DNA from: Pythium myriotylum
Lineage: Eukaryota; Oomycota; Peronosporomycetes; Pythiales; Pythiaceae
Assembly (NCBI GenBank): GCA_023091665.1
Contig: JALJCQ010000012.1
Coordinates: forward strand, 1,550,001 to 1,614,000
DNA length: 64,000 nucleotides
Reading direction: 5' to 3'
Each line of letters begins with the position of its first letter. Position 1 is the stretch's first letter. Below, one piece after another: positions 1-64,000 of this stretch. Under the pieces are notes generated by a model that searched no databases, was not told the origin of the DNA, and saw nothing but the letters and a program-made list of their open reading frames with translations. The translations under genes were made by a program, and so were the position numbers.

Positions 1-1113
1 ACCGCAGCGCGCGGCGGAGACGGCGAGCCGAGGCCGCCGAAAGTGGCGCTGATCACGGGCATCACGGGCCAGGACGGGTCCTATCTCAGCGAGCTGCTGC
101 TGAGCAAAGGCTACATCGTCCACGGGCTCATCCGCCGCTCCTCGGCCTTCAACACGTCCCGCATCGAACACCTCTACCGCGATCCGCACCTCAACGACGT
201 CAAGCTCTTCCTCCACTATGGCGACGTGACCGACTCGTCCAACCTCTGCCACATCATCGCGCGCCTTCGCCCGGACGAGATCTACAATCTCGCAGCGATG
301 TCCCACGTCAAAGTCTCGTTCGAGATGTCCGAGTACACGGCAGACGTGGACGCGCTGGGCACGCTGCGGCTGCTCAACTGCATTCGAACGTGCGGGATGG
401 AGAAGACGACCAAGTTTTACCAGGCGTCGACCAGCGAGCTCTACGGCAAAGTGCAGGCCACGCCGCAGAACGAGCTCACGCCGTTCTACCCGCGCTCGCC
501 CTACGGAGTGTCGAAGCAATTTGCCTTTTGGAGTGTTGTCAACTACCGAGAGGCCTACGGCATGTTCGCTGTCAACGGCATTCTCTTCAACCATGAGAGT
601 CCGCGTCGCGGGCCGACTTTTGTCACGCGCAAGATTACGCGTGCGGTCGTGCGCATCCACGCCGGACTTGAAGAATGCCTCTACATCGGGAATCTGGATG
701 CGAGGCGCGATTGGGGCCACGCGCGAGATTACGTCGAGTGCATGTGGAAGATGCTCCAGCACGAGACTCCACAGGACTTCGTCGTCGCCACGGGCGAGTG
801 CCACAGCGTTCGCGAGTTTGTGGAGCTGGCCTTTCAGCACATCGGGATCCAGATTCTTTGGAAGGGATCCCGTGGTACTATTGAAGAGGTCGGTGTTGAT
901 GCAAACGACGCGAATCGCGTCCTCGTACGTGTCGACCCAAAGTATTTTCGACCTACGGAGGTCGATTTGCTGGTTGGAGACGCGAGCAAAGCCAAACAGC
1001 TCTTGGACTGGCAGCCGACAGTCAAGTTCCGCGAGCTTGTCGCAGAGATGGTCGAGTCGGATACTGCTGCGCTTCAAAACAACGTGCACGACCACGTCCA
1101 TCACCACAATTAA
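1..1113 (+). CDS. gmd: GDP-mannose 4,6-dehydratase (5' partial)
   Basis: Converts GDP-mannose to GDP-4-keto-6-deoxymannose, the first step to GDP-fucose; a cytosolic short-chain dehydrogenase/reductase. The frame is open from base 1 with no ATG before the core begins at about 43 (a GTG codon), so the true start lies outside the window. Visible are the NADP-binding GITGQDG loop, the following GLIRRSS stretch, the family signature [10 protein letters not shown], the catalytic STSELYGK serine/glutamate region and the YGVSK tyrosine/lysine pair. Length is close to the usual 350-370 residues, so little is missing. The C terminus is histidine-rich (HDHVHHHN). It converges with the C2-domain gene, with 66 bp between the two stop codons. 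The family assignment is secure; the role in this organism (glycan fucosylation) is inferred. Confidence 0.96.
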
Positions 1114-1179
1114 ATCCTAGCCAATGGCTTCTTTGCTCATCATCAACGCAACGTGTTTAAATTGTTTTACGTTTGTTCG

Positions 1180-2784
1180 TCAGAACACATCACGCCGTTG
1201 GCCGTCCGCCGTCACTTCGGTCGATTTGATCTCGATGCCAATGAAGCGGCGGCTAAGATCGTTGAGCTTCGTGGTCAAAACTTCCGTCTGGCTTGCCTTC
1301 AACTCCAACGGCTCGGCGGCCTCCGCGAAGCCGTACCACAAGTCTGGGATCACTGAGCCGTAGGTAGCGAGATCCTCGTCATTGAGACTGCGCTCGTTGG
1401 TAGCCATCGTTCGCGCCGCGAGCTGAAGCTGCGAAGATGTGAGCAGCATGCGGCGCACTCCGATGCGCACTTCGCCTTGCTTCTCGCCGTTTTCTTTCAC
1501 GAGTGGATACCACTCGTCAAATGCATCGTTCACCGGGATGTCCATCGATATGTGGACCTCGCCCAGGTGCATATCCGACATGACGAGGTTCTTGTTCATG
1601 ACCACGATGCTCACGAGGTCCGGCTCGTTTGCGTCTTCTGCAGACGGAGATGGGACCCAAAAGACGAACCGCTCGTTGAAGACGGGGCTCGTCGTGCCCT
1701 TGACAATAGTCGTGCGCCGCTCCCATTGCTTGAACCGCACGATGATGTACGAGTCACTCTCTCCCTGGAAGCCGGCAGCGGTCAGATCCTTCGCAGCGAG
1801 TACTTCGGCCACGACCAGTTCGCCAAACGCAGTGGGCTGCGTAGGCGGCGTCGCGCCACTCTTCCGACGAGCGTTCTGAGGAGCCGGGCGGTGGATATTG
1901 TTCCTCGCGAGCGCAACTTTCTCCGGATCTGGGCCGACGACGGCAGTCGCCGTAGTAATCGACGTCTTGAGCTGGGTCGACAAGTCTCGAAAGGAGAAGC
2001 TCATCTTGGGCGCCAACGGGCGAGTCATCTTCATTTTCCACGAGCTCCCTTCTGGCGTCTGCGAGGCGGTCGTTGACGCCGTCGACGCGCTGGGCGACGC
2101 ATCGTTTTCTTTCAGCTCGCTGCCGCTGTTTCCCGCGAAGAATTTCGGTCGGAAACTCGCCATGCGCGTGAGCGTGCTCGCCGCGGGCCCGGTCGTGGCG
2201 CGAGCGAGCGTGGGCGCCGGCGCCACCGGCGAAGGCGGGGGCAGCTTCGGCTCGACCTCTTCTTCCAGCTCTTCCGGGTACTTTTCCTCGGGCGTGGACG
2301 GCCTCGGCAGCGGCGCTGGCACTGGCTCGGGCTCGGGCACTGCCGCCGGCGCCGGCACTGGTGTTGGCGCTGGTGTTGGTGTCGGTGCCGACGCCGGCGC
2401 GGGCTTGGGCGCTGGTGCTGGCGCTGGCGTCGCGGTCGCGGTCGCGGTCACTGTCGGCGCCGCTGCCTTGTTTGTCGCAGGTGCTGGCGCTGGCGTCGGA
2501 GCCGAGGCTTGCGCGGGCTTCCGCGGTGGTGCTGGCGTCGCTGCTGGCGTCGCTGTCGGCGCCGACGCCTTGTCTGTCGCGCGCGCCGGCGTTGGCTTGA
2601 CTGGCGTCGCGGTGGCAGTCACGGCGGCAGTCGGCGCGCGCGCAGTCACCCGCGCCGGCGGCGGCGCGTTTGGCGCGCTGTCGTTGTCGATCGACTGCGC
2701 GCGCGCCGCCCGCGACTGCCAGAAGTTCTTGGCGCTGGCGAAGTCGATGCCTTCGCCGACGACGGCGGCCTTCTCCGAGGACAT
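1180..2784 (-). CDS. Proline/alanine-rich protein with one C2 domain
   Basis: 534 residues from the ATG at 2784; an in-frame TTG lies five codons upstream but is not a credible eukaryotic start. The first roughly 200 residues are low-complexity Ala/Pro/Thr tracts (APAPAP, TATATP), followed by an acidic EELEEEVEP stretch and a Ser/Thr-rich linker. A single C2 domain (about residues 325-450) begins GELVVAEVLAAKDL and contains SDSYIIVRF, TSPVFNERFVFWV and a C-terminal EVRIGVRRMLL. C2 domains bind phospholipid, often with calcium. Here the loop-1 position reads ESDSY and loop 3 reads MNKNLVMSDMHLG, so only part of the usual five-aspartate set is present and calcium dependence is doubtful. About 80 further residues follow the domain. 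Probably a peripheral membrane adaptor; the specific function is unknown. Confidence 0.85.
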   Translation of the reverse strand: MSSEKAAVVGEGIDFASAKNFWQSRAARAQSIDNDSAPNAPPPARVTARAPTAAVTATATPVKPTPARATDKASAPTATPAATPAPPRKPAQASAPTPAPAPATNKAAAPTVTATATATPAPAPAPKPAPASAPTPTPAPTPVPAPAAVPEPEPVPAPLPRPSTPEEKYPEELEEEVEPKLPPPSPVAPAPTLARATTGPAASTLTRMASFRPKFFAGNSGSELKENDASPSASTASTTASQTPEGSSWKMKMTRPLAPKMSFSFRDLSTQLKTSITTATAVVGPDPEKVALARNNIHRPAPQNARRKSGATPPTQPTAFGELVVAEVLAAKDLTAAGFQGESDSYIIVRFKQWERRTTIVKGTTSPVFNERFVFWVPSPSAEDANEPDLVSIVVMNKNLVMSDMHLGEVHISMDIPVNDAFDEWYPLVKENGEKQGEVRIGVRRMLLTSSQLQLAARTMATNERSLNDEDLATYGSVIPDLWYGFAEAAEPLELKASQTEVLTTKLNDLSRRFIGIEIKSTEVTADGQRRDVF

Positions 2785-3083
2785 GGCGACGGGAAACAAC
2801 GATCACTAAATCCACGCGGCACGGCGGGCAGGCGCGATGGAGAGCTCCTCGATGCAACGACAGAAAATGGGCAGGCGGAAAAACTTCAATACAACTGGAC
2901 TGGAGCGACTAGCAGTTACGAACCGTTTCTGAATCTCTGCGACATGTGGAAGAGCTCTCTGCTCCAGACGTGTCGCGTTGATCACCGCAGACGATCGCGA
3001 GGGGGTTCCAGGAAGGGCGTTGTGTATTCTCCACGGATCGTGGGGTTGGGAAGCTTGAACTGTGTCTAAGTATGGGCAGCTAC

Positions 3084-5592
3084 TCACTGGACTGCGGCGC
3101 CCAGCACCTCGGACGGCGTCGGCGCGACGGACGGCGGCGCCGCGACGCTCTCCTTGCGCGCGACGGGCTTGGCGTCGTCGAGCTCGTCGTCCGTGTCGTC
3201 GTCGCGACGGAACGCGCGCTTCGCGGCGCCGAAGCGCCGGTTATATTCACCTATGCTCAGCAAACAGAGCTCGACGTCGCCTTCGATGCCCTTGACCATC
3301 TTGGTGATCTCGCTCAGCTCCATCTCGTAGACGAGCACGCCGTTGATGGCGACCAGCACGTCACCGAGATGGACAGCGTGGCTCTGCTCGGCTTGGCCGT
3401 TAGCGACCAGTCGGTTGACGATCGTGATGTCTCGCTCGTGGTCTCGCGCGAACTCGATGCCGAGCTTCTGGGTCGTGTCGAGCACGACAGTGCAGGCTGT
3501 GATGAGAGAACGGATGTACTCGATCGCGATCTCGAGACACGTCACAAAGTAGGCTGCCTCTCCTTGCGTGCGACCCAGATCGAAGAAAGTGACCATCTCT
3601 TTCAGGAACACGGGATCGGACAGCCGAGACTGGACGAGCACGTAGATGAACGCAGGGATGAAATCGTCCGCGCTCATGGGAGCGTTGCTCGGGTGCTCAG
3701 TGTGGTAGACGTTGTAGATCTCCTTGCAGCCAGCGACGAGCTGGTCGCGCTTCATATATGGAAGGCTGAGTTTGTCGATTTCCTTGAACTTGGCGCAAGC
3801 ACTGGCCCATGAGGATGGGGATAGACTGTCGGGGCCAATGCCAAAGAACGATTGAGCCTTCGACTGAAGCACCTCCATCTTGCCCCGCAAAAGCTTGGAT
3901 TCTGCGCGGGTGCTCATTTTGATGTTGTCGTGCACCGCTCGGTACAGCGGGAAAAAGACGCGCTCTTCAATCTGCTCGCCAATGATGTTGATCACACGTT
4001 CTGTGAACTCGATCGAGTCGCTCCCACTCTCCTCTCCGTCGGCTCCGACCCGGCCACCGAGAACGCGCAGTTCGTTCAGTCGCTTGTCAATCATGTAGTC
4101 CAACAGACCAGCCATGAACTCTTTGAGAGCAGTGTTGTCGATGGCCTTGCTGGACTGTTCCTTGAGGAAGGACGCGGTCGTACTACCCTCTGGAGAATAC
4201 GGAGACGCCAGGATGAGCTGAACTTCGCGCGTCACGTCGAGCAAAGCATCCTCGGTCTTCGAAATGAACGATGACATGCAACGGCGGCATGAGCTGTCTG
4301 CACCAAGGCTCCCCTCATCAAACGACCCTGATGTGCACGAGCATCTTCTGCCTGGATCGTTTCCGATGAAGGACCCATTTGAAATAAATGAAGCTTCCGA
4401 GGCATCTCCAACAGAGTTTGAGCCCTCAGCGACCGAGCTCAGAGACGCGACCCAGAGCGACCGCTCCTCCTGGCTGTCTGCATGAAGAATCAACTCGCGT
4501 TGTGGAGTTCGGACGACGAAGCTGAACCGTTCGCCTGTCTTCAGGGTATCCAACGGAGAAATTCGCGCTCGAACCACTTCGAGGGCACCTTTCTTGTTCC
4601 CACCTTCGGGGTGAGAGAAATACGTGAGTGTTGTGCTGGAGAGCTCGAACCAGCGCCGCTTGGTGCTCTTGAACATTTGGCCGCGCTTGCGGAGCCAGCC
4701 AGAGAAGATAATAGGTTGCTTATCAGGGCCGTGCTGCTCGATGAGCTTCGTAGTCTTGTACGATGCGGGCAACAACTCTGCCCCCTTTTCTCGGAGGGCC
4801 TTGATCCATTCGTCTCGATCGCTTTGATCGACAGCATAGAGAATGATTTGATAGGACCCTTGGCTGAGGCAGAACCCACTTTGGAGTAGACATTGAACAG
4901 TTGTGGGTTTTCGCAGATCGATCCGACCGCGCACTTCCGTCGAGTCGTGGGTATCATGGTAGACGAGCTCGTGGTCAATGATGCAGAACAATCGTCGCTT
5001 GAAGTTGCGGATACTGTGGCCTCGTTTGATGAGCCAGCCCGAGTGAGAGATGACGGGCTTGTATTCGAGCACCCAGCGCTGGCTCTGTTGGGGCTTGGCG
5101 AGACGCACAGTTCCACCGCTCGACCGCACCATCGTACTCGTTGCACGCTCTGTCCATTGCTCAATGTCACTGCGTGGGACAAGCCATGAGATATCAGAAC
5201 AACTTGCTTTCCCGCGCATGGCGCCACCAAGGCGCTTACCGTTGGCTTGGCCGCGTCACAAGAACCACTCGGCCTGGGTCGCGCGACGACTGCGCCAAAT
5301 TTTTGGTCGATTGCTTCCGGAGAGGTGGTGGAGGCGGCGGCGCCATCGACTCGGACGAGGACGCGGAGGAGTTTGACTCGTTTGACGAGGTCGAGACACC
5401 ACTTGACGCCTTGCGAATCAAGGCGCGCGCAGTCGGCTCATCGTCGCTTGTGTCGTTGCCGTCCGTGCTGCCGCCGCCGTCGTCTCCTTCGTTCATCGTG
5501 TCTCGCAGCGGCAGTCGGAAGACCTCGACGTCTTGGCGGTTGCGCGCCGAGAGCTGCACGACGCCGCGCACGAGTCCTTGGTGCGAGGCCAT
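3084..5592 (-). CDS. PH-PH-VPS9-PDZ protein, probable Rab5-family GEF
   Basis: Two exons, complement(3084..5169, 5240..5592), 812 residues. The 70-bp intron has donor GTAAGC and acceptor CGCAG, and splits an Arg codon (phase 2). Without it, exon 1 stops and exon 2 appears to start at a false ATG (5219). Exon 1 starts MASHQGLV and is Ser/Pro-rich and acidic. Exon 2 holds two PH domains: HSGWLIKRGHSIRNFKRR, then FSGWLRKRGQMFKSTKRRW. A VPS9 domain follows, marked by MSADDFIPAFIYVLVQS and GEAAYFVTCLEIAIEYI, which contain the conserved Asp and Tyr used by Rab5/Vps21 exchange factors. Next is a PDZ domain with a GDVLVAINGV carboxylate loop region, then an acidic/basic tail. Likely an early-endosome nucleotide exchange factor recruited by phosphoinositides. 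The domain calls are strong; the Rab partner is inferred. Confidence 0.9.
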
Positions 5593-5616
5593 GGCGCTGG
5601 CGGTCGACGGGGCAGT

Positions 5617-5701
5617 CGAGAGAGCGAGGGAGCGAGCGAGAGAGCAAGGGAGCGAGAGAGAGAGAGAGAGAGAGGCGAGAGCAAGAGAGGGAAGAGAGGG
5701 C
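5617..5701. repeat. GA-rich low-complexity tract
   Basis: About 85 bases made almost only of G and A on the plus strand, including an uninterrupted (GA)n run near 5655-5675. It lies 25-110 bp upstream of the VPS9-gene start. On that gene's coding strand it is a CT-rich 5' leader or promoter element. Confidence 0.85.
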
Positions 5702-5770
5702 GTTATCCGTGCTGCTGATCTTGTCGAGAGTTCAGACTGCGCGAAGGAAACCCTCACGACGCACTTTCAG

Positions 5771-5778
5771 CCAATCAG
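5771..5778. promoter_or_regulatory. CCAAT box (CCAATCAG)
   Basis: Exact NF-Y-type core, about 180 bp from the ATG of the VPS9-domain gene. CCAAT boxes work in either orientation. Position and match are the only evidence. Confidence 0.3.
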
Positions 5779-6660
5779 TAGCCGTTTCGTCACATCGTGA
5801 GGCCAGTCGTCAGCTGGGACTGGCACAGCGTACCGTTGAGATCTCACATGGGTACATAGGTTGCTATCGGTACCGTTTTCCTGGTACAGACCGCCACCCT
5901 CTCCAAGGCTGAGCTAGCCTAACAAGCGACTCGACCCCCATCGAGGGCAATTCAGTGGTCGATCTCCGTGATGGCTGCTTTTTCGGGTGTCTCTTGTTTG
6001 CTTGGAGCGCTCGCGAGTGAACGAGTGAACGCGATTTCGCGCCGATGACGCGCCGGCGTCCGACGTCCCGCGAGAGCCGAGCGGCCACGTTCCTGCGACG
6101 CTCGGGAGATGGAGAAAAGTCTCGTGGCGACTCGCCACTTGAACACGCGCTCAGACCGGTGCTTCAACGTTGGCGTGAACCTGACAATTCCAACACGGTG
6201 ACGCGGCGGTCGTGGCAGCGACCGCTGAAACGCCCTCTTCAGGGACTACATTCCAAAACAGGGTAGATTTTCCAGCCACTGGCATCAACACAGATTGAGT
6301 AGTCTACCTTGTTTTGGTACAATTCCCGTCGCGACCTTTCACTCCCCCCTGCTCGATCTTGCCAAAAAGTGCTTGTGCAAACGGGCGCGTCAGAGGGGTA
6401 GGGTTCCGAATTCGTCCACTCTGCAAACCCAGTGGTGACGTCTGTGCGTGGTGCTGTCGCCGTCGAGGTCGCCCAATTTCAGCCAATGGGATGCGTTCGT
6501 AGCTCCTCGCACTCGCGCCAACACGGCCTCCCTCCTGATCTTTTCACGTCCGAAACTTCACCATCGACGAGGACGAGCGTGGCGGGCACGAGCAAGCAGC
6601 TCGCATTTGCGAATTCGCCGCGCCGCACGCAAGCTCCCCAGTCCCCGTCGCATCCCAGCC

Positions 6661-8274
6661 ATGAGCGCCAACCGCCGCATCAACCACGTCAGCAGCCAGC
6701 TCCAGCACGGCGCGGCCGAAGACAGCGCCTTCGCCAAGCGCGTCGAGGCCATGGCCGCGTTCATCAAGGACCCGCGCTTCCAGCACGTCACGCGCCCGTA
6801 CTCGGCCGAGGACGTCGTCAAGCTCCAGGGCACGGTCGAGGCCAACCCCGTGAGCGCCCAGCAGTCGCGCAAGCTCTACAAGCTGCTGCGCGAGCTCCAG
6901 GCGCGCGGCGAGACGAGCCACACTTTTGGCGCACTGGACACCATCCAGGTCGTGCAAATGGCGCGCCACTTGTCCACAGTGTACGTGAGTGGCTGGCAAT
7001 CCTCGTCGACGGCGTCGACCTCGAACGAGCCCGGACCGGATGTCGCGGACTACCCGATGGACACCGTGCCCAACAAGGTGGACCAGCTCTTCCGCGCACA
7101 GCTCTTCCACGACCGTAAGCAGTACGAGGCTCGCCGCCGCATGACTGCTGAGGAGCGCGCCCGCACGCCCATTGTTGACTACCTCCGTCCCATCATCGCC
7201 GATGCGGATACTGGTCACGGTGGTCTTACCGCCACGATGAAGCTCACGAAGATGTTCATCGAGCGCGGTGCTGCTGGCATCCACCTTGAGGACCAGAAGC
7301 CGGGCACGAAGAAGTGTGGCCACATGGGTGGCAAGGTGCTTGTATCCACGCAGGAGCACATCCAGCGTCTCATCGCCGCTCGTCTCCAGGCCGATGTCAT
7401 GAACAGCCCGCTCGTGATTGTGGCCCGTACTGACGCTGAAGCTGCGACCCTCCTCGACAACAACATCGACGGCCGTGATCACCCATTCATCCTCGGTGCC
7501 ACCAACCTCAGCGTGGAGACTTTCCGCGAGGCCTCGCAGAACGGCACGGACGCCACTTGGGACAAGCGCGCCGCCTCCATGACCTACCCTGAGGCAGTCC
7601 GCAAGGCTATTGAGCAGTCGAACCGTTCGGATAAGGCCTCCGCCCTGAAGACCTGGAACAGCCAGTGCCTCGAGCTGAGTCTTCCTGAGCTCAAGGCCCT
7701 TGCCTCTAAGCTCGGAGTCAAGGTTGACTTCTGCTGGGAGCGTGCTCGTACCGTTGAGGGCTACTACCGTGTGCGTGGCGGTGTCGATTTCTGCATTGCC
7801 CGTGGACGTGCGTACGGCGCCTACGCCGATCTCATCTGGATGGAGACGGCTCTTCCTGGCGTCCCGCTTGCCCGCACCTTCGCCGAGGGAGTCAAGTCCA
7901 AGCTGCCGCACCAGATGCTGGCGTACAACTTGTCGCCTTCGTTCAACTGGGATGCCGCTGGCATGTCCGATTCGCAGATCCGCACATTCGTCGAGGACCT
8001 CGGTCGTCTCGGCTACTGCTGGCAATTCATCACGCTTGCCGGTTTCCACAGTGACTCCCTCGGCATCACCCGCTTCGCACGCGACTACGCTGAGCGTCGC
8101 ATGCTTGCCTACGTTGAAGGCATCCAGCGTGCCGAGCGTAACGAGGGTGTGGAAACTCTTAAGCACCAGGGCTGGTCTGGTACCGAGTACGTGGATGCTC
8201 TGCAGAACACTGTTACCGGCGGTCTCTCATCAACCAACACGATGGGCCACGGTGTGACGGAAAGCCAGTTCTAA
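6661..8274 (+). CDS. icl: Isocitrate lyase
   Basis: Cleaves isocitrate to succinate and glyoxylate in the glyoxylate cycle, letting the cell grow on fatty acids and acetate. 537 residues from the ATG at 6661 ([10 protein letters not shown]); the in-frame sequence upstream lacks an ATG and has Arg-rich, UTR-like composition. The catalytic signature KKCGHMGGK has its Cys at about residue 219. The metal/substrate region ADADTGHGG and the conserved NLSPSFNW are present. Length fits eukaryotic ICLs (about 530-580). There is no intron, and codon choice is strongly biased to C/G-ending codons, which suggests high expression. The C terminus is SQF, not a canonical SKL-type peroxisomal signal, so the cellular location cannot be read from the sequence. 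Confidence 0.97.
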
Positions 8275-9137
8275 GCAAGAAGTCGTAGTCTTCGGTGTGT
8301 TAGCCGAGCTCACGAGGCCACTCTAAACGAAATTCATTATTGGTGCTTGTTTCACTGTCGCTGCCCTAGAGTCAATGTGTGTGTGATGAGTGGTTGTGCG
8401 ATTAAAAAGTGGTGTCAAAGCAACAGCTTCCTGCTCATCATACGCCGATGTCGGTTCATGCAACGACAAATGAAGGCAACTGCACAACAGGACTTACTCG
8501 AGTGTCACACAGCTTGAGTACTAATGCGATGCTCGAGCAAATCCTCTTTTGCAGCTGCCTCAACGACCCAGCATCAAAGCCCACGTCGTTTTCGCCTTGC
8601 GGTCCAGTTGTCCTCGCGTCCTGAGAAGTCGACGATGGGCATCCGCCTACCAGAGGACCGCTGCCACCATGGAGCTACCACGCAAGATACAACATCGCAG
8701 TCCTGGAGAAGCCACGCACGTCCTTGGATTCGGGAAAGTAGGTCTCTCCGGGGAGATTATCGGAGATCTTCTCGTCCTAACCTCCTTGTGATTTTTAGTG
8801 GCCGCCTGGGAACATTCGACACGGTCATGCCCCACAACTGCGACCCTGTAAAACACTTGCAAGTACTAGGGCTCACTCCTTCTTTTACTAATTTTACTAA
8901 CCGGCGGAGGGCACGATGGTCTGATGCAACCCTGACATGGAGCAAAGACACTTCCAGTGTGGATGCCAGAGAAGTCAAGCCGTAACGACAATCCGCTCAC
9001 ATGGTCAACCATGTGACTTCTTGTTTCCGCCAGAATCTATTACCTTGAGAACAGCTTATGCAGCAAGTGACTCAACTCTACTTCTGGTCATCCGTGCTTT
9101 CAGCAGCTCTCAATTTCCTATAGTTACGAAGCTGAGT
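8275..9137. other. Intergenic, no gene seen
   Basis: 863 bp between the stop codons of isocitrate lyase (+) and the cyclophilin (-), so both 3' UTRs lie here. Short open stretches exist but none has coding character or a recognisable domain. No tRNA-like structure or repeat was noticed. Confidence 0.6.
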
Positions 9138-9809
9138 TCACAGCAAACCACAGTCCGTGATCTTAACCTCGCTGACGGGCTTGCCCTGGACGCAATACAC
9201 CGACTCGATGTTCTTCAACACATTCTTGCCGTCAACGATCTTGCCGAACGCGACGTTGCGGCCGTTCAGATGAGGGAGCGGCTTGAGTGAGATGAAAAAT
9301 TGCGAGGCGTTCTTGTTCACGCCCGAGTTTGCCATACCGATGACACCTTCCTCGGAGAACTGAAGCGCAAAGTTCTCATCTTCAAAGAAACGCTTGCCCT
9401 TCTCGAGAGCGGCGTGGCCGCCCGTTCCATTGCCGCTGAGGACATCGCCGCCAATGATGTATGTGCCCTTTGTGATGTTGTGGAAGACCGAGTTCTTGTA
9501 CGATCCCGAGCCGAAAGCCGACTCAAAACCCTTGGTGCACATGTTGACAAAGTTCTCGACAGTCTTCGGCACGACGTCCTTGGCGAGCTCGACAACGATG
9601 CGCTCGGCCGGTGCGCCGCCAATGCTGACGTCGAGGAACGCCTTCGGACGAGGCTGCGCCGGCGCCGGCACCGCAGCGTCGTATGGGACGATCGCCGCCG
9701 CGGGCGCGTTCATCTTCTCGAGCGAGCGGTGGTACCATCCCCAACCGCGCGCGCCGCCACGGGTCATGGCATTCGCGCCGCGCACGAGCTGCGATCGGAC
9801 GTACGCCAT
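9138..9809 (-). CDS. Divergent cyclophilin-type peptidyl-prolyl isomerase, probably organellar
   Basis: 223 residues, single exon, ATG at 9809. The first about 50 residues are Arg/Ala/Gly-rich with no acidic residue before Glu31 (MAYVRSQLVRGANAMTRGG), which resembles a mitochondrial presequence. The cyclophilin fold spans about residues 55-223: FLDVSIGG, RIVVELAKDVVPKTVENF, FHNITKG, IIGGDV, GVIGMANSG, ASQFFISL, and VAFGKIVDGKNV. Key active-site positions differ from human CypA. The catalytic Arg of FHRV is Asn here (FHNI), and the Trp preceding the LDGKHVVFG loop is His (HLNGRNVAFG). Isomerase activity and cyclosporin binding are therefore doubtful, and a chaperone or scaffold role is possible. 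The family call is certain; catalytic competence is not. Confidence 0.9.
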   Translation of the reverse strand: MAYVRSQLVRGANAMTRGGARGWGWYHRSLEKMNAPAAAIVPYDAAVPAPAQPRPKAFLDVSIGGAPAERIVVELAKDVVPKTVENFVNMCTKGFESAFGSGSYKNSVFHNITKGTYIIGGDVLSGNGTGGHAALEKGKRFFEDENFALQFSEEGVIGMANSGVNKNASQFFISLKPLPHLNGRNVAFGKIVDGKNVLKNIESVYCVQGKPVSEVKITDCGLL

Positions 9810-10014
9810 CGTGCCGTGTCTACTGCTTCTCGTGGAGCCCTGTGATCCGCTCGCTTCCAGCCACTGTTGAGCCCTTGATGCGAACCGTACCTAAAACATC
9901 GAACTTAGTGGTGTATCTTCTCACAGAGGGAATATACATTTCCAGAGGTTACTGCATCCTTCCTTCTGTTCTCAGCTTGAAGAGATCCGCGAGGGCTGAT
10001 CACCAAAGGCGAGC

Positions 10015-11445
10015 ATGGCACTTTGCTTCCGCTCGACGACTATGAATCTGTCGGGCGTAGCCGTGCTCGCGCTGGCGGCGACAGTGACGGTCGTGACGCT
10101 GACGCTGCAGGTCGTCGCGTTCACGTGGGCGGTGGACCAGTACGCCTTGGCCGACCCAGTCGCGCCCAAACTGCGGACGCTCAGTAGTGGCGTGAACAAG
10201 AGCGCCGTGTTCGCGAGCGAAATCAAGCCGTGGCCGGTTGTGCTCATGCACGGAATGGGCGACGCTGCAGGGAAATCTGGGATGAAGCGCATCCGCGATG
10301 TAAGCGCGCGATCTCTGTCGTCGTGATCCGCGTTGATGTCCTGAATGTGGGTACTGCTCGCTGATTTGATTAGGTCGTGGGCCAGCAACTTTCAACGTAC
10401 GCTGTGAATATCCAGATCGGCAACTCGGTCGAGGAGGATGTGAAGAATAGCTTCTTCATCACGATGGATGAGCAAGTCGAAGTGTTTGCTCGAGAAGTGC
10501 GCAAGGTGAAACTGCATGCTTGTCTTCAGCGTTGCGAGTGCTCTCTGCTCAACGCGATATGATGTGGAGCAGGATGAAAAGCTGCGGGAGGGCTTCAACG
10601 CCATGGGTTTTTCACAAGTGAGGCGGTTTCTTTATTGAAGAAATCTATATGTTGTACTCACGTCGCTCTGGAAAAGGGCAACCTGGTCATTCGCGGATAC
10701 ATCGAACGGTACAACGACCCGCCTGTGATCAACTTCATTTCTTTCCACGGACCTCTTGCTGGCGTTGGAGCGCTGCCGCAATGCAGGCCAACTCAAATCA
10801 TCTGCAAGATGATCGACAAGGTTTCTGTAATGTCATCGGTACTCAACTTCCGTCATACTGACTTCTGTGTGTATGCACCAGCTCATCGGAGAGGCTGTCT
10901 ACTCCGAGAGAGTCCAGAGTACGTGGATCCTGCGACTGTGCAAATCTTACCAATTTAACTCTAACTGTGCATATGTGCAGCCCACTTGGCGCAGTCGAAC
11001 TACTTCCGCGACCCCCGCAAAATCCAGGAGTATCTTCATCATGGTGGGCTGTCTCTTCTCAGCAGGGCTGCATGGCGAGCACTGATATTTAGTCACTCAT
11101 GTAGCCAAATTCCTTCCCGACATCAACAACGAGAAGGCCACCACAAATGCAACCTACAAGGCCAACTTTGTCTCCCTTCGAAGTCTCACTCTCGTTCGTG
11201 CCAACAAAGACACGCAAGTCTTCCCAAAGGAATCTGAGTGGTTTGGCGCCTACGAAGACGGCGATTACTCGCGGATCCTCGGTTTCAATGAGACGCGATG
11301 GTATAAAGAAGATTTGTTTGGTTTGCAGACACTGGATAGGGCAGGCAAAGTGCATTTCCTGGAGACCGAGGGCAACCACCTCGAGTTCACGACGAAGTTT
11401 CTGCTTGAAGTTGTCGACAAGTACTTCGCGGCGACGCTCGCATGA
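10015..11445 (+). CDS. Palmitoyl-protein thioesterase (PPT1-like), seven exons
   Basis: Removes palmitate from S-acylated proteins in lysosome-like compartments. Model: join(10015..10299, 10374..10505, 10573..10617, 10677..10820, 10882..10918, 10981..11043, 11105..11445), 348 residues. All introns are GT-AG, 56-74 bp, and most donors are GTAAGC/GTGAGG-like; intron 4 has a weak GTTTCT donor. The N terminus is a signal anchor (VAVLALAATVTVVTLTLQVV). The alpha/beta-hydrolase entry strand is VVLMHGMGD. The nucleophile elbow GFSQG spans exons 3 and 4 (Ser at about 153). Asp in NKDTQVFP precedes the family motif SEWFG, and EGNHLEF carries the catalytic His (about 327). Cys residues typical of a luminal enzyme remain. 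It is the most intron-rich gene in the window. Residue order matches PPT1 throughout. Confidence 0.9.
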
Positions 11446-12269
11446 TTTGCGAGCCACCAATAGTGAATGTTGCTTTGGAGTGTCGTTCCTTTCTACGCTT
11501 TTCTTTCTGGGTTTCTCTTTCCTCGCACAGTGTCAACGGACCTGGAGTGTTGAACCACGACTTCGTGTTCAAATAATCTCTTGACAAAATCTCGAAACCC
11601 CTCGTTTTAGCAACTCCAATGGTGATAAGCACGCGATCATATGCCTTCCACGCGAACGTTTGTAGTCGTTAAAACGAGGTCAGGTTTTGTCTAATGGGTC
11701 GTTATGTGGAACCGACCGCATCACAGAAGGAATCAACACCGCGTGAACTCAGACCCGAGCGGAAGAGGCTCGCCTGTGGATGGATTTTTGGGCGCGCACG
11801 CACGCCAGGGTGCCACACACGAGCAACACCGCAGCGCGAAGGGGCGCGGCCTATTTCCAGCCGCGGGTTCCGGAGGTTTCCCTCAAAGGGTGCGGGCTGC
11901 CCTTCGCGTCGGCGGGCGGTGGTGGGACTGGCCCACAGAAGGCCCGCGCGCGAAACGAAAGCAGGCGCGAAACTGCTCACGGTGCGCGAGAGAAAGAGGA
12001 GTTGGAGTGAGGAAGAACAGGCTGCTGGGCACGCGCGCCACGCCCGCGGATTGTGAAGGGGACGAGAAGAGAGAGGGGTGGCGTCACTGTGCAACGTCGC
12101 AGGCCTCCCGCTCCCTCGTGCTCAAGCTAGCAGTCGTCAAGCGATCGCGAGCAGTAACAAACTTGCCTCGGAGACCGAGGTCCGAGAACACTGCAGCAGC
12201 AGCCGACTACCGGCTGCGAAGGAAGAAGAAAGAGTTACCTTTGCGAGGCAAAGACTCCCGCCAACGGGT
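11446..12269. other. Intergenic / 5' leader of the phosphatase gene, no separate gene seen
   Basis: 824 bp. The right half is GC-rich and open in several frames with Arg/Ala/Gly-rich translations and no start or domain, as expected of a GC-rich promoter and leader. No repeat or RNA gene was recognised. Confidence 0.55.
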
Positions 12270-13916
12270 ATGGAGTACGTCGCCAGTGGCGGCTCTGCCG
12301 GCAGCGACGGCTCCAACTCGAAGCGCAAGTTAGATCTTGGACACGCGGCACCCTTGGCTGTCTTGTCGATGGACTCGCAATCCAAAGTGCGCCGTCGAGG
12401 CACCTCGACAAGCTTCAATGACAGTTCCTCGATGAAACGGTCGCTTTCAGACGGCACGATGTATGTGGTCGCTGAGCGAGATCCATTTGCAACCGGCAGA
12501 CAGCTAACCCGCAGCGCTTCACTTCCTGATTCTTGCAGCGGTCAAGTGTTCTCCGACGCCTCCGACAGTGATCAGGACACTGATGATGGTGGGCAAGTCG
12601 CAGACGGAATGTCATGTCCGATCTCGCCAGTGTCGACAGGGTCTGACTCGGTCAATGAAGCCACGGCGCAGCTAAACGCTATGTCACCCAGAGATACAAT
12701 ACCTACAACTACGGTTCGAGCAAGCCCGTTCTCACCAGTGTTTACGTCACCGAATCGAGCTGCGGGGTTGAGCAGTTCGGCAAGGAATTCGCCAATTCAG
12801 AGTCCGTTCCGACCAAACTCGATAGGACGAAATCTTGTCTCCTCCGTACCATCAAGCCCTTCTCAAGATCAATGCCAGCAGAGACTGTCGGCACCCGCGG
12901 CGTTTTCAGTTGGACTGTCGATACCGAGCCACTCACAAGCTTCTATTAACCCCGGCGGTCGAGGTTCAGCTGGAACGAAGAGGTCTTGGCACCCATTTCG
13001 CAAGGGTCGCAACCCTGGTAACCTTTCCCTTGATCTAACGCAAATGGACCCGCCAACTGCGGCTCCAGGTGAGGGCGGCACCCAACGCCGCAACGACCAA
13101 GCCGCCGTTTGCTCGAAAGTAACAGACTTTTTGTACATTGGTGGAGCTGCTGCTGCGAAAGACCGAGACAATCTCACTCAAGTAGGCATCACACACGTTA
13201 TCAACTGTGCTGCTAACATTGCTCCGTCGTTCTTCCCGGACGAATTCCAATACTACAACATCAAGCTGCGTGACCACTCAGGACAAGATATTTCGCGGTA
13301 TTTCTACAACGTCTTCGACTTCATTGAAAAGGCACGACGCCGTGGTGGAAAGGTGTTTGTGCACTGTGTCAAAGGGATATCAAGATCACCTACGATGGCC
13401 ATTGCGTATTTGATGTGGTTCAAAGGAATCACCATGCTGAAGGCTCTAGACTTCGTTCGACAAGCCCGACCAGCGGTGGATCCTAACACTGGCTTCATTT
13501 TCCAGCTGAACGAGTGGGAGCATCTCCGTGCCAATGGACTCTTACATATCCGGCCATGCGTCGTGTTTCAGATCGAATTGCCCGACGGCAGTATTGGAAA
13601 TGGTAACGGAGCTCGTGCTGCTGAGAAACCGCTCATCATCGGGCCGCTGTCTTCGATCACCGAAGCCAAACTCTCGCACCCACCCATCGACCCAACCATC
13701 CCCAAGTCGTGTTTCGTCGTCTCCAACGCTGAGTTTATGTTTCTCTGGTGCGGCTCACAGGTGAATGAAGTGTATATCGAGGCTGCTCAGCATGCGATCA
13801 CTCTGCTCCAGACGTTCGAGTCGGTACCTGACAAGTACGAGATCGTGATGAGCGGCCACGAGAGCCCGACGTTCTGGAGCGTGCTCGACGCCCAGCAGCC
13901 CCACACGAACATGTGA
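12270..13916 (+). CDS. Dual-specificity (MAPK-type) phosphatase with gelsolin-like tail, MKP1-like
   Basis: 548 residues, no intron. ATG at 12270 (MEYVASGG) is chosen because the frame upstream opens only with GTG. Residues 1-270 are Ser/Pro-rich and disordered, with many SP/TP sites that MAP kinases could phosphorylate. The DSP domain (about 275-425) begins KVTDFLYIGG, has the general-acid region IKLRDHSGQDI, and the P-loop HCVKGISRS (Cys about 366, HCx5R). The C-terminal about 120 residues resemble a gelsolin/villin repeat (SCFVVSNAEFMFLWCGSQV). This DSP-plus-gelsolin order is known from plant MKP1 proteins, which dephosphorylate stress MAP kinases. Expected action: removing phosphate from Tyr/Thr of MAP kinases in the cytosol. 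Confidence 0.9.
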   Translation: MEYVASGGSAGSDGSNSKRKLDLGHAAPLAVLSMDSQSKVRRRGTSTSFNDSSSMKRSLSDGTMYVVAERDPFATGRQLTRSASLPDSCSGQVFSDASDSDQDTDDGGQVADGMSCPISPVSTGSDSVNEATAQLNAMSPRDTIPTTTVRASPFSPVFTSPNRAAGLSSSARNSPIQSPFRPNSIGRNLVSSVPSSPSQDQCQQRLSAPAAFSVGLSIPSHSQASINPGGRGSAGTKRSWHPFRKGRNPGNLSLDLTQMDPPTAAPGEGGTQRRNDQAAVCSKVTDFLYIGGAAAAKDRDNLTQVGITHVINCAANIAPSFFPDEFQYYNIKLRDHSGQDISRYFYNVFDFIEKARRRGGKVFVHCVKGISRSPTMAIAYLMWFKGITMLKALDFVRQARPAVDPNTGFIFQLNEWEHLRANGLLHIRPCVVFQIELPDGSIGNGNGARAAEKPLIIGPLSSITEAKLSHPPIDPTIPKSCFVVSNAEFMFLWCGSQVNEVYIEAAQHAITLLQTFESVPDKYEIVMSGHESPTFWSVLDAQQPHTNM

Positions 13917-14376
13917 TCGTGGCCCAATGCCTATTCTGTAAACGTCTACAGTAGTTTTTCGTAGCAATAACATCGTCGTCGTCCTTCGTGTCGTGTGTTG
14001 TAGCGATCCTGAAAGGCCGTTGATCGCTTTATTTACCACGTGAATACAGCCCTCGCTTCAACATGCTGGGTGAATCCTCAGCGCCAGATTTGGGTCTTTG
14101 GATGTTTGGGTGATTACTGATCGAGTGAAACCCCTTTGGGCCAACCACAGATCGAGGCGCCACATCTGTCTCGGACGCAGCCACAAAGACGCCGCGAAGA
14201 GATCAGGCTGTTCGGTATCCATTCGCTGCCGCCGACGCCAAGAGAACGGCGCCGTCCATCAGCGACTGCAGTCTGAGCAGCGAACACCTCGAGTCGACCT
14301 TCCCACGCTCGTCAGTCCGCAAGTTAAACGGTTCCGCGCAAGAAGAGACCTGCCCTCAAAGCCGCCAAGTTGAAGT
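13917..14376. other. Intergenic, no gene seen
   Basis: 460 bp between the phosphatase stop and the next ATG. It would contain the phosphatase 3' UTR and the promoter of the SPKK-rich protein. No motif was recognised. Confidence 0.5.
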
Positions 14377-15723
14377 ATGTCGGGCGGAAGTTCCAGCCTC
14401 GCGCTCGTGGCGCTCACGGGCTTGATCGGCGTCGGCCTCGCCGTCGGGTTCCTGTACTTCCAGGGATCTGGTGGCGTCGCCGCGGGTGAAGACGCGAATG
14501 ACGGGAAGCGATCTGGCTGTCCGTTTGCGAGCTTCACGAAGACAGAGAAGGAGAAGGGAGGTCGGTGCCCTGTGACCGGCGCGATTGTTCCATCGAAGTC
14601 GGAGCAAGAAGCAGCCGAGAAACACAAGAGCGCGGAGACGCATGCTCCGACTCCCGCACCAGCGGCGCCTGCACCAGCGCCTTCGATCCCTTCCCCGAAG
14701 AACGCGACAGTAGCTGCGCCTAAGGTCGAGTCTCCGAAGAACACGACAGTAGCTGCGCCTGAGGTCGTTTCGCTGAAGAAAACCGAGCAACCAGTCAAGC
14801 CTCTGCCGGCTAAAGTCGAGTCTGTTCTGGAAGTCAAGCCGAAGTCGCCAGCTGCATCGCCTGTGAAGAGTGCCGCGAAGACACCTGAGGCATCCCCGAA
14901 GAAGGCGTCGTCGCCGAAGAAGGTCGAATCCCCACTGAAGCCCTCGTCGCCAAGAAAGGAGGCTAGCAAGCCCATCGAAGCTCCACCTGCGCCCGCTCAC
15001 CTGCCAGTTGAGCCAGAAGTTTTGCCGAAGCCTGCGACTCCTACCAGTCCTGCGAAAAAATCGTTGAAGACCCCAGAAGCTTCCCCGAAGAAGAAGCTTG
15101 CGTTGTCTCCGAAGAAGGTTGAATCGCCGAAGCGTGTTGAAGAGGAAGTCCCGAACACAGTGGTCGCAGAAGAACTCGCCCGCGAACTTGCCGATTCGTT
15201 TGTGGATGCCGTGGTCCACGAGGCGATTGAGAACGTCGAAGAAGAAGCTGCCGACAGGGAAGAGTACGTTCAGGTCGACCTGACGCAGTCGACTGAGAAC
15301 CTACGGCACCAAACCGACTGGAACGTGCTGCCGCCTCAGAAACAGGCATCGATTGACGAGGACGAACCTGTGGAGGTTCCTCCACCACCACCGTCCGATT
15401 CTCCTGCTACTGAAGCAGTTGAAGAGCCAAGCTCTCCTGCTAAGGAGAGCCCAAAGAAGTCCCAATCGCAGAAGAGTCCGGACGCAAAGGATAAGAAGTC
15501 TCCCAAGACTCCTCCATCATCACCAGTCCGTATCGTGGCACCTGCACCAACGGCACCCGAGGAACCTTTGGCGACAAGTCCGAAGAAGGCCGAGGAAGAA
15601 CATGAAGAGGATGAAGAGCATGTCGAGGCTGGGGCAGAGGGCGCTGCCTCGCCTGGAGGAACCTCTTCGAGCGCGAAGAAGTCGAAGAAGAAGAAGGGAA
15701 AGAAGAAGAAGGGAAAGAACTAA
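14377..15723 (+). CDS. Membrane-anchored, SPKK-rich low-complexity protein
   Basis: 448 residues, single exon, ATG at 14377. An N-terminal hydrophobic segment (residues about 7-29, LALVALTGLIGVGLAVGFLYF) is a signal anchor. Then come two Cys-Pro dipeptides, SGCPFAS and RCPVTGA, in a short Lys/Gly-rich stretch. The remaining about 380 residues are Pro/Ala/Glu/Lys low complexity with many SPKK/SPKKV units, an acidic stretch (EEVPNTVVAEELA) that may form a helix, and a very basic end (KKSKKKKGKKKKG). No known enzyme domain was seen. Cys-Pro pairs are typical of heme-regulatory motifs, and SPKK units bind DNA minor grooves or microtubules in other proteins; neither role is shown here. Function unknown. 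Confidence 0.8.
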   Translation: MSGGSSSLALVALTGLIGVGLAVGFLYFQGSGGVAAGEDANDGKRSGCPFASFTKTEKEKGGRCPVTGAIVPSKSEQEAAEKHKSAETHAPTPAPAAPAPAPSIPSPKNATVAAPKVESPKNTTVAAPEVVSLKKTEQPVKPLPAKVESVLEVKPKSPAASPVKSAAKTPEASPKKASSPKKVESPLKPSSPRKEASKPIEAPPAPAHLPVEPEVLPKPATPTSPAKKSLKTPEASPKKKLALSPKKVESPKRVEEEVPNTVVAEELARELADSFVDAVVHEAIENVEEEAADREEYVQVDLTQSTENLRHQTDWNVLPPQKQASIDEDEPVEVPPPPPSDSPATEAVEEPSSPAKESPKKSQSQKSPDAKDKKSPKTPPSSPVRIVAPAPTAPEEPLATSPKKAEEEHEEDEEHVEAGAEGAASPGGTSSSAKKSKKKKGKKKKGKN

Positions 15724-15792
15724 GTTAGATACAGCATCCGTCAGCAAGGCGCTTTCAGTACTAGCAGCCACTCTGTCTTACGCGAGCTTGCA

Positions 15793-16393
15793 CTAGACGA
15801 AAAAAGTCTTGGAGCTTTGTAGTTGCAAAAAGTCCCTCACTCCTTTCTCCTCGGCCACGTGAGGGATCACGAGCAAATCGGTGAGGAATTCGTGGAGCAG
15901 TTGTTTCCGCCGTGCCAGGTAATCTGGGTTGAGATCTCGGCAGCAGTAGGTCTTCGGAGGCTGTGAGAAGCACACCCAGTCATCGTTAGCATTAGAAATC
16001 GCCAGCACAGCAACAATAGAGTGGCGTGCAATTCCTTACCAGTGACGGTAGCTGTCTTCCTGTCACGGACCGAACACTGCAGGCACGAGAATCGAAATTT
16101 AGCATCGCTGCTTCAAGCCACCAGCACTCGAAACCGCTCACCTTCCCCGCATAGAGTCAAACTCACTGAATCGGCGCATGAGAAACCAGTGGCGCTTGCC
16201 GTTTTGCACCAAGATCCGGTACTGCGCGTAGCCATCCGTGTGGACTTCGACGGCGACAATCGCGACTGTAAAGTACTCTGGTCCTGAGTCGATCGCGCAC
16301 TCGTCGGCCGCAGCTCGTCAACAGAAAGTGGCTCACGCTCCACGCACCGTAACGTGTGGACCAACTCTTCTCGGGGAGGTAGACGAGCGCCAT
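15793..16393 (-). CDS. Small PX-domain (sorting-nexin-like) protein
   Basis: Proposed model complement(15793..15960, 16040..16076, 16142..16313, 16348..16393), 140 residues, almost entirely a PX domain, which binds phosphatidylinositol 3-phosphate on endosomes. Exon 2 reads SGPEYFTVAIVAVEV, YAQYRILVQNGKRHWFLMRRFSEFDS; exons 3 and 4 give GRQLPSLPPKTYC and RRKQLLHEFLTDLL. This covers the RRFSEF basic motif, the PxxP-like LPSLPPKT and the C-terminal helix. The last two introns (65 and 79 bp) have good sites (GTGAGC/GCAG; GTAAGG/ACAG). The first is doubtful: a stop precedes the PX frame, and joining to the ATG at 16393 (MALVYLPEKSWSTRY) needs an intron of only 34 bp. The C-terminal exons are certain; the start is not. 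Confidence 0.75.
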
Positions 16394-16718
16394 GGTGGGG
16401 AGAGGAAAGATCCCGCTTGAAGTGTGGTGGTGACCACCATCGCCTCGCGATCATTTGCCAATATCTTGCGCTTTTCTTCCGAGGACTCAGACTCAGATAT
16501 GCTTTCGGAGGTCGACGGATTTCGTCCAATCGTCGCTCGTTCTTCTTGTTCTTCGGCTGACGCACACCAAAGTTCTCGCGGGCACGGGGTAGGGTTGGGG
16601 GTCGGTTGCTCGCTGGAGCCACCAACACTCTGGCGCCCAGCCCCTCTCTCTAGGTTACTCACGGGGGCTAAATGGGCAGTTTAGCTCCATCGCCGCCTCG
16701 TCGAGAGCCAAGGAAGCC

Positions 16719-19700
16719 ATGCTCGTGTACATTCGTCTGCGGGACCCCGCGAGCGAGTACGAGTGGCAGCACGGACAGGTGGTGCGGCGTCTGGAGACAG
16801 ACGCGACCACTCGCGTAGCCGTCGTGCAGCTCGCAGACGGGCGCCTCGTCGAGGTGAACGAAGAGCAGGACGTGCTCATGGCCAACACCCGCGCCGACGG
16901 CGGCGCCGACGCCACCAGGCTGCTGTCGCTCGCCGAGGTCGACAGCCTCGACGCGCTCACGCATCTCCATGAGGCCTCCTTCGTGGACTACCTCAAGGAG
17001 CGGTACGCGATCGACCAGGTCTACTGTCGCTCGGGCTCGGTGCTCATCGCCGTGAACCCGTTCAAGGAGATCCGAGGCATGTACGACATGCCGGCGTATA
17101 TGGCGCGTCTAGACGCCATGCAGAAAGCTGGCCTTCGAGACGACACGAAGCTGCCCCCGCACGTGTTCTCGATGGCCGAAAGCGCGTACCAATCGCTAAA
17201 AAGGCGGCGGCGGCTTGTGAGCGAGCCCAAGAAGAACCAGACCATCCTCGTGAGCGGAGAGAGTGGCGCCGGAAAGACGGAGAGCACCAAGTTCGTCATG
17301 CAGTATCTCGCGGCTATCTCGAGCTCGTCCGCCGAGACAGGCGGCGGCAGCTCCACAATGCCCGATTTGACCAAGTTCCTTCTGAGCGCCAACCCGATCC
17401 TCGAGTCTTTCGGCAATGCTCGCACTTTGCGAAATGACAACAGTAGTCGCTTTGGCAAGTTCGTGCGCATGTTCTTTAGCGAGCCAGACGCCGAAACCCA
17501 ACGCATGCAGATGGTCAGGACGACTGTGGAAACATACCTGTTGGAAAGAGTCCGTGTTGTCCACCAAGGCCTCGGAGAACGGAACTTCCATGTATTTTAT
17601 GAGCTGTTGAAGGGCGCGGATCCGAGTTTGCGAAAGCAGCTGCATCTCGAAGATTTCCAAGCCAAGGATTTTCAGTTCGTCAACGTCGGGCGATGTTACA
17701 CTAGAAATGATAACGTCAACGACGCCCAGCAGTTTGCACGTGTGTTGGAAGCCATGCAAGTTATCGGCTTCACTTCTGCGGAACAGTTCGCTATCTGGAA
17801 GATTGTGAGTGCACTACTTCACTTGGGCAACGTGACTTTTATCCCACCGACCGGCCACGAAGATGATGACCCAACGAACGCCCCACCATGTGTACCAGCT
17901 ACGAAGTCGACTTCGAGGCTATCTTCAGCCGAACACTTGGCGATCGTTTCCGATCTTTTCCAACTTGACGATGCGGATCTAACGAAGGCACTCACAGTTC
18001 GAAATATAAACGTCAGTGGCGAGACATTCCAAGTGAACCTCACGCAGGCACAATGTGCTGACACGAGAGATGCCGCAGCCCGGTCATTGTATGGTTGGGT
18101 CTTTCAGTACCTCGTGAAGCGCATTAATGATACCTCGCCAGATCAGTTTGGAGGAGATGATAAGGAGGACAAACGCCCATGCATATCTGTGCTCGACATA
18201 TTTGGTTTTGAAGAGTTCGACGTGAACCAGTTTGAGCAGTTTTGTATCAACTACGCAAACGAGAAGCTCCAGTTTCAGTTCATCCAGGACATTCTACAGT
18301 CCGAGCAGGAAGCACACATGCAAGAAGGTGTCAAATGGGAGCATGTTGACTACTTAGATAACGCCCAATGCCTTGAGATGATCGAGCAGCGCCCAGGAGG
18401 CATTTTTAGTCTATTGGACGAAGAATGTCTGATGCCTAAAGGAAGTGATGCTAGTTTCGCGCGCAAGATGTATCTTCAAATGAAGCAGCAACCTACGTTC
18501 GTGGCCTCAAACAAAGATCAGGTCGACTTTGCTTTCCAAGTCCACCACTACGCGGGTCATGTCAAGTATTCTGCTAGTGGATTCTGTGAGAAGAACAAAG
18601 ATCAGCCAAGTTCGGAGCTTTTAAGCCTACTGAAGACCACTGACGATGAGGATCTCTTGGCATTGGTCAAGGCTTTTGAAGAGAATGATCTAGCCGTGAA
18701 ACCACTTCCTGCTGAACGCCCGAAGATTCGACGGCGAGCTTCTATGATTGGTTCCATCGGTATTGGATCGCAGTTCAAACAGCAACTTGGAAATTTGATT
18801 GAAGTCGTCCAACAGACACAAACGCACTACATTCGGTGTATCAAGCCCAATGACCAGAACATTCGAGGTGCTTTCGAAATGGCTAAGGTTGCACGACAGC
18901 TGCGTTATGGTGGTGTTTTGAAAGCAGTCGAGATTATGCGGCAGTCGTTTCCCGTGCGAATGCCTCACGTCGAGTTCACGGCGCGATATACAGTACTCGC
19001 TCGTAAACCAAAAACTCGCTTCGATTCTCTATCGCTTGTCAAATTTCTCAAGATTTCCGGTGCCGAAGTTGGCCGAACTCGGGTCTTCATTCGACAAGCT
19101 GCTTTTGACGAACTTGAAAGAAGCCGTGATACGCTGCTCGCTAGTTCGGCGACCAGCATCCAGACGAAGTGGCGTGGAGTAACCCAGCGACGACATTATC
19201 GTCGAGTGGTCCAAGTACTCACTAGTATTCAGTTGCGGTGGCGTGCGATAAGTGAGAGAAAGCGTTTGTGGCGGCGGCGTGACCATGCGGCAGTGTGTAT
19301 TCAACTCCAGTTTCGAGTTTGGCGAAGTAGATTGGCGCTGAAGCGATTTCTTGCCGCACAGAAGATTCAGCGATCTTTCAGATCCTGGTCTTCAACCCGA
19401 CCAATCGCCACGACCATGGATGGAAATGACGAAGAAATTGTGCCTCACAAATCACGGCAGGCTTCCAAGGATACTGTGGAGTCAAGACGAGCGTTCGAGC
19501 CGTCGACCTTGTCTAGCGTGGAAACGAAACTTGACTTCGAAAGTGATCTGATCTCTCCATTTGCAGATGACAGTCTCAGCACTGCCGGAGATAGTGAGAG
19601 CTCATGGATCTCTGACCGATCAGGATATCGGTTTACATCAACACAGACACCACCGAATAGTGTTGGACCAACAACTTCCCCAGTAGACGACAAGGAAATG

Positions 19701-20789
19701 CTCAAGCATGCGCTAGGAGAGCTAGATCGTCTCCGTCTACGAGCCGCAGCTGCTGAAGCCGCGCTTGCTCAGATTGCAGGGCGGCCACCCGGGTTTTCAT
19801 CTGCGGTGCCCTCGTTCTCCACCACTCCATTTTTCTCTCCAATGAAGCCGAGCAGTTTCTACGTGGACCCGTTCGGCAATACTGCTCTCCACACACTAGT
19901 CGAAACAGCAACTGCTGAAGACGTGTACGATCTTCTTGCCAAAGATCCGTCAAGCCTAGCTCTTCTCAACCGAACAGAAAATCAGCGCGGATTCACCCCG
20001 CTTCACGCTGCTGTTCGTCGTGGCTGTGTGGACGTACTGGGTATCTTCTTCCGTCCCGACGTACTTCCTCACGTGAACATTAACGCTGCCGATCGAGACG
20101 GGAACACTGCTCTTCACGTGGCTGTGCAACTGAATGATGAGTTGGCCGATCGAGCCATGGAGTTGCTGTTGTGTTTCGGTGCAGACCCGAACGCAACCAA
20201 CTACCTTAAGCAAACTCCGCTTCATCTGTGCACGATGGTTCTGCGAGAATCGTCGGTCGGGGTTGAGTTGATGGAGAAGCTTCTTCGGAATGGTGGTGAG
20301 CCGAATTGTGTCGACCTTATCAAGCGGACACCTCTCCATTACGCAGTCGAAAAAGGTGAGCTAGGGCTCTTCTCGAGTCAATGCGTGTTTGCTGATCGGT
20401 TCTGTCGTATCTCAGGGATGGACGACGTCGCAATCTCGCTCGTCAAGAGTGGTGCTGATATGAATCTCCCCGATGCCGAGGGCCAACGCGTCGTTACTCT
20501 TCCGAAGGGAACTCATGTACGTGTAGATGCTCAAACCCCGTGTGCTGCTGACGCTAACGCTCATTTGATGTCACAGCTACTTCGTTACTTACGAGCGACA
20601 CCAACGTGGATCCCCGATGCCGATATCGCTAATTGCATGATATGCCAAGAGCCCTTCTCATTCTTCTTTGGTCGCAAGTGCCATTGCGACCGCTGCGGCC
20701 GAGTGTGCTGCTCAGAGTGCTGCCCCGCGAGCTCCAACTGGAACGGCCGTTTCTGCTTCGACTGCAAGCACTACCAACATGTATCCTAG
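16719..20789 (+). CDS. Myosin with IQ motifs, ankyrin repeats and a C-terminal FYVE-type zinc finger
   Basis: Actin-based motor, 1,316 residues from join(16719..20355, 20416..20516, 20577..20789). Motor head (about 1-790): P-loop GESGAGKT (residue about 180), switch I NDNSSRFGKF, switch II DIFGFEEF, and the actin-binding GSQFKQQLGNLIEVVQQT with HYIRCIKPN. Three or four IQ motifs follow (SIQTKWRGVTQRRHYRR, SIQLRWRAISERKR, CIQLQFRVWRSRL, KIQRSFRSW), then a low-complexity linker with a short coiled coil (LDRLRLRAAAAEAAL). Four or five ankyrin repeats run from GNTALHTLVE to ISLVKSGADMNLPD. The last 60 residues form a FYVE-like finger with WIPD, RKCHCDRCG and CFDC. The usual RHHC is KCHC, so the PI3P pocket is altered. 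Both introns are exactly 60 bp and in frame. Likely moves endosomal cargo; oomycete-type myosin. Confidence 0.93.
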   Translation: MLVYIRLRDPASEYEWQHGQVVRRLETDATTRVAVVQLADGRLVEVNEEQDVLMANTRADGGADATRLLSLAEVDSLDALTHLHEASFVDYLKERYAIDQVYCRSGSVLIAVNPFKEIRGMYDMPAYMARLDAMQKAGLRDDTKLPPHVFSMAESAYQSLKRRRRLVSEPKKNQTILVSGESGAGKTESTKFVMQYLAAISSSSAETGGGSSTMPDLTKFLLSANPILESFGNARTLRNDNSSRFGKFVRMFFSEPDAETQRMQMVRTTVETYLLERVRVVHQGLGERNFHVFYELLKGADPSLRKQLHLEDFQAKDFQFVNVGRCYTRNDNVNDAQQFARVLEAMQVIGFTSAEQFAIWKIVSALLHLGNVTFIPPTGHEDDDPTNAPPCVPATKSTSRLSSAEHLAIVSDLFQLDDADLTKALTVRNINVSGETFQVNLTQAQCADTRDAAARSLYGWVFQYLVKRINDTSPDQFGGDDKEDKRPCISVLDIFGFEEFDVNQFEQFCINYANEKLQFQFIQDILQSEQEAHMQEGVKWEHVDYLDNAQCLEMIEQRPGGIFSLLDEECLMPKGSDASFARKMYLQMKQQPTFVASNKDQVDFAFQVHHYAGHVKYSASGFCEKNKDQPSSELLSLLKTTDDEDLLALVKAFEENDLAVKPLPAERPKIRRRASMIGSIGIGSQFKQQLGNLIEVVQQTQTHYIRCIKPNDQNIRGAFEMAKVARQLRYGGVLKAVEIMRQSFPVRMPHVEFTARYTVLARKPKTRFDSLSLVKFLKISGAEVGRTRVFIRQAAFDELERSRDTLLASSATSIQTKWRGVTQRRHYRRVVQVLTSIQLRWRAISERKRLWRRRDHAAVCIQLQFRVWRSRLALKRFLAAQKIQRSFRSWSSTRPIATTMDGNDEEIVPHKSRQASKDTVESRRAFEPSTLSSVETKLDFESDLISPFADDSLSTAGDSESSWISDRSGYRFTSTQTPPNSVGPTTSPVDDKEMLKHALGELDRLRLRAAAAEAALAQIAGRPPGFSSAVPSFSTTPFFSPMKPSSFYVDPFGNTALHTLVETATAEDVYDLLAKDPSSLALLNRTENQRGFTPLHAAVRRGCVDVLGIFFRPDVLPHVNINAADRDGNTALHVAVQLNDELADRAMELLLCFGADPNATNYLKQTPLHLCTMVLRESSVGVELMEKLLRNGGEPNCVDLIKRTPLHYAVEKGELGLFSSQCVFADRFCRISGMDDVAISLVKSGADMNLPDAEGQRVVTLPKGTHVRVDAQTPCAADANAHLMSQLLRYLRATPTWIPDADIANCMICQEPFSFFFGRKCHCDRCGRVCCSECCPASSNWNGRFCFDCKHYQHVS

Positions 20790-20965
20790 AGTCCAATTTT
20801 CAACGACCGCGTCGTCTTGGGTGTGGGAAGAGAGTAGCTTCCCCTCCCAGACGCGTGTTAATTAAACCATTCAATGAAACCGCATAGATCTCGCGGCCAG
20901 CAGAGCCGCTCGTTTGGCAACCCAAGTTGAAGTGAATCCATGTCCTTTGAAAAAACCTCGATAAT

Positions 20966-20989
20966 AAAACCTCATCAAAACGAGGTTTT
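20966..20989. other. Perfect 8-bp stem hairpin upstream of the E1 gene
   Basis: AAAACCTC, an 8-base loop, then GAGGTTTT, about 105 bp before the E1 start codon and 180 bp after the myosin stop. It could be a transcript-end or leader structure, or a trace of a small mobile element. Seen in sequence only. Confidence 0.35.
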
Positions 20990-21094
20990 GGAGGCACGTC
21001 TGTGCGTGTTTTTCGCCCCCTCTCTTGGATGTTGGCTCACTCGAGAACGGAAGGATTGAGAGCGAGCCGCCGAAGCCGGAGAAGCAGCGCGACC

Positions 21095-24000
21095 ATGGAG
21101 GGCGAGAAGCAGCTCGAGGGAGATGCCGGCTTCATGGACAAGTACAGCCGACAGATCGGCGCCTTCGGGCTGGAGACGATGGCCAAGGTGCGGGCTCCTG
21201 GCGATGCATAGGGACCGAGATAGGGGCTCTCGAAGCTGACGCCCTCGCGGCTGTTTCTGCGTGTAGCTCGTGAAGCTCAAGGTCCTGGTCGTCGGGCTCC
21301 AGGGCGTGGGCATGGAGGCCGCGAAGAATCTGATCCTCGCCGGCCCTGGTGCCATCACTCTCCACGACGATGCGCCGACGCAAATCAAAGATCTCGGCGC
21401 CAACTTTTTCCTGACGGAACAAGACGTCGGCCACCCGCGTGCTAGTGCGGTCTCCCACAAGCTCGCGGAACTCAACAAGATGGTGACTGTCTCTGTGCAC
21501 AAAGGTCCGCTCACTGAAGAGGTCGTTGGCGCGCACAACGTAGTCGTGTTCTCGCACACGAAACGCAGCGAGCTGCTCAAGTGGAACCATTTCTGCCGTG
21601 CGCAGAGCCCGGCGATTGGCTTTATCTTGTGCGACATCCGTGGCGCCATGGGCTACACGTTCACGGATTATGGCGACAAGTTTGTGACCCACGATGCGAC
21701 TGGCGAGGCGCCAATCACTCGTATCATCACAGACATTACGAACGACAAGGACGGCATCCTCACTATTCTCGGTCCCGACGAGGACGGGAAGATGCACGAG
21801 ATGCCCGACTCGGACCACGACGGCTGGATCGAGATCAGCGAGGTCGAAGGCATGAAACTCAAGTCAGACCCGGAGAAGAACATCAACAACATGGGTCCGT
21901 GGCGTATCAAATTCGCGAACAAGAAGATGTTCCGCAATGGCAAGCAGGTCGAAGTTTTTGACCCGTATCGCCTCAAGATTGGCGACACGTCTGATTTCAC
22001 ACCGTACGAAGGTGGTGGTATCTTGACGCAGCACAAGAAACCTTTTGCTCAGAAGTTCTATTCGCTTGAGGAGTCGCTTGTGGACCCGGTGTATCCTGGT
22101 GAGTTTGGACTCATGTTCACGGATGGTGCCAAGATTGGCCGCGCGGAACAGCTTCATGTGGCTCTGTGGGCCTTGCTTGAGTTTGAAGAACGCCATGGGC
22201 ATCTACCTGAGCCTCACAATGACGCTGATGCCGATGAAGTGCTAGCAATCGCAAAAGCTGGGTTGACTCACCTGTCAGATTTGACCAAAGACAAAGAGCC
22301 GTTCAAGCTCGATGAACTCGACGAAGACGTGGTTAAGCAGGCTGCATTGTATGCATCGGTTGAGCTGCAGCCGTTGGCCGCATTCTTTGGTGGCATTGTT
22401 GCCCAGGAGATCGTCAAGTTCACCGGCAAGTTCACTCCGCTCAAGCAATGGCTCCACTTCGACGCTTTCGAAGTCCTGCCGGCGCAGCGCCCTAACGACA
22501 CTACTCCGCTGGGCACACGATACGATCATGTTGTGACAGCGTTTGGCTTGGAGTTCCACCAGAAGCTGACGAACATCCGCACATTCCTCGTTGGCTGCGG
22601 AGCTCTTGGTTGCGAATACTTGAAGAACTTCGCCATGATGGGTGTTGCCTGTGGCGAGAAGGGTCTGATTACCGTGACAGACAATGACCGCATTGAAGTC
22701 AGCAACTTGAACCGGCAATTTTTGTTCCGTGAACACAACGTTGGGCAACCTAAGTCCGTCGCAGCGACTAATGCTGTTAAGGCGATGAACGGCTCGTTGA
22801 AGGTGAAGGCTCTGGAGCAGTTTGTTGGCCCTCACACTGAAAATGTGTTTGATGACGATTTCTGGACCGATCTGGATGTTGTAACCAATGCGCTTGACAA
22901 CGTGAAGGCACGTTTGTATGTGGACAGCAAGTGTGTGTTCCACAAGCTGCCTCTTCTCGAAAGTGGCACGCTCGGTACAAAGTGCAATGTCCAGGTCGTA
23001 ATTCCGTACAAGACTCAGAGCTATGCGGATGGTCCGAAGGATGCTGAGGATGATAACATTCCGATGTGCACACTGCGAAACTTCCCCTCTTTGATCGAAC
23101 ACTGTATCGAGTGGTCACGCGCCCAATTCGAAGACCTGTTTGTCGTTCCGATTGCTGAGGCGAAGAAGTTCACAGAGAATCGCGAAGCGTACTTGAAGAA
23201 GATTCGAGAGACAACTGTGGACAACCCCAACCAAAAAGTTGGATTTGCCGCCATCGCTCAAGAACTTGAGCGCCTGCGCCAACTTCGTACTACTCTTGAA
23301 AAGGGTCGGGCAATGACTTTCGAGAAGTGTGTTCAGTTGGCACTTGACCTCCTGACTGTTAGTTTCCGAGACCGAATCCTTCAGCTTATCCATAACTTCC
23401 CGGAAGATCACCTCACAAACACCGGTGAACGTTTTTGGTCTGGTGCGAAGCGCTTCCCACAAGCGATCCTCGATTTTGACCCTCAGGACACGCTTCATCT
23501 CAACTTTGTTCGCTCGACAGCAAACATTCTTGCCGTGTGCTACGGATTGCAGCCACCACCAGAGAAACAACTCGTCCCACTAGATTCCGAATGGCGTGAC
23601 GCATCAACGTACGACCATTTGGCCAAGCAGCACACTCAGCCGGAGTGGAAACCTACCGAAGAGAAGATTGCGACCGATTCAGACGACCTCAAGCGACAGG
23701 AGGAGGAACGGTTGAAGTCAGTAAACGACAATGATCGTCAAGAGCTCTTGCAGTTGATTGACGAGTTTGAGTCGATGGACTTGAACGGCTTGAACTTCGA
23801 GCCAGCCGACTTCGAGAAGGACCAGGATCTTAACTTTCACATCGATTTTGTGTACGCTGCGTCTAACCTGCGAGCGCACAACTACAAGATTCGCCAGGCA
23901 TCCCGTCACAAGTGCAAGATGATCGCGGGTAAGATTATTCCGGCGATTGCTACCACGACAGCTTCGGTCACGGGCCTCACGATGCTTGAGCTGCTGAAGC

Positions 24001-24527
24001 TTGTTCAGCAGAAAGAGATTGATGCGTTCAAGGACTCGTCCAACTCACTCGGCCTGAACATGTACTTGATGCAAGAGCCTGCCCCGCCCGAGAAGGCCAA
24101 GGATGAGTACGATGTTGTCGAAATGAGCGAGGTTGTATGCAAGCCGTCAGGTTTCACGAAGTGGGACTCGACTTTCATTGAACTGGCTTCCCACGCGACG
24201 CTCAACGACTTCTTGCAGGCGTTCAAGGATGCGACCGAGCTCAACTGTGATTTGCTGTTCCACGCAGTCGCGGAGGCAGGTCCATCCAAGGATGATGTTC
24301 GCTACAAGAATGTGAGCGGCCTCATGCTCTATGATCGCAATGCTTATGGCAAGGCCTTGAAAGAGCTCTACGAAGAACAGCTCTCGCAGCCGCTTCGCCT
24401 CTGGGTCGAGACACGCTACGAGGGCCTCGTCGACTGCAGCCGCAAGTACGTAGCATTCCAGACGTCGTGCTCGGACGACAACGGCAACATCTACCGCGTG
24501 CCGACCGTCGTGTGTAAGTTTGTGTAG
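21095..24527 (+). CDS. UBA1: Ubiquitin-activating enzyme E1
   Basis: Activates ubiquitin by adenylation and thioester formation, at the head of the ubiquitin pathway. join(21095..21187, 21267..24527), 1,117 residues. The 79-bp intron (GTGCGG...TGTAG) separates MEGEKQLEGDAGFMDKYSRQ from LVKLKVLVVGLQGVG. Both halves of the repeat are present: the inactive first ThiF half and the active half GCGALGCEYLKNFAMMG with DNDRIEVSNLNRQFLF for ATP binding. The catalytic Cys is in IPMCTLRNFP (about residue 632). The second catalytic-Cys half-domain and a C-terminal ubiquitin-fold domain ending YRVPTVVCKFV complete it. Length matches UBA1 (about 1,050-1,120). UBA6 is a less likely alternative. Essential housekeeping gene. 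Confidence 0.96.
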
Positions 24528-24691
24528 GGTCAAACCACGCCTTGATGACTAGTGTCACCTCATACAGAAATGGACACAACCTCTCCATGTGAGCTCTCTG
24601 TCAACCTGCTCACCTGAGCCTAAACTGAGTCCTATCTGAGTCCACTCTGGGTACAAATTGGTCTTCGTGTCCTGTGGTGGAGAGCTCAACC

Positions 24692-26688
24692 ATGGAGACG
24701 GCGATGCTGGAGCACCTCGACGACATCGAGGACATGATCGGCGAGGAGGAGCTCAGCCGCAGCGCCATGGACGCGGCGCGCGCGCCCATCGTGGCGCCCA
24801 AGGCGTCGCCGTTGCGTGACGACGCTGAGCTCCACGCTGGCGGCGGAGGCCTCGCCGTCCCCGGCACCCAGCGGATCTGGTGAGTAGTGATGAGAGTCTC
24901 TCGGTGTGACCGAGGAAGTGACGAGCGTGGCTCTGCGATAGGCTCAAGACGTACGGGTGTTCGCACAACGTGAGCGACTCGGAGTACATGCAGGGCGTGC
25001 TGGCCAGCTACGGGTACCGATTCACGGAGAGTGCCGACGACGCTCAGCTATGGTACTGGCGAGAGCGAAATGGCTACGTTGGTCGGAGTTTCTGAGAGTC
25101 CGTGCGCTGTAGGCTCCTGAATAGCTGCACTGTCAAGGATCCGTCCCAGGCGGCGTTCATGCACCTCGTGCTCAAGGGCAAAGCTGCCGGGAAGGCCGTC
25201 GTCGTGGCTGGGTGCGTACCGCAGGCTGATCGACACCTCAAGGGTCTGGAGGACGTGAGCATGGTGGGCATCCAGCAAGTCGACCGTGTCGTGGAGGTTG
25301 TGGAGGAGACCCTCAAGGGCCACACCGTCCGGCTTCTGTCTAAGAACCGCCTTCCAGAGCTCGATCTTCCCAAGATTCGTAAGAACCCGATGGTGGAGAT
25401 CGTGCCGCTCAGCACGGGCTGTCTCGGTGCCTGTACATACTGCAAGACCCGCCATGCTCGCGGTAAACTGGGTAGCTACACGCCCGAAGCGATCGTCACT
25501 CGTGTCCAAAGCGTGATCGCGGAGGGCGTGACGGAGATCTGGCTTTCAAGCGAGGACACTGGGGCATACGGTATCGACATTGGCACAGATTTGCCGACGC
25601 TTTTACGGGCTCTCGTAGCAGTTGTTCCGGAGGGTGTTATGCTCCGCGTCGGCATGACCAACCCCCCGTACATTTTGCAACATCTTGATGCTGTCGCTGA
25701 GGTGCTCAACCACGAGCGCGTGTATAGTTTCCTCCATGTTCCTGTTCAGTCAGGAAGCGATCCAGTCTTGCTCGCAATGAACCGCGAGTACACTGTTGGG
25801 GAGTTTGAGGAAGTCGCGGACGTGTTGCTTTCCAAGGTGCCCGGTCTGACGCTCGCGACCGACATCATCTGTGGCTTCCCTGGCGAGACTGAGGAAGATT
25901 TTGACGGCACGATGGCGCTCGTGGACAAGTACAAGTTCCACATCATGAACATTTCACAGTTTTATCCTCGCCCAGGGACCCCTGCAGCCAAAATGCGCCG
26001 CATCCCGACCCAAGTGGTCAAGAACCGCAGTCGCCGCCTCACCAAGCAATTTGAGGTGCTTGATCCTTACACGTCCCTAGTCGGCAGCGAACAAAAGGTC
26101 TGGATCAACACGGAAGTCTCGGACGACCAGAGGTTTACAGTCGCGCACACAAAGAACTACACGAAGGTCTTGCTTCCTCGGGATGACTCGCTCATGGGCT
26201 GCACTGCAACCGTCAAGATCACGTCGGCCGCGAGGTTCCACGTGAATGCCTTGGTGCTCACTCGCTCGGAGCCAGTGACAGCCGCCGCAGGTAGGATCCG
26301 TGACGAGCTGGTAGCCAACGGTCATCAATCTTCGAGAGCCACAGCAAAGGCGCCACCATCCCGAGCGACTGTTATGGCTTCAATCACGGGAGGTTGCAGC
26401 GGGGGCGACGAAGGTTGTGGCTCATGCGAGGGCGATGCCAACAAGAACTCAGGCTGCTGCGGTGAAGGATCGTGCGGCGGTTCAAGTGAGAAGGAATGTT
26501 GCGGAGGAAGCTGTCACTCGCCCCCAGTGTCGATCGACCAGACAAAGACGTCAAAATCGAACACCAATCGACTGGCGGGACTCGTCTACAGCGTTTGCGA
26601 GGATCCTATCACGACCGCTGCAGTGGCCACTGTCGTGGCGTCGGTGGTGTTTGTGGTGGCTCGTCTCGTGTCGACAGCACGACGATAA
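24692..26688 (+). CDS. CDKAL1: CDKAL1-type threonylcarbamoyladenosine tRNA methylthiotransferase
   Basis: Radical-SAM enzyme that adds a methylthio group to t6A37 of tRNA-Lys. join(24692..24879, 24942..25052, 25113..26688), 624 residues; introns of 62 and 60 bp (GTGAGT...ATAG, GTACTG...TGTAG), both phase 2. The N terminus keeps the family DDIED motif. The MTTase domain has three cluster Cys (KTYGCSHN, NSCTVKDP, AGCVPQAD). The radical-SAM domain has CLGACTYC (Cys about 203, 207, 210). A TRAM region follows. The end carries a transmembrane tail (TAAVATVVASVVFVVARLV), as in ER-anchored CDKAL1. Between TRAM and the tail lies an unusual Cys/Gly-rich segment of about 45 residues (GCGSCEG, GCCGEGSCGG, ECCGGSC). 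The gene immediately downstream resembles its two ends. Confidence 0.95.
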
Positions 26689-27129
26689 AGAGCGTAGATT
26701 ACAGATCTCCCATAGAGTTGATGTTGACACACTCATCACGTCAACCGCTGCATTGGAACCATGGATGTGGATAGATTTTGTTTTACGCTACGACGCATCC
26801 CTGGGCGATTCGAGTCAGAACGCGCCATAATACAATGTACTCTGGAGATGTGGCTATGCAGGGGGCAAAGACACGCAATCACAGCATCTCACCCATCATC
26901 GACCACTGAGGCGGGAACGGGGCGCGTGCCTCCGCGCGAATCATCCACATAAAGGGAGAGTTCAGTCGGGGAAACACAGGTCTCGACCGAGCTGTTCGTT
27001 CCGTCGGTCGCGGCATCTGCCCTCTCGTCTGATCCTTGCCGGAACTGTGCGTAGCCTTTCATCGAGGCCTTCTCAGCTGTGCTCTTCCAGCGCCACTACT
27101 CAATTTCGCGCTCCAGTCCAACACCAAGT
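26689..27129. other. Intergenic between CDKAL1 and its small relative
   Basis: 441 bp without a gene. It should hold the terminator of CDKAL1 and the promoter of the small downstream protein. No motif was recognised. Confidence 0.5.
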
Positions 27130-27549
27130 ATGTGCAGTGACGACGACATCGAAGACCTCGTCGGCGAGCTGGACTTGAAGCCCCATGGAAACGAAGGCAG
27201 CAAGAAGCAGAAGAAGGCCAAGTGCAGCGGAACGTGCACAGGCTGCAAGACGCGACGTTCTCAAGGCGATGAAACTCCTCCAGCGCGGGACAATCCTGTC
27301 CAGATCGAGTCGCCGCCTGTGCAGCTAGCTCTGAGCGACCGCGGCAATCTTCGCCTGGCCAAATCGATGGAGCACACCCGCGGCTTCCACTCCAAGCCGT
27401 TGAAGAGTCCGCCTCGTCCACCGTTGACGCAGTTTGCTCGGCTCGCGATGAACATCCACCATGATCCCATATCGAAAATCGCGGCCATAACGCTCGTTGG
27501 CTCGACCATTCTCGTCGCGAGCCGACTTGCGCTTGCCGCTCGACGCTAA
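27130..27549 (+). CDS. Small tail-anchored protein resembling the two ends of CDKAL1
   Basis: 139 residues, single exon, ATG at 27130 (the frame upstream opens only with GTG). The N terminus MCSDDDIEDLVGEL mirrors the DDIEDMIGEEEL of CDKAL1 just upstream. Residues about 35-45 read CSGTCTGCKTRR, like the radical-SAM CxxxCxxCKTR but too short to hold the cluster fold. The last 30 residues, DPISKIAAITLVGSTILVA then SRLALAARR, match the CDKAL1 tail (DPITTAAVATVVASVVFVVA, then RLVSTARR). The whole catalytic core is absent. Most likely a truncated tandem duplicate that keeps membrane targeting, perhaps a decoy or regulator. The frame is intact, so it may be expressed. Its stop lies 6 bp from the convergent LRR gene's stop. 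Confidence 0.7.
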   Translation: MCSDDDIEDLVGELDLKPHGNEGSKKQKKAKCSGTCTGCKTRRSQGDETPPARDNPVQIESPPVQLALSDRGNLRLAKSMEHTRGFHSKPLKSPPRPPLTQFARLAMNIHHDPISKIAAITLVGSTILVASRLALAARR

Positions 27550-27555
27550 CGCTCA

Positions 27556-30500
27556 CTACGAGACCTGCTCCTGGCTGCGATTCTCCAGCTTGAGCATCAA
27601 CGCCTGAATCATCTTCTTCCGCATGCTACCAGGTGGCAATTGCGACTCGGACTGCAGACCCTGCAGTGCGCGCATAGAACAACTCGCGATACCAGCCGCC
27701 GGCAGCTTTTCGTCCGAGGTCCATGTCTTCCACTCCTCGGGAGCTACTGTCGTATCGTTATTGCGCACAACGTTGTTCAGCTCCATTTCACCACTTGCCG
27801 CCAGCTTCACGAGGACGAGCAGGAGCTGTCGGTGGTCGAACATCGTCAACTGGAGGGGCCCGTAGCTCTCCGCCACTTGCAGCGGATGGAAACAGTTCAG
27901 GTGACCGAGGCGATCGAGTACCTGCTGCTTCGTAGCTAAGTCAAGGAGTGCCAGCGTCTCGCCAAAGTTCCACTCGTCCACGATACGACTAAACAGAATA
28001 ATAAAGACCTCTGCTCGATAGAGACTGCCCGTGTCCGCTTGGCGCTCGAACGTCCCAAAGTGCTCCATCAATCGCTGCACTTGGCTGCAGTTAAAGTAGT
28101 AGCACGTCGAGATGGATCGTAGACCGATGAGTTTTACGTCTGCCGTTACTTCCAGCTGCTTGAATTCACGCAGAAACTTCTCGAACGCTGCGTCACTGAG
28201 CGCCGTGCAGATGGTGTACGGGCGCTTGGTCTGCACAAAGTCAAACTCCAGAATGCCGAGTCGTGGAAATTGCCATCCTGCTCCCATCAACATTGGCACG
28301 TGGTTGAGTCGCATGTTGCGGAATCCGCCTTGCAGAGGCTGCTGTATGAGTCCGTGCTGAGACGTATCGTGAAGCTTGTAGAACTGCCGCAGCTTCTTCT
28401 CAACGCGGTTTGTCTCGAGGATTCGCATGAGAATGCGGCGGTCGATTGGGTTCGACATGTTCAGCCGGTATCGACCCGTAGGATTGGCGACGTTGAAGGA
28501 AATCCATTTGCCGACGCGCTTTTCTACATGTGCCTGCTCGAGATCCGACAAGCCCTTCAGTCCGATGACCATGCAGATGTCTCCGCACACATCGATTTTG
28601 CCATCCTGGTCCTTATCTTCGAAGAATTCGTGTGGGATCTCCATTGATGCACAGTCATACAACTCTTCGCGTGTGCTACAAGTTGACGAAGGCTTAGCAC
28701 CGCAGATCTGTGGGATCAGCACTGCAGCTGCCGCAGCCTTTTCTACTTGCGACGTGTGCGTTTGAAACAGCGCGAGCAGTGTGTTCGCGTGATCCACATT
28801 GAAAGAGTACTCCTCCGCCAGCAGCCGGATGCAGAGTAGTTTTGCAGCCTCATCGCCGTCCCGACCAGCGCTAAACGAGCGGTGCAATAGCCGCTCAATG
28901 CGGGTGAGGCCAGAGTATGTGATCATCTCTTCGTGGCGGTCGTAATTGGGCTGCACTTTGAGCTGCAATAAGCCTGAGGATGGAAATGTGTGGACGAAAG
29001 TCTTCTCGTCCTTGCGGTTGAATGTGTATGCCGAGCCGTTCCATGTCGCGTCGCTGATCTCTGCCTTGTTCTTCCAGCTCAGCATTAGCAGCTCCTTCAG
29101 CAAGATCGCGTCGGCTCTCTCGGCCAGGTTCAAGCTGTATACACCACCTCCATAGATTACAGTCTGTTGACTCGCGTCCTGGATTTCGACGTTACAGTCA
29201 CCAATGTCAACGTCGCACTTGGCAATTGCTCCGCTAGCGACCGAACGCAGTATAGCTTCTGTGCCCAAGTTTCCGATCGGGTTCGCACGAATGATCAGCT
29301 TTTCTAAGGTCATGTTCTGTTGAAGGCCGTTCACGTACACCAACACCGATTTGCCGTGAATATGATTGTTGGACGTCAAGTATTTTAAGTGACTTGTTTG
29401 TGGCGAGACACGCTCCAAGCTCAGCGTCTGCATTCCCATTGTTGCCGAGCGTGTTGTCTGAAAGGTTCAACGACGTGAGTGTGATGTTTTCCATCATACA
29501 CTTTGCTAAGTACTGCGCCGGTTCACCGCGAATATTGTTCCACCCCAGATTGAGCGACCTCAGTGGAGTCGAGATTCGCAGTAACTCACCTACAGCTCTG
29601 GCAGAGTGAAAAATGTTGTTCTTATGGAGATCAAGGTGCTCAAGCGTGCAACGGTTGACAAGGCATTGCATCAGCGTAAGTACGGCCTGATCGCCGAGTT
29701 GGTTGTTGCCCAGATCCAAAGTCTTGAGATTGACGTGAGGGTCCCGTAAGCCTTTGAATATTGACATCGCACCCTTAGGACCAATGCGGTTCTCCGCAAA
29801 GTTTAGGTGATGTAGTTCACGCAAATTCAGCCCGTTGACGATCGCACTCGACCCAGGACTTCCAATTCCTACGTTCCTCATCGACAAGTCGTTCACAGGC
29901 ACCGGAAGCAAGTGGAGTGCGCCACCAAAAGCTTCTGCTCGGTTATCACCGAAGTAGTAGTTATCGTAACGCAGGGTTTTTGAGACTTGATTGTATCGCC
30001 TCGGGCGTTTCAGATCCAGCACGGGAAGTACAAGCATCGACTTGGCTTCGCAACGCGCGATGTATTGACCTTGGGCAGAGTTGGCCTGCGACCGCCTATC
30101 TGCACTCTTGTAGGTTCTCCAAAACTCCTCGGCTCCTTCGACAGCACGATCGCCCTCGCCGGTTGCTCCCATCGATTTGCGATGCTTAAACGCTTTGCGA
30201 TTGTCATACTCGTCGTCTTCGTCGTGACAAACCTCGCGTTCGAACTGTTGTTTCGCCGTCAGTCGTGGGCTCGCAGTCCTGTCATTCTCAACTGTGTCGC
30301 CATCCTCAGTTGTCTCTCTCTCAACTTCACCGTCGAGATCTGGGTCGGGCGCCAGGGGGTCCTCTCCAACTGGATCATCGGCTTCAGAATCCCCCCTTGC
30401 CGGTTTGATGCGTCTAGAGGACCCGGTAGAGCTCTGCAGCACGGCAATGAGCTTCTTCGTCTTGGCGACCAACCGGTTCGTTCGATGTGCGAGCTTATAG

Positions 30501-30901
30501 GACTTCCAGCCGTCGGTCTCGCGTCCGCTTGTGGACGACGCCGGCGACACGAGATTGCGCGACGAGACTCGGATCGTCGATTGCGTCTCTTTCTTCGCCA
30601 GTCGCCGCTTGGACGTGCTGTGCTGCAGCAGAGAGAGGGTGCTGCCGTTGCTCCCTGCACTCGCGGGCGTCGGCGGCGTGGTCTGGGCCGCGTTGTGGAG
30701 CTGGAGCTGTGCGAGCGGCGCGCGCAGTCTCGGCGCCGTGGGCGGAGACGCCGCGACCGGCACGGCGAGCAGCGTCGACACGGCCGACTCTCCGAGCACG
30801 GCCTCGACGGCGTCGGTCGGTGCTGTCCCGTCGTTGTCGCTGCCTCTCCAGACCCAGAGCTGCTCGCGCGGAAAGGTCTTGCCACGCCGGTGGCTCGCCA
30901 T
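27556..30901 (-). CDS. Leucine-rich-repeat (RI-type) protein, split by an apparent frameshift
   Basis: Two long frames that together make one protein of about 1,115 residues. Frame 1 starts at ATG 30901 (MASHRRGK) and has a basic, disordered N terminus, an acidic middle and then 28-residue LRRs (LHHLNFAENRIGPKG, LKTLDLGNNQLGDQ, LEHLDLHKNNIF, LRSLNLGWNNIRG, LTSLNLSDNTLGNNG). At about 29366-29377 the next repeat (LKILDV...NNHIHG) continues only in another frame, consistent with loss of one base; no intron fits without removing the repeat. Frame 2 continues LEKLIIRANPIGNLG, then a long region with a calcium-loop-like DKDQDGKID and a helical C-terminal domain that I do not recognise. Sequencing error, assembly error or a real broken allele are all possible. 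Scaffold function is inferred. It shares a 199-bp divergent promoter with the PP6-like gene. Confidence 0.8.
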
Positions 30902-31100
30902 GTTGCCGTCGCTCGAATAAATAGCTCAGCCACGACTCACGTTGAAGTGGGTGGTTCGAAAATAGTGTGGTGTACGCGAAACTAGAGTATCGTCGCCTGG
31001 TTTCTCTGCCTCGATTGGTGTGGTCCAGTGAAGTGCGGGGGCCTGTCGCGGGACTGTTACAGGCGAAGAAGAAGCTCATCTCCCGGAAGACTCGAGCGCG

Positions 31101-32193
31101 ATGGCGAGCGCGAACGACGTGGCGCTGGAGGGCGCCAAGCCCCTGGGCGGCGGCCCCGACCAGTGGATCGACCACCTGCGCGCGGGCAAGCTGCTCAGCG
31201 AGCTCGAGCTCAAGCAGGTCTGCGAGATCGTCAAGCAGATCCTCATCGAGGAGTCCAACGTGCAGCCCGTGAGCAGCCCCGTGACGGTCTGCGGCGACAT
31301 CCACGGCCAGTTCTTCGACCTGCTCGAGCTCTTCCGATGCGGCGGCGAGCTGCCGTCGACCAACTACATCTTCATGGTGCGTGGCTCGTTAAGTGAACAG
31401 CGAGGCGCGCGCCCACTGACTCGTTGGGTGTGTGGAAATCCCTGTAGGGTGACTTCGTGGACCGCGGGCACAACAGCGTCGAGACCTTCGAGCTGTTGCT
31501 GTGCCTCAAGGCGCGCTACCCGGAGCGCATCACGCTGCTGCGCGGCAACCACGAGTGTCGCCAGATCACGCAGGTGTATGGGTTCTACGAGGAGTGCGTC
31601 CGCAAGTACGGCAACGCCAACCCGTGGAAGTACTGCACAGATGTGTTCGATTACCTGAACCTCGCCGCCATCATCGACGGACGTGTGCTGTGTGTCCACG
31701 GCGGTCTCTCACCTGAGATCCGCTCGCTCGATCAGATCCGTACAATCGAGCGCCAACAAGAGATCCCACACGAAGGAGCCTTCTGCGATCTCATGTGGTC
31801 GGACCCAGAGGACATCGAGACGTGGGCGATGAGCCCGCGAGGTGCTGGCTACCTGTTCGGTTCGAAGGTCACAGCGGAGTTCAACCAGATCAACGGTCTC
31901 GAACTCATTTGTCGTGCCCATCAACTCGTCCAGGAAGGCTACAAGTACATGTTCCCAGAGCGTAGTCTCGTGACCGTGTGGTCTGCCCCTAACTACTGTT
32001 ACCGCTGTGGAAACGTCGCGGCCATTCTTGCCTTCGATGAGAACCTAGAGCGTGAGTTCAAGCTCTTCCGTGAGGTATGTAGTAACGCGTGGAACCATCG
32101 ATAGACTTGGTGCTGATATGTAAACGAAACTCTTAGGTGGCTGAATCAACGGAGAACCTCGGACAGCGCGCGCTAGTGCCATACTTCTTGTAA
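31101..32193 (+). CDS. PP2A-family Ser/Thr phosphatase catalytic subunit, PP6-like
   Basis: join(31101..31376, 31448..32074, 32137..32193), 319 residues; introns of 71 and 62 bp, both phase 0. Metal and catalytic motifs are complete: GDIHGQ, GDFVDRG, RGNHE (with Cys next, RGNHECRQ), HGGLSP, and [12 protein letters not shown]. The tail ends PYFL, the carboxymethylation-type end of PP2A-like enzymes. [21 protein letters not shown] and [21 protein letters not shown] fit PP6 better than PP4 or PP2A, although YLFGSK and AIIDGRV are PP4-like. Position 6 of [10 protein letters not shown] has His where the family usually has Tyr. PP6 dephosphorylates Aurora and other kinases with SAPS-type regulatory subunits; its partners here are unknown. 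Confidence 0.92.
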
Positions 32194-32377
32194 GCGGGAG
32201 GATTCCGATACAGTCGACACAGGGACGGGTCTTCGAGCCATCCCGACCCGCAGGATTAGGTCTTAGCTTGGCTCCTCGATTAGTATGTAGTTAGCGCGCT
32301 AGTCGATCGCTGGACGCGAGGGTTTGTATATCGTTTTGGTAGGATACATCCAAACATTGAATGTAGATCTCTTTCAT

Positions 32378-33632
32378 TCACTCGATCGCGATGGGCTCGA
32401 CGGCGACAACCTCAGGTTGGTCCATAAAGGAAGTCTGCACTGAGAAAGAAAACTTCCACCCATGGCCAGCGCCACCATATTCCCCCATTCGATTGAGGCA
32501 GACCATGCCGCCTTTGAAGAGTGGGAATACTCGAGCAATCCTACTGAGCGCGCGTTCGCAAGCCACTCGTGGCTGTTCCAGAGACCATCAGCACTAACGA
32601 AGGTTCACGATTGAACTTCAAGCACAAGAGATACGTACGTGCACTCCTTTTGCCATGTCTTGGACGGCATGAAATGACGGTAAGAAGCGCATCATAATGT
32701 CTCCGTCTCCAGTTGCCGCAGCACCTCCATATCTTGAGTCAACATACGCTCCAGCACCGGGAATCGCAGCGTCTCCGACGCGACTAGAGGGATTTTAACT
32801 CGTCAGCACTAGCAACCCAGACGAAACAACTGTGGACGGACTCCTCACCCTGCAACCTTGTGGTTGGCGCCATTTGAACTTGTGCCCGCTGCAAATCCAC
32901 GCAGCCCGATTCTCGTAAGGGCATTGAATCATCCCCAGTGGTTTCTGGCGTTCACGTACCGGCCATTCGTCCGTCTCCCCCCAGCACGACCATCCCAATC
33001 GTGTCATGGTTCGTCTCTGTCACCAGATCATACCTCAGTCGGTCCTCTAACTCAGTCGCGTGAATCATGCGCTGGCCAGTTGGTAGTGGTGCGTATGGCG
33101 GACAAGAAGAGTTTTGTGCGACCACATTGGTGAAGTAGTTGGGCTGACACTGGTGCTCTCTCCACTCCTCGTACATCTCCTTGGATTTCGTCGTTTCCAG
33201 CGACTCTTCTTGGAACCCCATCATCTTTGCAAACTCGAGCGCGCCGTCACCTGCGAGCACGCTGTGCGAAGTGTGCTCCAGGACGGCGCGCGCGACGTGG
33301 ATCGCAGCCTTCACCCGCCGCAGCCGTGCCACAGCCCCCATTTCCATCGTCGTGCCATCCAAGATCATGGCATCGAGTGTCGTTTCTCCGTTCGTGTCCG
33401 GACTGCCTCCATACCCGACGGTGAAGTCGCACTGGTCGATTTCACATCGATTGCAGCCCGCGCAGATTGCATCTAAAGGCTGAGACGAGCTGGGCGATGC
33501 GCTACTCGACAGCGCCTCGAAAGCAGCGGCAGTCGCGCGCGTGAAAGGCCACGTGTTGACGACCACGGCGCCGTCAGTCAGCTGGCAATGCGCCAAGAAC
33601 GAGGTGAGCGCGACCAGGAGCAGTCGCGCCAT
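32378..33632 (-). CDS. AGA: Aspartylglucosaminidase (N4-beta-GlcNAc-asparaginase)
   Basis: Lysosomal hydrolase that splits the GlcNAc-Asn bond of N-glycoprotein remnants. complement(32378..32572, 32639..32783, 32849..32888, 32960..33632), 350 residues; introns of 66, 65 and 71 bp. The signal peptide is [16 protein letters not shown], taking the ATG at 33632; a GTG lies three codons upstream. The autocleavage/nucleophile motif is NHDTIGMV (Thr about 211, the new N terminus after self-processing). Around exon junctions the family signatures [22 protein letters not shown] and [15 protein letters not shown] are restored, which confirms the splicing. Cys pairs in the alpha chain ([12 protein letters not shown]) are more numerous than usual. 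Together with the PPT1-like and MFSD1-like genes it points to lysosomal functions. It converges with the PP6-like gene (184 bp between stops). Confidence 0.93.
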
Positions 33633-33751
33633 GACTTCCACGACAAGTGAGTCTTCAAAGATGGTGACCTCTTCGAAGAAGATTAATTGTTTTCAAAGGA
33701 TATCAAGAATTCTATCGTTGAAGTCAAGTGACAGTACACGACGATGCTTGT

Positions 33752-36106
33752 TTAGACCCATGGGCGAGATGGGAGCGGAACTGCTGACGGACGCCGAGAC
33801 GCCACTGGTGTACGATTCGAAGGTGCTTTTGAAGTAGTCCCAGCTGCGCGATTAGCTGGAGTGACTCGACTTTGCGACGCCTTCTTCTGGGCAGCTGATC
33901 GAGATGACGTAGTGGGTGTGAGTGTGTGGCGGGTTGTCGCCAATGTACGAGACGCAGAGGACACTGTCGCGGCTCGAGTCGTAGTCTTCGATACCTGCTT
34001 GTTATTTTGTTGAAGCTGCTGTTGACGGTACCGTTGAGCTAAGGCTGGGGATGGCGCCAACCGCACGTGCTCGATTGGCGAAGGCTCTTGGTCTTCTCCA
34101 TCGTCGCGACGGGAGGGCTTGATATCGATGAATACTTTTGGCTTGGACACCACAATGTCATTGTCCTCATCACTGTCAGAGTGAGCTTCAGGAGAAGCAT
34201 GAGCGAACTCCTTCGACGAGTTTCCTCGCCTGCGATCGTTTTCGCAAGTTTGGTCGCGTGAAGGCGATTTTGCAGTTTCACCTCGATCACTCTTTCTAAT
34301 CACGAGATTTCCACGAAGTCGATGCTCGTTGATAAAGTTTTGCAAATCAGCTTCCCGAATGCACTGGCGCGCACACAGCTCCTTCAGTTCAACATACTTG
34401 ACGTGAGTGACTCGCAACTCCTCTTCCTTCTGACGCAACTTCTTCGTCAAGAAAGCTATTGTTGAAGACTCCTGGTTTGGCGAGGTCGCCTGAGCCTTGG
34501 ACGAACGTTCACAGATGAGTATAGGAAAATCCTTCCAAAGCTGATCCAAGAGCTCGAGCATATCTGACCGCTTTTCACAGCCTTCAAGAGCCTCACGACT
34601 ATTAACCTTCCAGCACTCAACCAACGAATGGAACTCTGTGACACGACTCATAAGATCCTCCAGTTGCTTAGCCAGAGCAGCCTCACGTTGGCGCAGTCGA
34701 GCGATTTTGTTCTCATCTTTCAGCGAAGGTCTGTCATTCTCTTCAACGCGGCTTATCTTCAGCTGAGTTATCTGATTCTCGAGGTACCGAATTCGATTAT
34801 CCTTGGTATTAAGCGAGTCAGAGAGAGCGTTCATTTGATGCTCCAGCTCTCGAACACGAGGGTCTTCTTTCACGACCGATGCGACCTCTCTGTGAGCACA
34901 ACCTTCCAGCTCTTTTTCCATACCAGCGACTCTATCTTGGAGTGTCTGGAGCTGATGTTGCAAGGCTTGTATTTTGCCTTGCTGTTCAAGAATGTGAGTA
35001 GTCTTTTCGAGTACGCGCTTCTTTTCTTTCTGCAACTCCAAGTTCAAATCCCTCAAACTGTCGCGCTTACCAGTCTTCTGTCTTTCATGCGTGGTCGCGA
35101 GGACTTCTTCATTGTCAGTAGCGCTGATACCGTTACGCTTATTGAGATGATCCGCTTTCACATGAATCGCCTGTTGCCGGCGACCTTCATCAGGTCGTTC
35201 CGTGTCACCACCTCCGCTGCTAACTTCATCATCCTCACTTCCAGCTCCTCGTCGTAAGAAACCCGATTTCTGGTTGTATCCCTTGGAGCTTAGCGATTTC
35301 GTTCGGATAGCATTAGGCCTCTCGCGTGTCCACTTCCCATTGTCGGCGGTGGCATTCTGACGAGTAATGGGTACAGTCGACGATGAGCCAGAAACATCAA
35401 ATGCCGATTTGGTAGGGTGGCGATCTTTCTCTCTGCCTTCTGGTTGGAGCGGGGCCGCGTCGAGTAACCGTCGAGTATCGGCTGATGACGGTGGCAATCT
35501 CAGACCGGGTGGGCATTCATCTCGCGGTCTAATTTCTCCCGTGGGCATGTACACCAACTCCATTGGACGATCATGGTACTGGACGTTGATCTTGCGCTCC
35601 ATGAACTCTCTGGATGCGTCCACTGCGCTCTTAGCCTCGCGCTCACGCTTAGCAGTCGCCACTGAATCTCCATCCAGCAGCTTCTTCGCGACGCGCCGGC
35701 GCGACGTTGGAGACGCCGCGGCCGTGTCGATCGCGTCGCCCCGTCGATGGTGCCGGTGCAGATAGCTTTGGGAAGCGGCGATATGACGCGGCGACTGCAT
35801 GGGGAACTTGAGTCCCGCCGTGCGCCTCGCTTCTTCCTCCTGCTTCTCTTGCTCTTCTTCTTCTTCGTCCTCGTCTTCCTCTTCGTCATCCAGCTCGTCA
35901 TCCGCCGCAGCGTCGTCCTCGCTGCTGCTCTTGAACTCCTCGTCGGCCCTCAAATCGCGCGGCGCCGCTCGGCTAACTGGCGCCGCTCTGCTGCTTTGCG
36001 CCGCGTCCTCGTAGCCCCGTCTCTGCAGCGCCCGCGAGCTCGAGGCGCTGAAGACCACGTCGTCCGAGCTCGTGAAGACGCGCTCGTCGTGGAGCCGGCT
36101 GAGCAT
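33752..36106 (-). CDS. Long coiled-coil protein with acidic and basic flanks
   Basis: 784 residues, single exon. ATG at 36106 (MLSRLHDERVF); the longer open frame begins with GTG. The N-terminal third is charged and disordered, with a poly-acidic run (EEEDEDEEEEEQ at about 75-90). Residues about 360-500 form a strong coiled coil (LNLELQKEKKRVLEKTTHI, QALQHQLQTLQDRVAGMEK, IRYLENQITQLKISRV). A second helical region (WKVNSREALEGCEKRS, then KKLRQKEEELRVTH) is followed by a Ser/Thr/Arg-rich basic tail. No enzymatic domain. The architecture suggests a cytoskeletal or centrosome/cilium-type scaffold. It faces away from the MFSD1-like gene, with 173 bp between start codons. Confidence 0.8.
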   Translation of the reverse strand: MLSRLHDERVFTSSDDVVFSASSSRALQRRGYEDAAQSSRAAPVSRAAPRDLRADEEFKSSSEDDAAADDELDDEEEDEDEEEEEQEKQEEEARRTAGLKFPMQSPRHIAASQSYLHRHHRRGDAIDTAAASPTSRRRVAKKLLDGDSVATAKREREAKSAVDASREFMERKINVQYHDRPMELVYMPTGEIRPRDECPPGLRLPPSSADTRRLLDAAPLQPEGREKDRHPTKSAFDVSGSSSTVPITRQNATADNGKWTRERPNAIRTKSLSSKGYNQKSGFLRRGAGSEDDEVSSGGGDTERPDEGRRQQAIHVKADHLNKRNGISATDNEEVLATTHERQKTGKRDSLRDLNLELQKEKKRVLEKTTHILEQQGKIQALQHQLQTLQDRVAGMEKELEGCAHREVASVVKEDPRVRELEHQMNALSDSLNTKDNRIRYLENQITQLKISRVEENDRPSLKDENKIARLRQREAALAKQLEDLMSRVTEFHSLVECWKVNSREALEGCEKRSDMLELLDQLWKDFPILICERSSKAQATSPNQESSTIAFLTKKLRQKEEELRVTHVKYVELKELCARQCIREADLQNFINEHRLRGNLVIRKSDRGETAKSPSRDQTCENDRRRGNSSKEFAHASPEAHSDSDEDNDIVVSKPKVFIDIKPSRRDDGEDQEPSPIEHVRLAPSPALAQRYRQQQLQQNNKQVSKTTTRAATVSSASRTLATTRHTLTPTTSSRSAAQKKASQSRVTPANRAAGTTSKAPSNRTPVASRRPSAVPLPSRPWV

Positions 36107-36279
36107 CCTTCCTGTCTCGCGCTCGCAATTCAAAATCCCCGCGCGGGCAGGAACAATATCAGGTAAAAACACGTTTCCACACCCCGACAGGAACCAAATT
36201 TACTCCTTTAAGCTATCTTTCCACATGCCAAAAGGGGAAGATACGAGCCACTTGGCCACCAAGGGTCACAGTTCCCCAA
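36107..36279. promoter_or_regulatory. Compact bidirectional promoter
   Basis: 173 bp between two ATGs that point away from each other (coiled-coil protein and MFSD1-like transporter). Both transcription starts must fall in this interval or within the genes. No core motif was recognised. Confidence 0.5.
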
Positions 36280-38394
36280 ATGCCGACGGTAGCCAAGCTC
36301 GACGGCGCGGCGCCGAGCCGCTGGCTGCAGGCGCTCGTGCTGCTGCTCTGCAGCGCGCTCGCGCTCGGCTCCAACTTCTGCTACCACAACCCGGCGGCAC
36401 TCAAGAACCAGCTGCAGCAGCACTTCAGCGGCGTGCTCGAGAAGTACGAGTTCGAGATGCTCTTCGTACGTGCCGCGTGCGCGCGCTGCGCACTCGTCGC
36501 GCGAGCAATAACTCGCAATGGCATTCTAGAACATGCTCTACTCAGTGTACTCGACGCCGAACATTGTGCTGCCGTTTTTTGGAGGATTCCTCGTGGACCG
36601 CATCGGAGCGCAGCAGATGCTCCTGCTACTGACGAGCCTAATACTGATCGGCCAGACGATTACGGCATTCGGATCCACCATTGCGAGCTTCCGACTTATG
36701 CTAGTACGTACTAGTGTGGACTCTCGTGTGCGTTGGTGCTCTTTCTATCCTTCCTATCATGCAGGTGGGGAGAGTGGTCTTCGGGCTCGGGGGTGAAAGT
36801 CTTGGAGTCGCGCGCACCACGTTCATCGCAACTTGGTTCAAGAAACGGGATCTCGGTACGAAAAAAGTGTTGTCTACATTGTTGTTGCGACTGCCAACGG
36901 TCGGATACATCGTTTCGGTCCGTTCACAGCACTCGCTCTCGGTATCAGCAACAGCTTCTCCGGACTGGGCAGCATCCTCAACAATGTATTGAGTCCGTTG
37001 TTTGCCGACACGTTTGGCGTTTCTTCCGCCCTCTGGTTTGGTTCAGTCGCATGCGCCGCATCAATGATGGCAACTATCATTCTGATTCCAATCGACCGTG
37101 CAGCCCACACTGCATCCCCGCATACGCTACCTAATGGCCAGCCTCGACATGAATCATCTAGTACCCGGATAAAAATGAGTGACATAAAGCACTTCGGGTA
37201 AGAAACTCTTACTTTTCCGTGTAATCCCGATCTAACAATCGCTTATGATGGGGTGAGAGGCAGATCTGTATTCTGGTTCATTCTTGTCGCCTGTGTCTTT
37301 GTTTGGGGTTCAATAATTCCATTCCAAACGATCGCTGGAAGTATGCTCATGGAACGAGATTTCTTTCAGCTGCCACCGCCCGACTGCAGAAGATGTGGTG
37401 AAGGTAGCTACGCGAGCTACACAGACTGTCGTGAGATTGTACCGTCATGCCTGCCTTGTCCTCCGAACGCATGGCCACTTCCTAGGATCTCGGCCTCTTG
37501 TAATATCAGCCGCGCGATAGATCAATTGTTCTGCTCAAGCGAACCACCTTACATTTTAGACAGTGAGATTAATTGTGACGACCCGATATGGAAGACCGGG
37601 ATGAAGACGCAAGCATATTGTGAGAAAAAGATCATCGCCGAAGAAAAAGCAACTCGTGTCATGAGCTTACCCTCGATCATCACGTTGATTGCGTCTCCGC
37701 TATTTGGCTACATCGCCGGTCATGTTCCACATAGAGCGTGGATTACCGTTCTTGCAACGGGATTGATCGTCGCCACACAGTTTTTCATTGCAACAACTCG
37801 TCTATCAATCTGGTGGCTCCTCCTCATTCAAGGAGCATCGTCATGTTTGTTCTTCTCTTCGGTTTGGCCCTCAATTCCATGTACGTACTCCTAAAGTTGC
37901 TGGCTTGAGGAGGGGTCCATCACTTGCGCCTGTTCAGATGTTGTAGAGGAACACCATGTAGGCACGGCGTATGGTTCAATCATTGCCATCGGGGGAAGTA
38001 CGCGCCCCTACCTATAGACAGCTACAGATCTAACCATTTTGATATCTGACAGAACCTCGCCCTCACTGTCCTTCCCATGGTGGTAGCCGGTGTGTTCAGA
38101 GCGGAAGAGAAGTATTTACCAACAGTCCAACTGCTTCTCACATTTGTTGCGCTGGTTGCGTTCGGCTCGTGTGGGATGCTCTACTTGTTGGAACAACAAC
38201 ATGGTCGGCTGCTCAATCCGGAGACCCCGCATATCCAATATACTCGTCGCCTCTCCCATACTGGCTCACTATGGGGGAGCACTCCCTCGGCAAGCCCAAC
38301 GAGAAGCGAGTATGACCAACTGCTGCCCCATTCGAATGAACGAAATGGCTACCTGTCTATCACGGCTAGGGATACTGCTCGTCATGAAGAATAG
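36280..38394 (+). CDS. Major facilitator superfamily transporter, MFSD1-like, with one apparent frameshift
   Basis: Seven exons: 36280..36465, 36530..36703, 36765..36855, 36930..37197, 37264..37880, 37938..37997, 38053..38394. The first five junctions join in frame. Motifs: NFCYHNPAAL (family hallmark of MFSD1), YSVYSTPNIVLPFFGGF, the MFS loop GRVVFGLGGESLGVARTTF, LGISNSFSGLGSILN, and EEHHVGTAYGSI near TM11. At exon 6/7 the frame is one base off. Five G at 37991-37995 instead of four would explain it and would turn the donor into GAA|GTACGC. An extra non-cytosolic loop after TM7 (about 110 residues) carries nine Cys. MFSD1 proteins are lysosomal dipeptide exporters in animals; the substrate here is unknown. 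Confidence 0.82.
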
Positions 38395-38530
38395 GGTGTG
38401 AAATGCCATTTTCGAGGATTTGGTACGGCTTTTGATTTCAAATAGAGCGTGAGGGCGCCGCAAACCACATTGGATTAATGCATTTGGAGCTGTAATTCAC
38501 ATATTTTTTGTTTTCATATCAATTTTTCGT

Positions 38531-40984
38531 CTATTTCCACTCTGGCTTCTGGTTTGCCTTTTCAACTGCATCCTGTTGCTTCTTTAAGGCTTTGGTCAGA
38601 ATAACGCTTCGTGCGATCCGTTGGACGTAAGGCGGCGCCTCGATCGTACGAGGTCTGAATGTGCACTCAGAGAACTCCTCCATTTCCTTCTCTTGAATTG
38701 CACGCCGTTGTTTGATCATGTGTGCTTGACTCTGTTGCTGGATACGCTGCAAGTACGTATCTGGGCTTGTCAGAATTTTGAGTCTCCCTTCAACTCGGTG
38801 AGAAGCGCGACTCAGCTCTGGTCGGAAGGTTAGCGATGCCATCTCCTCTTGTTCCATCTTGAGCTTCATCAGACGCTGTGTGGTCTCGCGACGCAAAAGG
38901 TCGCCCCTACTAAGCTCTGTGACGCTCCGGGCACTGCGCTTGGCACTAGTCGGGTTGATTGTGGGTTTAAACGTGCATTGCGGGTCCTATGTGGTCCAAG
39001 CTTTTAATGTAATGACCACTGAAGCCCATGTGTTCACACTTACCGATACACGGACAGCCTTGTTTTTTACGGTGTCTTGCTCCTTGCGAATCGCGTATTG
39101 TGAGATGCGCTCTAAGAAATCGCCCTTGCGACCATTTTCCATCATCATCTGGGACTTTTTGTTGATTGACGGACGATGTGTAGGTACGAGTTGTTGCTGC
39201 GTAGTCTCAATCTTCTTTTTACGAGCCTGCTCGTGGAACTTTTGTCGTTCAAGGAAGTCTTCGAACTGCTTCGCTCGCTCAGCTTTCTCCTCATCAGTCA
39301 CGATTCCACCAGCTGAGCGAGGTCGTTGGTTACAGTGCCGTGGCTCCGACGCCGTTGAGCTACGGCAGCGTCCTTGACGCACGTAACAATCGTCTTGTGC
39401 CCGGAAGCGCGGTGATCCCACAATGTCGAGTTCGTGCAAGTATTCACGATTGCTACTGTCGTCACTGCGGGTATCTGTCACGTTAGATTCAACTGCCACA
39501 GTACAAGGACGACTTAGCCGTTCGTAAATGTTTTGCTGCAAGTACAGCTGCGCGGAAAGCATATCTTGACCAATCGGGTTGACTTGTGGTACAAACGTGC
39601 ATTGTTGGAGCTCTTTTGTCACGGCTTCAATCGCTGCTGGCGTGATGGCTAGTGACTCACGTTTGGGAACATCCATGTACTTTGGTTTGACTTTATCGGT
39701 GAGGGGATGGTTGCGGTTGATTTTGGGTCGGAAAGTACACTCACGCTCTAATTCAGCTTCTTCCTCGGCCTTTAATCTCGCAGCAAGCTCTTCGCGAGCT
39801 TTGTAGTTATCGGCTTCTTGGTACAGCCGTTCCGAAACCGCAATTGAGCTACTGCTGCAACCGACTCCACCTTCCCCATTTCCTCCCCCAACACTTCTTT
39901 GACGCCCACGTAACTTCGCAACAACTCTTGTCGATTTCGGATTCACCTTCGGTGCAAATGTACATTCGTCAAGTTCGTTCTGGAGAAGTTGCTGCTTCAT
40001 TTGTTCGCGCAGGGCATCTTTCTGCGATTTCCAGCGAGTCACTCGCGTGTGAAATCTCGTTTCAGCCCCACTAATTCCAGCGGGCCCATTGCTCTTCATG
40101 CCAGTTGGTTTGTGGCCAATGGAGTTGTCATGAGAATCATCACGGAATCTATCGCTGTGTGGGTTATTGTCGCCAGCATTGCCGCTTGAATTGCCCTCGT
40201 GGTCCTGTTGATGGAGGTCTCCAGAAGTGACATTTCGTGAACAAGCTTCAAAATGAACCACTTCAGCATCCTGACCAAGTTGATGAGGCTGTTCCAAAAA
40301 CGAAAACAGACTAGGCTCGCCAGATGTCGTCCTTGCGATAGGTGGGACGCTGAAGGACGGTGAAGTCTGCTGAGGGACCCTTTCTGATCCCGCTGTCAAC
40401 AACAGAGAAGGATTAGGCCCAACTCACGGCTGAATAGAGGTCACCCACAAAGTACCTGTGCTATTGACGCGGCACTTGCTCGCCATCCATTCTTTGACGC
40501 TAAGTCGAGGTGTCTTGTCGTGAGATACACCGGAGTAAAGGATATCGGCATCGTTTGAGAGGGGTTGAGTGCCGAATCTAGTAGTCGAAGATACTGGATC
40601 AGCAACGAGTTCAACTGCAGTGGCAATAAAATGTTTCGTGTGGTTGTGGGCTCCTTGACTTGGTACTCGTGGTGGAGAGTAATTGAATGACACGAACGGG
40701 GCCGCAGTGGCGTTCGTTTCGGGGGTTCCCCTTCCGATGACCGAAGGGGTAATACTGGATGAAGCGTAGTAAGAGGTGGTCACTGGAGGCACATGGATCG
40801 ATTCTGTATGACTTGGTGCTGTTTGAGCTCCTGGCGAAGCTGATGTCGTTCTCGTTGTCGTTGCAGCCTGAAGTTTGGCGATTTGCTGGAACAGCTGCAT
40901 TTTCGTGATCTCGCCATTCTTTAGTTGCTGCATGAGAGCAGCTACCCCCAATCCGGGTGAATATGCTGGCGCAGGAACATCCAT
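38531..40984 (-). CDS. Coiled-coil protein with repeated CTFxPxIN motifs
   Basis: complement(38531..38986, 39044..40392, 40456..40984), 777 residues; introns of 57 bp (GTAAGT...CATAG) and 63 bp (GTACTT...GACAG). Start MDVPAPAYSP at 40984; the frame upstream opens only with TTG. After a Ser/Thr-rich N terminus come six copies of a short motif: ECTFAPKVNP, ECTFRPKIN, QCTFVPQVNP, QCTFKPTINP, SLTFRPEL and ECTFRPRT. Each is preceded by a charged helix (for example AARLKAEEEAELER). Similar CTFxPxIN repeats occur in cilium- or cytoskeleton-associated proteins of protists, but no biochemical role is established. It converges with the MFSD1-like gene (136 bp between stops). The exon joins restore the motif DPQCTFKPTINP, which supports the model. 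Confidence 0.82.
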
Positions 40985-41504
40985 GGTAAAGGATCGATCC
41001 AAGTTGTCGTTTGACTCGCGCGTTGTTCAGGTGTGATGAAGGGACCCCTGGTTGGTATGGTATATTTGGAATTCGTCGGCGCTTCTCCAGCACTGATATC
41101 ACGGCAATTTCCGTGTTTTCGGCATGCCGCAAACCTATACGATCATGTTTTGTAGATGAGCATGGGGGCAAGGTCGCGGAGCGCAGTATATCCTACGTGT
41201 TGCCCCTTGCTTAGTTGAGGTTGTCAAGAGTTCAAACACTGGATCCAGGCTGGAGCTACAATCCATAATTTCATATGTAACCTGCAGTATATTGTACTTC
41301 ATTCGCGTCTGATCACATTGGCCAAATTTTTGAAACCTGTTTTACAACCCCACCCGAACCAACTTCCCCAGGCGCACCTGGGGCTTAAGTCCGCAGCCAC
41401 ATCCTTTTAATAGAGCTTCCTCAAACAGAGCCCCACATGCATCTATTGACAACATTCAATAGAAAATTCTAGAAGAAACTGAGCGGCGTGGGCTTCGTCC
41501 ATCA
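40985..41504. other. Intergenic, no gene seen; edge of the gene-dense region
   Basis: 520 bp upstream of the CTFxPxIN gene. It must hold that gene's promoter. Base composition becomes more AT-rich towards 41,300. No repeat was recognised. Confidence 0.5.
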
Positions 41505-41774
41505 ATGCATTCTCGATTTGACGCGATCGGAATATCGGCTTTTTCCAAAATCACCATGGCCCACGAATGCTACGCCATCGACCTGAAGAAGATCGTAAGG
41601 GAGACGAAGAAGGCAGCGATCCGAGCCATCGCTATCAAGCACAATGTCGACCAACGGCGGATCCCCGACTGGGTTGCTAAAGACAATGCCTGGTCGTTCG
41701 ACGCAGAGATTCCAGATCTAGTTTTAGAGGTTCTCGCTGCAGACTTGCTTCAGCTACAAAAAATCAGACTGTAG
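41505..41774 (+). CDS. Short hypothetical protein with helix-turn-helix-like segment
   Basis: 89 residues, ATG at 41505. YAIDLKKIVRETKKAAIRAIA then KHNVDQRRIPDWVAKD has the spacing of the N-terminal HTH found in pogo/Tigger- and CENP-B-like transposases (helix, turn, GVxxxRIxDW). Nothing resembling a DDE domain follows, so this could be the start of a lost transposase or a spurious frame. A hairpin and 15-A run lie about 130 bp downstream. Confidence 0.35.
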   Translation: MHSRFDAIGISAFSKITMAHECYAIDLKKIVRETKKAAIRAIAIKHNVDQRRIPDWVAKDNAWSFDAEIPDLVLEVLAADLLQLQKIRL

Positions 41775-42454
41775 ACTAGGTGTGGGGGGGGGACAGTTCG
41801 CGGTACTTCCGTTCGCGCACGCTGGGTTGGTGGTGGTTAACCAGGCTTTATTGTAGGGGTAATGGTGGCGCAGCGCAGGCGCTTGTTACGGGTTGCCTGC
41901 GGCAACACCTAAAAAAAAAAAAAAGAAAGAATAATTTTTGCACGGTTATAACAGAATTCGTAGTTCAAAGAACTATGTTAAGCCGCCGCAGGGCCGAGTT
42001 TGAGTCGCAACAGCAACTTCAGGCTAACATGCAACATAACGCAGGACATATGTGGATTGGATAAAAACGCGCAAGATATAATTTGGTTCGATAAAAATCG
42101 TGCAGTGCTCGACTCTAGCACTTCGGTCATGAGCATTATCATGCAACATACATCCTGCGCGTCCGCACGGCTTTCCGAGCTGTGATTTGCGCAAGATACC
42201 ACTGGCGAGGTCCTTGCCATTCGACAGGGCTGAGCAGCAAGATATTCTTGCGGCATGTGTTGCATGTGCCTGCTCACTCGAGTGGAGGCAAATCTGCCCT
42301 GTGTGTTCTTGTCGCCAGCCACCCAGCAGTTCTCCGGTGTTGCGGGTGCCCCCGCTCACAACTGAAGTGTGGCGTCTGTAGTGCAGCGATGGCCACATAA
42401 AGCGGCTTTGGGAACCCTCGCCGAATTCTTGACTTTAACTCAGGCTGGTGCGTT
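41775..42454. other. Unassigned sequence before the ABCG remnant
   Basis: 680 bp with only short, low-quality frames besides the poly(A) hairpin. The point where ABCG similarity begins is about 42,455. Confidence 0.45.
41892..41924 (+). repeat. Hairpin followed by a poly(A) run
   Basis: A 6-bp perfect stem GTTGCC-TGC-GGCAAC, then ACACCT and 15 consecutive A. It looks like the poly(A) end of a retroposed copy, or a short element terminus. Nothing upstream confirms a SINE. Confidence 0.35.
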
Positions 42455-44157
42455 CACGCGGCAAAGTAGCTGCGTGAACAGCTACGTCGCGCAAGAAGAC
42501 TCGCTGCTCGGCTCCTTCTCGGTCGTCGAGACGCTGCGCATGACCGCCAAGCTCAGTCTGCCCAGCTCCGTCACGACCGCTATTATCGACGACCGCGTCG
42601 ACCTCGCCATCTCCGAGTTGGGTCTGGTCAGCTGTCGCGACACGATCGTCGGTGACATCTTCCGCAAGGGTTTGTCGGGCGGCCAGCGCCGTCGCCTCTC
42701 CATCGCGATCGAGCTGCTCTCGAACCTGTCCATCTTGGTGCTGGACGAGCCCACGTCGGGCTTGGACACGTCAGCCACGTACAACGTGATCAAACTGTTA
42801 TCGGAGCTGAGTCGCGCGAACAACAAGACGGCGATCATCACGATCCACCAGCCGTCGTCGTTGGTGTACGATATGTTTTTGAATATTCAGATCCTGAGTT
42901 TGGGGCAGGCAGCGTACTGTGGTCCGCGAGACCTCGCGATCTCACATTTTGCTAGCGCTTGCTTTGCGTGTCCAACGTACTCGAACCCCGCCGAGTTGAT
43001 GATGATGAAGGAGAAGTCTATTGAGCGCAATAAATGTACCCTAGTAGCTGGAGCTCTGTGAATTCCTGGACTTACCGTGGGTCAACCTGGTTATAGAGCC
43101 ACGTCGGAGGCGGTGAGCTAGGACAGGTCTGCGTGGCATGGCCTGTCAGTGGGGTGGCGAACCTGGCTCGAGAGAGCCGTGGCCAGCGCATGGGAGGCCA
43201 GCGTTATGGCCATGGCGTCATGGTTCTTCACTTGTTGATGCCAGTGAACGACACCGACAATATCGGCGAGGCGTCTGACCTGGCGGTAGAGCGGTCGGAG
43301 CCGCTCATTCCGTGGCACGCGATACTCCCGGAGCTGCCGGAGGACGAGTCCATTGGTGCCGATGACCGTGAGATCTCGCCAGCCATTGTCCTGTGCGGCT
43401 TGGGGGCCGTCTAATGGGCCGCGGTAGGCCGCGCAGTTGGTGGTGGTGGTAGGGTCTGGGAGATAGACCGCTGAACTCCACACGATTTCCGGGCTGGCTC
43501 CGGCTCGTGGGCTTGAACAAGGATCGTCCCGGCACCCCTAGGGCCGGGGTTGCTTGTGGAGCTCCCGTCGAAGAACAGCACTCTCGTGAGTGCGGTGATG
43601 GGGGGTTGAACCCCACCGAGTATTTCATCGAGTTAGTCAACGACGACTTTGAAGGCCACGCAGATGTTACTCGGTTGGTTCAAACCTACGCGGACAGTCC
43701 AACAGCAAAGGAGCTTACTCGTGGAATCGACGACGACCGTTAAACGTTAGCCTCGATCAGCACCTCAGCACTCGATTTGGCGGAGCCATCGGCTATGCGC
43801 TAATTCTGGGTCATTTTCTACCGAAACTCGTTCTGGTGGTTCTTGCTGGACCTCTTCCTCTCGCTCGTTATCGCCGAGTCGCTCATGCACGTCATCGGCT
43901 CGGCTGCCCCACACTACATCATCTGCATTGCGCTCGGTGCCGGCATCTACGGCATGTTTATGCTTTGTGAAGGCTACATGGTGCCCAAGCACTCAATCCC
44001 GAACTAATGGATCTGGTGCTACTACCTCGCGTTCCACACGTACTCGTTCGAGTCATTCCTATACGAGCAGCTTGCATACGAAAACACGCCAGAGGCTGCA
44101 GCGATCCTGCAGCGCGACCGCAAATATGTGACAATCGTCGCGGGAGAGTTTCGCTGA
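42455..44157 (+). pseudogene. ABCG-type (white/PDR half) transporter remnant
   Basis: A broken ATP-driven exporter. The first part (42455-42995) has YVAQEDSLLGSFSVVETLRM, the ABC signature LSGGQRRRLSIAIELL, Walker B ILVLDEPTSGLD and the H-loop TIHQPSS, but Walker A and everything upstream are gone. At 42996 a 612-bp retroelement interrupts NPAE|YFIELVNDDF. After it the gene resumes in the same frame (43621-43743) and meets a stop at 43741. Most of the membrane domain is deleted. The C-terminal membrane part (43804-44157) is readable: [33 protein letters not shown] and SFESFLYEQLAYEN, with another stop at 44005-44007. It ends GEFR-stop. Not functional as a transporter. An open frame upstream (from 42369) is not ABCG-like. 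Confidence 0.88.
42996..43607 (-). mobile_element. 5'-truncated retrotransposon fragment (RNase H region) inserted in the ABCG gene
   Basis: 612 bp in reverse orientation to the host gene. On the minus strand, from 43607 down, it reads RVLFFDGSSTSNPGPRGAG (first RNase H Asp), then after a frame change AQDNGWRDLTVIGTNGLVL, RQLREYRVPRNERLRPLY and the WHQQVKNHDAMA end, where the conserved 'DG', 'NGLVLRQL' and 'D.MA' elements of oomycete retroelement RNase H are visible. The element's 3' end (42996-43010) is a short (TCA)n-type tail on the minus strand. Flanks are GAACCCCGCCGAG (42983-42995) and GAACCCCACCGAG (43608-43620), a 13-bp target duplication with one difference. Truncation, tail and target duplication fit a LINE-like target-primed insertion. 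Confidence 0.72.
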
Positions 44158-44568
44158 GGACAAACGGTCTTCTTGTTTTCTTGAACAATTTTGCGCTACA
44201 TTAGTTTCTGGCCTCGAATACGTACACATAATACAGTTTGAATTGATGGATGGGACCTGTGTCTGACGACAAGATGCGACCAATAGACCTCAATTGCATC
44301 GCGTTCAGTGGCAAACATCAAATTGGCTCACGTTTCCAGACAAAAAAGTGTCGAAAGCAGAACGGCATGGATTATCTACGGCATCTCTAAGCTCAGTGTG
44401 CTTCTTTGAAACTACGACCACCCCGCTGGGAGGCGGGCGAGCAATTAGGTACGACATGCATCAATATATTTGAGACGGATCATATTCTGAGCAATTTGGA
44501 GTGGTCACGACTCTGGGGCCTGGTTAACTCTTTTTGCCGAGTCGTTTAACCGTCTCATTATTCATCCA
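44158..44568. other. Unassigned intergenic sequence
   Basis: 411 bp between the ABCG remnant and the inverted-end element. No gene or repeat was recognised. Confidence 0.45.
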
Positions 44569-45829
44569 AACTAGAACCAATACGAGAGATGGAGGGGGCT
44601 GGCAGTGCTAATTTTGTTTGGTGGAAGGTATCATGCCCCCTGGGCCTTCGTGTTGAAAGCGTCGGTTCAAATGCGACGTGTGCAGCCAGGGGCACGAACG
44701 CCCCACATCAATCGCCGAGCCACCACATCTAAAGTCGATTTCCATATTCATAGAACCACGCTGCATTGTTTGAAGCACATCTATCACTGCCAGCTGTCAT
44801 TCACTAAGTTGCTTGTTTCCGTAGGACCAAATCGATCTCATTCGCCTTCTTTCGTCTCGACAACTTCTTCCACCAGCAGACTTGCCAACAGGATCGGGGC
44901 AGAGACTTTGGTTTGCACCTGACCTGACATCAGAGATGATGAAACCGCACAGTCTTAGCTCCGCTCCATGTGGCTTGCCGCGGTGAACTCTAACTCAAGC
45001 ACACACACTGTGATCGCGTATCAGCAAGGGCGCCATCCCCACGCAAGTACGTCGACCAGAACCTCGGACCACGACACGGGCGACGCTCCTGTACCCTGTC
45101 AACCACTAGAACCAGAGCAGAGCCCTCGATTTGCATCTGGCCTGACGTCAGAGATGGCTAATCAACAGAGACTGTGCTTTGAAGCGAGGTGTGGGCGCAA
45201 AGGCGAGGGATATATCAGATCGAATCTCTCATCGACACCAAGACGCAACCGGTACGCAAGTCGGCCGAAACCGCTACCACTCAGTACCCACGCCTGAATC
45301 ACCGCGCAGGTACTTGGCTGGTGCGTGGCCAAGCAAGCGTCTTAGAAGAAGTGTAAGAGACCCTGCCTTACAGCCCTTTGGTCAGCACCTACGAAAATAT
45401 AGCTTCACACATTTCCAAACACCTTAATCCAACACGGCATTCTCGTATTCAATAGTTGTATTGTTGTCACGACTCTAGCGGCAGCTCTCCTCATTGTATC
45501 GCCTCACCCAACCCACCGGTACGCCATAGTGATACTCCACTCACCATCGTGCCACTACTGGCATCGGATCGGCAACGCGAAGGCTATCTACCAAGCCGCT
45601 TGTGCCGCAGCCGTGTCACCCGCACACCTGAGAAAACATACCCATTCAAACCGATAGGTCGCATATCCGCATATCCCGATAACCCTTGCATACTAATACA
45701 AGTACCGTACCGCCTCGCACAAACCTGTAGATAGATCGTCCTCCAAATTACATGTATATCCGTATTAAAGGGTGGAGGGCTTTACGTACTCCTTCGGAGC
45801 ACTGCCAGTATAATATATTGGTTCTAGTT
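44569..45829. mobile_element. 1.26-kb non-coding element with two-part inverted ends (copy 1)
   Basis: Left end AACTAGAACCAATA (44569-44582) is the exact inverse of the right end TATTGGTTCTAGTT (45816-45829). Inside, CTGGCAGTGCT (44599-44609) pairs with AGCACTGCCAG (45798-45808). No protein-coding domain was found, so it looks non-autonomous. A second diverged copy lies at 54803-55772; shared blocks include CGCCGAGCCACCACATC, CTGTCATTCACTAAGT and CAAGTACCGTACCGCCTCGC. Within the element the block CCTGACNTCAGAGATG occurs twice (about 44,922 and 45,142). No flanking target duplication was identified. The superfamily is not recognised. Confidence 0.65.
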
Positions 45830-45920
45830 CGGGTTTCGTTCAAGTTCCTACATCTCGCAGAAAGTGCCTCCTGCACATAGTTTAAATGCAATTTTTATTG
45901 TCTACGCTTCGTACACACTT

Positions 45921-48900
45921 TTAGTCGAGTCTTGAGGGTTGTGGTATGCCGAGTGTGGTCACTATATCGATCACATCGAGGTAGACAATGTTTTTTTTGT
46001 GAAAGTTCCTTCGTCATCTTCTTTCACAGGATCCTGCATTGCAATCTTTATTCTTGCCTGTGGAGAGACCCTCGAGAGTGCCACGTGAAGTTGTCCATGC
46101 GAAAACATCGGCCTTGGCAAGAACAGGCCAAGGTTCGGAATTGTCTGACCCTGGGCTTTAAGGACAGCCATTGCGAAGGCAAGTTTGACTGGTAATTGGC
46201 GTCATGTGAGTTGAAATGGGAGCTTTGAATCATTTGAAATCAGCCCAAGCCGAGGAATGATCACACGATTGCCCGTTCCCCGCCCGTTCAGGATAACTGC
46301 ATCAACGAGGGTGGGCTTTAAGCGGCAAATTTGAAGCCGTGCACCGTTGCACAGGCCTCGATCGCCTTATAGATTTCGCAGGAGCATAATGATTGCACAT
46401 AACCTTCGGGAGTCATCTTCGAGCGTTGCGTCTCTGTGATGCCTTCCTTCGCCGATATCAAGCAACAATTCAGAGAATGCCTTCATCTCCACTTCAGCAC
46501 CAGGATTTGTTGCTGTCCTCCGCGCATGTTCTCGCGCAAACGGATAGTCTTGAACTCAGGCCACAAACACGATTTCTGGATACAAGCTGCAATGATTTCC
46601 CCTGCTCCCCCGCGTTGTACGACAGGGAAAATTTGGTGGAAGTCTCCCGCCAGCACAACGACTTTCTCTCCAAAGTCCTTGAGCCTTTTGGAGAGAAAGT
46701 CGTTTCATTAGCGCCCTGAGTGTGCGGTCAAAAGCCTCAAAGGCATGCCGATGCTACATTAGAGCTTCATCCCAAACAATTTGACGGGTTTCTTTCATCA
46801 AGCGCCCGGATGGTGAGTCGGCAGTCATAAAACACGAGCTGCTGCCATGCCGCTTCAGGCTGACGTGAAATCTTGAATGAGCTGTCCTCCCTCGCGCGAG
46901 CCAAAGCGCTGCATTGAAACTTGTTTCGACCCCGAAAGCGATTTTGTTCTGTTGACGAACTGTTCCTAATATGGCTTCTAAGACGTAAAATTTCCCCGTT
47001 CCGCCGGGACTATCCAAGAAGAATAGTTGCGAAGCACCTTCGCCTTCAACTGCTTCATTGACTCTTGCATTCACAAATGTTTGGTGCTCGTTGAAGTCGT
47101 TGACATTAGCCACAGGGAGTGCAAGTGCTTTTGGATCGTATGATCTTTCATTTGGATCATCCAATCTTCATCACCTTGGATGTGGGAGCTACGATTGACA
47201 GTCTCGTGCAATGCGGCTGGATGCATCGCTTCAATTTACGGAAGCACAGGAAATCTGACTAGCGACAACCTCGCACTCACTAAGCTGTCCTCAATATCAT
47301 AAAAAACTTTAAGCGTGACGGATACTAATGCGGTAACACCGAAATCTTCAGATATATCTTCTATAAAGTCTTTCCACAATGCTGGATCCATTGAAGAAGA
47401 GTGCGTTAATAGCATCGCGAACAGCTAGCTCAACTGACTTGGCATCTTGAATGTAGCAGCTTTTTCCATGCAACTATGGCAGTGATTGTCATCTTGTGCA
47501 TCTGCGGCCTCCGCAAGAACTGTAGCCTACGCCATCAGCTGCACGGAGATCTTCAAATGAGGTTTGGCCTTTTCGAAAGCACAAAATCAATCGCATAAAA
47601 TAGCGTTCTCGGTCTCTGGGGGGACAGCTCATCATTCTTCCGATTTTGAGCACAGCACCTTTCTTGCGAGGCTGCCAGTACTTCTCGTCCTTCGCACTGA
47701 TCCACACATAGTGTTTGAGGAAGTCTGCGTAAAGAATATCTCTTGCTTTGGGACTGGCTGCATTGGTCTGGAAGAACTGTGTCAGTTTTGTCTCATTGTG
47801 TTTCTGGGTGGTTTTGAGGCTATCTCCTTGACGGCACTGAACCTCTTGATCATGTTTCAGGTGAACAGGAAGCATTTCAACTAATTGAGATCTGCTGTTC
47901 ATCGGGAAACTGAGAATACGCCACGCAGCTTCTATTGCGCTGACATACATGCTGCTCGCAAACTGAACGATCTCATTGTACTTTTCTTCGACAGACAATG
48001 TGACGAAGGCATCTGGAATCGCGTAAGTCCTAACGATTGCCATAGCATCTTGATACAACTGCTCCATGTAGCGTGGGCCACTAACGAACGTCGAAGGAAA
48101 CACATAGAACCTGCCCGAGTAGAGAACATCATCACGCGATAATGTCCAGTTCAGATCCTTGCGAAAGCGGTCGATTAAGCCATGGTAGAGATCGGCACGC
48201 AGTTCCCGTTGTTTCCGCCGTGCATACCGCAAGTCGCTCGTGATGGCTTTCGCGTATTGATCAACGCAGATCTCTTGCAGCAAGCCCCACAATAGTGGAG
48301 ATGGTTGTAGCGGGATCTTCTGAAGTAGAGCTGATAGTGGATCCACTGACGGAGAGTAGTCTTTGACTTTCTTGGATTAAGCCCCGGCTCTCCTCGTAAA
48401 TACACAAGTGGCCACGCTAACGGGTCGTAGCACTCTTCTAATCCGTAAATGCGCTGCAAGCTCCCCCCGAGCTCTCCTGTCTCAAGGTTCATTCGTGGTT
48501 TCATGTGGATAATAATGTCTCGTTCGTCTTCGAGATATTCGTCGTCGATGATCAATGCGACGACTAGGTCACGGAAAATCGCCCTGATTTCCTCTGGAAT
48601 GTAATCAAAGTCTGGTCCAGCCATTGCCATTTCTTACAGCAGCGGGTCATTTCCGGTTTTCGCTTTGGTTTCCAGTCAACAGCTCCGCAAAAGGGACACT
48701 CATAGTCCATTTCTGGGAGAAGATGACGTCCTCGTGGTCCAATGTTATCCCCAACAACTTTATCAGACAACACGAATTCATCGAAAGCTGCGAGCGCAAT
48801 GCATATCAATATCGGCTTGGTTTCGATGCGTTTCTTCTTCTTCTCTTTTTTCGCTGATTTGCTTGTTCTTCGTGAACCTCGTGAGGGGACTCCTCTTTTG

Positions 48901-48944
48901 AGAAGAGCACCAGTTTTTGCCAGCCTCCCACGCAGCCTTGCCAT
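45921..48944 (-). pseudogene. Decayed Helitron Rep/helicase gene
   Basis: Reading the minus strand from 48944: a zinc-finger-like region (YECPFCGAVDWKPKRK, then CCKK); the Helitron-like N-terminal region (DIIIHMKPRMN, LQRIYGLEECYDPLAWPLVY); FVSGPRYMEQLYQDAMAIVR of the Rep region followed by an internal deletion; YVSAIEAAWRILSFPM; a PIF1-type helicase with Walker A DSPGGTGKFYVLEAIL (about 47,030); the GEKVV..AGDF..I.PVV block read near 46,650; and the C-terminal AQGQTIPNLGLFLPRP with HGQLHVALSRV (about 46,100). At about 45,990 an A-run shifts the frame away from the expected end (NIVYLDVID). At least three frame changes and gaps make it inactive. The ends (5' TC, 3' CTRR with hairpin) were not located. 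Confidence 0.85.
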
Positions 48945-49348
48945 TGCTGCACTCCTGTTCGTTTTTCGTCTTTTCCGAGCGGGACCATGTTCGAATTCTT
49001 GTATCGGATAGACCGGACTTGTTGACGCCGGCCGACTTCCCTGAGGTGAAGAGAAAGATCGCTATCGATTCACTTGAGCTTGACTTGGCAAATTGGGGGA
49101 TTTCTTACTTATCGTTTTTCCTACTCTGTGTTTTCCTGAAAAGTCGCCTGGGGGGGGGGGGGGGGGGGGGGGGGGCCTCCTTGACATCTTTTGTGAAGGG
49201 TCGCGATGTCACTATCAACCCTTCTCATAGTGATCAACTGGTCACTACCGATGATAACGTCACTATTCAAAGGAGGTCCCTATCCTAGCGGTTTCTGTCC
49301 TAAAATATGTACTGCAGTAGTATGCATGAGAACGAGAGATTGGGGAGG
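48945..49348. other. Sequence between the Helitron remnant and the Gypsy element
   Basis: 404 bp; contains a run of 26 G (49150-49175). The last about 20 bases (ACGAGAGATTGGGGAGG) match the left part of the inverted-end element family, so copy 2 of that element begins here. Confidence 0.5.
49150..49175 (+). repeat. Poly-G tract, 26 bases
   Basis: Uninterrupted run of 26 G. A similar 25-G run lies at 57797-57821. Such runs are rare in coding DNA, can form quadruplexes and often mark assembly or polymerase slippage. Confidence 0.95.
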
Positions 49349-49683
49349 TGTAACGAGGCTGACCTCGTTACGTCACGTACACTGTGGAGCAGTGTAGGAA
49401 GCGCGCAACACAGAGACTTGTGTTGAATCAGGCAAATGGGAAACTGAATTTATGGATTAGGAAACCAAGAAAAACCTACTCTTTGTATATAAAACCTCGC
49501 AGATCCGCCCTCGGATTCTGCCATCCACTCAATCACAAGACCCTAGCGTGATTGGTGGGAAATCGGGATAATATCGTGGGATATTATCCAATCAGGAGAC
49601 ATCGCAACCAGATGGGTTCACGACGTTCCTATCGGACACCATTGACATGGGTCCGTACCATGTAACGGGCACACCCCGTTACA
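49349..49683 (-). repeat. Gypsy 3' LTR
   Basis: 335 bp, begins TGTAACG and ends CGTTACA on the plus strand. Each end is a hairpin: GTAACGAGG-CTGA-CCTCGTTAC at one end, GTAACGGG-CACAC-CCCGTTAC at the other. A TATATAAA box reads on the plus strand near 49487, that is, towards the antisense frame inside the element. Its minus-strand complement (TTTATATA) could serve the sense direction. Confidence 0.93.
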
Positions 49684-49697
49684 TCACCCTCCCCTCA
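49684..49697 (-). other. Polypurine tract of the Gypsy element
   Basis: On the minus strand the bases next to the 3' LTR are purine-rich (GAGGGGAGGGTGA). This is the usual plus-strand primer for reverse transcription and confirms the minus orientation. Confidence 0.75.
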
Positions 49698-49801
49698 AGA
49701 CGAAAGTCGCATTGAACGACTTGCGACAGGGAGCACTTGTTGGTCAGTTGGTCCAACGGCGAGTCGCGAGCCGCAGCGTTGATCGTCACCGATCAACGCC
49801 T

Positions 49802-52800
49802 TCAATGTCGCGGTCCATTCGGAGAATGGACCCGAGCAAGAAGACCATCAGCGCCGCCGACTACCGCGCTGCAATGGCAGTGCGCGCCATGAGCGCGGCT
49901 CAGGCGAGCGAGGATGCCGCTGCGCGCACCAGTGCAGCGGTTGAAGACAACTCGACGGCCGGCGAGGGCGCCACCTCGACCGAGCCACTTGAAGACACCG
50001 CGAATAACGACGGTGGTCATCCACCGTCGTCCAAGACGACTGAAGACCCGTCGGCCGACGCCGAGATGCGCTGCGACGTCGAGGCCGACGGCGACGAAGA
50101 GACGAAGGCGCCGGCGAGCGCTGCGACGACCAACGTCGCAGCGCGCAGAGCCGCGCCTGCAGAGCGATCGCCGACGCTGTCGGAGCTCGTCGATTACGAC
50201 GAGAGCGACGGCGAAGAAGAAGCCAAGTCGGAGGACCGTGCCGCGCGCGGTCCTTACGAAGAATCGCCGTTGTTCAGCTGCTCGCCGTCCGAGCGGTCGC
50301 TGAATAGCTATTCGGCGCCGTATAGTGAGGCGGACGAGCAGATGAAGGAGGATGGGGAGGTCGCGGAAGATCACTGGAGCATCGTGGTACTCGTACATGA
50401 TCCGCAGGCGCAGATCATGATCTCCTGGCACGACGACACGCGAAGTATCGTCGGGAACGGCGCTGTAGAACAGCAGGCCGTTCCGCTGCGTGTATCGATG
50501 AACCTTCGATCGATACGAAGCCGGCAAGCCCTTCAACGCTTGCGGCGATGGCTCTGCAAGGTAGGCCATCAAGCGCACGACCTCAGGGTCGTGTGCATTC
50601 GCAGCACGAACGTCGTCGAGCAAGGTCGATGACGGAACACTGGAGCTGAACGCACTCGCTGCGTTCAGGGAATCTTGGGCGACGACCGTCGGCTCAAAGT
50701 CTGGCCGACGGGACAGAGCATCCGCGACGACGTTGAGTCGTCCGGGCTTGTACTCGACGGAGAAATTATACTCCGCGAAGAAAGACAGCCACCTCGCCAT
50801 GCGCTGCGAGAGGTGTGGGCTGTTCACAGCCGTGCGCAACGACGCATGGTCTGTGAAGACCTTGAACGGTCTATCTCCAAGCAGATAGACGCGGAACTTG
50901 GCCAGTGCGTACTTCATGGCAAGGAGCTCCTTGTCATGCACTGGATAATTACGCTCAGCTGGTTGCAGCTGACGCGACTGGTAACAGACGACGCGCTCAG
51001 CGCCGTCGTCGTCGAACTGCATCAGCGCTGCGCCGATGGCAAAGTCGCTTGCGTCACAAACCACGTGGAATGGTTTGTCCTGGTCCGCGATCGCCAGAAC
51101 TGGCGATTCAATCAAGCTTTGCTTGATGCCTTCGAAGGAACGCTGAGTGTCAGCGTTCCAAGTCCACTTGGTGTCTTTCTTGAGTAATCGAGAAAGAGGA
51201 ACAGTCATCTCGGCGTAGTTGCGCGAGTACTTGTGCAAGTATGCCGCGAGGCCAAGGAACTTGCGCAGTCCCTTGACGTCGAGTGGCGTCGGCCACTCCT
51301 TGATCGCTCTGATCTTCTCGGGATCAGGGCGCACGCCGTTCTTGCCGACTATACACCCAAGAACAGGTATCTCGCTGGCCGCGAAGATACACTTCTTCAG
51401 GTTCGCGTACAGCTTATGCTCTCGCATAAGTGTGAGAACCTCTCTGATGTGGAGTCTGTGAACCTCCAGATCAGTCTTCCCGTCCATAGCTCGGCTATGA
51501 ACGAAGACATCGTCGAAGTAGCTTGGTGCGAAGGCTCGCACTGGGCGCAATAGATGCGAGACGCATCTATTGAATGTGGCTGGTGCGTTGCTGAGGCCCT
51601 GAGGCATCACCAACCACTCCCAGAGCATTCCGCTTGGGGTGCTGACGGCCGTGAACGGAATATCCCGTTCACGCATCAAGATCTGATAGAATCCGTCCAT
51701 CAGATCCATCGACGAGAAGATGGTGCTCTTCGCCATCCCGTCGATGATGACGTCCTTCCTCGGTATCGGCGTCTGCGCCGGTATCGTCGCCGCGTTCAAC
51801 TTGTTGAACGCGTGTACAATCCGCCACCCTCCTGTTGCCTTACGCACACAGAAGGTCGGAGAGCTGTGAGGGGAGGTAGACTCCCTCACATGGCCAGCAG
51901 CGAGACGTTCTGCGAAGAACTTGTCGATCGCTTCGACCTGTTCACGAGGCAGTGGCCACTGCTTCATGACACAGTACTTCGAACCTGGCTTCAGGTCGAT
52001 CTCGTGCCGAATGCCTTTGTCCTTCGGCAATTCGCACGGCACGGATTCGGGGAACACATCCGCGAATTCGACCAAATCCTCGTAGAGAGGATTTCCCTTG
52101 AGCGACTCCCAGGATTGAGCCGAGTACCGCTCAATCCGAGTCTTCTCATCGAGGACGCTCTCGTCCATCGATGAGCTGCTGAGAAGCCGTTCCTTCTCAG
52201 CAAACACCACTGCCGACCGGATATCGGTCACACATTCGTCCTCCGCGACGAGAATACAGATCTGCGCGATCTTTCCTTGGCGCAGATCTCGCAAGAACCG
52301 CTTGGGTTCGAGCGTAGGCAGTGCGGTGATCTCCGAAGTTGACTTCGGAGGCGCAACGACCTCGAGTGTGGATGCACCCACTCTCGTGCCGTCATTGACT
52401 AAGACGTTGATCGTCTCAGTGACTTCCTGCGGCCTTATGCGCGCAGATTCCTCGAGCTGCAGTTGCGCAACTGCAGCGAGATCTCCATCGCTCGACGTTC
52501 TAGTCGGGGCGGAGAGTCGACGTTGCCTCCTTGCGGCAGACGTCGAGACCTTCCTCTCATAGTGCTGCCCCTGTGGCAAGCACTGTCTTTTTGGCTCGTG
52601 CGACTTATTCGCACGAGGATCTTCCTCACTTGACTCGTGCGACTCACTCGCACGAGAAGTCTTCGGCGCTGTCTGCGACCCTACGCAGACCCCGGCAGCT
52701 GGCTCGACGACAAAGGTCGACTCTTTGTCGTAGTCTTGGGCAGTCGTACTAACGACCGAGTGACTGATGAGGCCATCACACTCATCTTCCACACGTCCAC

Positions 52801-53335
52801 GTGCATCTGGACGCTCCAGAACCGACATCAGGTGGCCACCTGATGACCGAGCGGCGGGCATCGTAACGGATCGATGCCGCCAGCTGATCCATGGCTCGTG
52901 TGAACGAAGCCATGGCAGGCCTAGGATGACGTCGAACTTGTCATCTAGGTCGAGTACGACAAAGTCGTCGTCGTACTCATTGCCTTCAAGCGTGTAGTGG
53001 AGGCCCACTACGCGTTTCATAACCTTCACCGTTGCGCCAGTTGCAAGGCGCACCGTCATCCTCGTCGGAGGAATGTCTCGCTCGACAACGTCGAGCCTTA
53101 AAGACTCGATAGACTGTCGTCGAACGAAGTTATTCGACGCCCCACAGTCTACGAGGGCGCGAAGCGAAGACGAAGCTCCTTCGACTTCGAGCTCCAAGGT
53201 GATGAGGGCCTCATCATCACCAGGTGTGGCGAAGCACAGAGACTGTGCTTTGGGAGCAGCCTTCGTCAAGAGTCCCACAAACTCTCTTGACGTGACTGGA
53301 TCAGTAGGGCGCTCCGCCCCTACTGACCCTGACCG
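49802..53335 (-). CDS. pol: Gypsy pol: aspartic protease, reverse transcriptase, RNase H
   Basis: Reached from gag by a -1 shift (first pol-frame codon at 53335); there is no ATG of its own near the start, and an in-frame GTG at 53278 is not needed. The protease has LVDCGASNNFV and VILGLPWLRS. Reverse transcriptase runs from HSSPTFCVRKATGGWRIVHA through DLMDGFYQI and MPQGLSNAPATF to the catalytic box SYFDDVFVHS, with the downstream GLAAYLHKYSRNYAE. RNase H has HVVCDASDFAIGAAL, NYPVHDKELLAMKYAL and FTDHASL. A linker of about 100 residues follows, to RLRIMYEYHDAP, where integrase would begin but the sequence changes. The last roughly 195 residues (below about 50,385) are an Arg-rich read-through of the antisense region. 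Residues needed for protease, RT and RNase H all appear intact. Confidence 0.9.
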   Translation of the reverse strand, partial: RSGSVGAERPTDPVTSREFVGLLTKAAPKAQSLCFATPGDDEALITLELEVEGASSSLRALVDCGASNNFVRRQSIESLRLDVVERDIPPTRMTVRLATGATVKVMKRVVGLHYTLEGNEYDDDFVVLDLDDKFDVILGLPWLRSHEPWISWRHRSVTMPAARSSGGHLMSVLERPDARGRVEDECDGLISHSVVSTTAQDYDKESTFVVEPAAGVCVGSQTAPKTSRASESHESSEEDPRANKSHEPKRQCLPQGQHYERKVSTSAARRQRRLSAPTRTSSDGDLAAVAQLQLEESARIRPQEVTETINVLVNDGTRVGASTLEVVAPPKSTSEITALPTLEPKRFLRDLRQGKIAQICILVAEDECVTDIRSAVVFAEKERLLSSSSMDESVLDEKTRIERYSAQSWESLKGNPLYEDLVEFADVFPESVPCELPKDKGIRHEIDLKPGSKYCVMKQWPLPREQVEAIDKFFAERLAAGHVRESTSPHSSPTFCVRKATGGWRIVHAFNKLNAATIPAQTPIPRKDVIIDGMAKSTIFSSMDLMDGFYQILMRERDIPFTAVSTPSGMLWEWLVMPQGLSNAPATFNRCVSHLLRPVRAFAPSYFDDVFVHSRAMDGKTDLEVHRLHIREVLTLMREHKLYANLKKCIFAASEIPVLGCIVGKNGVRPDPEKIRAIKEWPTPLDVKGLRKFLGLAAYLHKYSRNYAEMTVPLSRLLKKDTKWTWNADTQRSFEGIKQSLIESPVLAIADQDKPFHVVCDASDFAIGAALMQFDDDGAERVVCYQSRQLQPAERNYPVHDKELLAMKYALAKFRVYLLGDRPFKVFTDHASLRTAVNSPHLSQRMARWLSFFAEYNFSVEYKPGRLNVVADALSRRPDFEPTVVAQDSLNAASAFSSSVPSSTLLDDVRAANAHDPEVVRLMAYLAEPSPQALKGLPASYRSKVHRYTQRNGLLFYSAVPDDTSRVVVPGDHDLRLRIMYEYHDAPVIFRDLPILLHLLVRLTIRRRIAIQRPLGRRAAEQRRFFVRTARGTVLRLGFFFAVALVVIDELRQRRRSLCRRGSARCDVGRRSARRRLRLFVAVGLDVAAHLGVGRRVFSRLGRRWMTTVVIRGVFKWLGRGGALAGRRVVFNRCTGARSGILARLSRAHGAHCHCSAVVGGADGLLARVHSPNGPRH
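49805..50632 (+). CDS. Antisense open reading frame in the Gypsy element, acidic protein
   Basis: Up to 275 residues on the plus strand, from ATG 49805 (or 49826, MDPSKKTISAADYRAAM). It occupies the place where integrase and the end of pol should be. The first about 190 residues are Ala/Glu/Ser/Asp-rich and read like a real disordered protein (LSELVDYDESDGEEEAK, SPLFSCSPSERSL). The overlapping minus-strand translation of the same bases is Arg/Leu-rich and meaningless. From about 50,385 the frame merely overlaps genuine pol, so the functional part probably ends there. It lies about 320 bp downstream of a plus-oriented TATA box in the LTR. It may be a captured gag-like or host segment. No known domain was recognised; expression is unproven. 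Confidence 0.45.
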   Translation: MSRSIRRMDPSKKTISAADYRAAMAVRAMSAAQASEDAAARTSAAVEDNSTAGEGATSTEPLEDTANNDGGHPPSSKTTEDPSADAEMRCDVEADGDEETKAPASAATTNVAARRAAPAERSPTLSELVDYDESDGEEEAKSEDRAARGPYEESPLFSCSPSERSLNSYSAPYSEADEQMKEDGEVAEDHWSIVVLVHDPQAQIMISWHDDTRSIVGNGAVEQQAVPLRVSMNLRSIRSRQALQRLRRWLCKVGHQAHDLRVVCIRSTNVVEQGR

Positions 53336-53341
53336 TTTTTT
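53301..53341 (-). other. Programmed -1 ribosomal frameshift signal between gag and pol
   Basis: On the minus strand: slippery heptamer A-AAA-AAC (53341-53335) in the exact gag phase, an 8-base spacer GGTCAGGG (53334-53327), then a hairpin with a 9-bp perfect stem TCAGTAGGG / CCCTACTGA (53326-53301). The gag stop (53322-53320) lies inside the stem. The -1 frame is open from the slippery site through all of pol. This is the classical X-XXY-YYZ plus stem-loop arrangement. Confidence 0.88.
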
Positions 53342-54333
53342 TGTTGATCTTCACGCTGCTGTTTCTTCGCAGCGTGTTGATCCGACCACTGGACCTTCTT
53401 GTCCACGTGGCGACCGCGTCCATTGCCGCGAGGCACTGGGCGCGCAGCATTACACTCATAAGCGTAATGCCCGGTCTTCTGGCATCGATTGCATTTCTGC
53501 AATCGTTTGTCCACGCGAGGGCGGTGCTCGCTCTCGGCGTAGGAAAGATCCATGGCCTCTGGATCACTTGCGTCTTGTCGTCTGGACGGACGATAAGCAG
53601 CGGAATAGACATAAGCCTGTCGCAGGCTGAAGTCCTCTTGGCGAGCAGCCGAGATCGCGTCCTCGAGTTTATCAAACTCGAGATGGAACATCTGGGTCTT
53701 GATCGGCCCATCCTCGAGCCCCTTGATAAACGCAGCAACCTGCGTTTGATCATCGATGGGATTCTCCACGATGCAACTCACGAGGTATCGTGCGTGCTGG
53801 GCGTAAGCGTGAATATCACGCTTACCTTGCCTGAGATCCAGGAACTCAGCGCGAGCCCTGAACTCGGCTCGAGGTGGCTCAAACGCTTGTTTGATCTTGA
53901 CCTTGAACTCTTCATACGATCCGAAGCAATACGGATCGTGCAGCTTGAGACCGAGCGCCCACACCTTGGCACGACCTGCCAAGTTGGATATGGCGTAGGT
54001 CACTCGCATCGCATCGTCATCGATGCGACGGGCTTCAATGGAATCGTCGAGTTCGACAAACCAACGCAACAGGCTGTCACCGTCAGCCTTGTACTTGGAG
54101 ATCTCGATCTTCAACGGCTCGACACGTCGAGGCCGCTCTGCCGCCGCAGCAGCAGACTGCTGCTGCCTCAACAACGCTGCTTGTTGAGCGCTCTGCTCGC
54201 GCAGAGCTGCAAGACTCCCTCTCGCCTCGTTCAGCTCATGCTGGATGAACTGGGCGATACTCGCGTGCTGTTCATCACGCGAGAGCGAGAGGAGCATGGC
54301 GCCGACGGCGGCTTCGCCCACCGTCGCGGCCAT
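53320..54333 (-). CDS. gag: Gypsy gag polyprotein
   Basis: 337 residues, ATG at 54333 (MAATVGEAAVG). A helical N terminus with a short coiled coil (ELNEARGSLAALREQSAQQ) precedes a retrotransposon-gag capsid region (DGDSLLRWFVELDD, FGSYEEFKVKIKQAF, FLDLRQGKRDIHAYAQ). Near the end is one CCHC zinc knuckle, CNRCQKTGHYAYEC, followed by a basic tail. It packages element RNA in cytoplasmic particles. The stop codon is preceded by the slippery A-AAA-AAC heptamer, so a fraction of ribosomes should make Gag-Pol. Confidence 0.92.
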   Translation of the reverse strand: MAATVGEAAVGAMLLSLSRDEQHASIAQFIQHELNEARGSLAALREQSAQQAALLRQQQSAAAAAERPRRVEPLKIEISKYKADGDSLLRWFVELDDSIEARRIDDDAMRVTYAISNLAGRAKVWALGLKLHDPYCFGSYEEFKVKIKQAFEPPRAEFRARAEFLDLRQGKRDIHAYAQHARYLVSCIVENPIDDQTQVAAFIKGLEDGPIKTQMFHLEFDKLEDAISAARQEDFSLRQAYVYSAAYRPSRRQDASDPEAMDLSYAESEHRPRVDKRLQKCNRCQKTGHYAYECNAARPVPRGNGRGRHVDKKVQWSDQHAAKKQQREDQQKNGQGQ

Positions 54334-54447
54334 GCGCTAAACAGCCTGCCACTCGAGCTCACTCAAGTGGAGGAAGTTCTCACGCGAGGCGTGGCGACCC
54401 TGCGCGCCAGGGGTTTCCGGCGCAGGGGGATTCATAGTCGCTGGGCG

Positions 54448-54465
54448 GACTACGAAGTGCTACCA
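54448..54465 (-). other. Primer-binding site of the Gypsy element
   Basis: Two bases inside the 5' LTR the minus strand reads TGGTAGCACTTCGTAGTC, beginning with the TGG that pairs with a tRNA 3' CCA. The matching tRNA (3' end UGCUACCA) was not identified. Confidence 0.55.
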
Positions 54466-54467
54466 GG

Positions 54468-54802
54468 TGTAACGAGGCTGACCTCGTTACGTCACGTACA
54501 CTGTGGAGCAGTGTAGGAAGCGCGCAACACAGAGACTTGTGTTGAATCAGGCAAATGGGAAACTGAATTTATGGATTAGGAAACCAAGAAAAACCTACTC
54601 TTTGTATATAAAACCTCGCAGATCCGCCCTCGGATTCTGCCATCCACTCAATCACAAGACCCTAGCGTGATTGGTGGGAAATCGGGATAATATCGTGGGA
54701 TATTATCCAATCAGGAGACATCGCAACCAGATGGGTTCACGACGTTCCTATCGGACACCATTGACATGGGTCCGTACCATGTAACGGGCACACCCCGTTA
54801 CA
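54468..54802 (-). repeat. Gypsy 5' LTR
   Basis: 335 bp; no difference from the copy at 49349-49683 was seen by eye, including both terminal hairpins. It should carry the promoter for the gag-pol transcript running towards lower coordinates. Confidence 0.93.
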
Positions 54803-55772
54803 GGAGGGGGCTGGCAGTGCCAATTGTGTTCGGTAGTAGACCAAAAGTATGGTACCAGCGACGCGAGAATTAGCGTTAGATAGACGTGAAGGGCTTGTGA
54901 CTGATGTCCCACATCAGTCGCCGAGCCACCACATCAACAGTCAACTTCCACAACAGTATGAACCATGCTGCATTGTTTTTACCACACATCTATCACTATC
55001 CGCTGTCATTCACTAAGTGGCTCGTTTCCCTTCGCGTTCCTACCCACAAGCTAGGACGAAGTCGATCTCATTCGCCTTCTTTCGTCACGACGCCTTCTCC
55101 AAGCGCAGACATGCCAACATGATCGGAGCAGAGACTTTTGTTTGCACCTGATCTGACATCAGAGATGGTGAAACAGCACAGTCTCAGCTCCGCTCCATGT
55201 AGTTTGCCAAGGCATCCAAGGCATCGTCTCTGTTGGCCCTACCACCTCCACAACAACTAAGTGGTGATTTCCATGGCATCTCCTAAGTCGGACGGCGAAG
55301 CACTATCGCCGTCGGCACTTACTTTTGTTTTTCTTCTTTCTATTTTGTGTTGATTCCTAAATTTTTACAATTATCAGAACCTTTTCATAACTTTTGCGGC
55401 GGAGCCCTTGAATTTTTTTTCAGAATTTGAAATAGTCCTGCCATCTTTTCATTATTTTCCGAGCAGAGGTAGTAGTTGTCTTGTTGTCATGCATGACTCA
55501 AGTGGCAGCTCTCCTCATTGTATCCAACCTACCGGTACACCATAGTGATACTCCACTCCCCATCGTGCCACTACTGGCATCGAATCGGCAACGCACACCT
55601 GAGAAAACATACCCATTCAAAATGATCGGTCGCATATCCCGATAACCCTTGCATACTAATACAAGTACCGTACCGCCTCGCACAAACCTGTAGATAGATC
55701 GTCCTCCAAATTACATGTAAATCCGAAATAAAGGGTGGAGGGGCTTAACGTACTCCTTCGGAGCACTGCCAG
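54803..55772. mobile_element. Inverted-end element, copy 2, split by the Gypsy insertion
   Basis: Diverged copy of 44569-45829, shortened by internal deletions. The inner inverted repeat is kept: CTGGCAGTGC (54811-54820) and AGCACTGCCAG (55762-55772). The left margin (ACGAGAGATTGG) lies at about 49330-49343, beyond the Gypsy element. Long matches to copy 1 include TTCGCCTTCTTTCGTC and the block ending CGTACTCCTTCGGAGCACTG. The outer AACTAGAACCAATA ends are not evident here. No coding region. Confidence 0.65.
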
Positions 55773-55978
55773 TATAAAAAGAACTTAGCTCATTCGTGGG
55801 TCTGTCGCCGAAGCGCTACTTGAAATGGCAGTGATCATAACCACTGTCAAAGACCCGGTTCTTGAACTACTTCTGATGACAGTGATCTCAACCACTGTCC
55901 AGACTTGATTTCCACCGACAATCTACTGGATACTTCTGGGCTCGGCGGCTGGAGCCTTCGCTGAAATCGTGATGAGTC

Positions 55979-56704
55979 TTGTCACCACTCGGCCCCGGGA
56001 AATCGCCAGCCACTACACGTCACGACGGCGTGCGTGGCTACCGTGAGGCGATTGGTCTACTGTTGTGGCTAGCCAACATGACCAGGCCTGACATTGTATT
56101 CGCAGTTAGTGTGGCGGCGCGACACCGCCAAGCACCGACACACTACCACTGGCAGATTTTGAAGCGTACCATTCGTTACGAAGGGCACGCGTGACCTTGG
56201 CGTCGTGCACTACAAGGAAGTCAAGCCTCTCGACGTCAAGGATCTCGAGGTGACCATTTGGTCGGCTGCTGACTGGGCCGGCGACACACTCGACAGAAAT
56301 TCGCCCAGTGGCTCGGCGCTCACAGTTAATGGGCGTCTTGTGACTTGGTCGTCACGCAAGCAGCCCGTGGTCGCGCGCTCGACCATGGAAGCTGAGCTCA
56401 TTGCTGGCACCCAAGCCTCCTCTGAGTGTGGTTGGATTCGCCAGTTCTATTCAAGGTTAATTTGGTGCCGAGTCTAAAGATCGACAACAAGAGCGCGATC
56501 CAGAGCATTAAAAACAAGATCGTCTCGAACGGGTCGAAGCATATCTCGATTCGGTTTCACTTCATCCGTGACGAGCACGCAAATGGTCGGGTCGAGCTCA
56601 ATTTGTGTCCGTCTGCCGACCAGCTCGTGGACATTTTCACCAAGCCACTCGCGCGTGTTGCCCTCACGCGTTTGCGCTTGGAGTTAGGCCTTGTGCAACG
56701 GTAA
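55979..56704 (+). pseudogene. Ty1/Copia pol 3' fragment (end of RT and RNase H)
   Basis: Copia signatures in broken frames: YREAIGLLLWLANMTRPDIV (end of reverse transcriptase), then after a frame change SAADWAGDTLDRNSPSGSAL and WSSRKQPVVARSTMEAELIA (RNase H). After a further change come IDNKSAIQSIKNKIVSNG, RFHFIRDEH and ADQLVDIFTKPL, the usual end of Copia pol. The stop at 56702-56704 is followed by a polypurine tract and LTR. Gag, protease, integrase and most of RT are missing, so it is a dead 3' fragment. Confidence 0.85.
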
Positions 56705-56720
56705 GGCGGTGCATCGATCC

Positions 56721-57081
56721 AGGGGGGAGTGTTGCGAGACTTCTGGCCACACGATTACTCGGTGATCGTGTCGCTGCGGAGCCGTGCTCTGCGCGCTGGA
56801 TCGAGGCACCGGCTCCATCATGACCCCTGATGGTGCGCGGGACCAGAGGTGTATCAAGCTCGACGGGCCACTGTGTCCGCTGATGATGTGGCGCACGCGG
56901 TACGTGCATATGTAGGAGGCCACGTAGGACGACGCGGGTGGATAGTGCCTGCAGTCCAAGTCAGTATTTCATTCCCCAACTTTCCAAGTCCACTACACCG
57001 ACCATTCGCCTACCTTGTTTCTCACTTGGACTCACGCCTACTCAAGTCCTCGAAGGTGAGAGTCTCGCTACAGGTTCAACA
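56721..57081 (+). repeat. Copia 3' LTR with polypurine tract
   Basis: Polypurine AGGGGGGAG (56721-56729) is followed by a 352-bp LTR, 56730-57081, starting TGTTG and ending CAACA (5-bp inverted ends). The 5' LTR is not in the window. The LTR ends directly against a Harbinger transposase remnant, so the Copia element probably inserted into it. Confidence 0.75.
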
Positions 57082-57115
57082 TGAGTGCCCTGCGGAGTGA
57101 CTTCAACGACCAGGA

Positions 57116-57649
57116 AGCTTGTATGACGCGACGATCGCCAATCGCCTGCACGAGAAGCTTGTAAACAATACGCCGGACGGGTATTTTGCGATAGCGGATA
57201 CTGCCTTTCCGTGCAGCCAAAATCGTGTCCAGAGGCGCATAAGAACTCCACTAAAATAGAATGGGCGCTTACCAAGGCTATTGAGCGACGCAGGACGCTT
57301 CGATAAACTCGAGAAGCTCCGGAAGTTTAACACACAACTTGTCTCCGTGCGTCAGGCGGCTGAGTGGGGTATGCGTGCGGTACAGGGATCTTTTGGAAGG
57401 CTTAAGTTACCGCTACCTGTGGATGATCACGAATAATAGGTGCATGTATTTGCACGGTTGCACCAGCTTTGAAGAGTTCGCGTCGGAATCAACCAGATCA
57501 CGACTGTGTACGGCCGCATTTGGAGGGAGAAAGACAACGATGCTCTTGTGTACGACGGCTCCAGCACAATGCTCTTCCGGGATATCATGCAAAACGACCG
57601 TACCGCTCGATACTACCGCGACCACCCTGCGTTTCAGGATCTCCCATGA
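57116..57649 (+). pseudogene. PIF/Harbinger-type DDE transposase remnant
   Basis: One frame of 178 codons with several stops. Readable pieces are SLYDATIANRLHEKLVNNTP, DGYFAIADTAFPCSQ (second catalytic Asp region, 'DGY...ADTAFP'), LRKFNTQLVSVRQAAEWGM, RAVQGSFGRLKLPLPVDDHE and GINQITTVYGRIW. The VRQAAEWGM..VQGSFGRL box is typical of oomycete Harbinger transposases. Internal stops occur after IRTPLK, after VDDHE (two in a row) and after RLHQL. The N-terminal half is cut off by the Copia LTR. Confidence 0.8.
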
Positions 57650-57663
57650 ATCGAGACGTTTAT

Positions 57664-58665
57664 TCAAAAAAAAAATGAAAAGTATTCACCACGACCAATA
57701 AAAAAACGGCAAACGAATGATGACTCTAGACAGAAGCCACATCGTCGGACTCCGCCGGATCCTGAATCACTACGTAGGTCTGCGGTGTCCGTGATCGGGG
57801 GGGGGGGGGGGGGGGGGGGGGTCTCCAAGTCGTGCACACGGTCGCGAAGATGATCGTTTTGCTCCATCAACTTGTCGACGTTTTGCTCCATTCGCTCTAG
57901 CTTCTTTGCAAGTGCCTTTCGTTTAGTGCGTTCATGATCTCGCTCATGTGTTGCTGATTGCATCTGCAGATGCATGTATCGCTCCGAATACGACGCCATG
58001 CCCTGGTGCTCTTGCCCTGCAAGATGATGCTGAATTGACGCCGCGAGACTATCTGCGCCATGCTGCTTATGTTTCACAGAACCTGAACCTGTCTGTGCCC
58101 TCGAGTCTGCGCGCCGTTGAGGACCTTGAGGCGCTAGTCGGGGCTGTCCTTGTCGTGCTGGTTGAGGCTGAGCTTGTGGTGCTCGTTGGGGCTGGGCAGG
58201 CGCCCGCGTGTCCGCCTGAGCTGGTCATGTAGGAACTTGGAGAGGCTGGGTTGTGGTAGTGAGATCAATATGGGCAGCAACAACTCCATTTTCATCTTCT
58301 CTGGCGCGCGATTCTTCGAGCGGGAACTCATCGTCGCTTCCACCTCTGTCGCTGAGTTATTCCTCATCGAAGTCGCTATCGGTCTCAATGCCCAAATGTG
58401 CTGTGAAAGTTGGGGGTGGATCACGGAACGGAACGACATTAGCTTCATCTTCGTCTTCACGCTCGTAATCGAGAGGTCCACACGCGATTTTCTCGTTGAT
58501 TGCTGCTTGGATGTCCAACGCCTCACTCACAGCACAAGGACGCAATGGATCACCGTTTGGCTTTTGCTGAGGCGTCAACGCGCGAAACTTGGTCTGAATA
58601 GACTTGACGTCACGGGTTGGCTTTGCGTGGATTGAGTGGTACAACTGCAAGACACATTCTCCCAA
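57664..58665 (-). pseudogene. SANT/DUF6818-like coiled-coil protein remnant
   Basis: A single minus-strand frame with two internal stops (58357-58359 and 58225-58227). The first part reads KPTRDVKSIQTKFRAL, QKPNGDPLRP and DIQAAINEKI, the pattern (VKSIQxKF..L...KPxGDP..P) of a SANT-like domain common in oomycete transposon-linked genes. A Gln/Ala-rich stretch follows, then a coiled coil (KRKALAKKLERMEQNVDKL, MEQNDHLRDRVHDLE) and a poly-Pro run created by the 25-base G tract. A frame change just upstream separates the DWENV start. Probably once a DNA-binding protein; now not translatable as one chain. Confidence 0.6.
57797..57821 (+). repeat. Poly-G tract, 25 bases
   Basis: Uninterrupted 25-G run inside the SANT-like remnant (poly-Pro on the minus strand). 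Compare the 26-G run at 49150-49175. Confidence 0.95.
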
Positions 58666-59467
58666 TCACAGGACGGACGCATCTTACACAGGGAAGTAAA
58701 GCCGCTACATCGGCTGCGCTGTACCCCTCTGCACCAGGTACACGTCCGCCCCGCATCTTGCCTGTACTCATATTCCCGAGCTCTGTTTCCTTTTGATGAG
58801 GTGGATTCCGCGAGAAGAAAAGGGGAACATCGGAATCAACAGGTCAAGAACGAAACGGTCTTGGCATGTATTCGTTTTCACAATCTGAAACGTGATCAAA
58901 ACGCTTTGAGAGGGTTGTCCACCCTTCCACAGATCGGTATTTTGCGTTAGTCTGTGGATCGAGGATAGACCCTTTGGCTCGATTTGGTTGAGTCTGGAGT
59001 TTCAGATCGCTATCAGATTGCTCTCGAACGGTTCCATGTGGCTGCGGGAATCGGTCCAATATCAAAATCTCTAATAAAGCTTATGCTGTAAATTACAGCA
59101 TACGGGAGTAGAAGGTATCGTCATGATCGATAAGTGGGCCTAATGATTTACCGAGAGCGATGCCGCACTGGCGGTCCTTCACAAACATCGCGGCTTGGGT
59201 CTCCTGCCTCTTCATCAGGCGGAGGGATAGGAACGTGCGAGGTGATGCCATCACTTCTTGGCTCGTCGCGCAGGGCATCGTACAACCCGAGCTCTAATAG
59301 AGCATCACTCAGTCGATCTTTCATATCCTTGCCATTCTTGTCGTTCTGATACCACTCAGCGCATAGATGTTGCGATGAGGTACGTAAGCATCACTTGGTT
59401 TAACGTGCGGGCGTTCGTTCAGTCGAAGCATTCATAGTGAAGTGTCTGCGGTGTGTGCGGGCGTTCG
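58666..59467. other. Unassigned sequence left of the MITEs
   Basis: 802 bp of short decayed frames. Near its right end GCGGGCGTTCGTTCAGTCGA (59409-59428) is a second copy of the sequence that flanks the MITE pair (see findings). Confidence 0.45.
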
Positions 59468-59817
59468 TTAACCCTTTCGCAATCAAGCGCGTAAAAATTA
59501 CACGTTCTGAGGGTTTCTCATAAGCTGGTATGTTTGAACCCCTCAGAACGTGTAAATTTTACACGTTTTACAAAACCCGTCCTTGAAGTTTCGCAAAAAC
59601 CTCAACAAAACCTCAAAACCTCTCAAGGTTAAATAACAATAACCTCGAAACTTATTTGCAAATTTGCGAGGTTTTATTACAAAAGGCGGTAGGTTTGCGG
59701 GAAACTCCACCTGTCGCAATTCCAGAACGTGTAAAATTTACACGATCTGGAAATTTTGACTTGATTAAAGTATCCATACAATCCCTGTTTGCACGGATGT
59801 GATTGCGAAAGGGTTAA
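59468..59817. mobile_element. piggyBac-like MITE, element A
   Basis: 342-bp body (59472-59813) between TTAA tetranucleotides (59468-59471 and 59814-59817). Terminal inverted repeat CCCTTTCGCAATCA, 14 bp, perfect at both ends. TTAA targets with CCCTTT-type ends are the signature of piggyBac transposons. No coding capacity. Inside are two palindromes with the core GTGTAAA-TTTACAC (59548-59566, 59728-59744), and AT-rich sequence with repeated AAAACCTC. Confidence 0.82.
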
Positions 59818-60138
59818 TCCTTTCGTGGTAAATGGTACATTTTTTGCCCTTCTGATGTGTTTGCAAAAGTGGGTAGTTGGAACCCCCTCAGAAGGGAACA
59901 ATTTGTTCCCTTTGGAAAAGTGGGTATGGTTTCTGAGAAAATCTGATTCAACCAAAGTTGTTCCATATGGTGTAATGTCCCATAAGGTGTTTTTTAATTT
60001 TGTTACATAACACCGTGCGAAATATTTATAACGCCATTTCCAGAAGGGAACAATTTGTTCCCTTCTGCAGCTTATACACTTGACTTTTGTATACTGATAC
60101 TATTCCTATTGCAAAAATTATGACCACGAAAGGGTTAA
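59814..60138. mobile_element. piggyBac-like MITE, element B, abutting element A
   Basis: 317-bp body (59818-60134) between TTAA at 59814-59817 (shared with element A) and 60135-60138. Ends TCCTTTCGTGGT and, inverted, CCCTTTCGTGGT (one difference). No coding capacity. It has the same internal plan as element A but a different palindrome core, GGAACAA-T-TTGTTCC (59894-59910; the second copy extends to a perfect 27-base palindrome, 60041-60067). Confidence 0.8.
60041..60067. repeat. 27-base perfect palindrome in MITE B
   Basis: CAGAAGGGAACAA-T-TTGTTCCCTTCTG: 13 bases on each side of one central T. Its 17-base core recurs at 59894-59910. Confidence 0.9.
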
Positions 60139-60269
60139 GTCGAAGCATTCATATTCTTATGGAATCGCATATTCCGATCATGGTGACATTAGACCGGCAG
60201 ACTAGGGAGCGAAATCTACTTCTTCAGCAAGCAATCCATCGAGGAAATGCACCAACTTCTTCGACCTCT

Positions 60270-60802
60270 GTCATATCCTTGACCTGAAGCATGATGTGCC
60301 TGAACTTGGAGATGTAGTCGGCAACTCCTTTACAACCCCTCTGCTTGAGCTCCATTGGCTAACGACGCAAACGCCGTTATAGATCGTGGGGGACAAACTC
60401 CTCTTGTTGCTCCTCGAAGAACTATTCTACCGTTCTGATGACTTGACACTTCTCAACCCACCACTACCCCGCTGGTCCGTCTAACGTACTTCCTATCACT
60501 GCCAAAATCTGCGTCACGTGCTTCTCATCCTTGATATCCACCTTCCGGACACTGAAATACTGCTTGAGCTGCTGTTCATACAGCGCAAATGACTCTCCGA
60601 CACCCCTGAAGCGTGGCAACTTGATTCCGTCTATCTTGAGTTCTCCGACCGATCAGTTTTCTTAAATAAGGTGTAGCATCTCATTCTGTAGTCTGATAAT
60701 ATTCACGAGCGCGTCCGAGGGCGTCTGCGTACTGCGGATTCGTTCCAACAGCACCTGCTTCTGATTCATTACTTGCAGTAGGCTTCTCAATACGTCTTCC
60801 AT
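60270..60802 (-). pseudogene. Decayed Gypsy gag fragment
   Basis: Minus strand from ATG 60802: MEDVLRSLLQVMNQKQVLL, then IKLPRFRGVGESFALYEQQ, LKQYFSVRKVDIKDEKHV, ILAVIGSTLDGPAG, FFEEQQEEFVPHDL, and GVADYISKFRHIMLQVKD. This is the retrotransposon-gag capsid pattern of oomycete Gypsy elements and differs from the gag at 53320-54333. At least five in-frame stops or shifts are present, and no LTR or pol was found nearby. Confidence 0.75.
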
Positions 60803-61083
60803 GGTGGGCTACTGACTTCGGATTTGTTTTCTTCTGATGCGATTGAGTATTCTCTGAAATGTACCCTTGATTCTGATTCTGCGAAACATCTAATACTGAA
60901 TGGATATGACCTTAGACAGGTAGAAGGTTACGGTGGAAACAGGTTACGGTTTACTGACGGTTATTGGGTAGGGTTTTCCAAAGTCTGAGCTACAATCGTC
61001 TTTCTCTTCCCACGCTGAGACTCAGCTGCGACGGAGGCGGTGACCTTAGCGTACTTGTTCTTGTAGTCGGTAATGGATATGCG
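60803..61083. other. Unassigned sequence
   Basis: 281 bp between the gag remnant and the small minus-strand frame. Nothing was recognised. Confidence 0.4.
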
Positions 61084-61482
61084 CTAGCGCTTTTCCGTGA
61101 GCTTGTCTTCTTCGATGAGCTGCTTGTGTTCGGCTCGCTCAAGCTCTTGCACCGTGGGCTTGGGGTCCAAAACCTTAGCGACTTCCTTATCTAAGTAGGC
61201 GGCCGCTAGTGACAGGTGATGGTCCACTTCGTCCAGCTGCTGGTCCAAACGACGGAGGATGGGTATGAGGGCCTGTCTCTGTTCCACGTTCGTAATCTTC
61301 GAGGCCGAAGACTTGATGACGTCTCGAACGACAGAGACAGTAAGTCGGGACCGGCGGATCTGACGGAACCCGTCCGTACGGACTTTATCCGCATCAGCCG
61401 TAGTGAGGTGTGAGAGACGGAGCACGTCGAAGGAGGCACGAGGCGCGGTGGGGTCCACGACATGGTTCTTCTTGCCTACCAT
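61084..61482 (-). CDS. Hypothetical helical protein, transposon-associated context
   Basis: 132 residues, ATG at 61482 (MVGKKNHVVDPTAPRASF). Predicted almost all helix, with two amphipathic segments (QRQALIPILRRLDQQLDEV, PTVQELERAEHKQLIEED). No domain was recognised. The context (gag remnant on one side, transposase on the other) suggests the N terminus of a mobile-element protein, but the frame is intact and the ATG context is reasonable. It could also be a fragment of a longer lost gene. Confidence 0.45.
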   Translation of the reverse strand: MVGKKNHVVDPTAPRASFDVLRLSHLTTADADKVRTDGFRQIRRSRLTVSVVRDVIKSSASKITNVEQRQALIPILRRLDQQLDEVDHHLSLAAAYLDKEVAKVLDPKPTVQELERAEHKQLIEEDKLTEKR

Positions 61483-62192
61483 AAGCTTTCTCTGCTGTAG
61501 CTATGATTCCGAACGGACTATGAGCTCCCCGAACCGCTGTCACAGTGTACAAAAACTGTACCGATCAGGACTAGCAGGGACACGCCGCTACTAACGGACA
61601 GGGCCGACTTCGGTCAAGTGTCAGCGGTAGGGAGTCGAGAGCACTGAGAGCACCGAGAGGCCGCAAGAACGTCGGCGGCAGCCGAGGGCGAGGGCGAGAA
61701 CGAGATGAGGGCGCGGCAGTGACCAACAAGTGCTACCAGATGTATCGACTTGGCAGAAGAAGGTGAGTTCCGTAGCAAAAGAGGGTAGCTGGTGTGACCG
61801 TTGCGAGGAAAATCGGAGAATTATTTCGTCTGCTTATGAACATGCAGGGTGGCTCCGAGATAGCCTCGGAGCGCCTCCTAGTGTCCTACACTACCTTCGT
61901 TGAAGTTCCAATTGTTTGTGATGTTCTTTTCCTTTTGCTTTTCGTGTATGCATATTCAATCCTACACACAGCCAGTTTCTAGAAACTGACGTGGGCTGTG
62001 TCTCGCCTTGTCTGGTCCGTGCCCGGAGCCATCCAGCCCATGGAGCCGGAGGCTCGGTGCCACGAGACCGAGCGAGGATTATGACCCTCGGGGTCTTCTT
62101 CAAGGCGACGGGCGCAAACACAAAGGAGCCCCGCATGATTGTTTCAAACAATACTGTATTAAGTTAACCAATTGACTACCTGGTGGTCACAT
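61483..62192. other. Unassigned sequence
   Basis: 710 bp without credible coding frames. CTCCGAG-ATAGC-CTCGGAG near 61,854 forms a short hairpin. It may include one end of the Merlin element, but terminal repeats were not found. Confidence 0.4.
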
Positions 62193-63080
62193 TCACACTT
62201 GGTACTTTTTTCTGATGCCAATAACGAGGCCATGGAAGTACTCACACTTCCTTGGCGACTCACGGAAGTACCACGTGCGCCAGAGGCACTCATCAAGGTA
62301 CCCAGCCACCACGCTTTTTTTCATGCCGCGTGCCGCCTTCATTCGCTGTTTAATCTTGACCTCCCACACCCCATCGATGCGGTTGGTGTGGGCCCCTGTC
62401 GTCGGGCAGACGAAGTTCTTCTTGTGGTTCACCCACTTATGGGTGTACTCCATGTCCTTCAACAACTCATTGTTTTGCAGACTGTACACATGACCCTTGT
62501 TCTTGCCGCGGTGGACCACAGACACATACGATTTAAACATATCTGACGTAATCAGGGTCCTACTTGCACGTGTTAATGTCGGAGTAACTAATATATAACC
62601 GAGGGTAACGTACTTTGGTTTGATGTAGGCCTTGATGGCAGGAGAGAGGTTAGCCTTCGTGCGGTCGTCAAAGACGACCTTCGCGAACCACTTTTTCGTC
62701 GTACGGTCGACGCCGCTGAAGGCCCAAAAGTCCTCGTGCCGAGTGCCACGATGGTACTTTTGCTTCTTCTTCAGACTGGTTTCGTCTATCTCGAGGACGT
62801 GGCCCTCGCCTCCAATCTGTCATGCACTAAATTAGTATGATTAATTAGTACACGTACATGCATTCTCACTTACTCGCATGTCACAGGCGGTCATCTCCGC
62901 TGAGGAAATATCCTATGCATACGCGTACCATTGCGTTGCCGTCGTCGGCGACACGCCAGCCTGCTCAGCTGCTGTTGTTACTGAGTGCTTGAACGCCCAG
63001 AACAACAGCAGCTGGATGAGCTTGGATAGTGGGGCGGAGGAGAGCGCGAAGAAGGAGCCTGCTCGCACACTCTTTTCCAC
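62193..63080 (-). pseudogene. Merlin/IS1016-type (ISXO2-like) DDE transposase, one internal stop
   Basis: Minus strand. Exon 2 (62193-62816) is intact, 207 residues: HVLEIDETSL (first catalytic Asp), RHEDFWAFSGVDR, LITSDMFKSY (second Asp) and HKWVNHKKNFVCPTTGAHTN with RIDGVWEVKIKQRM (final Glu region replaced by the family's N/E box). A 57-bp intron (62817-62873, GTAAGT...GACAG) separates it from exon 1. Exon 1 reads VRAGSFFALSSAPLSKLIQL, LLFWAFKHSVTTAAEQAGVS and ATQWYAYA, then TAG (62913-62915), then DISSAEMTACDMR. The N-terminal zinc-ribbon part is lost upstream of about 63,080. The order matches the ISXO2 transposase domain. One substitution from an open frame in the visible part, so it may be a recent inactivation. 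Confidence 0.8.
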
Positions 63081-64000
63081 CCGTCACTCCCCGCGATGGC
63101 AGCCCCACCGCTCACGCTCGCTAGTCGCAGTGAGCGTGACTGAGACGAAGTGCCCGCGTCTCTCGCTGCCTCGTCCCAGGTTGTGGGAGCTGGCACAGAG
63201 CTGGATTAGTTGGCTAGGAAATTAAATGACAAGAGTTAGTAGGTGGCAGTAACCTGGTACAGTGTACTAGCTACTCACCCACCTTTCCAGTCTGTCACAG
63301 TGTGCCAGGATCTGGTTTCATCCACTGGACCTTCCCAGTTGGTGATTTCTGTCTGGTTTGAGCTGGCTTTCTCCGGATGTTGACCAGATTCATCCATCCG
63401 AGAAACCGGTTTCTACCGGTTTTCCCAGTTCAGATTGTGCGATTTCCAGTTAGACCACACAGAGTAGGGTTCTTATCAGATCTGGTAGTTAAGTAGGTAG
63501 GGTTCACGGAGCCAGTTTCTGGATCCCCTTGGGGGTTTACCCTGTATTCAAAAGACTTCGCTTTTTGCTCTCAACTCCCCAAGTCTCTTCAGTCGAACCA
63601 CGGGAGGACCAAGTGTCTACGCCACAAGGTAAGCCTGCGTGTGTTGGATATGCCGTAGTGGACTGTGTGCGCGTGTGTCTGGCTGCTGGTGCGTGGGTAT
63701 TGGTGTGTTTGCGAGTGAGAGGAGCCAACCCCCTTTCCAGCCCTTGAGGCACCTGCAAAGGGTACTAGTTTGTACTAGAGACCTGGAGCACTCCATATTC
63801 TTGTGTATTCTTGTGTTGCGATAGCTGGGAACTGCTCGTAGTTCTCCAGTTAAAGTAATACAATTCACATGGTAGAGAGAGAAGATTTCAGAGGGGATTT
63901 CCAGTGTCCTGGCGGATCGAGGTCGCCCTCCGTCCCAGGCGAGACTCAGCGGATCGAAGCTAGGCTTCCGTCCTGGGTCTAAGCGTGTCGTTTGTATTTG
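63081..64000. other. Unassigned right end of the window
   Basis: 920 bp. No gene recognised. It contains short direct repeats near 63,912 and GT-rich sequence around 63,640-63,720. It may be the beginning of a further mobile element cut by the window edge. Confidence 0.4.
63912..63976 (+). repeat. Imperfect direct repeat, 28-base units
   Basis: Two units starting GCGGATCGA and ending CCGTCC(C/T)(A/G)GG, at 63912-63939 and 63949-63976, with a 37-base period. Confidence 0.5.

Follow-up and report, generated by a model that had tools for sequence, protein, structure and literature searches.

A private deletion in an oomycete Gypsy element and the remnant of an antisense reading frame likely maintained by selection in fuller copies

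The window (the whole stretch of DNA analysed, 64,000 nucleotides, corresponding to contig C12:1550001-1614000 of a 58.7-Mb assembly) contains a Ty3/Gypsy element on the minus strand (49349-54802) whose pol stops where integrase should begin and which has a reading frame open on the opposite strand just beyond that point. The genome gave 135 matches to the elicitin domain, elicitins being an oomycete family, against none in 14 control genomes. Two questions arise: how the element came to lack its integrase, and whether the antisense frame behaves as a gene. The sequence-only reading of this locus had proposed that integrase was replaced by the antisense segment in a non-autonomous family moving with integrase supplied in trans. 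The comparison with other copies in the same genome leads to a different answer, which we hold with considerable confidence: the window copy is a broken member of a chromodomain Gypsy family (F1), it carries a private deletion, and its antisense frame is the remnant of a frame of about 591 codons that is likely under selection.

Structure of the element in the window

The features of the element are the following (window positions, strand, description):

49344-49348, no strand: left target-site duplication GGAGG, same letters as 54803-54807
49349-49683, minus: 3' LTR, 335 bp, TGTAAC...GTTACA, 100% the same as 54468-54802
49486-49493, plus: TATATAAA, antisense to the element, putative promoter motif
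49684-49699, minus: polypurine tract, CTTGAGGGGAGGGTGA on the element strand, assigned by position and composition
49805-50372, plus: antisense frame, the kept 5' third (189 codons) of the family frame
50371-50372, no strand: deletion junction with TC microhomology, about 2,449 bp of the fuller copy L023 absent here
50373-50632, plus: broken antisense frame running on into antisense pol, stop at 50630-50632, outside the family frame
50373-53350, minus: pol, integrase absent
about 50768-51160, minus: pol RNase H, domain match
about 51350-51847, minus: pol reverse transcriptase, domain match
about 52850-53191, minus: pol protease, domain match
53320-54333, minus: gag, retrotransposon capsid domain and CCHC-type knuckle, the knuckle below the Pfam cut-off
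53335-53341, minus: A AAA AAC heptamer, in phase with the codons of gag; predicted site of a -1 frameshift from gag into pol
54455-54465, minus: primer-binding site, 11 nt equal to the 3' end of a tRNA-Met of the same genome
54468-54802, minus: 5' LTR, 335 bp
54803-54807, no strand: right target-site duplication GGAGG

LTRs, target duplication, primer-binding site and polypurine tract are all those of a Ty3/Gypsy element, and the domain order agrees: the window copy has everything except integrase, and in L023 RNase H is followed by integrase. A chromodomain (PF00385) scored above cut-off at the C-terminus of pol in one copy of each of three families (L023 of F1, L069 of F2, L066 of F3). The LTRs are identical over their 335 bp and GGAGG is present on both flanks, as the earlier reading had said; its view that the element is young also stands (identical LTRs, few private changes).

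The primer-binding-site match takes in the CCA that tRNAs carry at their 3' end. By pattern search, a cluster of 69 near-identical tRNA-Met genes (CAT anticodon), mostly spaced by about 0.9-2 kb, was located at G000:C9:1961711-2035220; ARAGORN called tRNA-Met in the three copies of this cluster that were checked, and the 3' end of the clustered genes matches the primer-binding site of the element. Direct repeats of 71 and 117 nt with 94-96% identity, located at 45508-45784 and 55524-55747 and separated by about 10 kb, lie on either side of the Gypsy element, and 56163-56477 resembles a Copia RNase H by eye; the Gypsy element seems to be nested inside an older element. Two runs of G (26 at 49150-49175 and 25 at 57797-57821) are possible sequencing weak spots. 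Opposite gag, a plus-strand frame of 402 codons is open (53308-54516).

The missing integrase

Similarity to pol had been described as ending after YEYHDAP, and it does so at 50371-50372, where L023 goes on into the integrase zinc-binding domain. Compared to L023, the window copy lacks 2,449 bp with TC at both ends (2-bp microhomology); the missing stretch of L023 encodes most of H2C2, rve, SH3 and the chromodomain (rve scoring 0.1 bit below its Pfam cut-off). The comparison with a fuller copy, which the sequence-only reading had recommended, located the deleted integrase and traced the antisense segment to the family's own 3' region. Integrase was not replaced by this segment, which is the normal 3' region of the family.

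Among the copies scored, the junction proved private to the window copy. Using the tail as query (49685-50450), none of the 39 other scored tails passed query base 689 (50373), 36 ending at query bases 687-689 and 3 earlier; 40 of 93 candidates were scored, the window copy included, and the counts are therefore a lower bound. From the pol side (query 50250-50520, 40 of 87 candidates scored), all 39 other scored places started at query base 122 or 127, that is, at least 50371. Of 39 fetched loci, 32 contained both sides of the junction, at a distance of 1.5-3.5 kb from each other (in most cases 2.2-2.5 kb), and no pol match was found within the stretch fetched in the other 7. The earlier reading had named, as an outcome that would tell against it, a junction unique to this copy and lacking assembly support; the genome search, which returned no further copy with the junction, supplies the first half of this. 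The window copy has 6 private substitutions along 688 bp of tail sequence and 2 along 1,023 bp of pol sequence. With the junction in no other scored copy and so few private changes, the deletion looks recent and private.

The window copy would most likely have originated from reverse transcriptase skipping 2.4 kb on a full-length RNA template, and the deleted copy would then have been inserted by integrase from a full-length family member. Supply of integrase in trans is possible, and the sequence it would leave is the same as that expected from a deletion after insertion. Such a deletion, by end joining at the 2-bp microhomology after an ordinary full-length insertion and with no need of transposition in trans, is nearly as possible as the skip, and we place it only a little short of an even call: the microhomology and the copy-private junction fit end joining as well as a template switch, and the objection that a young element (identical LTRs, few private changes) leaves little time for it is a weak one. 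This alternative bears only on the origin of the deletion and not on the antisense frame, and the rest of the explanation is unaffected. An assembly error in a collapsed repeat is very unlikely; the family is high-copy and the 26-base G run lies close by (49150-49175), but LTRs and target duplication are intact and the microhomology at the junction is natural. Hardest to credit is a non-autonomous, integrase-less family multiplying with integrase in trans, to which the integrase-type insertion (identical LTRs, perfect target duplication) and the integrase-bearing relatives in the genome would be congenial, but of which several insertions with the same deletion were looked for among the scored copies and none found (0/39 from the tail and 0/39 from pol), and for which a window copy privately different at only 8 of 1,711 bp compared leaves no room as a long separate lineage.

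The antisense frame in the window copy and in fuller copies

On the plus strand, the open frame extends from 49646 to 50632 and contains an ATG at 49805, and TATATAAA stands at 49486 on the strand of this frame, 319 bp ahead of the ATG, both as previously read. Fuller copies of the family have a frame of about 591 codons (L023:664-2436), which starts just inside the 3' LTR and ends within the 3' end of pol, running opposite the pol linker, the chromodomain and the last SH3 residues (positions derived from the domain matches of L023). The end of pol was located at 1781 in L023 and 1828 in L025, and at the same residue in L038 and L034. The window copy retained 189 antisense codons (49805-50372), which cover only the low-complexity first third of the frame and are fused to antisense pol as far as the stop at 50632. 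The suggestion of an extra antisense protein consequently stands in one part and falls in another: the antisense reading frame behaves like a gene, but about two thirds of it were lost from the window copy with the deletion, which makes this copy the wrong place to seek the product.

The frame was not riddled with stops elsewhere, an outcome that had been named as adverse: among 15 matches across the whole frame, 9 were stop-free (the query copy, L023, being one of these) and the other 6 had one stop each. When the non-pol part of a fuller copy was put through 1000 dinucleotide shuffles, an open frame of at least 388 codons appeared twice. The length of the frame alone is only moderately telling; the codon-position test among copies is stronger.

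Selection on the antisense frame

The test rests on the premise that changes after insertion should be neutral, and that variants common to several copies come mostly from active ancestors. Near-identical rows were left out of the 26-row tests (L021 and L035 in segment A; L021 and L034 in B; L021, L035 and L026 in C). Within the non-pol part, singletons were spread as 74/72/74 over antisense codon positions 1/2/3, and shared variants, which are not all independent events, as 17/26/52 (p 2.9e-5). Third-position bias in shared variants together with even singletons is as expected for a gene constrained before insertion, and the pol controls gave the same pattern (shared variants 21/12/55 and 13/6/46). 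Fewer of the shared variants than of the singletons were nonsynonymous in the antisense frame (odds ratio 2.73, p 3.3e-5); the mirror frame, whose third positions are those of the antisense frame, gave a weaker shadow of this (odds ratio 1.77, p 0.013), and none of the other four frames had a synonymous excess of shared variants. A sense-strand ORF in the tail, considered as a candidate, was rejected: shared variants were mostly nonsynonymous in that frame (- 0), 86 N versus 13 S.

Where the frame overlaps pol, antisense third positions are pol second positions. The 26 rows gave a weak signal by position (shared variants 9/14/19, p 0.17), with odds ratios of 1.95 in the antisense frame (p 0.046) and 1.25 in the pol frame (p 0.34). 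With 38 rows, including diverged copies (L021 and L035 left out), shared variants were 11/16/31 by antisense codon position (p 0.0037), the 31 comparing with 16 at pol third positions (p 0.04). The linker part of the overlap accounted for 9/6/25 and the chromodomain part for 2/7/5, the latter favouring neither frame. The concentration of linker variants at antisense third positions indicates that the linker is shaped by the antisense frame and not by pol. Taken from these patterns of variation, the antisense frame of the fuller copies is likely maintained by selection.

Sister families

The integrase search returned further groups, whose best-matching part is about 61-64% identical, and four loci from three of these groups were sampled: F2 (L064, L065), F3 (L066) and the single locus L067. 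Long antisense ORFs occupy the same place in two of these three groups, F2 and F3. Those of F2 have 618-660 open codons and were stop-free in 8 copies (L069 among these); those of F3 have 531-559 in nine copies and 526 in a tenth, with no stop in the 10, four of which are identical tandem units on C22. The third group, represented by one locus (L067), had no antisense frame longer than 173 codons, and the feature is thus not present in every related family.

The antisense ORFs of F2 and F3 could each be compared with a relative: F4, a diverged F2 relative on C1 (51% identical over 174 codons), and L068 for F3. The antisense-frame dN/dS, over stretches almost wholly outside pol and free of stops in this frame, was 0.43 for F2/F4 and 0.39 for F3/L068; other frames gave 1.03-1.47 and the mirrors 0.57 and 0.45, figures obtained from codon alignments built in the antisense frame, which favour that frame somewhat. 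All five other frames contain stops, the two mirrors holding 13 and 15. The F3 coiled coil alone gave 0.60 on six differences. Four weak matches to the F3 antisense protein (27-28% identity, E 3e-4 to 6e-4, with stops) were recorded at G000:C18:956908, C8:1201944, C17:2546431 and C15:2666375; those on C18, C8 and C17 lie beside and opposite integrase matches of other elements, and decayed antisense frames are a possible explanation.

Alternatively, GC-rich sequence and the codon constraint acting on the opposite strand could leave the antisense frame open as a by-product from which no protein is made. The GC content is about 62%, so long antisense frames are not rare in this element; open mirror frames are frequent (in L023 the sense strand has one of 388 codons, and 402 codons are open opposite gag), and the lack of a long antisense frame in L067 also accords with a by-product. 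However, the frame lies mostly beyond pol, where there is no sense gene to constrain it; the constraint on the shared variants is that of the antisense frame and is echoed less strongly in the mirror; the linker variants fall at antisense third positions, which are pol second positions; and the sister comparisons gave a dN/dS of about 0.4 in the antisense frame, the nearest being the mirror (0.45-0.57), which contains stops. We consider a by-product improbable.

The predicted protein and its expression

The reading kept here, an antisense frame likely under selection, raises the matter of its product. The F1, F2 and F3 proteins are built alike: each starts with a low-complexity part, which is acidic in F1 and F3 and only slightly so in F2, and each has, in its C-terminal third, a coiled-coil-like part followed by basic residues. 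The F1 and F2 proteins can be aligned across 150 columns that surround W-N-x-F and C-x2-C motifs (HHalign E 0.0049, with a probability of only 7.3%), and their profile score of 30.4 was reached by none of 150 local shuffles (maximum 27.0). Remote homology of F3 to either found no support, HHalign detecting no similarity to F1 or F2 (E 0.42 and 0.22). In collections of uncertain oomycete coverage, the F1 protein had no Pfam family at E up to 1, no PDB match, and no relatives in the viral and prokaryotic contigs searched; for its residues 240-420, none of 415 candidates in a large protein collection reached E up to 0.001. For F2 and F3, every Pfam match fell below the curated cut-offs, and most lay in the coiled-coil parts.

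We infer from these sequences that the antisense frame may encode an accessory protein made from antisense RNA. It would consist of an acidic first part (clearest in F1), a middle domain bearing a C...C-x2-C cluster and, at the C-terminus, a coiled coil with a basic stretch next to it. The antisense protein of HTLV-type retroviruses has an acidic part plus a coiled-coil or zipper part. By analogy with plant antisense ORFs and some retroviral antisense proteins, the accessory protein would most likely regulate the element from within the nucleus.

In intact copies the antisense frame would be transcribed from the 3' LTR or just inside it. TATATAAA was present in 31 of 36 F1 LTRs longer than 300 bp and arose in 13 of 2000 mononucleotide shuffles of the LTR; the TATATA overlapping it also reads on the sense strand. 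An LTR promoter for the antisense frame is retained as a putative one. The motif was not found in the fetched stretches of L064, L065, L066 and L067, which held only a TATATT, in L066; a promoter common to the families accordingly found no support, TATATAAA being without counterpart in the sister-group stretches fetched.

Comparison with known systems

Antisense ORFs between pol and the 3' LTR are already known in plants and Botrytis (PMC7264820, PMC8365987). Those of plant Gypsy elements, termed aORF-3R, include Grande gene23, RIRE2, Retand and PvRetro13; as these sources present them, nuclear and regulatory roles have been proposed and retroviral antisense genes pointed to (PMC7264820, PMC11963269). 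The F1 frame resembles aORF-3R, which according to their descriptions sit between pol and the 3' LTR, occur in most copies and show conservation similar to that of the element's own proteins (PMC7264820, PMC11963269): it is antisense to gag-pol in that same interval, and it is conserved in most copies within F1, though not in the sister locus L067. Unlike the plant frames as described, it goes on into pol, opposite linker and chromodomain, and its host is an oomycete. The oomycete elements also carry a chromodomain, whereas Retand belongs to a non-chromovirus lineage according to its description (PMC11963269). The TRP28/transposase 28 domain of Retand-type aORFs was not among the matches: F1 had no Pfam match at E<=1, and none of the sub-cut-off matches of F2 and F3 was TRP28.

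For the Boty element of Botrytis, PMC7264820 and PMC8365987 cite Zhao et al. 2011 on the antisense gene brtn; there too, a Gypsy element in a filamentous microbe is described with an extra gene on the antisense strand, a likeness of description alone. HTLV-type retroviruses, named in the plant papers (PMC7264820, PMC11963269), have their antisense gene toward the 3' LTR, where F1 has its antisense frame, a likeness of layout alone. Oomycetes are also the hosts of the Chronos elements, which are Gypsy elements found in Peronosporales and Pythiales; their pol ends in a chromodomain, as in F1, and the capture of that chromodomain is described as independent (PMC5348765); the words 'antisense' and 'opposite strand' are absent from the main text of that paper. 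In Chronos, the Gypsy RNase H is followed by a second RNase H of plant type (PMC5348765), whereas the window copy and L023 matched only the Gypsy type. Membership of Chronos was rejected: there is no second (plant/archaeal-type) RNase H, only RT_RNaseH models matched, and in the L023 fragment RNase H ends at residue 153 and H2C2 starts at 269.

No oomycete case of an antisense ORF was recognised in the openly licensed PubMed Central literature, judged by titles and the starts of abstracts. What appears new is that, in several oomycete families, such an ORF overlaps the end of pol that encodes the chromodomain and bears a signal of selection. The plant LTR-retrotransposon antisense ORFs have long been listed with their function obscure; here a selection signal was measured, in several families of one genome from a different eukaryote branch, and for a frame that overlaps pol at its chromodomain end. 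The system lends itself to testing: some copies are young, intact frames exist, and there are natural deletion mutants without most of the antisense frame, the window copy being one of them.

A wider reading, offered tentatively as one joint claim that we think somewhat less probable than not in its entirety, would be that an antisense accessory gene, which begins at the 3' LTR and reaches into pol at its chromodomain end, is old in a group of oomycete chromodomain Gypsy elements and was lost in some branches; that its protein (fast-evolving low-complexity start, C-x2-C middle, C-terminal coiled coil and basic stretch) is made from 3' LTR antisense RNA, controls the element in the nucleus and is an independently evolved counterpart of retroviral antisense proteins; and that the gene dictates the linker sequence over pol.

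Arrangement of copies in the genome

Two pairs of element copies lie in opposite orientation with equal protein-match scores (G000:C12:3143771 and 3158351; G000:C1:3289015 and 3312777) and are likely inverted segmental duplications. At G000:C22:272575-294786, four F3 antisense ORFs 100% identical to the query recur at a spacing of 6,915 bp, and represent either a tandem element array or an assembly effect.
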